Shown here piece after piece: positions 1 through 32,077 of a stretch of 32,077 bases of DNA; positions within the stretch are counted from its first letter, which is position 1, and each line of letters starts with the position of its first letter. The DNA lies in the IMG/VR virus record IMGVR_UViG_3300035130_000185, positions 1 through 32,077 of that record; one strand, 5' to 3'. Made by a program: the position numbers and the translations under genes. The DNA comes from a virus. The notes beneath the pieces were generated by a model. It did no database searches and was not told where the DNA came from. It saw nothing but the letters and a program-made list of their open reading frames with translations.

Positions 1-277
1 CTGCGCCGTCCTCATAGCTCCAGACCTGGCCTTTCTCACGCGGTAGCGCGCGCCACACCTCGGCGAGCAGGTGCCAGTTGTCGAAGGGGTCCCCGTCCCC
101 GCCAGTGTAGTAGGGCGGCAGTGCCGGCGTCACGCCGACCTGCTCCGCCTCGGCTTTGATTAGCCGCCACCACGAACCACTTGACCATTCCCACCCCAGC
201 GCCCTCGCAATCGCGGCGTTGCGCGCCGCGTCGTCGGCGAGGCCGTCGAACTCCGACAGGCTCATGGCCTCACTCAT
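1..277 (-). CDS. Phage ABA-sandwich-like protein, 3' end outside window
   Basis: Translation from the ATG at 277 gives 92 residues before the window ends, so the C-terminus is missing. A helical N-terminus with a GWEW motif is followed by a segment reading PPYYTGG then DPFDNWHLLAEVW. That pattern resembles the short phage ABA-sandwich (BC1872-like) proteins, which carry a P-x-YS-T-D then W-x-(V/L) signature. The family function is unknown. The start overlaps the stop of the upstream gene by a few bases, so it is the last visible member of a translationally coupled minus-strand operon. Family assignment is by eye and tentative. Confidence 0.6.
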   Translation of the reverse strand, partial: MSEAMSLSEFDGLADDAARNAAIARALGWEWSSGSWWRLIKAEAEQVGVTPALPPYYTGGDGDPFDNWHLLAEVWRALPREKGQVWSYEDGA

Positions 278-485
278 CGCTCTCGTCCTTTGCAAGGTAG
301 ACCTCCCACGCCGAGCCAGCAGCCTGCGCAGCCTCCTCGAAGGCCACCCGCGCGCGAGCTATCCGCGCGGACACATACCAGTTCGCGCCCTCGGCGTTCG
401 TCAGGTTGTGGTGCGCCCGCAGCAACGCGCGCCGCGCGCGGCAGTAGGCGAGGGCGGCATCCGCGACGGTCAGTGGGTCGGTCAT
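270..485 (-). CDS. Small helical hypothetical protein (71 aa)
   Basis: The ATG at 485 forms an ATGA overlap with the stop of the ERF gene; a GTG at 488 would add one residue. The product is Ala/Arg-rich and predicted almost wholly helical (ARRALLRAHHNL, ARVAFEEAAQAAGSAWEVYL), with an acidic tail. It has no signal peptide, membrane segment or metal-binding motif. Its place directly after the recombinase suggests an accessory role, but nothing in the sequence proves it. Confidence 0.7.
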   Translation of the reverse strand: MTDPLTVADAALAYCRARRALLRAHHNLTNAEGANWYVSARIARARVAFEEAAQAAGSAWEVYLAKDESDE

Positions 486-1825
486 CACTCGCCCTCCTCA
501 CCATCACCATCCTCCGGCGGCAGCATCGCACGCAGCGCGTCGGCAAGCGCCCGCAGTTTGCCTCTGTCCTCGCTCTGCCGCCAGCCATTCACGTCGCCGA
601 AGAACTCCTTCTGCATCGTCTCGGCGGTCTCGCCCCCGTACGCCTTGCGCACGCGCGGCAGGTACGTCCGCACTTGGCTACGCCACCACTCGGTCTTGTC
701 CACCTGGTCGGCCGTCGGCACCTCGCGCGGCAGACGCTTGTCGGCAGGCAGAGGAGGGGAGGGGGCTGGAGGCGGCGCCGCCGCGCCCTGCGGCGAGGCG
801 GGAGGAGGGCTCGGCGCGGCGGGTGAGGCCGCCGCCTCCAGCTTGGCTTGCAACTCCGCCGGCGGCGTCTGCCAGTCGAAGCCGGGCATGTTCAGCGCGT
901 CGCTCGCGGCTGGATGCCGCAGGTGCTCGCAGAGTAGGTAGATGCGGCCGCCGCCTGTCTTGGAATCCGCCAAGTTGCACGTGAAGGGCCGATCTGGCCC
1001 TGCGTTCTTCTCCGTGTCGCGCTTGTATCGAGCGAGTTTGCTGTAGGTCACGAATCGCACATGGTCGGGCTGCCCGTAGGCCGTGAAGGTGCGCTTGGTG
1101 CCCTCCTTGCCGCAGTCCTCCTCCTGGAGAATCTTCTTCATCCATCCTGAGAAGCCACCGCGCATCTTGGCGAAGGTCGCATCGGGGGGCTCCGCCTCGG
1201 CGGGCCAGTCGTCGGGCACGGCCGGTTGCGGCGGGCCGTTGCGGTTCCGCCGACCATCGGTGTCCTCGATTCCCGTCACGAGCCCGAAGGCGGGAAGCAC
1301 CGTATAGCGATGAGCGTACGTGAGACTGCTGCCGAGCGCTTGGATGGCATTCTTGCCGCCCGACATGTCGCCAGGCACATCGAGGGACGTTCGCTCGCTG
1401 TGCCCTGCGATGTGAGTCACCACGCACGAGACCGTCGTGTAGCCCTGCTGTGCGGCTGGCGCGTACTCGAAGCGATACGACAGGCCGCAGGCTTGGCAGG
1501 GTCCGCGGATCTCGTCTGCGATAGCGCCCAGGCTCGAATGCTTGTAGTGGGTGACCTGCCCACCCTTGCCTGTGTATTTGACCTCAGCGTCCTTCTCCAG
1601 GGTGGACATCATGCCCTGGAACTCGGTCATTGCGTGATAGAATGCCTTGCGGGCCTGGTCGGCATTCCAGCGCTCCTGAAGCGCCATGAGCCGCTCCAAC
1701 TTCTCCAGGTCGAGGTCCTTGGCCACGGCCATCTGGAGAAGCGCGGCTGGGGTGCCCGCCTCCTCGACCACGGCAGGCAGTTGCGGCTCCGTCACCACCT
1801 CGGGCACTTGCGGCTCGTCAGCCAT
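485..1825 (-). CDS. erf: ERF-family single-strand annealing recombinase
   Basis: ERF proteins anneal complementary single strands during phage recombination or genome circularisation. In the 446-residue product the ERF domain lies at about residues 60-190: AFYHAMTEFQGMM, then VTHYKHSSLGAIADEI, then the diagnostic GSSLTYAHRYTVLPAFGLV and a GIEDTDG end. A long Pro/Ala-rich linker (about 335-365) joins a charged C-terminal helical domain, an architecture common in this family. The start at 1825 has AGGAGG six bases upstream and is preferred over the GTG/ATG further up, which would overlap the preceding gene by more. No partner exonuclease or SSB is recognisable in the window; a small gene and the recombinase overlap by 8 bases. 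Confidence 0.9.
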   Translation of the reverse strand: MADEPQVPEVVTEPQLPAVVEEAGTPAALLQMAVAKDLDLEKLERLMALQERWNADQARKAFYHAMTEFQGMMSTLEKDAEVKYTGKGGQVTHYKHSSLGAIADEIRGPCQACGLSYRFEYAPAAQQGYTTVSCVVTHIAGHSERTSLDVPGDMSGGKNAIQALGSSLTYAHRYTVLPAFGLVTGIEDTDGRRNRNGPPQPAVPDDWPAEAEPPDATFAKMRGGFSGWMKKILQEEDCGKEGTKRTFTAYGQPDHVRFVTYSKLARYKRDTEKNAGPDRPFTCNLADSKTGGGRIYLLCEHLRHPAASDALNMPGFDWQTPPAELQAKLEAAASPAAPSPPPASPQGAAAPPPAPSPPLPADKRLPREVPTADQVDKTEWWRSQVRTYLPRVRKAYGGETAETMQKEFFGDVNGWRQSEDRGKLRALADALRAMLPPEDGDGEEGE

Positions 1826-2018
1826 TCTCGGCCTCCTGGTCTTTGCGCAGGAACTCACCCAACAGCAGCATCATTTGGGAGGGCGCGGCGATCACGCGCT
1901 CGCCTTCGCCCTGGACCGCGATCTTCTCGTCGAGGAAGGCGACGGCAGAGGACTTCTCACCAGCGAGCACGGCCCACAGCCGCCGATACTCTCCGAGCGT
2001 TTGCGGCTCATCGGACAT
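1818..2018 (-). CDS. Hypothetical protein (66 aa)
   Basis: Starts at ATG 2018 behind an AGAGGAG Shine-Dalgarno and ends inside the start region of the ERF gene, so the two are probably co-translated. The product (MSDEPQTLGEYRRLW...) is mixed acidic/helical and contains a GEGERVIAAPSQMMLLLGEFL stretch that may form a beta-turn-helix. No known motif. The N-terminal DEPQ matches that of ERF (MADEPQ), which may reflect a small local duplication around the shared ribosome-binding site. Confidence 0.72.
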   Translation of the reverse strand: MSDEPQTLGEYRRLWAVLAGEKSSAVAFLDEKIAVQGEGERVIAAPSQMMLLLGEFLRKDQEAENG

Positions 2019-2178
2019 TCTCGGGCTCCTCTTGCAGGATCGCGTTCAGCCGCTTCGGCGTCGTCGCCACGGCCACGATCTCCTTCTGCGCCGCCTCCGG
2101 CAGATGCACGTGGTACTTCGCAGCGGCGACTTCCAGTGTCCGCTGTGCCACGCGGCGTGCGAACTCGTCAGGCTTCAT
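2008..2178 (-). CDS. Hypothetical protein (56 aa)
   Basis: A short basic-to-acidic helical protein starting MKPDEFARRVAQRT. The start at 2178 is chosen for the AAGGAGGAGAACG ribosome-binding site; longer in-frame extensions are arginine-rich shadow sequence over the neighbouring gene. Both ends overlap neighbours (11 bases each side), typical of this operon. The function is not recognisable. Confidence 0.7.
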   Translation of the reverse strand: MKPDEFARRVAQRTLEVAAAKYHVHLPEAAQKEIVAVATTPKRLNAILQEEPENVR

Positions 2179-2416
2179 CGTTCTCCTCCTTGTCCCACTC
2201 CGCCACGATCCGCTCCCAGTCCGCCAGTTCCTGGCGCGCCAGAGGGATCGCTTCGCGCAATTCCTCGATGTACTCGCTCGGTTCCCGCGGCGTGCATTCC
2301 CACCAGTAGCTACAGTCCTGGCACTCGCCGCACGGCGGCTCAACCGGGAAGCCATAGGCGTCCCGGCCCCAGTATTCGTGGTAGTTGCGCCGACCGCAGA
2401 CGGGGCACTCAGCCAT
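2168..2416 (-). CDS. Small cysteine-rich putative zinc-binding protein (82 aa)
   Basis: Cysteines at residues 4 and 7 (CPVC) and at 29, 32, 35 and 41 (CGECQDC...C) could hold one or two zinc ions; the aromatic NYHEYWGRDAYGFP segment lies between them. The C-terminal half is an acidic helix (EYIEELREAIPLARQELADWERI). The start has AGAGGAG about ten bases upstream. Small zinc-finger proteins of this size are common in phage early regions and often bind host proteins or nucleic acid, but the target cannot be read from sequence. Confidence 0.75.
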   Translation of the reverse strand: MAECPVCGRRNYHEYWGRDAYGFPVEPPCGECQDCSYWWECTPREPSEYIEELREAIPLARQELADWERIVAEWDKEENDEA

Positions 2417-2729
2417 CGCTCTCGGACTCCTCTTTCGGCAGCGGCTGCCCGCACCTCGAGCACACCGCCACCGGCGGGTTCACCTCCGCCTCATAGGCGG
2501 CCCGCGCGTCGGCGATTGCGCGCAGGTAGCCCCCGCTGATGCGCAGACCCTCAGCCTCAACAGCCTTCGCGCAGAATCGCAGCATGTGGGTTGCGGGGAT
2601 GGCGCGCGCGAGCGCCTCGGCGCGCCGTCGCCACGTCGCCGCGTCCTCCTCGGCCGCGACACGCAGCGTCTCCACAAGCGTGTAGTGCGAGTGCCAGTAG
2701 GCCGCCTCGGAGCGCGTGGTGTTGGGCAT
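2409..2729 (-). CDS. Helical protein with C-terminal CxxC knuckle (106 aa)
   Basis: Starts MPNTTRSEAAYWHSHYTL at ATG 2729 with AGAGGAG upstream, one base after the stop of the preceding gene. The body is a long Ala-rich helical region, followed by a single half zinc knuckle CSRCG at residues 90-94 and an acidic tail. One CxxC alone would need dimerisation or a partner to bind metal. Longer upstream extensions are low-complexity arginine-rich shadow sequence and were rejected. Confidence 0.7.
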   Translation of the reverse strand: MPNTTRSEAAYWHSHYTLVETLRVAAEEDAATWRRRAEALARAIPATHMLRFCAKAVEAEGLRISGGYLRAIADARAAYEAEVNPPVAVCSRCGQPLPKEESESDG

Positions 2730-2730
2730 T

Positions 2731-3060
2731 TCAGGGCTCCTCTGTGACCTGCGAGTGCCGCTCATGCAGCGGAAAACTGACCAGCCGCCCGCCATCGTCG
2801 GGGTCCTCGGCGGCGAACCGGTCCTCGATGGGCAGCCCGTGCCGCGCGCAAGCGTCACGTATCCACACTGCGAGCTGCTCGACGTAGGGGCACGTGAAGT
2901 GCGCCTCCTCGTCGTCGGCGTGGTGCCATTCCAGCCTTTCGGCGCAGCCCTCCACGGGGCACGCCGGCGGATGTTCCTCCCACCATTCCGCGTCGCGGTC
3001 GCGTCGCTCCACGCGCAGCGGCAGGTCGGGCGACGGCTCGGGACACGCTTCGATCTGCAT
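2731..3060 (-). CDS. Small zinc-finger-like protein (109 aa)
   Basis: Chosen start is ATG 3060 preceded by TTGGAG; an upstream TTG/ATG pair at 3129/3126 lacks a ribosome-binding site and would translate the hairpin at 3077-3105. The protein has a C-x4-C ... HH ... C arrangement (C34, C39, H46/H47, C57: CPVEGC, LEWHH, FTCPY), a plausible Cys/His zinc site, followed by a helix and a Pro/Asp-rich tail. Unknown function. Confidence 0.68.
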   Translation of the reverse strand: MQIEACPEPSPDLPLRVERRDRDAEWWEEHPPACPVEGCAERLEWHHADDEEAHFTCPYVEQLAVWIRDACARHGLPIEDRFAAEDPDDGGRLVSFPLHERHSQVTEEP

Positions 3061-3076
3061 CGTCGGCTCCAAGTTG

Positions 3077-3105
3077 GGCGCCCCGGCCCCGCCGGCCGGG
3101 GCGCC
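3077..3105 (-). promoter_or_regulatory. Perfect 12-bp GC hairpin in the leader of the 2731-3060 gene
   Basis: The arm GGCGCCCCGGCC (3077-3088) and its exact complement (3094-3105) are separated by five bases. The hairpin lies between the HTH gene's stop and the ribosome-binding site for the next gene, with no T-run, so it is more likely an mRNA stability or translation-control element than an intrinsic terminator. Confidence 0.6.
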
Positions 3106-3147
3106 GTGGCTGTGCAGGCGAGACATCAACAGGGTTCACGCCATAGG

Positions 3148-3360
3148 CTACTCCTTACAAGTTCGAGGGCGTCCGACCGGCTCCCGGCAGGTGGGGCAGA
3201 CGTGCAGATTGAGCGCATCGAGCACGTCGCTCGCCTTCACCCTGCCCTGGCCGCTGCCGTAGCGCGGGATCGTCCCGGCCTTGATGGCCGCGAGGATGTC
3301 GGCCTCCTCGACGCCGAAGTAGGCGGCGGCCTCACGGATGGATACGGGCCTCTCTGCCAT
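3148..3360 (-). CDS. Excisionase-like helix-turn-helix DNA-binding protein (70 aa)
   Basis: Residues 7-50 (VSIREAAAYFGVEEADILAAI, then KAGTIPRYGSGQGRVKASDVLDAL) match the MerR-type/excisionase HTH used by phage Xis-like proteins and small regulators: helix-turn-helix, a wing around GSGQGR, then a capping helix. An added C-terminal CPTC (55-58) with C68 may bind zinc. ATG 3360 follows AGAGGAG. It is the first gene after a 0.8 kb gene-free stretch and so is well placed to bind repeated sites there. No integrase is in the window, so a true excisionase role is not shown. Confidence 0.75.
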   Translation of the reverse strand: MAERPVSIREAAAYFGVEEADILAAIKAGTIPRYGSGQGRVKASDVLDALNLHVCPTCREPVGRPRTCKE

Positions 3361-4151
3361 CGTCGCTCCTCTCTCTCCCCAGATTGTGGCGGCCGGGCCG
3401 ACCCGCCAGTGCCGGCCCCCCGCGCCCGTTGGGCTCGCCTGCGGCCGCCGATAGGCACGCCATGTAGCCGTATCGCACCGCCGGCGAGGGCCGCCGTGGG
3501 TCAAGCCCCAGCCCGGCGGGTACGATAGACCCCGCAGCCGCCAACAGCCACCTGGTCCGATAGGGCGCTGCAGGCAACGTTGGGCTGGGGCATCTTGTCA
3601 AAGAGTGCTCGGCCCGCCGAGCCCCGTGTGCATTCCTCAGCCAGGTGTCGTCACAGAGCCGCCGAGGGGTAGGGCTGGCCGCTGCCCATGGGGGCCGCGT
3701 TGGGGCGCCGTGTGCCAGCCAGTCTGGCTTGTCGCGGGCCGAGTGCGTTGTCAAAGAAACTCGGCCTGGCCGGTGTTCGCACAACGGGTTGGCGTGAATG
3801 CCCTCCGGGTGGCGGGCAGACATCCCGTTAGCCGCGGCCTTTCGGCTCGCGGCACCGCAGGCCGAGCTTTCCAAAGAGCAGCGGCAGGGGGGAAACAGCC
3901 CTCGCACGCTCTATCCCCAGCCAGAACCGACCCGCCGGTCAGCCTCGGTGGAGCCCGCAGCCGGCGGCGCGAGGTGGCCTCGATCTGCCGCTTTCCAAAA
4001 AGCGCGGCGGCTCGACGCTCGGCTTCCGGCTGCCTCACGCCGGCGGTCCCAACCGATTCGCGGCCACGGCCGGTCCCGCGAGTTCGACGGCCTCGACCCC
4101 TTGCTCCGCGTTCCCAGGGCCTTGTGCCGCCGAGCCAGCCGCCGCAAGTTC
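3361..4151 (-). other. Gene-free 0.8 kb region with repeated A-rich stem-loops; possible structured RNA or control region
   Basis: No frame shows a good ribosome-binding site with protein-like composition. Five copies of a loose box (T/C-CAAAGA/CAAAAA on +) occur near 3598, 3751, 3871, 3995 and 4152. Copies 2-5 lie in the loop of a GCCG...CGGC stem: 3738-3744/3759-3765 (7 bp) and 3989-3994/3999-4004 (6 bp) are the clearest. A separate perfect hairpin sits at 3607-3613/3616-3622. The last box overlaps the stop of the gene at 4152. It could be a regulatory array, a replication-related region or a large non-coding RNA read leftwards. Confidence 0.45.
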
Positions 4152-4409
4152 TCAAAGAGCACACTTCGTCGGCGCACGGCGGGTCCGCAGCGTCCGCGCC
4201 TTCTCGGCGAGTTCCGCGCCCTTCGTCTCCAGGAACACTACGAGCCCCCGGTCGCGCCCTCGCATCAGACCGTCGTAACGATGCGAGAACGCCAGCACCT
4301 GGGCCGCGAGCCACGTGCAGCCGTCGGCCGCATACTCGCGACTGCGGTCGTGCCAGGGCGGCGTCGGCGTCAGGCCCCGCAGTTCCGCCGCTTGAGCGTC
4401 CATGTCCAT
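4152..4409 (-). CDS. Hypothetical protein (85 aa)
   Basis: Starts MDMDAQAAELRGL at ATG 4409 with AGGAGGG seven bases upstream, two bases after the preceding stop; the second ATG at 4403 is an alternative. Contains the motif TPPWHDRSREYAADGCTWLAAQV followed by a basic beta segment (GLVVFLETKGAELA) and an Arg-rich end. No recognised domain. Its stop codon lies inside the fifth A-rich box of the downstream non-coding region. Confidence 0.7.
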   Translation of the reverse strand: MDMDAQAAELRGLTPTPPWHDRSREYAADGCTWLAAQVLAFSHRYDGLMRGRDRGLVVFLETKGAELAEKARTLRTRRAPTKCAL

Positions 4410-4411
4410 GC

Positions 4412-5050
4412 TCAGCCCTCCTGCACTGCGGCCTGCGCCGTCGCCATCCTGGCCACGAGCGCGCGGTATGCGGCGGCCCACTGTGGGTCGCCCACGTTGT
4501 CGGCGATCTCCTCGTCGCTCGCACTCTCAATGTGGCAGTAGAGCCACCTCTGTTCTGGCGTCGCATGGCCGGTCGCGATGAGTCCTGCCAGCTTGCTGGC
4601 GATCAACTCGGTCGCCCCCAGCCGAGGCGCGAACTCATAGAACGCCCGTACTGAGAGCCAGCGCTGGGCGGCGGTTTTGGTTCTGTCCTCGTATCGTTGT
4701 GTCTTGTGCGCGGAGACCCCTGGCGCTGTTGTGAAGTCGCCGCGAAGCCGCTTCTTCAGGTAGCTCAGGTAGTACCTGATCTCCTTCCCTTCGGTGATCT
4801 CCCTGTCGATGGCGTCGCGCTCCGCGAGAATGCTCAGCGGCGAGAACTCGTCCAACATCTCCTGAGCCTCATACTGCCCCGCGTTCAACTCCTGGGTGAG
4901 AACCTGCCAGGCGCGGTTCCTGATTTCTTCTTCCTGAGCAGCGTAGCTGAAAGCCCCACCCCCCCCTCCCGGTTCCTGCTCTGCTTGTGGGCGTTGGGGG
5001 GTAGGGGGGCCTGGGGTAGTACTAAAGAGGGGGGGGGTGGGTCCTTTCAT
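4412..5050 (-). CDS. Probable C-terminal partner of the split replication initiator (212 aa)
   Basis: The ATG at 5050 overlaps the stop of the winged-helix gene as ATGA and follows a long AGAGGAGAGGAA ribosome-binding site. The first 35 residues are a Pro/Gly/Gln linker (PGPPTPQRPQ, EPGGGGG), then an entirely helical acidic domain (EEEIRNRAWQVLTQELNAG, YYLSYLKKRLRGDF, PEQRWLYCHIESASDEEIAD). In phage DnaD/replisome-organiser proteins, a winged-helix domain, a flexible linker and a helical domain occur in one chain; here they occur in two adjacent genes. Assignment is by architecture and context, not by a specific motif. Confidence 0.6.
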   Translation of the reverse strand: MKGPTPPLFSTTPGPPTPQRPQAEQEPGGGGGAFSYAAQEEEIRNRAWQVLTQELNAGQYEAQEMLDEFSPLSILAERDAIDREITEGKEIRYYLSYLKKRLRGDFTTAPGVSAHKTQRYEDRTKTAAQRWLSVRAFYEFAPRLGATELIASKLAGLIATGHATPEQRWLYCHIESASDEEIADNVGDPQWAAAYRALVARMATAQAAVQEG

Positions 5051-5439
5051 TTCCTCTCCTCTCCGGTCTCTGAAAGAGCTTGCTGTGAATCAGCACCGCA
5101 AAGCGTGTTGATTCCCTGATCATTCCAGCGTCGAATCCCAGGATGCTTAGCCCTGATGCCTTCTACACTTACGACGCCGCCCGCGCCTTTACTCAACAAA
5201 CCACTCCCCAGCGCACTCGCCAACATCCGGTGGTAGCTCTGAGAGTTTACCCCGGTAAAGTCTATGAGCATCGGGCTCACAATTTCGTCCTTTCCGAAGC
5301 GATCCCGTCGCAGTTGCAGGCACAGCGCCCAGAGGTGCAGGTAAGCTTTTGCCTCGTCATCGGCGAGGGCGCGGTAGCGAGGGTCGAATCGGAGAAAAGT
5401 CCACTCGATGATCGCATAGTTCTGCCTCGGCTTCGGCAC
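5047..5439 (-). CDS. Winged-helix replication-initiator-like protein (130 aa)
   Basis: Residues 10-100 (IIEWTFLRFDPRYRALADD, AYLHLWALCLQLRRDRFGKD, SYHRMLASALGSGLLSKG, GVVSVEGIRAKHPGIRRW) resemble the N-terminal winged helix of phage replisome-organiser or DnaD-like proteins: short helices, a recognition helix and a hydrophobic wing. GTG 5439 is the only start available because an in-frame stop lies just upstream; its ribosome-binding site is weak (GAGTGAG), suggesting coupling to the preceding unit or control by the hairpin at 5468-5525. Together with the next gene it probably forms an origin-binding or helicase-loading factor. Confidence 0.65.
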   Translation of the reverse strand: MPKPRQNYAIIEWTFLRFDPRYRALADDEAKAYLHLWALCLQLRRDRFGKDEIVSPMLIDFTGVNSQSYHRMLASALGSGLLSKGAGGVVSVEGIRAKHPGIRRWNDQGINTLCGADSQQALSETGEERK

Positions 5440-5448
5440 GTCGGTGTC

Positions 5449-5784
5449 TCACTCAGCGGCAGTCAGGGCGCGTGCCTGGGGGCTTGCCTGGGGAGGGGGC
5501 AGGCAGCGGCCCCCGTGGCACGCGCGAGCGCGGCGAGCTGTGACGCGGGCACTGGTGAGGCGCTCGCCGCACGGGGATTCCGCGAATGGGGCCGCCGCCG
5601 TGGCTCGGCGGCCCCGCTGACGTTGCCCCACCGAGCGGGGCTGATCGTGCATACGGGGGAGGGACATGGGTTTCGCATCGCCCGCGGCGGCAGTGCCACG
5701 CCCGCCGCCGTGAGGCACTTGGGCGAGAGCCGGCGGCATCCCAGGGCCTGCAAACCCGTCCCGTTTACCCCCCGTGGGTGTCAC
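5449..5784 (-). CDS. Doubtful Arg/Pro-rich ORF (111 aa) spanning a structured leader
   Basis: GTG 5784 forms a GTGA overlap with the preceding stop and has GGGAGG upstream; the ORF fills the whole gap to the next gene. Against coding: the product is low complexity (Pro, Arg, Ala, Gly) with no predicted fold, and the DNA holds several long perfect hairpins (5468-5525, and GGGGCCGCC/GGCGGCCCC at about 5585-5612). It may be a structured leader that is open by chance. Confidence 0.3.
   Translation of the reverse strand: MTPTGGKRDGFAGPGMPPALAQVPHGGGRGTAAAGDAKPMSLPRMHDQPRSVGQRQRGRRATAAAPFAESPCGERLTSARVTARRARACHGGRCLPPPQASPQARALTAAE
5468..5525 (-). promoter_or_regulatory. Three-tier hairpin upstream of the replication-initiator-like gene
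   Basis: Perfect outer stem GCGCGTGCC/GGCACGCGC (5468-5476/5517-5525), middle stem GGGGGC/GCCCCC (5478-5483/5509-5514) and inner stem TGCCTG/CAGGCA (5485-5490/5500-5505) stack with only small bulges: 21 base pairs in 58 bases. It lies about 30 bases ahead of the GTG start at 5439. There is no U-tract, so a role in translation control, RNA processing or as an origin hairpin is more likely than termination. Confidence 0.65.
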
Positions 5785-6080
5785 GCGTTGGCCTCCCTGA
5801 TCTCGGCGGGCTTGCCCTCCCTGATCTCGGCGATGGTACGGCCGTCCTCACTGCCCCATGGAATGGAGGCGTCGTCCCAGTCGCTAGGGAGCGGGTCTGT
5901 CGGCCCCAATTCCAACCCCGCGTAGGTCACTGCCCAGTCAGACTCATCGCAGTCGTAGTAGGCATCGTCTGCGGATTTGAGGGCCACGGACCTAGCTTCT
6001 GCGCGCGTGGGCGCGAGGACCACGAGGGTTATCACCGTCTCGCGCTGGAGGTCCACCTGCCAGAGTTTGGACTCGCTCAT
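5781..6080 (-). CDS. Hypothetical acidic protein (99 aa)
   Basis: Starts MSESKLWQVDLQRETVITLVVLAPTRAEARSVA at ATG 6080, overlapping the preceding stop as ATGA, with GGGAG upstream. A beta-strand/helix N-terminus is followed by an aromatic acidic segment (DDAYYDCDESDWAVTYAGLEL), a layout seen in small phage proteins that process a periodic A-EA--A helix. The C-terminus contains a recent tandem duplication of EIREGKPAEIREA, visible in DNA as a repeated GATCTCGGCG block near 5799-5832. Confidence 0.7.
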   Translation of the reverse strand: MSESKLWQVDLQRETVITLVVLAPTRAEARSVALKSADDAYYDCDESDWAVTYAGLELGPTDPLPSDWDDASIPWGSEDGRTIAEIREGKPAEIREANA

Positions 6081-6271
6081 GCGTCGTGCTCCCTGAGCGC
6101 TTCGGATAATGCCTCTGCCGGCACTGCGGCCTTCCGTGGTTCCCGCACGTCGTGGTTCCGTCGCTTGCAGCGCCGGCAGAAGCGATGGCACCTGTTGGTC
6201 CAGAGCGGGCAGCCGCATCCGAGACAGGTCGTCCACTTCTGCTCGCGGTCCAGCTCGCGCGCGGTGCGCAC
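6077..6271 (-). CDS. Small zinc-finger protein (64 aa)
   Basis: Starts with GTG 6271 behind AGGAGGG. Six cysteines cluster at residues 16, 19, 21, 28, 32 and 35 (CLGCGC ... C ... FCRRC), giving one treble-clef-like or zinc-ribbon site; flanks are strongly basic (RRCKRRNHDVR), consistent with nucleic-acid binding. The C-terminal part is an acidic helix. Probably an early regulatory peptide; target unknown. Confidence 0.75.
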   Translation of the reverse strand: MRTARELDREQKWTTCLGCGCPLWTNRCHRFCRRCKRRNHDVREPRKAAVPAEALSEALREHDA

Positions 6272-6272
6272 G

Positions 6273-6527
6273 TCAGCCCTCCTGTGTGGATCGGCATTGC
6301 AAACGGCAACGCCGCACTGGGTGGTATGGATTAGCGGGCGGTGGGGGCAGGATTCTCAGCCGGTAGGGGCGCTGCGGACCGTCTGGTAATATATCATTCG
6401 CGGACGGCTTGCAGCCAGTGCAGCGTTGCAAAATGCAAGAGTAAGCCGCCCGGTCGGCATCGAGGACGCCACAGGGGGAGGCGGGTTCGCGGCCTCGCGG
6501 GCGGCGGTTTTCACGGTTGCCTGTCAT
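6273..6527 (-). CDS. Possible first gene of unit C (84 aa), uncertain
   Basis: The ATG at 6527 lies about 30 bases downstream of a strong promoter's -10 and has AGGGG upstream; its stop overlaps the ribosome-binding site of the next gene, as expected of a real leader gene. The product has CILQRCTGC and a Pro/Arg-rich tail but no clear domain, and composition is less protein-like than its neighbours. It may instead be a transcribed leader. Confidence 0.42.
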   Translation of the reverse strand: MTGNRENRRPRGREPASPCGVLDADRAAYSCILQRCTGCKPSANDILPDGPQRPYRLRILPPPPANPYHPVRRCRLQCRSTQEG

Positions 6528-6556
6528 CGGCGGTCCCCTGTATCGTCCTCACCTAA

Positions 6557-6584
6557 AGTATACCACGCTACCGGTCATTGTCAA
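6557..6584 (-). promoter_or_regulatory. Sigma-70-type promoter of minus-strand unit C
   Basis: On the minus strand TTGACA (6584-6579) and TATACT (6562-6557) are 16 bases apart, close to consensus in an otherwise GC-rich region. Transcription would start near 6550 and read leftwards into the 6273-6527 ORF and 6271 gene. The -35 box is embedded in the palindrome 6579-6597. Confidence 0.8.
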
Positions 6585-6597
6585 ATGCGATTTGACA
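6579..6597. promoter_or_regulatory. Operator-like perfect palindrome over the -35 box
   Basis: TGTCAAATGCGATTTGACA is an 8-bp perfect inverted repeat around a 3-base centre. The left half contains the -35 hexamer of the leftward promoter and the right half supplies TTGACA on the opposite strand. Binding of a dimeric repressor here would block unit C. The cognate regulator is not identified; the HTH protein at 3148-3360 is one candidate. Confidence 0.65.
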
Positions 6598-6710
6598 GAA
6601 AGTCGGGGAGTCGGCATGGTGGCGCGCGCTGGAGCCCATCCCTCAGCAGAGCGGGCAAGCTCCAGTCGAGGGCCGTTGCAGGCCATGCACCGCCGCCCTG
6701 GGCGTCGAGG

Positions 6711-6807
6711 AGGGGACACCAGCAGACGTGCTGCGTCGGCGTCCTGCGGGGTGGCGGCTGTCCCCTACGTGGCGTAGCGCGGCCTCTCGCGGCTGTCGGC
6801 GGGGACA
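6711..6807. promoter_or_regulatory. Mutually exclusive hairpins between units B and C
   Basis: The central TGTCCCCT (6759-6766) can pair perfectly with AGGGGACA at 6711-6718 (8 bp) or with GGGGACA at 6801-6807 (7 bp). Three-part arrangements of this kind are typical of attenuators or RNA switches. It lies in the gene-free interval 6598-6839, after the last gene of unit B and before the unit C promoter; nothing else is recognised in that interval. Confidence 0.45.
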
Positions 6808-6839
6808 ACGAGATGCTTTGGGGTATGCGGGGGCGGCTA

Positions 6840-7058
6840 TCAGGCCGCCCCTCCGTACACCAGCGGATGGCGCAGGAATCGGCGCAGGGCGTCGCCGTTG
6901 GCGTTGGGCACGCGGCCGGTGCCGCCGCAGCGGCCACACCCGCCGCTGCGGGCGTCGAGGCCGTCGCGGGGGAGTCCGTTCCCGTGGCACCGTGGGCATA
7001 CCGCCTCCAACTCGATTCGCGTTCCGTCGCTGAGTTCGAGGATAGTCAGAGCTGCCAT
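6840..7058 (-). CDS. DnaJ-type zinc-knuckle protein (72 aa)
   Basis: Two CxxCxGxG-type knuckles, CPRCHGNG (21-28) and CGRCGGTG (41-48), form one DnaJ-like zinc centre, as in many small phage and RNA-binding proteins. A short beta-rich N-terminus (AALTILELSDGTRIELEAV) precedes it. ATG 7058 follows GAGGAGGG. It is the last gene of unit B; the DnaJ J-domain itself is absent, so this is not a co-chaperone. Confidence 0.8.
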   Translation of the reverse strand: MAALTILELSDGTRIELEAVCPRCHGNGLPRDGLDARSGGCGRCGGTGRVPNANGDALRRFLRHPLVYGGAA

Positions 7059-7094
7059 TGCGAGCCCTCCTCGCAGGCGATAGCAGCGTGGACC

Positions 7095-7114
7095 CGGGGC
7101 CGTCCCTGGCCCCG
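7095..7114 (-). promoter_or_regulatory. 7-bp hairpin ahead of the zinc-knuckle gene
   Basis: CGGGGCC (7095-7101) and GGCCCCG (7108-7114) enclose six bases. It stands in the 100-base gap between genes at 7159 and 7058 and belongs to the pattern of GC hairpins ahead of unit B genes. Confidence 0.45.
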
Positions 7115-7158
7115 TCGCTGCCGACTGTGAAAGCTCGGCCACTACGTGCGGTCGTGGT

Positions 7159-7383
7159 TCATTGGCTCTCCTCCAACATGCTCTCCAGGAGCGCGTGGGC
7201 GGCCGCCCACTCCTCACGCTCCCTGCGGTACTCGGCGAGGATTTCGCGCCGGGTCTTGCCGCTCTCCCCATACTGGCGGTCCAGGAGGGCGGGAGAAGCC
7301 CCGACGAATGCGCGCTCGGCTCGTTCGAGGTCGTCGCCCTTGGCGTCGGCGACGATTCGGCGTAGTTTGGTGGCGGGGTCCAT
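7159..7383 (-). CDS. Hypothetical helical protein (74 aa)
   Basis: ATG 7383 is preceded by AAAGGAG. The product (MDPATKLRRIVADAKGDDLERAERAF...) is highly charged and helical; GASPALLDRQYGESGKTRREIL followed by an acidic helix suggests a small helical bundle. No membrane segment, signal or metal site. Its neighbour upstream is a 27-residue membrane peptide whose stop overlaps its ribosome-binding site. Confidence 0.75.
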   Translation of the reverse strand: MDPATKLRRIVADAKGDDLERAERAFVGASPALLDRQYGESGKTRREILAEYRREREEWAAAHALLESMLEESQ

Positions 7384-7395
7384 GCCATTCTCCTT

Positions 7396-7479
7396 TCATC
7401 TGAGCCATGGCGAGTCGCTCGCCCAGCACCAGAGGGCGAGGGCGAGCGCGGCGATGATGAACGCGAGCCACAGCGGCAT
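7396..7479 (-). CDS. 27-residue single-pass membrane peptide
   Basis: ATG 7479 stands one base after the preceding stop with GGGAGGAG about seven bases upstream; the reading frame ends at TGA 7398-7396, inside the leader of the next gene. Residues 3-19 (LWLAFIIAALALALWCW) form a single hydrophobic helix flanked by short polar ends. Peptides like this act in phages as small inhibitors, holin-like or envelope-modifying factors; which applies here is unknown. It is too short for routine gene callers. Confidence 0.7.
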   Translation of the reverse strand: MPLWLAFIIAALALALWCWASDSPWLR

Positions 7480-7480
7480 G

Positions 7481-7693
7481 TCAGCACTCCTCCCGAAGGG
7501 TCTGCGCTAGCGCGCGCATCGCGCCGGCCACGGCGCGCGCCGCGTCGGCGGCGCCGGCCGCGTTAGGCCACGAGATGTCCGGGCAAACCGCCGCCGCGTC
7601 GAGTTCCGCGGCCACGTGGTGGAGGCCCACCACGCCATCGCTGAGCACAGCGGCGGCGGATTCCCGAAACTGCCGTAGGCTCTCGTCGTTCAT
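7481..7693 (-). CDS. Hypothetical Ala-rich helical protein (70 aa)
   Basis: Starts MNDESLRQFRESAAAVLSD at ATG 7693 with GGAAGGAG upstream; an ATG 51 bases earlier lacks a ribosome-binding site. Alternating small/hydrophobic residues (VVGLHHVAAELDAAAVC, AADAARAVAGAMRALAQTL) suggest two amphipathic helices. Function unknown. The 200 bases upstream (7694-7894) hold no convincing gene. Confidence 0.7.
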   Translation of the reverse strand: MNDESLRQFRESAAAVLSDGVVGLHHVAAELDAAAVCPDISWPNAAGAADAARAVAGAMRALAQTLREEC

Positions 7694-7894
7694 GTCACTC
7701 TCCTTCCTTCGCGGCGTCGACCTGGGCAAGTGCAGGCGCCGCATGGTGTTGGGGCGTGGGGAGCCCCAGAATCGGGCCGGGCGTCGACCTCCTCGTGGTT
7801 GAGCCCGACGCGAGCGGGCTGCGGGGGGTAGGGTCGCAGTTGGCCCCGCCCGCGCCGAGCGGATGTCAGGCTACCCCTTTCGCCCTCCGTGTGG

Positions 7895-8341
7895 TCAGTC
7901 CTCGACGGCCTCGGCGGCATACGCTGTCGCGGCGCGGGCGGCGGCCTGTGCGCTCGCCGCGTCGTCGAACAGGTAGCCGCGGAAATCGCCACAGTCCCAA
8001 AACGTGCCGTCGCCACCCGCGATTTCGCGAGCTGACAGTCTCCCAACGATGGCCTCAACGTGCTCCGGTGTTCCGTTGGGCACGAAAACGCACCAGCATG
8101 TGTCGTATTCCTCGACGGCGCCATCCGCCTCTAGCGCGGCCTCGACTTGTGCGGGGTCGGGCGCGGGGGTGCTGTCCGCCGCCAGGATGATCCTGGGATC
8201 GTTGTGATCGTCAGTCCAGCCTGCCAGCGCTGTGCCCGTCGGATACGCCTCCCAGGCGTCGGTCACTGCCTCGGCGGCAGGGTGTGGCCGGTAGACTGCG
8301 ACCAGCCCTGCGGTCACAACCCAAACCCGTTGTGCGTCCAT
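7895..8341 (-). CDS. Hypothetical protein (148 aa)
   Basis: ATG 8341 follows TTGGAGGTAGTGAC, the conserved end of a repeated leader. The product (MDAQRVWVVTAGLVAVYRP...) mixes short strands and helices with a central EEYDTCWCVFVPNGTPEHVEAIV and a C-terminal Ala-rich helix after DGTFWDCGDFRGYLFDD. No recognised family. It is the largest gene downstream of the repeated hairpin leaders. Confidence 0.75.
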   Translation of the reverse strand: MDAQRVWVVTAGLVAVYRPHPAAEAVTDAWEAYPTGTALAGWTDDHNDPRIILAADSTPAPDPAQVEAALEADGAVEEYDTCWCVFVPNGTPEHVEAIVGRLSAREIAGGDGTFWDCGDFRGYLFDDAASAQAAARAATAYAAEAVED

Positions 8342-8343
8342 GT

Positions 8344-8432
8344 CACTACCTCCAATCCTGGAGTGCGCCAGGTCGCCCCGCGCGACGGCACGGGCTGGGA
8401 GGCGGTGTCGCAGCACCGCCCCCGGAGCCCAG
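8344..8432 (-). ncRNA. Repeated structured leader, copy 1
   Basis: Read on the minus strand: an outer CTGGG/CCCAG stem (8428-8432/8395-8399) around GGCGGTG/CACCGCC (8401-8407/8414-8420), then a GGGGCGA box, a CCTGG/CCAGG hairpin (8368-8372/8357-8361) with loop CGCACT, and finally ATTGGAGGTAGTG, which provides the ribosome-binding site. Bases 8344-8379 match copy 2 at 35 of 36 positions. Confidence 0.6.
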
Positions 8433-8436
8433 GCCG

Positions 8437-8685
8437 TCAGCGGACGATGCCGGACTCGTGCAGGTGGGCGTACCAGGTCTTGCCCGCATCGTCGGGGTCC
8501 GGCGTAGCCACGATGTAGCGATCGTCCTGCACCGGACCGCGCGGCGTCTGCCGCGTCTGGTGGATGGTGCATTCGATGCAGATCGGCGTGCCCGCCGGGA
8601 AGTTGCGCATGTCCCCGGTCAGGCGATTCGGATCGCCGCCCATACCACGCTGAGAGTAAAACGTGCCTGCCACCATGGTCTCCAT
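8437..8685 (-). CDS. Hypothetical small beta protein (82 aa)
   Basis: Starts METMVAGTFYSQRGMGG at ATG 8685, behind ATTGGGGGTAGTGCG. It contains ICIECTIHQT and a YIVATPDPDDAGKTWYAHL strand-turn-strand region. The METMVAG and MEMQISL starts of this and the next gene share leader sequence, so the cassette layout is repeated even though the proteins differ. No known domain. Confidence 0.72.
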   Translation of the reverse strand: METMVAGTFYSQRGMGGDPNRLTGDMRNFPAGTPICIECTIHQTRQTPRGPVQDDRYIVATPDPDDAGKTWYAHLHESGIVR

Positions 8686-8687
8686 CG

Positions 8688-8776
8688 CACTACCCCCAAT
8701 CCTGGAGTGCGCCAGGTCGCCCCCGACGACGGCCGGGGCTGGGGCGCCCCCGCGAGGGCGCCCGGAGCCCAGGTCG
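8688..8776 (-). ncRNA. Repeated structured leader, copy 2
   Basis: Same order as copy 1: GGGCGCCC arms at about 8742-8765 forming a GC hairpin, a GGGGCGA box, CCTGG/CCAGG (8712-8716/8701-8705) with loop CGCACT, then ATTGGGGGTAGTG just ahead of ATG 8685. Sequence outside 8688-8723 differs from copy 1 but keeps the large hairpin. Confidence 0.6.
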
Positions 8777-8980
8777 TCACTTTGCCAAGTGGTCGTGTAC
8801 CAGCGCGCGCCAGTACTCACGATCCTCTTGGCTCGGCTTGCAGGTGTAGTTAGCCGGCCCTAGAGACGAGCCGCGCCAGTGCCCACCGGCAATGTCGAGC
8901 TCGGGCAGGCTACCGCTGTAGTGGCGATAGGTGCCGCGGTACCGTTTGCCGTCTACCGTCAGGCTGATCTGCATCTCCAT
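8777..8980 (-). CDS. Hypothetical protein (67 aa)
   Basis: Starts MEMQISLTVDGKRYRGTYRHY at ATG 8980 after ATTGGGGGTAGTGCG. The N-terminus predicts a beta hairpin (ISLTVDGKRYRGTYR) and the C-terminus a helix (EDREYWRALVHDHL). Size and order fit a single-domain early peptide. No family recognised. Confidence 0.72.
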   Translation of the reverse strand: MEMQISLTVDGKRYRGTYRHYSGSLPELDIAGGHWRGSSLGPANYTCKPSQEDREYWRALVHDHLAK

Positions 8981-8982
8981 CG

Positions 8983-9077
8983 CACTACCCCCAATCTGGC
9001 GTAGCGGCCAGTCGCCCCGCGCGGCGGCGCAGGCGCCGGCCGTGCGCCCGCAGGCGGGCCGGCGTCGGGGCCGCGGC
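8983..9077 (-). ncRNA. Repeated structured leader, copy 3 with compensatory changes
   Basis: Keeps the GGGGCGA box and ATTGGGGGTAGTG end but the small hairpin is now CTGGC/GCCAG (9007-9011/8996-9000) with loop CGCTAC. Three of five pairs differ from copies 1 and 2 and all remain complementary. A larger GC hairpin rich in GCCGGCC lies upstream (about 9032-9062). Confidence 0.6.
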
Positions 9078-9335
9078 TCACGTGCCTTTGCGCACCCCAC
9101 GGACAAGGCTCGCTTGCTCGGAAGCAAGCAGCCCGCCATGTCGGGCGCGCTCGTGTATCTCGGCCATTTCCGACAGGTCGCAGGCGCGATAGAAGCGCGC
9201 CCAGTCGAAGCGCGGGTTGTCTTGGGCGCACAGCTCGGCCAGCGCATGGCCAAGTTCCTCGGCGGGGCCGAGCCCATGCCGCTCGCGCCAGCCGGCAACG
9301 AGTTCCGCTAGCGCCTTGAAATGCCGCTTCGTCAT
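9078..9335 (-). CDS. Small phage protein starting MTKRHFKALAE (85 aa)
   Basis: The N-terminus MTKRHFKALAELVAGWRERHG resembles a widespread group of short phage proteins beginning MTKKHFEALA, whose role is unknown. The middle (LGHALAELCAQDNPRFDWARFYRAC) is helical. ATG 9335 is preferred to GTG 9338; the leader ends AGGGGGTAGTGTG. Downstream of it comes leader copy 3. Confidence 0.78.
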   Translation of the reverse strand: MTKRHFKALAELVAGWRERHGLGPAEELGHALAELCAQDNPRFDWARFYRACDLSEMAEIHERARHGGLLASEQASLVRGVRKGT

Positions 9336-9398
9336 CACACTACCCCCTGTCTTGCCCGTCCGGGCCGGCCCGCCTCGGCGGCGGCGGGTGCCGTTGGG

Positions 9399-9572
9399 TC
9401 AGTCTACCGTCCACACGGGCGCATCGCCCGCGCATGAGTACGGCCGGCCCTTGTGGTCGCGGCAGTGCATCCGGTCGCGGCGGCCATGCTCGCGCAACGT
9501 GTGCCGGAGCGGCTTGTGGGCGACAGGGCGGAACTGCTGCCCGTCGGCGAAATCGCGCAAGGGCTTCTGCAT
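9399..9572 (-). CDS. Small basic protein (57 aa)
   Basis: Starts MQKPLRDFADGQQFRPVAHKPLRHTL at ATG 9572 with GGAGGGTGGAG about ten bases upstream. His/Arg-rich with two cysteines (RMHCRDHKGRPYSCAG) that with histidines might bind metal. Net positive charge suggests nucleic-acid contact. Nothing specific recognised. Confidence 0.65.
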   Translation of the reverse strand: MQKPLRDFADGQQFRPVAHKPLRHTLREHGRRDRMHCRDHKGRPYSCAGDAPVWTVD

Positions 9573-9601
9573 GTCGTGTCTCCACCCTCCCGTTGCGGCG
9601 G

Positions 9602-10282
9602 TCACGCGCTGCACAGCGCGTCCTCGAGAGTCTGGATTGCGAGCCGCAGGTTGCCCTTGGCGGCGCGCATGATGGCCACGTAGTATCCATCGTCGTGCCC
9701 GTCCACCCCCTCGGCCTGCGCGATCTGCCGGAGCCGCTGCGCCCCCGCGCCCGCGGCCCCGCGCGACTCGGCCATCCCCTCGGCGCTCAGGCATAGCGGG
9801 GCGAACCGCGAGCAAAACGCGCCCGTGCTCCCGCCCGGCAGCTCGCCGGGCCGGTCCGTCGTCGTGAGTAGGATCGCACGCTTGCGTATCCCCGCTTCGG
9901 CCATCGTGAGGAGCCGCGTTACGGCGGCGGGGGAGAGCTGGTGGGCCTCCTCCACTATCAACACGCGCCAGCCCGACGCAAACAGCGTGCTCTCTGCCCA
10001 TTGATCGTCAATGTCGGCAAGTTCCGCGCTCGCGCGCGTGCTCGATACCCGCATGATGCTGTAGCCATCATCCGAGGCCCCAAGCTCGATTGTCGCGAGG
10101 AGCCGCGCCAGCGTGGATTTCCCGCAACCGCTGGGGCCGCACAGGCACAGGTTCAGCGGATACCCGCTCTCCCGCGCCCGCGCGGCGCGGTCCCTGGCCT
10201 GTCTGACGGCGGTCTGCCCCCGACTCGGCACGGCGAAGCCCCCATAGTCGCGAGGAGCCCACTTGTGTTCCCACGTGCTCAT
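9602..10282 (-). CDS. AAA+ ATPase, clamp-loader (DnaX/RFC)-like
   Basis: The 226-residue product has Walker A GPSGCGKST (49-57), Walker B WRVLIVEEAHQL (105-116), sensor 1 ILLTTTD (137-143), an arginine-finger-like CSRF (R159) and a sensor 2/lid region GNLRLAIQTLE (210-220). The last resembles the G-x-R-x-A-x-x-x-L-E of clamp loaders and DnaX. It is shorter than DnaX, lacking the zinc module and the C-terminal oligomerisation domain. ATG 10282 follows AGGAGGG and overlaps the preceding stop as ATGA. It likely works in phage DNA replication, loading a clamp or remodelling a replisome factor; no clamp or polymerase is in this window. Confidence 0.82.
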   Translation of the reverse strand: MSTWEHKWAPRDYGGFAVPSRGQTAVRQARDRAARARESGYPLNLCLCGPSGCGKSTLARLLATIELGASDDGYSIMRVSSTRASAELADIDDQWAESTLFASGWRVLIVEEAHQLSPAAVTRLLTMAEAGIRKRAILLTTTDRPGELPGGSTGAFCSRFAPLCLSAEGMAESRGAAGAGAQRLRQIAQAEGVDGHDDGYYVAIMRAAKGNLRLAIQTLEDALCSA

Positions 10283-10485
10283 GCCTTGCCCTCCTCGCGT
10301 TGACGGGCCTGTAGCGTCACGTCCTGGCAGTCGCGGCGGGCCATGTCGAAGGCGCGGCGCACGGCCTTATTCTGGCCGGCGACTTGATCCGCCGTGACGA
10401 TCTTCTCCCAGCCCTTCGCACGGTCGCGCAGGCGCCAAACCGCAAGCTCCGGGCACCAGTGAATGTCAAACAAGCGCTCGATCAT
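10279..10485 (-). CDS. Hypothetical protein (68 aa)
   Basis: Starts MIERLFDIHWCPELAVWRLRDRAKGW at ATG 10485 after GGGGGTAGACC. A beta-beta-helix layout with an Ala/Arg helix (NKAVRRAFDMARRDCQD) recalls short DUF2188-type proteins, but the match is weak. ATGA coupling to the AAA+ gene suggests they act together. Confidence 0.7.
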   Translation of the reverse strand: MIERLFDIHWCPELAVWRLRDRAKGWEKIVTADQVAGQNKAVRRAFDMARRDCQDVTLQARQREEGKA

Positions 10486-10591
10486 GGTCTACCCCCTTCT
10501 CCCCGGTTGCGACGGCCGGCCACGGCGGCCGGCCCCAAGCCCGCGCCGCGCTCCCCAGCGGCGGGGGCCTGGAGCCTGGCGGTCTAGTGGC

Positions 10592-10822
10592 CTAGAGCAC
10601 GAAGTACGTTGCTGGCCCCCGCACGCCATGTTGCAACGCGGCCACGTAGGCATGCCGTGCGCGGCGCAGGCGCTCGATTTCCTTCCGCGCGTTCAGGTGG
10701 TCGTCATAGCTACCATGAAGCCAGGCGGCGGCTCGTGCGGCCTCGAGCGCCGCAATGGCCGGGCCACTGCGCTCGCGCGCCGCGTCCCGGTCCGCCGCAT
10801 GCGGAGTATAGGTCATGGCCAT
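10592..10822 (-). CDS. Hypothetical helical protein (76 aa)
   Basis: ATG 10822 follows AGGGGCCACACC; a second in-frame ATG lies at 10816. The product (MAMTYTPHAADRDAARERSG...) is a two-helix protein with a highly charged middle (YDDHLNARKEIERLRRARHAYV). No motif. The leader upstream contains the closed-stem element 10842-10905 and a short overlapping reading frame. Confidence 0.7.
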   Translation of the reverse strand: MAMTYTPHAADRDAARERSGPAIAALEAARAAAWLHGSYDDHLNARKEIERLRRARHAYVAALQHGVRGPATYFVL

Positions 10823-10832
10823 GGTGTGGCCC

Positions 10833-10934
10833 CTACATGGCGCGACCCCCGCACCGTGGCAAACGGCCGGCACGCAGGAGCGCGCCGACACCGGCGGGGG
10901 GTCGCATTGCGGTAAGTGTAGCAGTCAACCGCAC
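10833..10934 (-). CDS. Possible 33-codon leader peptide
   Basis: GTG 10934 is preceded by exactly the same 15-base context as GTG 11190 of the next gene (CACGGAGGGCAAACC). The frame ends TAG eleven bases before ATG 10822. The peptide is Arg/Ala/Pro/Leu-rich without known motifs. It may be translated as a regulatory leader, or be an accident within the structured element 10842-10905. Confidence 0.33.
   Translation of the reverse strand: MRLTATLTAMRPPAGVGALLRAGRLPRCGGRAM
10842..10905 (-). promoter_or_regulatory. Leader element closed by a 9-bp perfect stem
   Basis: GCGACCCCC (10842-10850) and GGGGGTCGC (10897-10905) enclose 46 bases that contain smaller hairpins (for example CCGT/ACGG). It sits ahead of the gene at 10822 and could shut or expose its ribosome-binding site. 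Confidence 0.5.
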
Positions 10935-10959
10935 GGTTTGCCCTCCGTGCTCTGTGGAA

Positions 10960-11190
10960 TCAGGACTCCATGTGGGCGCGCCGTTCCTCCGCCTCGGCGC
11001 GGATGGCGCGTACGGCCTGCGCTACGGCGGTGGCGTCCCGCCCGTAGGCCGAGCCAATCATCACCTCGGCGGCGACCGCTTGCCCCTCGGCGTAGGCGAG
11101 GCCGATGGGATCGGCGGCGCGCCGGATATCACGCCGAGCGCAATGCCGCAGGCTAGCCAGCGCCGATCGTACGTCGTTCAGGGTTGCCAC
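10960..11190 (-). CDS. Hypothetical protein, first gene of unit B (76 aa)
   Basis: Starts with GTG 11190 (MATLNDVRSALASLRHCARR...) behind GGAGGG, about 60 bases downstream of a promoter -10. Ala-rich and helical throughout, ending in an acidic helix (IRAEAEERRAHMES). The start codon and ribosome-binding site lie in a small CACGG/CCGTG hairpin (11188-11205) that is repeated exactly at 10932-10949. Function unknown. Confidence 0.7.
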   Translation of the reverse strand: MATLNDVRSALASLRHCARRDIRRAADPIGLAYAEGQAVAAEVMIGSAYGRDATAVAQAVRAIRAEAEERRAHMES

Positions 11191-11248
11191 GGTTTGCCCT
11201 CCGTGGGGGTGGCGGGTTCGCAGGCGACTGCCGCCCGCGTCGCCCTCC

Positions 11249-11276
11249 ATTGTAGCGCCGCCGCCGGGCCCGTCAA
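11249..11276 (-). promoter_or_regulatory. Sigma-70-type promoter of minus-strand unit B
   Basis: TTGACG (11276-11271) and TACAAT (11254-11249) are 16 bases apart. The two hexamers are identical to those of the unit A promoter at 16248-16276, and TGGA follows the -10 in both, suggesting a shared phage early-promoter type. Leader bases 11212-11244 contain two short interleaved complementary pairs. Confidence 0.8.
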
Positions 11277-11682
11277 GGACCTTTTCCGATTCACACGATC
11301 TTCTTTTTCGTGCTACCGCACCGTGGCGAGCGCTCGACTTACGACGACGCCAAGCCCCTGCGCGTAGCACAACCAGACGCAATCGTGCTACCACCGCGCA
11401 CAGAGCGAGTAACACGTTGCGCGCTTTTCGTGTCATGCAGCCCGACATGCGCGGCAAGTGTATCAGGACGCAACACTTGTCACCAAGTCCCCCCGCGCGT
11501 AAGATCTCCAGAGCAAGCCCGTGGCGCTCCTCCCGGCCCGGCCGGATCGGATCTGTATGCGCCCCTCCCGGAGTCACCGCGCCTCCCTACGGGATGGGCC
11601 ACATGAGGTAATGTCGGGGCGGGCCCGGCGAGCATTGCAATTTGCATTGCTCTTGCTTCGCAGTGTGGCCGTAAAATGTGGC

Positions 11683-11697
11683 TGGCACGGCGTTTGC
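11683..11697 (+). promoter_or_regulatory. Sigma-54-like -24/-12 motif
   Basis: TGGCAC, five bases, TTGC matches the sigma-54 consensus with the right GG-to-GC spacing. No + strand gene follows within 500 bases, so it may be fortuitous or may drive an untranslated transcript. Confidence 0.25.
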
Positions 11698-11734
11698 GGC
11701 GATAAGCCATAAAATCCATTATCAGACGGACATG

Positions 11735-11769
11735 GCACCTAAGCCCTTGGCACGCCTGGCGTTAGGTGC
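11735..11769. repeat. 8-bp inverted repeat with 19-base centre
   Basis: GCACCTAA (11735-11742) and TTAGGTGC (11762-11769) are exactly complementary; the centre contains CCTTGGCA and CCTGGCG. Could be a protein-binding site or a hairpin in a transcript crossing the region. Confidence 0.5.
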
Positions 11770-12129
11770 GAGCTAGAGCCCTGGCCGGTGGGCCAAGGGG
11801 GTCAGATCGGGGCCAGATCGGCCCCGGATAAGGCCAGGACTGGCCCTCGCCCGGCAATCCTGGGGCGGTCTGAGGGCGATCTGGTGCCTGTCCGGTGGCC
11901 GCGCGACGGCCACGGCGCGTCACCGCCGCACACGACGTAAATCCCGATTGCCGTAGGAGATAGGGCAATCGCAACGCGAAAGTCAAAGTCGCCCGCGTTT
12001 CTCGAATACATGCCAGTGCTGGGTGAGCATAACCTTTGGTACCTGGGGTAGGTACGGCCCTGGGGTAAGAGAGAGAGAGAAGAGGGGAGGGGGTGCATGG
12101 CCGGGATCAGGGCCGGCTGGACCGGCCGG

Positions 12130-12153
12130 AACCGGATCCGGATCCGGAACCGG
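12130..12153. repeat. Four tandem AWCCGG hexamers
   Basis: AACCGG, ATCCGG, ATCCGG, AACCGG run head to tail, next to the hairpin GGCCGG/CCGGCC (12111-12116/12122-12127). Dense CCGG and GGATCC sites; function unknown. Confidence 0.6.
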
Positions 12154-12199
12154 GAGAAGATCCATGGGGTAGCCTGGGGTAGTAGGGGAGGCCGTGGGC

Positions 12200-12421
12200 T
12201 CAGCCGCATGGCCGTGTGCGCTGCGCCTGCTGCTTGGAGATCGGGAGTGCGCAGAGGAGGATGTGTGCTCTTTCGGGCTCGACCTCGCGGAGGTGGTTGA
12301 GGCGGTCGATGGGGTGTGTCTCGATGGTGATGGTGTGCCAGTCGATGAGTTCTGGTCTGCCCGTGGGGCAGCGGGGCAGGTCCATGATGGTGACGAGCCA
12401 GTGCTCAGTGGGCGTCGGCAT
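12200..12421 (-). CDS. MPxPTE-family small protein (73 aa), end of unit A
   Basis: Starts MPTPTEHWLVTIMDLPRC at ATG 12421 and overlaps the preceding gene by 17 bases. Shares the MP(T/I)PTE N-terminus with the genes at 14308, 14727 and 15094, which points to duplication of the gene start and leader. The body predicts a beta-alpha fold (DWHTITIETHPIDRLNHLREVEPERAHILLCAL) with a basic tail. Unknown function. Confidence 0.68.
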   Translation of the reverse strand: MPTPTEHWLVTIMDLPRCPTGRPELIDWHTITIETHPIDRLNHLREVEPERAHILLCALPISKQQAQRTRPCG

Positions 12422-12809
12422 CTTGACTATCCTTCTGAGCGATTCGGAGGGCTTGGACGAGGCAGTCTGTGCAGACTCGCGTGCGTGAGGCGAAGCCTGG
12501 TGCTGGCGAGCCGATGTGGTTGACGATGACCCTTGTGGCTTTGATTTGTCTGCACCAGTCGCAGAAGCCTTTTGCGTTGGGGAGTAGGTCGATTGTGGCG
12601 CACGGTACCTCGTAGGGGAATCGCCAGTCGGGGCTCCCTGCGGCGGGCTGTCGGGGCTCCCACTCGCCGCAGTGGTCCGAGGCATACGGGCGCGGGCGCC
12701 CGCGCTTGGGGTCGCTTGGCGGTGGATATCGCCAGCAGGTGCCCTGACGAGGGTCAAGCTGGGAGTTATGCCAGAACCGGCAGTTCTCGCATCGGTTGTC
12801 ATCAGGCAT
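12405..12809 (-). CDS. Double zinc-site protein (134 aa)
   Basis: The N-terminal half has CENCRFW, CWRYPPP and HCGEW (C7, C10, C25, C47), a pattern common in small phage and bacterial proteins of unknown role with C-x2-C ... C-R-P-P ... W/H-C-G-E. The C-terminal half has a second four-cysteine site (C83, C86, C113, C116). ATG 12809 overlaps the preceding stop and has no own Shine-Dalgarno, so translation is probably coupled. Confidence 0.75.
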   Translation of the reverse strand: MPDDNRCENCRFWHNSQLDPRQGTCWRYPPPSDPKRGRPRPYASDHCGEWEPRQPAAGSPDWRFPYEVPCATIDLLPNAKGFCDWCRQIKATRVIVNHIGSPAPGFASRTRVCTDCLVQALRIAQKDSQDADAH

Positions 12810-13059
12810 GGTGGGGATGCTTTCTCGCATAGAGACCCACGAAGCCGATCTTGCGCAACTCCTCGACCGTGTAGTGCGGTGTAGGCTTCGGTGGTCCAAT
12901 GACGTGGCGGTGAATCCAGGCGAGGTGCTGGTTCCATTCGGCGCGGCGGGCATCTGGGCCGGCGCGCGCGGCCTCGCGGCTGTAGTAATGCTCCGACTCG
13001 GCGTCGCGGTCCATTGGGTCCCTGATATTGCTGAGCCATCGGAGGTTGTCATCAGGCAT
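12802..13059 (-). CDS. Hypothetical protein (85 aa)
   Basis: Starts MPDDNLRWLSNIRDPMDRDAESEHYY at ATG 13059 behind AGGAGAGCCAAG. Helical, rich in His, Arg and Trp (WNQHLAWIHRHVIGPPKP), with a YTVEELRKIGF helix near the end. It shares the MPDDN start and the leader with its downstream neighbour. No recognised domain. Confidence 0.72.
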   Translation of the reverse strand: MPDDNLRWLSNIRDPMDRDAESEHYYSREAARAGPDARRAEWNQHLAWIHRHVIGPPKPTPHYTVEELRKIGFVGLYARKHPHHA

Positions 13060-13342
13060 CTTGGCTCTCCTGAGTCTGTGGCAGCCCTGGAAAGTCGGTT
13101 GGTTCGGGCATGTCGATCCAGGGTCCCCAGACGCCGATGGCATCGAGCTCGTGGCAGGGCACCCGTCGCTTCCAACCGATGACGAATGCGTATGGGACAC
13201 GATGGCGGAGTTCAATCTTGACGACCATGGGTTCGAGGATGGTGGGGAGGTAGGTTGGGAGAAACCAGCGGTAGGGAGTAGTCAGAGGGTGGTTGGGTGG
13301 GTAGTAGGGTGGTGCCTTGGCTGGGGTGGCGTCGTCAGGCAT
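13052..13342 (-). CDS. Hypothetical Pro/Trp-rich protein (96 aa)
   Basis: ATG 13342 with GGGGAGCCAAG upstream; MPDDATPAKAPPYYPP start. A proline- and aromatic-rich N-terminus leads to a beta-rich core (MVVKIELRHRVPYAFVIGWKR) and GVWGPWIDMP. Ends SQDA like its upstream neighbour. Function unknown. Confidence 0.72.
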   Translation of the reverse strand: MPDDATPAKAPPYYPPNHPLTTPYRWFLPTYLPTILEPMVVKIELRHRVPYAFVIGWKRRVPCHELDAIGVWGPWIDMPEPTDFPGLPQTQESQDA

Positions 13343-13664
13343 CTTGGCTCCCCTTCTTCGCGTCGAGCGGCGTCTCGTCCCATGTGAAACCGCAGCGCGA
13401 GCAGGTGCGGCGGATGTGCTCGACGTACTGCCTGGAAAAGCCTTGGTCCTGGAGGGCGGCTATGGGCGCGACGGTTGCGGTAAGGTGGGCGATGTTGCTA
13501 CAGGTCTGGACACAGGCGATGCGAGCTTCCTCTGCGGTGGTGAGTTGCTTGCCCTGCGGATTGAACCAGTGCAGTTCTTGCTCCCACCGTGCGTATGCGT
13601 GGGGGGAGCCGCACTTGGGGCAGGCGGTGCGCGAGCCGAAGGGCTTGAGGGTCTGGTCAGGCAT
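13335..13664 (-). CDS. Zinc-ribbon-like protein (109 aa)
   Basis: CPKCG at residues 15-19 and CSRCGFTW at 88-95 bracket a helical insert and could form one zinc ribbon. The middle contains helical ATVAPIAALQDQGFSRQYVEHI. ATG 13664 follows GAAGGAGG. Overlaps the next gene by 8 bases. Likely a nucleic-acid- or protein-binding early factor; target unknown. Confidence 0.75.
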   Translation of the reverse strand: MPDQTLKPFGSRTACPKCGSPHAYARWEQELHWFNPQGKQLTTAEEARIACVQTCSNIAHLTATVAPIAALQDQGFSRQYVEHIRRTCSRCGFTWDETPLDAKKGSQDA

Positions 13665-13691
13665 CGGGGCCTCCTTCGCTGGCAGGTTGTC

Positions 13692-13889
13692 TCAGGCGTG
13701 CCACTTGGGCATGTCCTCGAAGATGGTGACGCCTTCACTGTAGCCGAGGGAGATGAGGAGTTTGCACATGAGGACGTCAGCATCCCAATGGGCAATCTCT
13801 CGGTCGCCGTGCTTAGCGGCATGGGCATATCGGCGCATGGCGTCGGCGAATTCCGTGGGGGACATGGGCTGAGGGGTCTGGTCAGGCAT
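13692..13889 (-). CDS. Hypothetical protein (65 aa)
   Basis: Starts MPDQTPQPMSPTEFADAMRRY at ATG 13889 after AGAGGAGAGCCAAG. Helical with His/Asp-rich middle (KHGDREIAHWDADVLM) and a C-terminal strand (GVTIFEDMPKW). Shares MPDQT with the next gene, again suggesting leader-plus-start duplication. Confidence 0.72.
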   Translation of the reverse strand: MPDQTPQPMSPTEFADAMRRYAHAAKHGDREIAHWDADVLMCKLLISLGYSEGVTIFEDMPKWHA

Positions 13890-13909
13890 CTTGGCTCTCC
13901 TCTGGAGGA

Positions 13910-14308
13910 TCAGTGGGCGCGGTCATCGTCGGGCTCCTTCCGCTGCGCGACCCGCCGACAGCGTTCGGCTTCATCGGCGAAGTGCCATTTGTAGGTTCCT
14001 GGGGCTTGGTCCTGCAACTCCGCCAACGCCTCGGCGACCTTGGGCACCATGAGCGAAAGCGTCAAGACCCGTTCCACGGCAGCCGCCAACTTTTCTAGGG
14101 CGGCCAATCGCTCCGGCGACGGGATGCGGGCTCCCCACTCGCCGCCGAGCTCTGATGCCTTGACGAAGCTGTGCATGCCTGCGCGCCAGACGATTGGTTC
14201 ACCGTCCATATCCTTGGCGAACTCTAGCTCCACGACCTCCCATCCGCCGCCATCATCGGGCTCGTAGAGGCGCCAGTGGTACCAGCCGGGCTCAGTCGGG
14301 GTGCTCAT
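13910..14308 (-). CDS. PTEPGWYxW-family protein (132 aa)
   Basis: N-terminal domain with TEPGWYHWRLYEPDDGGGWEVVELEF then GEWGARIPSPERLAAL is paralogous to that of the gene at 14711-15094 (TEPGWYWWRPDDGG ... GEWGERIPSQKRL). This PGWYWW...WG-x-R-I layout occurs in small phage proteins with a beta-sheet fold of unknown role. A C-terminal helical extension follows. ATG 14308 forms ATGA with the preceding stop. Confidence 0.75.
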   Translation of the reverse strand: MSTPTEPGWYHWRLYEPDDGGGWEVVELEFAKDMDGEPIVWRAGMHSFVKASELGGEWGARIPSPERLAALEKLAAAVERVLTLSLMVPKVAEALAELQDQAPGTYKWHFADEAERCRRVAQRKEPDDDRAH

Positions 14309-14727
14309 GGCCGAAACTCCACCTGGAGGTCGAGCAGTTTGATCTCGTCGCCGCACGGCAACTCGGGGAAGTCGGGATCGCAGTAGTCCCGGATGAAGTC
14401 GGCGCGGTTGCAATCGCATCCGTAGTTGCCATCGGTCCACATGAAGCGCGCCGAATCGGACGGGTACTCGAGCCCGAAGTCATAGGGGAATCTGTAGACG
14501 TGGCCCTTGTAGGCGAGAGTGATGACGGCGACGGTGCGGCGATGCGTCAGGTTGCCGGTCTCGTGGACGTGCATGACGCAGAATGGTCGCATTGCTTCGA
14601 GCGCGGCCTCCGCCTGGACTTGGGAGCGGGTGTAGAAATGACGCTCGTCGCCACAGCCGAGGATGTCAGCGACGAGCTGTTCATCACGCCCCCACCAGGT
14701 CACATAATGCTCAGTCGGTATCGGCAT
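14305..14727 (-). CDS. MPIPTE-family hypothetical protein (140 aa)
   Basis: Starts MPIPTEHYVTWWGRDEQLVADIL at ATG 14727, with GGAG upstream. Beta-rich centre (HRRTVAVITLAYKGHVYRFPYDF) followed by an acidic aromatic stretch GNYGCDCNRADFIRDYCDPDFPELPCGDE with five cysteines, possibly metal-binding. Ends in a strand (KLLDLQVEFRP). No named family recognised. Confidence 0.72.
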   Translation of the reverse strand: MPIPTEHYVTWWGRDEQLVADILGCGDERHFYTRSQVQAEAALEAMRPFCVMHVHETGNLTHRRTVAVITLAYKGHVYRFPYDFGLEYPSDSARFMWTDGNYGCDCNRADFIRDYCDPDFPELPCGDEIKLLDLQVEFRP

Positions 14728-15094
14728 CGTCGGGCTCCGGCACAAGGAAATCCTCTGGATGATCCTGGGCGAGTGCCCATGGGCAGTAGCGGGCGTGGAC
14801 ATCATCGCCAAAACCGCAGTAGGCACAAGCGCCGGCCTCGCCGTCGGGGAACGTGGCGAGGAGCCGTGCAGTGGCAATGAGCCGTTTCTGGGACGGGATG
14901 CGCTCGCCCCACTCGCCGTCGTCATCGAGCCGCGTCCAATCCTCGGGCCGATGCGTGCTGTACGTCAGGGATGAGACGAAGAGCGGCTTTCCAGGGATGG
15001 CGTTGGCGCGCCAGACCTTCACGCACTCCCAGTCGAAGATGCCGCCGTCGTCGGGGCGCCACCAGTACCAGCCTGGCTCAGTGGGGATTGGCAT
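14711..15094 (-). CDS. PTEPGWYxW-family protein with zinc knuckle (127 aa)
   Basis: N-terminal TEPGWYWWRPDDGG domain is shared with the gene at 13910-14308. After GEWGERIPSQKRL comes CAYCGFGDDVHARYCPW (C90, C93, H100, C104), a compact CCHC zinc site. ATG 15094 has GGAGG upstream and overlaps the preceding gene. The paralogue lacks the zinc site, so the two have diverged in their C-termini. Confidence 0.76.
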   Translation of the reverse strand: MPIPTEPGWYWWRPDDGGIFDWECVKVWRANAIPGKPLFVSSLTYSTHRPEDWTRLDDDGEWGERIPSQKRLIATARLLATFPDGEAGACAYCGFGDDVHARYCPWALAQDHPEDFLVPEPDDADTD

Positions 15095-15353
15095 CTTGGG
15101 CCTCCAGTGGATGCGCGGCCAGGTGCTTCGCCAGCGCCGCGTCGGCCTGAGCCTTGGCGTCGGCGAGGGTACGCGCCCCACCGACGGTGGCGGGAAATAG
15201 ACCAGTCCTGCCGTAGCGGAAGTCGTCCACCGCCCAGTGGTAGCGGCCGGGCTCGATGAAGTCCACTCTGGCGGTCACTGGTGAGTCGGTGCGGATGGAA
15301 GCCGGCCGTTTCCAGGTGGCCACGCACCAGCCTTCTTCAATGTGGTTCGGCAT
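15078..15353 (-). CDS. Hypothetical protein (91 aa)
   Basis: Starts MPNHIEEGWCVATWKRPASI at ATG 15353 behind AGAGGAGAGCCAAG. Beta-strand N-terminus (ARVDFIEPGRYHWAVDDF) then an Ala-rich helix (TLADAKAQADAALAKHLAAH). The EEGW/EPGRYHW segments echo the PGWYxW neighbours. Function unknown. Confidence 0.72.
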   Translation of the reverse strand: MPNHIEEGWCVATWKRPASIRTDSPVTARVDFIEPGRYHWAVDDFRYGRTGLFPATVGGARTLADAKAQADAALAKHLAAHPLEAQDANPH

Positions 15354-15373
15354 CTTGGCTCTCCTCTGGAGGC

Positions 15374-15853
15374 TCAGTGGGCGTCGGCATCGTCAGGCTC
15401 CCGTTCTCGCTTCAGATCCGCGCCGAGCCGCACCCATCCGTCGCGTTCCATGCCGAAATGCGGAAGGCACCGCACCGTGTCAGGGCCGCCGCCGCAATCT
15501 GGCGAGGCGGCGCGGTGGCAATGCAGGGCCTCCAGGCCATCCCATCCTGGGGGCAGTACGCCGGATGCGCCGCAGCGGTCGCAGAACCACGGCATCCCCA
15601 GTTCAGTGGGCGTCGGCTCGTCGGCCTCGTGCTTCCCTCTCACTACCGCTGTCGGGTCCAGCAGGACGACGGTCGGCTCCATGGCCTTGAGGCGAACGAG
15701 CGCGTCCCGCGTGGCCTTCAAGCAGTCATTCCAGCCTTCTAGGTAAGCGCGCTGGATGGCTTCCGCCACCCCGGCAGTGCCCCCGTCGGGGCCTGCATCC
15801 CAGACAGGGATGCCGCGGTCGTTCAGTTTCCAGGGCAAGAGTAGCGTGCACAT
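15374..15853 (-). CDS. Cys/His-containing hypothetical protein (159 aa)
   Basis: Starts MCTLLLPWKLNDRGIPVWDAG at ATG 15853, overlapping the preceding stop, with AAGGGG upstream. A central helix (AIQRAYLEGWNDCLKATRDALVRL) resembles the short helical domain found in many small phage proteins; a CDRCGASG (91-98) plus later Cys/His residues may bind zinc. Internal PTPTEL recalls the MPTPTE starts of neighbours. Ends DDADAH. Confidence 0.72.
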   Translation of the reverse strand: MCTLLLPWKLNDRGIPVWDAGPDGGTAGVAEAIQRAYLEGWNDCLKATRDALVRLKAMEPTVVLLDPTAVVRGKHEADEPTPTELGMPWFCDRCGASGVLPPGWDGLEALHCHRAASPDCGGGPDTVRCLPHFGMERDGWVRLGADLKREREPDDADAH

Positions 15854-16125
15854 CACTCGGGCCCCTTCCACGTCGCTGGGTCTATCAACGCCATGCCCTC
15901 GGCGCGCCATTGCCACTTGCGGATGAGGTCGCGCGCGTCCGCGACATCGCCCTGGAGGTCGGCGATGGCGGATGGAGCCGCGCCTGCCCGCTCCAAGCGA
16001 GCCTCCAAGGCGGCCTCAGCGCAGACAAGGCGGTCCTCTGCCTCGCTGAGCAGCATGGCGGCGTGGGTGCAGATGCCGTGCATCCTTTCGGAGAGAGGCT
16101 TGGGCGGCGGATATGGGGCGGGCAT
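15853..16125 (-). CDS. Helical hypothetical protein, first gene of unit A (90 aa)
   Basis: Two in-frame ATGs exist; ATG 16125 is preferred because GGAG lies eight bases upstream, while ATG 16131 has it only two bases away. After a proline-rich start (MPAPYPPPKPLSERM) the protein is a long coiled helix (AMLLSEAEDRLVCAEAALEARLERAG, LQGDVADARDLIRKWQW). Its leader carries the interleaved stems at 16147-16239. Confidence 0.72.
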   Translation of the reverse strand: MPAPYPPPKPLSERMHGICTHAAMLLSEAEDRLVCAEAALEARLERAGAAPSAIADLQGDVADARDLIRKWQWRAEGMALIDPATWKGPE

Positions 16126-16146
16126 CGCCATGGCTCCGTATTGGAG

Positions 16147-16239
16147 GCCGGCCCCGCCGTGTACTCGCGTGCAGAGTCCCAGGTGGGCGACGGGGCCGGC
16201 TCTCCGATGTCTGGGTTTCTGGACTCTGGACTCTGCACG
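16147..16239 (-). promoter_or_regulatory. 5' leader of unit A with interleaved 12-bp and 10-bp perfect stems
   Basis: CGTGCAGAGTCC (16168-16179) is complementary to 16228-16239, and GCCGGCCCCG (16147-16156) to 16191-16200. The two pairs interleave, which defines either an H-type pseudoknot or two exclusive folds. The predicted transcription start (about 16241) places the first stem at the very 5' end of the RNA. The final strand ends about 20 bases before the start codon's Shine-Dalgarno region. Confidence 0.75.
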
Positions 16240-16247
16240 ATGCGTCC

Positions 16248-16276
16248 ATTGTAGGCGGGCTGGGCCACGGCGTCAA
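16248..16276 (-). promoter_or_regulatory. Sigma-70-type promoter of minus-strand unit A
   Basis: TTGACG (16276-16271) and TACAAT (16253-16248) with a 17-base spacer; hexamers identical to the unit B promoter. It faces away from the + strand promoter at 16308, and the two -35 boxes form an 8-bp inverted repeat. Confidence 0.85.
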
Positions 16277-16313
16277 GCGGAAAGTGGCGAGATTCGCCGG
16301 AAAGTGCTTGACG
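16271..16313. promoter_or_regulatory. Shared operator-like region between divergent promoters
   Basis: CGTCAAGC (16271-16278) and GCTTGACG (16306-16313) are inverted copies containing the two -35 boxes. Between them are direct repeats CGGAAAGTG (16278-16286 and 16298-16306, 20 bases apart) flanking the palindrome GGCGAGATTCGCC (16286-16298). The symmetry suggests a regulator that controls both directions. Confidence 0.6.
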
Positions 16314-16337
16314 GGGCCGTGCCGGGGGTGGTAGGAT
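16308..16337 (+). promoter_or_regulatory. Promoter of the Tat-module operon
   Basis: TTGACG (16308-16313) and TAGGAT (16332-16337) with an 18-base spacer; start expected near 16344, some 30 bases before the first start codon. The -10 is weaker than that of its leftward partner. Confidence 0.7.
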
Positions 16338-16375
16338 GGCTTCGTTGAGCCCACCGCGTGCAGGAGAGTCCAGAA

Positions 16376-16717
16376 ATGCAGACAAGCGATCCCGTGACGC
16401 GCTTCCTCGATGTGGATAAGCAATGGGAGGACCAGGAGAGTGCCCTGGCCGCTGCCGCCCCCATCCGCCAGCGACTGGAAGCCGCTGCGAAGCAGATGTT
16501 CGAGCAGACGGGTAACGTACCCGCCATCGTGGTGCTCCCAAAGAAGGACCGCATGCAACTCGTCGCATGCGCGAATGCCTTGGAGCCGCCTCACGGCTCG
16601 CCATTCGACCCTTACGGGAAACTCACATACCAGTTGCCGATAGGCGCCCGGGTGCAGATCGTGACGCCCGGCATCGACGCGGTGGTGATCCCCGACACGG
16701 AGGAAGGCCATGGCTGA
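16376..16717 (+). CDS. Hypothetical protein, first gene of the Tat-module operon (113 aa)
   Basis: ATG 16376 follows AGGAGAGTCC; a GTG at 16358 lacks a ribosome-binding site. The helical first half (ALAAAAPIRQRLEAAAKQMFEQ) leads to a small alpha/beta segment: NVPAIVVLPKKDRMQLVACANAL and GARVQIVTPGIDAVVIPD. Soluble, with no signal peptide. Its stop overlaps the start of the first Tat-signal gene. Not a recognised family; the operon position suggests a cytoplasmic partner or regulator of the module. Confidence 0.72.
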   Translation: MQTSDPVTRFLDVDKQWEDQESALAAAAPIRQRLEAAAKQMFEQTGNVPAIVVLPKKDRMQLVACANALEPPHGSPFDPYGKLTYQLPIGARVQIVTPGIDAVVIPDTEEGHG

Positions 16718-17102
16718 CAGAGTGAACCGACGCGGCTTCCTTGGCCGCCTTGGCATTGGCGCGGCGGCGGTTGTCCCTGCTGTGTATCGCCCGAAGGAGG
16801 AACCGAAGCCCGCCAAGCCGGAGCCGGAGTTCGACGAGCAGGGGCGGGTGGTGATTCCATGCCCGTGCTGCGGGCGGAAACAGGCCGCGCCGATGCCCGT
16901 TGTGGGCGCGGCGGACGGCACGACGCTGATGTGCGACGAGTGCTATCGGCGACTCAAGCAAGTGAACGGGCCGCCGCCTCACTCGCGGCCGGAATTGCGG
17001 CTCACGGGCGGTCCTCTGAGCTTCAATACGCCGGAGGGGCGCCCGTTCAGGGAGCAGACATTGGCGGAGTTGTTCGCGCAGGCGAAGGGGGAACGCCGAT
17101 GA
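16710..17102 (+). CDS. Tat-signal zinc-ribbon protein (130 aa)
   Basis: The N-terminus MADRVNRRGFLGRLGIGAAA has a classic twin-arginine motif (N-R-R-G-F-L, residues 6-11) and a short weakly hydrophobic h-region up to about residue 26. A charged Pro/Lys linker then leads to a zinc ribbon with CPCC (51-54) and CDEC (75-78). Folding around zinc in the cytoplasm before export is a known reason for using Tat. The remaining C-terminus is polar. ATG 16710 has GGAGGAAGG upstream. The zinc-ribbon segment is duplicated in the next gene. No obvious signal-peptidase site, so it may stay membrane-anchored. Confidence 0.82.
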   Translation: MADRVNRRGFLGRLGIGAAAVVPAVYRPKEEPKPAKPEPEFDEQGRVVIPCPCCGRKQAAPMPVVGAADGTTLMCDECYRRLKQVNGPPPHSRPELRLTGGPLSFNTPEGRPFREQTLAELFAQAKGERR

Positions 17103-17233
17103 CGACACTGGAGCCTGAGCTTGACGAGCAAGGGCGGGTGGTGATTTTATGCCCGTGCTGCGGGCGGAAGCAGGCCGCGCCCACGGCGGCCATCGGCGCG
17201 GCGGACGGCACGGCGCTCCTCTGCGATGCATGT
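16833..17233 (+). repeat. Two direct copies of a 111-bp zinc-ribbon coding segment
   Basis: Bases 16833-16943 and 17123-17233 align without gaps (offset 290). They encode DEQGRVVI-x-CPCCGRKQAAP ... GAADGT in consecutive genes. Third-position and short central differences show divergence after an in-operon duplication. Confidence 0.85.
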
Positions 17234-17578
17234 TGCGCGCGACATCGTGTTTGGCTCAAGTGGAGCCTGCACTTGGCGTTCAGCACACTGCTCGCAGCCC
17301 CCTTCATTGCATTCGGGCCAGTTGCGCTTGTGTTTGCTTTGTGCGGTGCCGACTTCGCGGGCGCCTTCAGGAACGTGCCCGGCTCTTCTCTCTGCTGCCT
17401 CTTCAGCCTGCTTTGCGTCGATAACTGGATAGCGCTGGTGAGGCTACCGTGGCGCGGCGGCGGTCGGGACCTTCCTGTATACTGGCAGGGCCATCCGCCC
17501 TGGGCGGGCGACCGCGAAGCGATAGGAGACGACGAATGTCACTGGCCTTCTTCGGGCTCGGCTCGACGGAGTTGCTGA
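17099..17578 (+). CDS. Zinc-ribbon membrane protein (159 aa)
   Basis: ATG 17099 overlaps the preceding stop as ATGA. Residues 9-46 repeat the zinc ribbon of the previous protein (CPCC 18-21, CDACC 42-46) but there is no Tat leader. Instead two hydrophobic segments follow (about 53-85, LHLAFSTLLAAPFIAFGPVA; and about 96-115, with SLCCLFSLLC). So the ribbon is probably held at the inner membrane face, where it could meet the TatA-like protein encoded next. The last 43 bases overlap the TatA gene in another frame; the C-terminal tail in that overlap is not conserved-looking. Confidence 0.72.
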   Translation: MTTLEPELDEQGRVVILCPCCGRKQAAPTAAIGAADGTALLCDACCARHRVWLKWSLHLAFSTLLAAPFIAFGPVALVFALCGADFAGAFRNVPGSSLCCLFSLLCVDNWIALVRLPWRGGGRDLPVYWQGHPPWAGDREAIGDDECHWPSSGSARRSC

Positions 17579-17727
17579 TCATCGCAGGGGTGCTCGTGCT
17601 CCTGTTCGGCGGCTCGCAGTTGCCGAAGGTGGCTCGCGCGCTCGGGCAGAGCGTGCTGGAGTTGAGGCGCGGGACGCGGGAGTTGCGGCGGCTGGACTGC
17701 AAGGACGACGATGATGCTCGCCCCTGA
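17536..17727 (+). CDS. tatA: TatA/E-family twin-arginine translocase subunit
   Basis: TatA forms the protein-conducting part of the Tat system that exports folded proteins. The 63-residue product has every hallmark: a short periplasmic-side start with F6-G7 and the conserved acidic residue E12 (FFGLGSTELLII), a single membrane helix (about 12-24), the FG hinge (F24-G25), the LP pair (29-30) and an amphipathic helix (VARALGQSVLELRRGTREL), ending in a polar Asp-rich tail. The usual long unstructured C-tail is missing. ATG 17536 follows AGGAGA. It lies among four genes whose products begin with twin-arginine motifs. A phage-borne tatA is unusual; no tatB or tatC is in the window, so it would act with host TatBC or alone as a membrane-thinning peptide. 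Confidence 0.88.
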   Translation: MSLAFFGLGSTELLIIAGVLVLLFGGSQLPKVARALGQSVLELRRGTRELRRLDCKDDDDARP

Positions 17728-18022
17728 CGCTCTCGCGGCCTTCCGCGATGCCGCCCAAGCCCAGATGCGTCGCGAGGTGCGCTGCCGACACAGGTGGCTG
17801 GAGCTTGGCTTCGGGGACGCCGGCGTACTCAGCGCGCAGTCGGATGCTCCTGCGCTGGCCATACAGTACTTGCCGTGGGAGGGCTTCTCACGCAGAAGAT
17901 GTCCCTGCTGCGGAGAAGAGGCGAGGACGTGGGAGTGTGGCCGTCGGGAGGTGTTGCATTGTGCCGCCTGCGGGTACGGGCGGGAGAGACAATCGAGCGA
18001 GGAGTCCACGGATGAATCGTAG
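17711..18022 (+). CDS. Zinc-ribbon protein (103 aa)
   Basis: Paired ATGs at 17711/17714 overlap the tatA stop. After a helical start (AFRDAAQAQMRREVRCRHRWLEL) comes RRCPCCGEEAR ... LHCAACGYGRE (C64/C66/C67, C84/C87), a rubredoxin-knuckle zinc ribbon. No signal peptide or membrane helix, so it should be cytoplasmic. It could be a metal- or protein-binding chaperone for the exported proteins beside it, but that is inference from position only. Stop overlaps the next start. Confidence 0.75.
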   Translation: MMLAPDALAAFRDAAQAQMRREVRCRHRWLELGFGDAGVLSAQSDAPALAIQYLPWEGFSRRRCPCCGEEARTWECGRREVLHCAACGYGRERQSSEESTDES

Positions 18023-18512
18023 CCGACGGAACATGCTGCGGCTCGCGGCGGGCGCCGTGGGCGCGCCGCTGCTCTGCAACGGGAAGCCCGTCGAGGCGGC
18101 GCCGAAGTCGTCGCAGACTGCCGACGAGTTGGCGGGGGCGCCGGAGTTCAGCATCGGCGGGTTCAGGCTGGCTATGCGCTTCGACGACGTGAGGGAGTTC
18201 GCCGTTGCCACTCCGGCCGAGGTCGCGGCGGCAGGCGCGAAGCCGGTGGACTTCAACGGTGTGGCCAGCATCACGTGGCTGCCACCGGGGCTTCATTATG
18301 AGGTCTGGCTCGTTGTGGCGCCTGGCGGTCCGGAGACGGAGGCCAAGGGCGACTGGCAGACGGTCGTGCGGTATCACTGTCCGGACTGCGGCTACAGAGG
18401 CGCGGTATGTGGCAGTGGCCCCACGGTGCCATTCCTCAACTCGACGCGGTGCCCCTCCTGTGAGCGATACAGCCTAGTGGTGCAGGAGCCGGCGAAGGAG
18501 CGGCAGCGATGA
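18012..18512 (+). CDS. Tat-signal protein with C-terminal zinc ribbon (166 aa)
   Basis: MNRSRRNMLRLAAGAVGAPL carries S-R-R-N-M-L (4-9) and a moderately hydrophobic core typical of Tat signals. VEA-AP near residue 29 is a plausible signal-peptidase site. The mature part has a beta-rich domain (EFSIGGFRLAMRFDDVREF, ASITWLPPGLHYEVWLVVAP) and ends in a zinc ribbon (C123, C126, C133, C147, C150). ATG 18012 overlaps the preceding gene. An exported protein that must bind zinc fits Tat use. Enzymatic function not recognised. Confidence 0.8.
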   Translation: MNRSRRNMLRLAAGAVGAPLLCNGKPVEAAPKSSQTADELAGAPEFSIGGFRLAMRFDDVREFAVATPAEVAAAGAKPVDFNGVASITWLPPGLHYEVWLVVAPGGPETEAKGDWQTVVRYHCPDCGYRGAVCGSGPTVPFLNSTRCPSCERYSLVVQEPAKERQR

Positions 18513-18739
18513 ACCGGCGCGATTCCGTACGGCGCTTGGCAACATGCGCCCCGAGGCCCGCACCGCGAATAGACGGTTGGCCGCGAGAAGCCCTGCCGCA
18601 TGCGGTCTACGACATCGGCGGCTGGCCCTGCGACTGCGCGGAAGACGTTGGGCTGCGACTGTTCTGGCGGATGCTGGAGGAACGTCCGAGTGGTGAGGGC
18701 GTGTTCTACGATACCGTTCCGAGAGAGGGGTCAGAATGA
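18509..18739 (+). CDS. Small protein with degenerate twin-arginine start (76 aa)
   Basis: ATGA overlap with the preceding stop and AAGGAG upstream. It begins MNRRDSVRRLATCAPRP, with the same MNRR start as its neighbours but no hydrophobic core, so export is doubtful. The rest (YDIGGWPCDCAEDVGLRLFWRML) is helical with a CxC. It may be a decayed Tat substrate or a soluble interactor that kept only the duplicated start. Confidence 0.65.
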   Translation: MNRRDSVRRLATCAPRPAPRIDGWPREALPHAVYDIGGWPCDCAEDVGLRLFWRMLEERPSGEGVFYDTVPREGSE

Positions 18740-18984
18740 ACCGCCGCGAGTTCCTTTCTCTGTGTGGGCTCGGCGCGGCAGGGGCGGCGCTCGCGCCGCT
18801 GGCGCGGCCTGGCTTCACAGGGAAACCCGGCTTGTACTACTACGTCGTCACGAAGCCTCGCCGATACGGGCCACCCCTGACGGCGGAGCGCTTTGATGCC
18901 TGTCTGCGTAAGGTGATGGAGCGGAACGCGAGGCCGGGACAGCGGTGGATAGGCGCCAGCAGCAAGCCCGTCGGAAAAATCTGA
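18736..18984 (+). CDS. Tat-signal small protein (82 aa), last gene of the module
   Basis: MNRREFLSLCGLGAAGAALA is a textbook Tat signal: N-R-R-E-F-L then a Gly/Ala-rich h-region, with A-L-A/P-L-A around residue 20-23 as possible cleavage sites. The mature peptide (about 58 residues) is basic: GKPGLYYYVVTKPRRYGPPL, then AERFDACLRKVMERNARPGQRW. ATGA overlap with the preceding stop. Such a small basic exported peptide could act in the envelope or outside the cell. Function unknown. A new promoter starts 12 bases after the stop. Confidence 0.82.
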   Translation: MNRREFLSLCGLGAAGAALAPLARPGFTGKPGLYYYVVTKPRRYGPPLTAERFDACLRKVMERNARPGQRWIGASSKPVGKI

Positions 18985-18995
18985 CAAGAATCTGC

Positions 18996-19025
18996 TTGAC
19001 ACGCCATATTGGCACGCGGTAGAAT
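18996..19025 (+). promoter_or_regulatory. Strong sigma-70-type promoter ahead of the non-coding RNA
   Basis: TTGACA (18996-19001) and TAGAAT (19020-19025), spacer 18. The spacer contains the palindrome GCCATATTGGC (19003-19013), a possible operator. Start expected near 19032. Confidence 0.82.
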
Positions 19026-19031
19026 GCGCGT

Positions 19032-19380
19032 GTGCCGATTCGGCGCCATCGCCCACAAGTTGGCGGGCGTCGCCACGGCTTTGGCAGGATGCGCCGGGCG
19101 GGACGACGCCGAAGCACCCTGCTACACTGGTTTCCAGCCGGCATAGCCGGAGCCCCAACCTTGCGGCGTAAGGGGCCGGTCGGAACGCCACCGTCCGAGT
19201 AGGCAAGCAAAGCCGAAAGTAGGTTAGCCGCTCACTGAACACCGCCGGGTAAGCAGCCAAGGTACGCCGCTTACCCGGCGGCTTCATGCTGGGGCTACCC
19301 GCATCGACGCCTCGTGCGTAGTGGAGCCCCAGCAAGGCACCCAGCCCCGGAGCCGCCAACTGGCTCCGGGGCTTTCTTGT
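19032..19380 (+). ncRNA. Structured non-coding RNA or late-operon leader (about 350 nt)
   Basis: Flanked by its own promoter and an intrinsic terminator, with no credible reading frame. Perfect hairpins: CCGCCGGGTAAGC with 19269-19281 (13 bp), TGCTGGGGCT with 19325-19334 (10 bp), CCGGC/GCCGG near 19138-19150, and the terminator stem. GGGGCT at 19291-19296 can also pair with AGCCCC of the terminator arm (19343-19348), an antitermination possibility. Position before terminase recalls lambdoid late-promoter leaders; a packaging or trans-acting RNA is also possible. No known family recognised. Confidence 0.7.
19343..19380 (+). terminator. Intrinsic terminator before terminase
   Basis: AGCCCCGGAGCC (19343-19354), seven-base loop, perfect complement (19362-19373), then TTCTTGTT. 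Transcription of the head genes from the 18996 promoter would need readthrough or antitermination. Confidence 0.85.
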
Positions 19381-19392
19381 TGGGGCGGCGCG

Positions 19393-19962
19393 ATGGCGAA
19401 GTTCGACCTGACGGCGAACGAGAAGGAGTTCCTCGCGGCGGCGGCCCGCGTGGACGACCCGGAGGACCACGTCGCTCTCTACCGCGCGGCGCAGTGCAAG
19501 GGGCACGACAAGGGGGATCGCTCCGTCAGGATGCGCATCTCGCACCTGCTGAAGCGCGAGGATGCGAAAGCCTACTTCGAGGCGGCGCGGATGCGGCATC
19601 ACAGCAACGCGATGCGGGCGCGAGAGGCGGCGGACGGGGCGGCCTACAAGGAGGCGCAGGCGAAGGCGGAGTTGAACCAGCACATCGTGCAGAAGCTCGA
19701 CGCGGTGCTGCTGAAGCGTGCGACCTTCCTGGAGAGGAATCCCGACAAGACGACGGCGGACTTGGCGAGGCTGGCTGAGATCGCGCATCGCGTGGCGGGC
19801 GATACGGCAGGGCGGCAGCCGCTGACGGGTGCAGAGCGCAGGCAGATACGTGAGGAGCTTCGGCAGCATGAGCAGGCGTCCGAGCCGCGCAGCGAGAAGG
19901 CGCCCGTGCTGATACGCATGCCGGCCCCCGCGACGGACGACTGGAAGGGGGGCAAGGCGTGA
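19393..19962 (+). CDS. terS: Terminase small subunit-like protein
   Basis: The small subunit recognises phage DNA and recruits the packaging motor. The 189-residue product starts with an HTH-like segment (LTANEKEFLAAAARVDDPEDH, ISHLLKREDAKAYFEAARMR), the KAYFEAAR pattern being typical of TerS proteins. A long coiled helix follows, then a basic C-terminus (RRQIREELRQHEQ). It directly precedes and overlaps the large subunit. ATG 19393 has only a weak GGGG-type ribosome-binding site. Assignment rests mainly on position and domain layout. Confidence 0.78.
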   Translation: MAKFDLTANEKEFLAAAARVDDPEDHVALYRAAQCKGHDKGDRSVRMRISHLLKREDAKAYFEAARMRHHSNAMRAREAADGAAYKEAQAKAELNQHIVQKLDAVLLKRATFLERNPDKTTADLARLAEIAHRVAGDTAGRQPLTGAERRQIREELRQHEQASEPRSEKAPVLIRMPAPATDDWKGGKA

Positions 19963-21482
19963 CGGGCGACGAGCGGTACGACGCGCTGCTGCAAGCCTTG
20001 GCCGACGACAAGATGGCGTGCCCCATCGCGTGGTACAAGCCCCGCCCGACGGCCCTGAAGTTCCACCTCGACTGCGAGCACGACACGCGGTTCCTTTTCG
20101 GCGGCTTGCAGAGCACGAAGACGTACTCGACAACCGCCGAGAATGTCATGGCGATGACGGGCATCGAGGCGGACGCGACGCCGGGGGCTTTGGCGAAGTT
20201 CCACGAGCCCCCGATCTTCGTGCGGCACTGGTGTGAGGAAGTGAAGCGCGTCGCCCCGCGGGTCATCCTGCCGATCTACATGAAACTCATCCCAGACAGT
20301 CTCGTGGACAAGACGAAAAGCCTGGACAAGACGGGCTACAACAAGGAGACGGCGACGCTGCACCTGCGGAACGGCTCGTGGATGCAGTTCATGAGCTACG
20401 GGATGGCGAAGCAGAAGTCGGAGTCGTTCACGGTAGACATCGTGACGCTGGACGAGCCGCCCGAGGAGAGCCTGTACGTCTCGCAGAAGGCGCGGATCGC
20501 AGCTCGGGGCGGGCACATCACAGGCGGGATGACGCTGCAGACGGAGCGGATGGCGCGGGACATCGGCTGGGTGCATCGGCGGATCATCCGATACGGGGAC
20601 GGGGACAACGTGGAGTGGTGGCAGGTGCCTTCGTGGGAGAACTTCGAGGCCCTGATTCGTGAGGCGCCGACACAGAGACAGAAGCAGAAGATCCGCAGGA
20701 GCTACGAGAACTGGGTGAAGGCACTGACGCCGGAGCAGTACCGCATCCTGGTCGAAGGCAAAGGGGGCTGGATCACGGGGGCGGTGTATCCCGAGTTCGA
20801 CGCGCGGATTCACGCCTCGTACGACAAGGCGAGCCCGCAGGAGTTGGTCGAGTTGGCGCGGCAGGGGCGTGGCAGGATCGTCTGCGGGCTGGACCAAGGC
20901 TCTACCCAATTGCATCCGACGGCGATGGTGTGGTGGTTCGTGTCGGCGCGGAGCATTCCGTCGCTGGAGTTGGCTGAGGACGACTGCATCCAGTATCGCG
21001 AGTATCGAGTCGGGAGCCGGCGGGTCGATCAGAACATCGCCCGACAGAAGGCATTCACGGGCGACGAGCCGATCAGCCGTATCTACTGCGACCCGCACAT
21101 GGACGAGAAGGACCCCAGGGGCGGGCCGACGATTCTCCAGATGTACATCAAGGCGTGGAAGCCGACGCCCGTAACCAAGGCGAACAACGCGCACGACATC
21201 GGCCACGCGATGATGCGGAAACTGCTGGCGCCGCGGAAGGGCTATCCGCACTGGCCGCAGTACCGCATCTGCAAGGGCACAGGGCGCCAGACGACGGAGG
21301 AGTTCTACAGCTACAACGCGGAGACGAAGGTAGGCGACGACCTGATGGACTGCGTGCGGTACGTGGCGGTATCGCGCCCGCGTGCGAAGCCGCTGCGACA
21401 GCCGGGCCGCATTCCGTGCGATCCCCGAACGGGCGTGCCGCTGACGACTTACCTGGAGGTGCAGCGTTATGCCCTACGCTGA
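19959..21482 (+). CDS. terL: Terminase large subunit (packaging ATPase/nuclease)
   Basis: 507 residues, normal for the family. The ATPase has a Walker A variant FGGLQSTKT (47-55, K54), and Walker B FTVDIVTLDEPPEE with D165/E166. The RNase H-like nuclease follows from about 305 (VCGLDQG, D312; RIYCDPH, D378; KVGDDLMDCVRY, D460/D461/D464). It cuts and pumps DNA into the prohead at the portal. GTG 19959 overlaps the small-subunit stop as GTGA. It begins a tightly coupled late cluster with portal next. Confidence 0.92.
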   Translation: MTGDERYDALLQALADDKMACPIAWYKPRPTALKFHLDCEHDTRFLFGGLQSTKTYSTTAENVMAMTGIEADATPGALAKFHEPPIFVRHWCEEVKRVAPRVILPIYMKLIPDSLVDKTKSLDKTGYNKETATLHLRNGSWMQFMSYGMAKQKSESFTVDIVTLDEPPEESLYVSQKARIAARGGHITGGMTLQTERMARDIGWVHRRIIRYGDGDNVEWWQVPSWENFEALIREAPTQRQKQKIRRSYENWVKALTPEQYRILVEGKGGWITGAVYPEFDARIHASYDKASPQELVELARQGRGRIVCGLDQGSTQLHPTAMVWWFVSARSIPSLELAEDDCIQYREYRVGSRRVDQNIARQKAFTGDEPISRIYCDPHMDEKDPRGGPTILQMYIKAWKPTPVTKANNAHDIGHAMMRKLLAPRKGYPHWPQYRICKGTGRQTTEEFYSYNAETKVGDDLMDCVRYVAVSRPRAKPLRQPGRIPCDPRTGVPLTTYLEVQRYALR

Positions 21483-23556
21483 TCGCGAGACGTACAAGGA
21501 CCCCGAGAAGGCCAGGAAGATGGTCTTCCGCGCGGTCAAGAAGTCGCGTGAGGCGTTCGCGCCGCTGCGGGACGAGCAGTGGGTCCGGGCCTTCCTCTAC
21601 TACCACTCGAAGCACGACCCCACGGCCTTCCAGAAGGCCGTCTACGCAACGGGCGATTCAAGCTATCCGTACGACGTGAAGATCTTCTACCCGACGATCA
21701 CGGAGCAGGTGGAGACGCAGACGCCGAGGCTGGTGCGGAGCCTACTGGCGAACGACCCGTTCATGCGTGCCGAGCCCGTGATGACGACGGACGACATGGG
21801 CAGGCAGGCGGAGTTGGAGGGCTATGCGGAGCGGGCGGGGCAACTGATTCAGGAGCAACTGCTGTCGCCGGAGTGCGTGCAGTTGCGTCGGCACATGGCG
21901 CCGTGGGTGCGCGACGCCAAGATCTTCGGGATCAAGTGGCTGTTCATCGATTGGGTGTATCGCGAGGGCGACGACTGGTATCAGAAGCTCGTGGCTCCGG
22001 GGCGCTGGGAGTACACGAAGCGCGACAATCCGGAGGTTCTCGAGGACCACATCCGCGTGGTGGGCAAGTCGCCATGGGATGTGCATCCGGACCCACGCGG
22101 AGCCAGCGTGCACGGGCGCGGCGCAGCCCCAGGTTGCCGGTACATCGCGACTGAAGGTGTCGAGGACATTGACAGGATCTGGGGCTGGGTGAAGTCGCAC
22201 CCTGAGAAGAACTGGTGGTACAAGCGGCGCGACCCGAAGAACCCGAGCAGGTCAACGAAGTCGGAGAGCGACGCCTACAACGAGTTGAAGAAGCTCCAGG
22301 GGCAGGTCAAGAGCGACTGGGACAAGCAGCGCGAGTTGCTGGCGAAGGTGGGGCAACTAGCCGAGAGTGCGGACGCTGGCGACGAGAATCGGCGCCTCAT
22401 CCACTACACGGACTACCACGAGCCGAGGGGCGGGAACCACATCCTCGTGTTCGGCGAGGAGCAGGGCAAGTCGCTGTGCGCGCTGATCGAGCCGGCGCCC
22501 ATTCGCAAACTGGGCCTGCCCTTCGTGGCCATCCGGCCGATCCCGCTTGACGGGCAGCTCTACACGCGGGGCGTTCCGGGGCTTGTCGAGGGGCTCGTCC
22601 ACGTCATCAACGCCATGGTGAACCTGCGGCTGCACGACCTCATCCGCAGCGTCCATCCACTCATGCTGGTGAACACCCAGGCGGGGATCAGCGCTGACGA
22701 CATCCTCTACCAGGGCGTGCCCGTGCTGAACATTGACGGGAGCGTGCCGACGAAAGAGGCGCTGCACATCCACAGCTATCCGCCAGCCAACAACGAAGCG
22801 TTCCTCGAAGTGGACAACATGGAGGACCACCTGCGCAAGGCGGCAGGCGGGACGGTGGAGACGATGGGCGGGGGTCAGGAGACGAAGTACCAGCCGTGGC
22901 GCTCGACGGAGGCGTTCATTCAGCAGGTGGGTGCCCGCTTCGCGCTGGAGAGTTCGCAGGTGGCGGAGGACTTCGCGGAGCTTGGCTGGGCGATGCACCA
23001 GGTCAACCGGCAGATGATCACAGCGCCGCGGCTGGTGCGGCTGCACGGGGCGGCGGCGCAGCCTGAGATGGGACGCAGGAACGCCTATCGGCGGGTGACG
23101 CCCGAGGACTTGGACCGCGACATCGAAATCTACTTCGACGCAAGGCCCGAGGCGGCGAATCCCACAGCGCTGGCGGGCCGCATGCTGGAGTGGGGCAAAG
23201 TCGTGTTCCAACTGCCTGAGTTCAAGCGGAGCAAGTTCATCGTGGACTACGGGAACGTGCTGGGCGTGCCACGGTCGGAGCAGTATGTCGAGGCTCCGAG
23301 CCGCAAGCCCGAGCACGAGAACCACTACTTCCGCCAGGTCGGCGAGATGCCGTTTGTCAGCCGCAAGGACGCCCATGGCTACCATTTGCTCGTGCACGAC
23401 CAGATCGTGACCGACGGCACGCTGGAGATGATGGGCGAGGAAGCAAAGGACTCCTTCGCCGGCCATGTGAAGAGCCACCGCCAGTATCAGCAACGGCAAC
23501 GCGCGGCGCCGCCACGAGGATTCAATGCGCCCGTTCCAACGGGGGGTCGCCGATGA
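21469..23556 (+). CDS. Portal protein (695 aa)
   Basis: Dodecameric portals form the DNA entry vertex. Features: FYPTITEQVETQTPRLVRSL near the start, a wing domain with Trp/Tyr-rich strands (FGIKWLFIDWVYREGDDWYQ), SPWDVHPDPRGA, and a long helical segment in the C-terminal third (ETKYQPWRSTEAFIQQVG, SSQVAEDFAELGWAMHQ) as expected for the stem and crown. The large size resembles P22-like or podoviral portals. ATG 21469 overlaps terL and has CTGGAGG upstream. Assigned by order and length as much as motif. Confidence 0.88.
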   Translation: MPYADRETYKDPEKARKMVFRAVKKSREAFAPLRDEQWVRAFLYYHSKHDPTAFQKAVYATGDSSYPYDVKIFYPTITEQVETQTPRLVRSLLANDPFMRAEPVMTTDDMGRQAELEGYAERAGQLIQEQLLSPECVQLRRHMAPWVRDAKIFGIKWLFIDWVYREGDDWYQKLVAPGRWEYTKRDNPEVLEDHIRVVGKSPWDVHPDPRGASVHGRGAAPGCRYIATEGVEDIDRIWGWVKSHPEKNWWYKRRDPKNPSRSTKSESDAYNELKKLQGQVKSDWDKQRELLAKVGQLAESADAGDENRRLIHYTDYHEPRGGNHILVFGEEQGKSLCALIEPAPIRKLGLPFVAIRPIPLDGQLYTRGVPGLVEGLVHVINAMVNLRLHDLIRSVHPLMLVNTQAGISADDILYQGVPVLNIDGSVPTKEALHIHSYPPANNEAFLEVDNMEDHLRKAAGGTVETMGGGQETKYQPWRSTEAFIQQVGARFALESSQVAEDFAELGWAMHQVNRQMITAPRLVRLHGAAAQPEMGRRNAYRRVTPEDLDRDIEIYFDARPEAANPTALAGRMLEWGKVVFQLPEFKRSKFIVDYGNVLGVPRSEQYVEAPSRKPEHENHYFRQVGEMPFVSRKDAHGYHLLVHDQIVTDGTLEMMGEEAKDSFAGHVKSHRQYQQRQRAAPPRGFNAPVPTGGRR

Positions 23557-24233
23557 CGCGCGCGGAAGCTCGCATCCTGGTGTGCCCGATGCCGCTGCCT
23601 GACGAGTCGTGGGACGCGAACCTGGCCGCGGCCGCCGTGCGGCAGGCGGCAGAGCTGGACGCACTCGACGAGCAGCCGGCCTGGAAGCTGGTGCGGGCGC
23701 GCTGGATGGCTCAGGCCCATAACCTGCGGCGGCAGCTTGGCCACAAACACACGGCGGCGAACCACGCCGCGGACCAGGGCGAACTGTGCGGATACAGGAC
23801 GCTCATGGGCCTGCCGGAGGAGCGGGTGCTGGAGGCGCGGGCGGCGCAGAAATGGCAGCGGGAGGAGGCGCGGCGAGAGGAGCAGGCGAGCCAGCAGGGC
23901 CGCGAGCGTGCGAAGCGCCAGCCGAAGCATCCGCGCTCGCTACAGGAGGCGCAGTTCCGACTGACGCGCCGCAAGGACGTGCTGGCTCTGGCGCGGACGC
24001 CCGGCTGGCAGCAGGTCGCCATGCACCTGGCGGCATCTGCGTGGGCGGCCTACAGGGCGCTCGAATGGTGCACGGCGGAGCAGCGGCCCTACTACCAGGG
24101 AATCATCAGCGCCGCAGGGGCGGCGGTGAACGAGCTTGTCGAGGACGTATGTCTCGGCGGCGACGCCGAGCATTGGTTGGCAACGAGAGGACCGAAGGAG
24201 CAGCGCACGGCAAAGGAGGCTGGAAATGCCTGA
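23553..24233 (+). CDS. Hypothetical structural-region protein (226 aa)
   Basis: Overlaps the portal stop as ATGA. Mostly helical, with a strongly charged coiled segment (AQKWQREEARREEQASQQ) in the middle and a helical C-terminus (WQQVAMHLAASAWAAYRAL). Between portal and scaffold, phages often encode a minor head or scaffold accessory protein; nothing here identifies it further. Overlaps the scaffold start by 8 bases. Confidence 0.72.
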   Translation: MTRAEARILVCPMPLPDESWDANLAAAAVRQAAELDALDEQPAWKLVRARWMAQAHNLRRQLGHKHTAANHAADQGELCGYRTLMGLPEERVLEARAAQKWQREEARREEQASQQGRERAKRQPKHPRSLQEAQFRLTRRKDVLALARTPGWQQVAMHLAASAWAAYRALEWCTAEQRPYYQGIISAAGAAVNELVEDVCLGGDAEHWLATRGPKEQRTAKEAGNA

Positions 24234-25281
24234 TGACCCCCTGCACAACCCCGGCGGAGCGACGGAGCCCGGCCCCGCAGATAGCGGCACAACCGATGCT
24301 TCCGCGCAGACGACGGCGGCCCAGGGCGTCGAGAAGGGCGGCCAGGAGGGCGCGGCCCCGCAGCCGCAAGAGGCGGCTGGCGGCACAACCGAGCCCGGAG
24401 TCCTGGACCTTTCTCCAGCGGACGAGCCGCAACCGCAACCACGAGAGGAGCGAGAGGCCCACTACGAGACGAGATGGCGCGAGACGATGGGAACGCTGCG
24501 GAAGCAGCACCCCGACTGGTTTGATGAGCAGGGGAACCCGCTGGAATCGCCGCGTGCGGCGCAGCCGCAGGCGGAGTCTGGGTTCCTCGACCTGACGCCA
24601 GAGGGTGCGGCGCAGCAGCCAGCGGAGCCGCAGGCCGAACCGGCAGTGGCCAAGTGGGAGAGCGACGTGCTCCAGATGCTCAACGCGCAACTGGAGCAGG
24701 CGCAAATCAACTCCGAAGGGCCGCTCGACTACGAGCAGCGGCGAACGCGGATCATCAACAGCTACGTGCGGCAAAACCCGCAGTTGGCGCCGTACCTGAT
24801 CCCCGGCGCGGCCTTGCAGCCGCAGCGTGGCGGCGGGCTGACAGAGGAGCAGGTCGCGAAACTGGCGGACGAGCGAGCCACGAACATCGTGCGGATGTAC
24901 GACCAGCGGACGGCCGCCTTCCAGGACAAGATGGACGTTCTGGAGGAAACCCTGCCACAGGGCTGGCTCGACCAGAAACTGCGGGGCGTGAAGGGCATTC
25001 CTTCGGGAACGCCTATTCGCAAGGCCCTCGTCATGGTCTGCGAGGACATGGGCGTGGCAGACCCATGGGTCGGCGCGCTCATGCACCCCCAACTGGGCAA
25101 GGCGATCTTCGAGACGAAGGTGGCGCATGGGGTGCAGGCGGAGATCGCACGGCGGGCCGCGAAGGGCGACATCGAGGGCGTGCCGTTCCCCGGCGGCGTC
25201 GGCGGGTCCAGGTTCCCCGCTCGCGGCGCGACGGCCGAGGTCGAGGCTGCGGGCTTCCAGACCAAGAAACCGTCTCCGTAG
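24226..25281 (+). CDS. Probable capsid scaffolding protein (351 aa)
   Basis: Acidic, Gln/Pro/Ala-rich and low in cysteine, with a disordered N-terminal half (repeats of E-P-Q-A, LDLSPADEP and LDLTPEGAA) and a helical C-terminal half ending in basic residues (KKPSP). This layout and its place directly before the major capsid gene are typical of scaffolds that guide prohead assembly. ATG 24226 follows AAAGGAGG. No protease signature is seen. Confidence 0.78.
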   Translation: MPDDPLHNPGGATEPGPADSGTTDASAQTTAAQGVEKGGQEGAAPQPQEAAGGTTEPGVLDLSPADEPQPQPREEREAHYETRWRETMGTLRKQHPDWFDEQGNPLESPRAAQPQAESGFLDLTPEGAAQQPAEPQAEPAVAKWESDVLQMLNAQLEQAQINSEGPLDYEQRRTRIINSYVRQNPQLAPYLIPGAALQPQRGGGLTEEQVAKLADERATNIVRMYDQRTAAFQDKMDVLEETLPQGWLDQKLRGVKGIPSGTPIRKALVMVCEDMGVADPWVGALMHPQLGKAIFETKVAHGVQAEIARRAAKGDIEGVPFPGGVGGSRFPARGATAEVEAAGFQTKKPSP

Positions 25282-25376
25282 TGGGCTGAACGCGACAATC
25301 GAGGATCACAGCTCCTTCGTGACCGCAGAAGGGTCGCCTGTTGGCGGCCCATCCACGCAACGAAGGAGAGACAATC

Positions 25377-26591
25377 ATGGCCGCAGGCCAGCCACTCATC
25401 CCTGGCGCTGCCGCGCCCGCCGCTGCGGCGGACAGGCACCTCCAGAACATTCTGACCGCCGGTCAGATCCCTATCCCCGAGTACGACGTTTCGGACACGA
25501 TCTACGAGTACGACGTGGAGGCGCGACCCTTCATCTTCGTGCTCGACCGGATCCCGAGCGTCGAGGGCTGGGGCCAATATCACTATTGGTACGAGGACGC
25601 TGCCGTGCCCGAAACGGACACGGTGGACAGTTCCCCCGGCGTCGCCGTCGGGGCGGTCCTTATCCCAGTGACCAACCCGAACCAGTTCACAGTTCGCGAC
25701 GTGATCTACATTCGCGCGAACAACGCGCAGGGCATCGTGACGAATGTGGCCGCTGCGGGCATCACCGTAGCGTGGACCCACGCGCCGACGACCCCCATCG
25801 CGAACAACGCGATCATCGTGACCACGGGCAACACGCACGAGGAGATCGCGCAGTACGTCATCATGCCCACGACCTTGGAGGTGCAACTCGAGAATCCATT
25901 CCAGGATATGAGGCACGCCGTCGGCTTCTCGTGGCGGCGCATGAACACCCCCGACCGCGTCCGGGAGCACGACTCTTCGCGGCAAGTCCGCAAGATGCTC
26001 CAGGAGCACATGAAAAAGAAGGAGAAGACGGCGATCTTCAACCAGGCGATCCTGTTGCCTGCTGGCATCACAGGCAACGCGCCTCTGGCGACGACACAGG
26101 GCATCTACTACTTCGTCGCGACGAACCGTACGGTGCTTCCGGGCGTACCGCTCACGCGGCCCGTGCTGGACTTGTTCCTGCGCGGCGTGCTCGTCGGCAA
26201 CACGCACGACCGACAGAAGTGGGTGCTGCTCTGCTCGTCCATCATCCAGGAGCGCATCAGCGGCTTCGGGATCGGCTTCCAGCGCGTGAAGTTCGAGGAC
26301 ACAGGTCTCGGCTTCCGTGCCATGACCTACCGGGCTCCGTTCGGCAATCACGACATCTCGATTGTGAACGACCCGCTGTTCGATTACCTCGGCTACACCG
26401 ACCTGGGCATTCTCGTGAACTTCGGTGAGGACGCGATCCGGTACGCGTATCACCGTGGTCTGAACACGAAGATGTACCAGGGCACGCAGCCCTACGGGCG
26501 AACGGCTAAGGAGAAGTTCGTCCTGACCGTGATGGCCATGGAGGCCAAGTGGGAGGCCGGGAACCTCGCCGTGATCGAGGGCGTGGTGTAA
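25377..26591 (+). CDS. Major capsid protein (HK97-fold, DUF5309/SU10-like)
   Basis: 404 residues starting MAAGQPLIPG at ATG 25377 with GAAGGAG upstream. The C-terminal half (VLDLFLRGVLVGNTHDRQKW, GFRAMTYRAPFGNHDISIVND, LGYTDLGILVNFGEDAIRYA) follows the strand order of SU10/DUF5309-type capsid proteins: a T-Y-x-(A/T)-x-FG-x-(H/V) strand then a D-x-x-x-L turn. It lies between scaffold and connector genes. An N-terminal Ala-rich arm and a beta-rich insertion (residues 70-160) precede the core. Family named by eye; role as capsid is well supported by context. Confidence 0.85.
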   Translation: MAAGQPLIPGAAAPAAAADRHLQNILTAGQIPIPEYDVSDTIYEYDVEARPFIFVLDRIPSVEGWGQYHYWYEDAAVPETDTVDSSPGVAVGAVLIPVTNPNQFTVRDVIYIRANNAQGIVTNVAAAGITVAWTHAPTTPIANNAIIVTTGNTHEEIAQYVIMPTTLEVQLENPFQDMRHAVGFSWRRMNTPDRVREHDSSRQVRKMLQEHMKKKEKTAIFNQAILLPAGITGNAPLATTQGIYYFVATNRTVLPGVPLTRPVLDLFLRGVLVGNTHDRQKWVLLCSSIIQERISGFGIGFQRVKFEDTGLGFRAMTYRAPFGNHDISIVNDPLFDYLGYTDLGILVNFGEDAIRYAYHRGLNTKMYQGTQPYGRTAKEKFVLTVMAMEAKWEAGNLAVIEGVV

Positions 26592-26607
26592 TCGGCCAAG
26601 CGGCCTG

Positions 26608-26632
26608 GGGGGCCGGCCCCGCGCCGGCCCCC
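26608..26632 (+). terminator. 10-bp GC hairpin after the capsid gene
   Basis: GGGGGCCGGC and its complement (26608-26617/26623-26632) around five bases, without a T-run. Probably a partial terminator or mRNA-stabilising hairpin that sets capsid expression above downstream genes. Confidence 0.5.
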
Positions 26633-26663
26633 TGGGCAACCTCAACTGGAGAAGGAGACGGAG

Positions 26664-27668
26664 ATGGCGCGACCGCAGGGAATCGAGCCCGTGGAGATGG
26701 ACTTTGTGAACGGCCTGACGGAGCAGAGCATCGGCGAGCTGGACGCGCGGATGGTCCAGCGCGTGGCGATGACGCTGGGGCTGTGGCAGAAGCGGGCGTC
26801 GCGGGCGGAGTTGGAGGCGGCTGTCAAGGAGATGCTGTTCCCGCAGGCAGCCGACCCCGAAGGCCCGGAGGGCGAGTTTGGCCCGGTGGGCGAAGGGCCG
26901 CTGTCCGAGGTGAAGCCAGAGGGCGTACCCGAGGACGCGCCACCGCCTGCGCCGCAGATGAGCGAGATCGCCGCGCCCGAGGCAGAGCCCGCGGCCGAGG
27001 CGCCTCCCGCCCAGCCGGAGCCGACGCCGAAGCAGCCGGCTCAGGCGAAACGCGGACCCAGCCGCAACCGCATCGTCTACTACTCGAAGCAGAGCAAGCT
27101 CCTGCTCGTCGGGGACCCCGGCGCCATGGAGACCTTCGACCAGGTTCGCCAGATGCCGAACCCGGGTCGCGACGTGAGCTACGTGCAGTTCCAGCCCTGC
27201 GGGCAACTGGGCAGGTACATCCTGCAGCATCCCGAGACGGAGACAATCGCCGTGTACGGCGGGCGCAGCATCCTCATTCGCGAGTTCCTGGAGACCCACC
27301 CCGAGTACAGGAAGACCTTCTGGCCGGCGAGCGACAGCCTGGAGCACCAGGAGGCGGACTTGAAGGCGCAGTTGGCGGCCATCGAGGCGCAGAAGCGCGG
27401 GGAGCCGATCCCTGCTGACGTGGCGCAGCGTCTCGCTGGGGCCATGGGCATGCTGCCTGGGCAGACGCCTGTGCCGCAGGCGGGGCACATCGTCCGCGGC
27501 CCGCGGACCAGTGCCACGGCCCTGGGGCCGCCCACGCGGTCTGACCGCATGCCCGTCACGGCGCAGCCGTTCCTCCAGAACATCCCCGGCATGGGCAGCA
27601 ACATGGACGCCGTGCTCGATGCTGGGCTGCGGAAGGAAGCGGCGGAGAAGGCGGCGCGAGGGGGCTAG
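26664..27668 (+). CDS. Structural-region protein with Pro-rich linker (334 aa)
   Basis: ATG 26664 has AAGGAGACGGAG upstream. A helical N-terminus (QSIGELDARMVQRVAMTLGL, ASRAELEAAVKEML) is joined by a long E/P/A linker (about 65-130) to a compact alpha/beta domain (RNRIVYYSKQSKLLLVGDPG, SYVQFQPCGQLGRYILQHPE, TIAVYGGRSILI), then helices. In this position a head decoration, completion or minor capsid protein is expected. Domain not identified. Confidence 0.72.
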   Translation: MARPQGIEPVEMDFVNGLTEQSIGELDARMVQRVAMTLGLWQKRASRAELEAAVKEMLFPQAADPEGPEGEFGPVGEGPLSEVKPEGVPEDAPPPAPQMSEIAAPEAEPAAEAPPAQPEPTPKQPAQAKRGPSRNRIVYYSKQSKLLLVGDPGAMETFDQVRQMPNPGRDVSYVQFQPCGQLGRYILQHPETETIAVYGGRSILIREFLETHPEYRKTFWPASDSLEHQEADLKAQLAAIEAQKRGEPIPADVAQRLAGAMGMLPGQTPVPQAGHIVRGPRTSATALGPPTRSDRMPVTAQPFLQNIPGMGSNMDAVLDAGLRKEAAEKAARGG

Positions 27669-27671
27669 CCG

Positions 27672-28043
27672 ATGCTGCTGCTGACATTCGTCTGGCCGAG
27701 CGGCAAGAGCGGGCAGGTCTTCATCCCACACCGAAAGGCGCGGGTGGAGCCGGAGACAGGTCGCACGATACCCGGCCAACCGCCGTACATGCTGCCGTTC
27801 ACGCAGGGCAAGTGCACGACGACGGACGCCTGGGAGATCCACTGGGTCAAGGAGACGGCGGCGTACAAGGGCGGCGCGATAGACATCGTGGGTCACGAGC
27901 GTCGGGCGCCGTCCACACCCTGGGGCGGGGCGCCGGCGCGGCTGGCAGTGAGCGGGGCTCCGCTGCTCGCGGCGATTGAGAAAGCGCTTAGCGGGCCGGC
28001 GCTGACGGAGGAGCAGGTCGAGTTCGGCGGACTGCAACTGTAG
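27672..28043 (+). CDS. Hypothetical head-tail region protein (123 aa)
   Basis: ATG 27672 follows GAGGGGG a few bases after the previous stop. The beta-rich start (MLLLTFVWPSGKSGQVFIPH) and TDAWEIHWVKETAAYKGGAIDI suggest a small beta domain; the C-terminus is helical (APLLAAIEKALSGPALTEEQ). Its position between the 334-residue protein and the adaptor suits a connector or head-completion component, but no family match is visible. Confidence 0.72.
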   Translation: MLLLTFVWPSGKSGQVFIPHRKARVEPETGRTIPGQPPYMLPFTQGKCTTTDAWEIHWVKETAAYKGGAIDIVGHERRAPSTPWGGAPARLAVSGAPLLAAIEKALSGPALTEEQVEFGGLQL

Positions 28044-28054
28044 GTGAGCAAGCG

Positions 28055-28729
28055 ATGGCTGGCCTGACGTTCGGCGAAATGGTCGAGGAGGTCCTGTGGC
28101 GGGTTGGCCCTGGGAGCGCGAGCGACAGCCGCATGAGGACGCGGATCAAGCGGCAGTTGAACGCCTCGCACAGGGTCATCTGCGCGATCCAGCAATGGCC
28201 GTGGCTGTTAGCCCGCACGACGATCACCTTCACGAGCACGGACACGTACCTGACGCTGCCGACAAACTGCCGTAACGTCGTGCTCGTGACGCTGGGCGAC
28301 ACTGGCCAGACGCTTCCGCACCAGCCGTATGCCATCGAGATGATCCAGCGCGGCGACCTGGCGGTCCAGGGCAGGGGCTATCCCATCGCGTGGGCGGTGA
28401 TGCCGAACGAAGACAATACGGGGCAGGCGCTAGTACTGATTCCGCTGCCGGGGCTGGATAGCTCCGCTGAGGTCATCTACAGGCGGCTCTGCACGACCAT
28501 GACGCAGGACGCCGACGAGCCGCTGGTTCCGGAAGGCTATCGGCAGGTCATCATCGAGGACACCGTATCGAAGCTGGCGGCGCAGGACAGTTTCGATCCG
28601 AACATCGCGGCTCGCGCGTATGCAGCTCGCCAGGAGCTGGTGCGAGCGCTGAAGCACACGAGTGCGAAGGCGGCGCAGCCCTACCAGACGCTGCGCTGGG
28701 CCGGGCACGGCGCCTGGCGCCCAGGATGA
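28055..28729 (+). CDS. Head-tail adaptor (podoviral tail-tubular A-like)
   Basis: The N-terminus LTFGEMVEEVLWRVG then RIKRQLNASHRVICAIQQWPWL is the helix-helix-W-P-W-L pattern seen in phage adaptor proteins that dock under the portal (gp4/gp11-like). A beta region follows (TITFTSTDTYLTLP, VVLVTL), then VIYRRLCTTM and a C-terminal helix with VIIEDTVSKLAAQD and AYAARQELVRALK. Size (224 aa) fits. ATG 28055 is 12 bases after the previous gene; the nozzle-like gene comes next. Confidence 0.78.
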   Translation: MAGLTFGEMVEEVLWRVGPGSASDSRMRTRIKRQLNASHRVICAIQQWPWLLARTTITFTSTDTYLTLPTNCRNVVLVTLGDTGQTLPHQPYAIEMIQRGDLAVQGRGYPIAWAVMPNEDNTGQALVLIPLPGLDSSAEVIYRRLCTTMTQDADEPLVPEGYRQVIIEDTVSKLAAQDSFDPNIAARAYAARQELVRALKHTSAKAAQPYQTLRWAGHGAWRPG

Positions 28730-28737
28730 GGTGACCC

Positions 28738-31008
28738 ATGGGCGTGAAGCGCTTCCACGTCGATGCCGAGCGCGCGGGCTCCATGAACGACCGCTTGGAC
28801 TCCGTGCTGCACAGGGTCGCGATGCGGGAGTCCAGGAACGCCGAGCGGCGGTCGGGCAGGTGGGACCGCAGGGCGGGCTGGGCGAAGGCGAACGCGGCGG
28901 CCATGTCGTGGAACACGGCCATCGGGCTCTACGCCTTCCGCAACACGCAGCAGGACTTGTTCTTCGTCTGCCTGGGCGATGACGGGACGATCTGGCACAG
29001 CCTGGACAACGGCGCGACGTGGACGCAGCCGACGTGCTATGAGAGCGTCGAGTGGGACGGGACGTATCGGGCGCGGTTCGCGCCGCGCGGCGACGACCTG
29101 TTCATCGCGCTGGGCGCGGCGACGGGCGACACGTGCAACCTGCGATACGACAGCATCCTCGGGGTGGTCTACGGCGTGAGCATCACGCCGCCGACGGCGG
29201 GTCCGACGCTTGCGGACGGCGGTGCGGGCAACATCGTAGACGGCATCTTTGACTACTTCTACACCTTCTACGACGCGGACACGGGCTGGGAGAGCAACGG
29301 CTCGGGCGTGACGCGGATCACGCTGGAGCGTGCCGACGCGCCGGAGGAGGCGGCGACGGCGGTGGACGGCGGCGCGGGCGCCATGGCGGCGGGCACGTTC
29401 CGCTACCGCTATAGCTTCTACGACACCGTGAACGGGATCGAGTCGGAACTGTCGCCCGTCGTGGCGATCACGCAGGCGGCAGGCCGACAGGTCGCGCTGA
29501 GCGACATCGCCATCTGCGGCGACGCGGGCACGTGGAACCGCCGCATCTACCGCAGCGACAGCGGGGGGCCGTACCTGCTGCTGGCGACGCTCGCCGACAA
29601 CGTGACGACGGTCTACGCCGACAACAACGCGGCGGCGGCGGGCGCCGCCTACGAGTACCAGGGCCGCCAGATCGCCCTGACGGGCCTGGAGACGCTCCCC
29701 GGCCTCGGTAGGACGATCCACAGGCGCATCTACCGCCAGGACGACGGCGGTGGCTACGACCACGTCGGGACGATAGCGAACAACACGGCCGTCGCCTGGG
29801 TGGACAACAACGCGGAGGCGGCCGGCGACCCGTGGCAGACAGGCGGCTACCGCCGCATCCCCGTCTGCACGGCTGTGGGCGTCGATTCCGACGGCGTGGT
29901 GCTGTGGGCGAACGACGTGGAGAACAACGAGCCCGCTACACTTTACGTCACTTACGTGAACCACCCCGAGGCCATCTTCGAGACGCACGTCGTCGGCGGC
30001 CACGGCGACCCCATCATCGCCATCCAGGGCTGCCGCCAGGGCGCCGTCATCTGGAAGCGGCGGTCAGTCTACTGGTGGTCGGCGCAGTGCAAGCAGCCAG
30101 AGCGGATGATCGAGGGGACGGGGCTCGTGGCGCCGGGCGGCGTGCAGGCCATCGGCAGCCAGTTGGCGTTTCTGTCGGCGGAAGGCCCGCGAGCCGTGAG
30201 CTACGCCCTGGAGGAGAACGTCGTCTTCGCCGGCCCGGAGCCGCTGCGCTTCGCCCTCAGCGAGACTTGGGACGCCATCGTGTTCTCGCAGCTCCAGTAT
30301 GCCACGAGCTTCCACTATCCGCGGCGGAGCCTCATGGGCTGGTGCGTGCAGATGTGCGAGCACGACGCCGAGTACGTGGCGAACTACGGCGACCACAACG
30401 ACACAACCATCGTCTGGCACTACGGGTACAGAACGCCCGAGGCGCCGTTCGGCGTGCTGGGCATCTATGACCAGATGGTGGACTGCTGCTGCCTGGTGCC
30501 GACGGAGGGCAGCGAGTGGGACGAGCCGTGGGGCGCGTTCCCGCTGGGGTACGTCGGGCCGCTGTTCGACGGGCAGCACGGGGACGGGGTGTCCGCTCTG
30601 TACTACGTCACAATCGTGGCCGTAGACGGCCCCTACGTGACGCTGGGTAGCGTGTACAAGTGGGATGCGACCCTGGGAGCCTACGCCGAGGTGGACGACG
30701 TGGAGGGCGAACTGGGTGCCGAGGGCTGGACGGGCTCGTTCCTGCACGTCTGGCAGGGCAAGGGCCAACGGACCTGCACCGATGTAGCTGCGTGCGACCG
30801 CCCGCTGGAGCTGATCGTGGACCATGTCCTGCGGAGCGCTGGGCGCGTGCTGCAGACGGCTGGCGAGTTGGATATCGACAGCACATCGCGGGCTGGCGTC
30901 GGCGGCTTCGGCGTGATCGCCGACATCGACAACCTGGGCGGCGAGGAGCCGCACTCGAAGAAATCGTGGGTGGAGGTGGACGTGCAGATTCGAGGAGACC
31001 AGACGTGA
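28738..31008 (+). CDS. Tail nozzle / DNA-stabilisation-like protein (756 aa)
   Basis: A large beta-rich protein. Two copies of an Fn3-like repeat module are visible: TFRYRYSFYDTVNGIESELS with WNRRIYRSDSGGPYLLLAT, and GRTIHRRIYRQDDGGGYDHV. Later segments have propeller-like strands (IIAIQGCRQGAVIWKRRSVYW, LAFLSAEGPRAVSYALEENV). Podoviral tail-tubular B / P22 gp10-type proteins have this composition and follow the adaptor. CCCLVP (about 580) is an odd cysteine cluster. ATG 28738 is preceded by GAGGTGACCC-type sequence. Confidence 0.72.
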   Translation: MGVKRFHVDAERAGSMNDRLDSVLHRVAMRESRNAERRSGRWDRRAGWAKANAAAMSWNTAIGLYAFRNTQQDLFFVCLGDDGTIWHSLDNGATWTQPTCYESVEWDGTYRARFAPRGDDLFIALGAATGDTCNLRYDSILGVVYGVSITPPTAGPTLADGGAGNIVDGIFDYFYTFYDADTGWESNGSGVTRITLERADAPEEAATAVDGGAGAMAAGTFRYRYSFYDTVNGIESELSPVVAITQAAGRQVALSDIAICGDAGTWNRRIYRSDSGGPYLLLATLADNVTTVYADNNAAAAGAAYEYQGRQIALTGLETLPGLGRTIHRRIYRQDDGGGYDHVGTIANNTAVAWVDNNAEAAGDPWQTGGYRRIPVCTAVGVDSDGVVLWANDVENNEPATLYVTYVNHPEAIFETHVVGGHGDPIIAIQGCRQGAVIWKRRSVYWWSAQCKQPERMIEGTGLVAPGGVQAIGSQLAFLSAEGPRAVSYALEENVVFAGPEPLRFALSETWDAIVFSQLQYATSFHYPRRSLMGWCVQMCEHDAEYVANYGDHNDTTIVWHYGYRTPEAPFGVLGIYDQMVDCCCLVPTEGSEWDEPWGAFPLGYVGPLFDGQHGDGVSALYYVTIVAVDGPYVTLGSVYKWDATLGAYAEVDDVEGELGAEGWTGSFLHVWQGKGQRTCTDVAACDRPLELIVDHVLRSAGRVLQTAGELDIDSTSRAGVGGFGVIADIDNLGGEEPHSKKSWVEVDVQIRGDQT

Positions 31009-31463
31009 CGAAGTTCGTCCGCAACGGCCCGCTCATCCTGCCCAAGGGCATCCCGAAGCACAAGCCCATGTCGAGGGAGTTGCTCGGCGAGCCGCCCAAG
31101 AAGCCCCTGAACTGGTGCTCGAAGTGCGGCAAGTACTTCGTTGGCAGGCTCGAAGTGCACCTCTGCCCGACGTGCAAGGTGCAGGTCTACCATCGGCCTG
31201 ACAAGGACACGGGCATCGTGGTGTGGCGTTGCGGCCAGTGTGGGCAGGTCGTAGAGCCCGAAGTGCAGAAGTCCGATGGCGTGTCCTACCTCTGCCCGCA
31301 GTGCAAGGAGGAACTGGACGATCTGATTGACGCGCAGAAGGAGACGCGGAGCGGGAACCTGCCGCCGAAGATGGCGCGGGCCACGAAGACGGTCACACCC
31401 GTAACGCGCAAGGGCGTGCGAACGCCGACGTTCGGCGAGGTCACGATGCCAGGGAAAGCCTAG
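31005..31463 (+). CDS. Double zinc-ribbon protein in the tail region (152 aa)
   Basis: GTG 31005 overlaps the preceding stop as GTGA, with CGAGGAGACC upstream. Two zinc sites: CSKC/CPTC (38/41/54/57) and CGQC/CPQC (76/79/97/100), then a basic tail (MARATKTVTPVTRKG). Zinc ribbons are uncommon as virion tail proteins; it may be an ejected DNA-binding protein or a non-structural factor in the late operon. Confidence 0.78.
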   Translation: MTKFVRNGPLILPKGIPKHKPMSRELLGEPPKKPLNWCSKCGKYFVGRLEVHLCPTCKVQVYHRPDKDTGIVVWRCGQCGQVVEPEVQKSDGVSYLCPQCKEELDDLIDAQKETRSGNLPPKMARATKTVTPVTRKGVRTPTFGEVTMPGKA

Positions 31464-31472
31464 GAGACCGCC

Positions 31473-32077
31473 TTGCTACCCGACCACGCGAGATGCCTCA
31501 AGGTCCTGAAGCCGGCGATGCAGACGTGGCTCGCATGCCGCGAGGGCAAGAAGCCTGCGCTCTGCGTCGTGGGCGGCCCGGGCCACGGGGACCACGCCAA
31601 GCAGCTCGCCTTCTGCTCCGGCGTGCGCAACGAGCACCCCGACGCCTGGATCCTGGCACTCATGCGCGAGACGGCGGCTGCGGGGATGGTCGAGCGCGAC
31701 ATGGCCTACGCGGCGCAGACCATCGGCGTGATTGACGAGTACTTCTGCACCGTGGGCCTGCCCAGGGGGGTGCTCGTGAGCCGGCTGCTGGAGTGGGGCT
31801 TCGACGGCGTGTTCGACTGCATGCCCTTCGCGGCGGCGACGTACTGGAACCTCACGAAGCCCATGCCGCAAGGGTACATGACGCGGCACGTTGATGAGAT
31901 AGTAGCCGACCAGCGGCTCAAGCCCTACCGCGCGCTCTACGACGGCTTCCCGCACAGCAACGCGCTGCTCCGCTCCCGCGACCAGCAGGGCCAGTTGAGC
32001 CAGTGGGAGATCCTGAGCGAGAGCACGGGCATCGGCGTCTATCCCGCCGACCTGTCGGGCGTCATCCCGACGGAGTT
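31473..32077 (+). CDS. Hypothetical late protein, 3' end outside window
   Basis: Open from TTG 31473 (TAGGAG seven bases upstream) to the window end, 201 complete codons. Composition is clearly coding: ALCVVGGPGHGDHAKQLAFC, then EHPDAWILALMRETAAAGMV and WGFDGVFDCMPFAAATYWNL. The GGPGHGDH loop is not a Walker A. Late-operon position suggests a tail-associated or host-contact protein. The Met-less start and truncation make the N- and C-termini uncertain. Confidence 0.68.
   Translation, partial: MLPDHARCLKVLKPAMQTWLACREGKKPALCVVGGPGHGDHAKQLAFCSGVRNEHPDAWILALMRETAAAGMVERDMAYAAQTIGVIDEYFCTVGLPRGVLVSRLLEWGFDGVFDCMPFAAATYWNLTKPMPQGYMTRHVDEIVADQRLKPYRALYDGFPHSNALLRSRDQQGQLSQWEILSESTGIGVYPADLSGVIPTE

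Follow-up and report, generated by a model that had tools for sequence, protein, structure and literature searches.

An operon in an uncultured phage encodes a TatA homologue together with twin-arginine-leader proteins, an association repeated in other phages

The window analyzed here (the whole stretch of DNA, a virus record which is linear and 32,077 bases long) was found to possess an operon encoding a TatA homologue and three proteins with twin-arginine leaders, in a phage record without TatC. At the sequence level, tatA is likewise found near twin-arginine genes in several other phages, with TatC absent where tested. The operon is likely to be a Tat export cassette which supplies phage TatA to the TatBC of the host for the export of phage cargo, although docking, export and any benefit to the phage rest on inference, with no experiment behind them.

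The left arm of the window, on the minus strand, encodes an Erf-like annealing protein and a clamp-loader protein. The right arm, on the plus strand, encodes terminase, portal/connector and major head proteins with more virion genes. The operon lies on the plus strand between the two arms (16376-18984), just upstream of the terminase genes, and base composition is even throughout its region. Host chromosome misassembled into the record, one of the conditions which would have refuted the initial annotation, is ruled out by the phage genes on either flank and by the even composition, and the region is of phage origin. Relatives of the terminase, portal, capsid, ribbon and Tat proteins of the window were sought in viral, phage and genome collections, with none being found beyond terminases of Arthrobacter phages at 23–24% similarity. 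A search with the terminase for the host of the window phage gave no match in 392 Planctomycetota and 396 Actinomycetota genomes. In a TatA tree, which was poorly resolved, the window sequence is placed near Nonomuraea on a branch that is not starred; the set of cellular TatAs was biased by the patterns used to collect the sequences.

The operon has eight overlapping Open Reading Frames (ORFs), each with a Shine-Dalgarno-like stretch, and a promoter-like site (Table 1), as had been proposed for a promoter-led operon of eight overlapping genes. The promoter consensus scan gave 4 sites in the scanned region compared with 0.2 expected from shuffles. An alternative in-frame GTG start at 16358 is possible for the first gene. 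The end of the third gene was corrected to 17578 from 17539, and its overlap with tatA is 43 nt. The zinc ribbons suggested initially were only partly upheld. Paired CxxC motifs are present in four proteins (spacing of 24, 24, 20, and 24 for p2, p3, p5, and p6, respectively), none of which reached a Pfam zinc-ribbon cut-off, with p5 having a weak match to Zn_ribbon_IS1595 under the cut-off. The ribbons of p2 and p3 are paralogues of 60% identity. These copies differ in their setting, that of p2 having a Tat leader and that of p3 being fused to hydrophobic segments. TatC (PF00902) was not found in the window record, which may be incomplete.

Table 1. Features of the operon and its promoter-like sites (positions are those of the window)
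Feature	Position	Strand	Length (aa)	Description
Divergent promoter-like site	16248-16276	-		Found by consensus scan
Promoter-like site of operon	16308..16337	+		TTGACG, 18-nt spacer, TAGGAT; TG preceding second hexamer
p1	16376..16717	+	113	First operon gene; no family match over cut-off
p2	16710..17102	+	130	Twin-arginine leader VNRRGFLGRLGIGAAAVVPAV, then CxxC-x20-CxxC ribbon; predicted Tat cargo
p3	17099..17578	+	159	Ribbon of the p2 type without Tat leader, then hydrophobic segments
p4 (TatA homologue)	17536..17727	+	63	Matches to PF02416, tatAE and PDB TatAs; viral TatA alignment
p5	17711..18022	+	103	Soluble; CxxC pair (CPCC...CAAC), no leader
p6	18012..18512	+	166	Twin-arginine leader NRSRRNMLRLAAGAVGAPLL, C-terminal CxxC-x20-CxxC ribbon; predicted Tat cargo
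p7	18509..18739	+	76	Begins MNRRD; no hydrophobic h-region, no profile match; unsupported as Tat cargo
p8	18736..18984	+	82	Twin-arginine leader MNRREFLSLCGLGAAGAALAPL; predicted Tat cargo

The product of p4 matched the Pfam family TatA_B_E (PF02416) at 45.6 bits (4e-12; cut-off 21) with no other credible match, and the TatA profile match set beforehand as a test was thus obtained. The best of the NCBIfam TatA/B models was tatAE, at 46.2 bits compared with 27.9 bits for tatB, with the score remaining under the curated tatAE cut-off of 53.9 bits. The hallmarks of TatA are a polar residue which contacts TatC, a 12-residue helix, a Phe and a Gly (PMC9527704). Phage p4 has E12, a 12-residue membrane helix (L13-F24), a hinge at F24-G25, an amphipathic stretch and an acidic DDDD end. 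Its nearest solved structures in the PDB are chloroplast TatA and bacterial TatAs, to which it aligns without gaps through the hinge. When seven diverse viral TatAs were aligned, the acidic residue, F, G, LP, R34, and G37 were invariant, and nine phage tatAs of a clade recognized by its UvrD-like helicase (see below) were found to be under purifying selection (NG86 dN ~0.09–0.32 compared with dS ~0.57–3.2). Profile and landmarks together show p4 to be a true TatA homologue, as had been claimed from E12, the FG hinge and the amphipathic helix, and profile homology and residues assign it to TatA rather than TatB. That it supports Tat export with TatBC is inferred only, as is its docking on host TatBC, with which the retained TatC-contact residue and hinge are consistent.

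Two rival explanations concern the activity of this protein. In the first, the TatA-like protein is a holin-like or depolarizing membrane peptide used in lysis or host killing, and the leader-bearing neighbors are unrelated. Small holins such as TpeE share the layout of a short helix plus an amphipathic helix and may likewise weaken membranes (PMC9527704). The operon is also just upstream of the terminase, and lambda-type phages keep their lysis genes there. However, the TatA-specific residues (acidic TatC contact, FG hinge, and LP) are invariant in the viral copies and absent from holins such as TpeE (PMC9527704), profile searches of the operon gave no significant endolysin or spanin family match, the neighbors are predicted Tat cargo in several phages, and tatA of the helicase clade adjoins replication and csrA genes. 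A holin-like role is considered very unlikely; the membrane-weakening peptide entertained in the initial annotation is the less likely reading without being excluded. In the second, phage TatA would be a dominant-negative decoy which blocks or redirects host Tat, for instance against host Tat proteins or competing phages. In its favor, no TatC is encoded, so phage TatA must act on host complexes, and the C-terminal tail left on phage TatA is short. However, blocking would also stop the adjoining twin-arginine proteins of the phage itself, and every activity-linked residue is kept, leaving the decoy with very little support.

On the basis of the Tat-signal profile TIGR01409 (cut-off 16.7), leaders were identified on p2 (23.6 bits) and p8 (19.3 bits), the only places over the cut-off in the six frames of the window. 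A Tat prediction for at least two substrates, without which the initial annotation was to be considered refuted, was thereby met. The p6 protein (MNRSRRNMLRLAAGAVGAPLL) meets the rule of motif plus h-region and falls below the TIGR01409 cut-off; its leader has a possible cleavage site between VEA and AP. The four twin-arginine proteins originally proposed are therefore only partly confirmed, with three Tat substrates (p2, p6, and p8) rather than four being supported in the operon; these are predictions from sequence, and export is inferred. The degenerate MNRRD protein p7 (MNRRDSVRRLATCAPRPAPRIDG) was rejected as a fourth substrate, as the RR is present but the h-region is absent. All three RR leaders are less than 4 kb from the window tatA, compared with 0 matches for KK/RK/KR controls, and their clustering there is more than chance.

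Further phage tatA genes were identified by scanning IMG/VR with patterns taken from TatA alignments, near-copies being set aside. At least 14 further distinct tatA-bearing viral records were found (15 including the window), this count being a lower bound because the scans require exact conserved stretches. They consist of G001 (90 kb), G002 (173 kb), L177 (60 kb), L178 (129 kb, GC 30%), and ten records of the UvrD-like-helicase clade, in which tatA is present in 10 of 80 loci. Their viral nature is backed by phage-family matches, and the TatA of the outlying records was confirmed by Pfam. The 15 records fall into approximately six apparently separate groups (GC 30–66%) which are unlike in size, GC and content; terminases were not part of this comparison. 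No TatC (PF00902) was found in the 12 tatA records searched (the window and 11 others), although control genomes matched and the records may be incomplete; host TatC would therefore be needed. No credible TatA was found in deposited phage genomes. Among the 392 genomes searched, one Planctomycetota chromosome was found to harbor a helicase-clade prophage which has an integrase, a terminase and a twin-arginine gene, so at least this clade infects Planctomycetota. On this prophage stretch tatA was not noticed.

The tatA/twin-arginine neighborhood, which the initial annotation had proposed to look for in other phages, was indeed found there. A gene with an RR leader was present less than 4 kb from tatA in 12 of the 15 records, compared with 57 of 400 control stretches taken at random from loci without tatA (p = 2e-8). 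Within the helicase clade, a strict rule (ATG, ribosome-binding-like site, RR-x-hydrophobic, and uncharged hydrophobic stretch) gave 13 RR leaders in 208 kb of tatA-positive loci and 8 in 1244 kb of tatA-negative loci, with KK, RK and KR controls combined giving 4 in each (per-locus Fisher p 0.0004 for loci with at least 6 kb downstream). A looser RR rule gave 11.1 and 3.1 per 100 kb, respectively. The p-values overstate independence, because the helicase-clade loci share ancestry. The loose rule is noisy, one of its matches in this clade being a structural-type protein (MSEPKIRRKFKA).

In eight of the nine distinct tatA loci of the helicase clade the RR leader is on the gene directly upstream of tatA. 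This arrangement was seen in L082, L083, L091, L104, L119, L133, L154, L156, and L175, and L100 is the sole distinct tatA-positive locus among the 80 to lack it, having a twin-arginine leader ~4.5 kb from tatA. Two RR-leader genes directly follow tatA in L177, and in L178 there is one upstream and one downstream. As the genome of L178 has a GC content of only 30%, such leaders are not explained by arginine-rich GC bias. Phage G002 has two adjacent twin-arginine genes ~77 kb from tatA, and no twin-arginine leader was found in G001. Most leaders outside the window stay under the TIGR01409 cut-off. The cargo proteins have no known function and no significant fold match; for A5, the most frequent Tat cargo family in the helicase clade, the model reached pLDDT 73, again without a significant fold match, and that of the family upstream of tatA (A8) was poor (pLDDT 54). 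The A5 alignment was too diverse for scanning. When p8 was compared with the cargo family encoded upstream of tatA, kinship between them was not supported beyond the leader. No homologues of the window's own cargo were found, and the window operon itself is therefore a single case.

A further explanation is that the leaders are real and used, with tatA being an incidental bystander, occasionally picked up from hosts and of little effect on export; phages of Tat-reliant hosts would simply employ Tat leaders for their envelope proteins. Many helicase-clade members have twin-arginine genes and no tatA within the available stretch, so tatA is not required for such cargo. The Planctomycetota prophage stretch is a case of the same kind, and G001 has tatA with no cargo found. 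A bystander tatA thus remains possible. However, tatA is next to or near cargo genes far above expectation, it directly follows a cargo gene in most tatA-positive members of the helicase clade, and phage tatA is under purifying selection, all of which make this explanation unlikely.

The preferred reading remains that of an export cassette. It is known that Tat carries folded proteins, with cargo on TatBC recruiting many copies of TatA (PMC10092561; PMC9527704), and that the pathway is saturable (DeLisa 2004, cited in PMC8712718). During infection, phage TatA would insert into the inner membrane, dock via its N-terminal acidic residue on host TatBC once phage cargo is bound, and polymerize alongside or in place of host TatA. 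Small phage proteins, already folded and probably metal-bound, would then be exported as a sudden load or, alternatively, anchored outside through uncleaved leaders, and their export would thereby be independent of the host TatA level. A phage making a burst of Tat cargo could profit from having its own TatA, of which many copies are needed. It is conjectured that the cargo acts at the cell envelope, for example in superinfection exclusion or envelope remodeling. That phage TatA raises or redirects Tat export, as first suggested, is thus inferred and not shown.

A bolder reading, for which the case is as strong as that against it, is that phages of several groups, some infecting Planctomycetota, independently acquired a TatA-plus-cargo module and use host Tat as an outlet for folded phage proteins. 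If true, phages would encode a subunit of a protein translocase together with cargo for it, and would have a new means of acting at the envelope. Phages are known to reach the envelope through host Sec and their own holins. Carrying a translocase subunit and folded cargo together would differ from these routes, and the pairing across uncultured phages suggests that in some phages an export helper of their own accompanies the cargo. The phage tatAs could then serve as natural variants for probing the contribution of TatA itself to Tat flux, and the exported phage proteins, all uncharacterized, would be candidate envelope-acting factors, for example in Planctomycetota, the phages of which are poorly known. 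The initial annotation had tentatively regarded the system as undescribed, and the open-licence PMC literature searched gave no earlier description of a TatA encoded by a phage or of a Tat module in phages, an absence which is not proof of novelty.

With bacterial and plastid members of TatA_B_E (TatA, TatE, and Tha4) the phage protein shares the profile, the acidic or polar residue, the 12-residue helix, the FG hinge, the amphipathic helix and the acidic end. Unlike cellular TatA, it is carried by a phage, tatB and tatC are both missing, and the operon includes small genes for its own cargo. The TpeE/BhlA-type holins of phages are also small, with one short membrane helix and an amphipathic helix, but have no sequence relation to phage TatA, and TpeE is without the TatA-specific residues (PMC9527704). 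As with auxiliary genes or morons, these are host-derived genes which phages keep to support infection; they differ in that a translocase subunit is coupled to cargo genes, of which no case was met in the literature searched. Two-component Tat systems pair a component with its cargo, as with TatAdCd next to PhoD in Bacillus. Operons of this type and the phage operon both encode a Tat component beside its exported protein (predicted in the case of the phage). However, the TatAdCd/PhoD-type operons include TatC and are chromosomal, whereas the phage operon has TatA only, together with several small cargo genes.

A near-consensus promoter (TTGACA-18-TAGAAT, 11 of 12 consensus positions) lies upstream of the terminase genes, together with a non-coding stretch of ~320 nt which was found to fold much more strongly than shuffled sequences (z -4.5). 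A G+C-rich hairpin of 13 pairs with a T-rich tail immediately precedes the terminase genes. A search of the stretch against Rfam returned no family above its threshold. The region is a candidate phage structured RNA.

Coordinates of the predicted features in the window and in other tatA-bearing loci
Feature	Sequence	Position	Strand	Basis or location
Promoter, non-coding stretch and hairpin	Window	18996-19380	+	Consensus scan; folding versus shuffles
63-nt repeats	Window	8337-8399, 8681-8743, 8976-9038		Each directly upstream of successive - strand genes
Further repeats	Window	12403-15401		Gene junctions (12.4-15.4 kb)
Inverted/spaced repeat set	Window	16169-16371		Surrounds divergent promoters
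CsrA homologue	L091	12183-12353		Pfam
CsrA homologue	L100	12171-12380		Pfam
CsrA homologue	L133	12243-12407		Pfam
Trypsin-like protease	L005	9938-12124		Apparent Sec-type leader
Trypsin-like protease	L178	532-1119		Apparent Sec-type leader
Twin-arginine-leader protein	L156	13970-14608		Directly upstream of tatA

Around the divergent promoters, GTGCAGAGTCC at 16169 has its exact reverse complement at 16228, with a spaced variant, GTGCAGGAGAGTCC, at 16358; these repeats look operator-like. On the minus-strand arm, the 63-nt repeats and the further junction repeats (24-59 nt) may represent repeated promoter or translation-control elements.

In three loci of the clade marked by a UvrD-like helicase, the helicase gene is separated from tatA and the genes for the predicted Tat substrates by one for a phage CsrA homologue, scoring 47-74 bits against Pfam. 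The proteases of L005 and L178, two otherwise different phages, are each located a few kb or less from tatA. L005 also encodes a Ro60/TROVE-type protein (1713-3308).

The L156 protein, from the same helicase clade, matches a portion of HK97-type major capsid profiles (PHROG 617, 3.5e-6; TIGR01554, 23 bits, under the cut-off). It looks as if an export tag had been placed on a capsid fragment.
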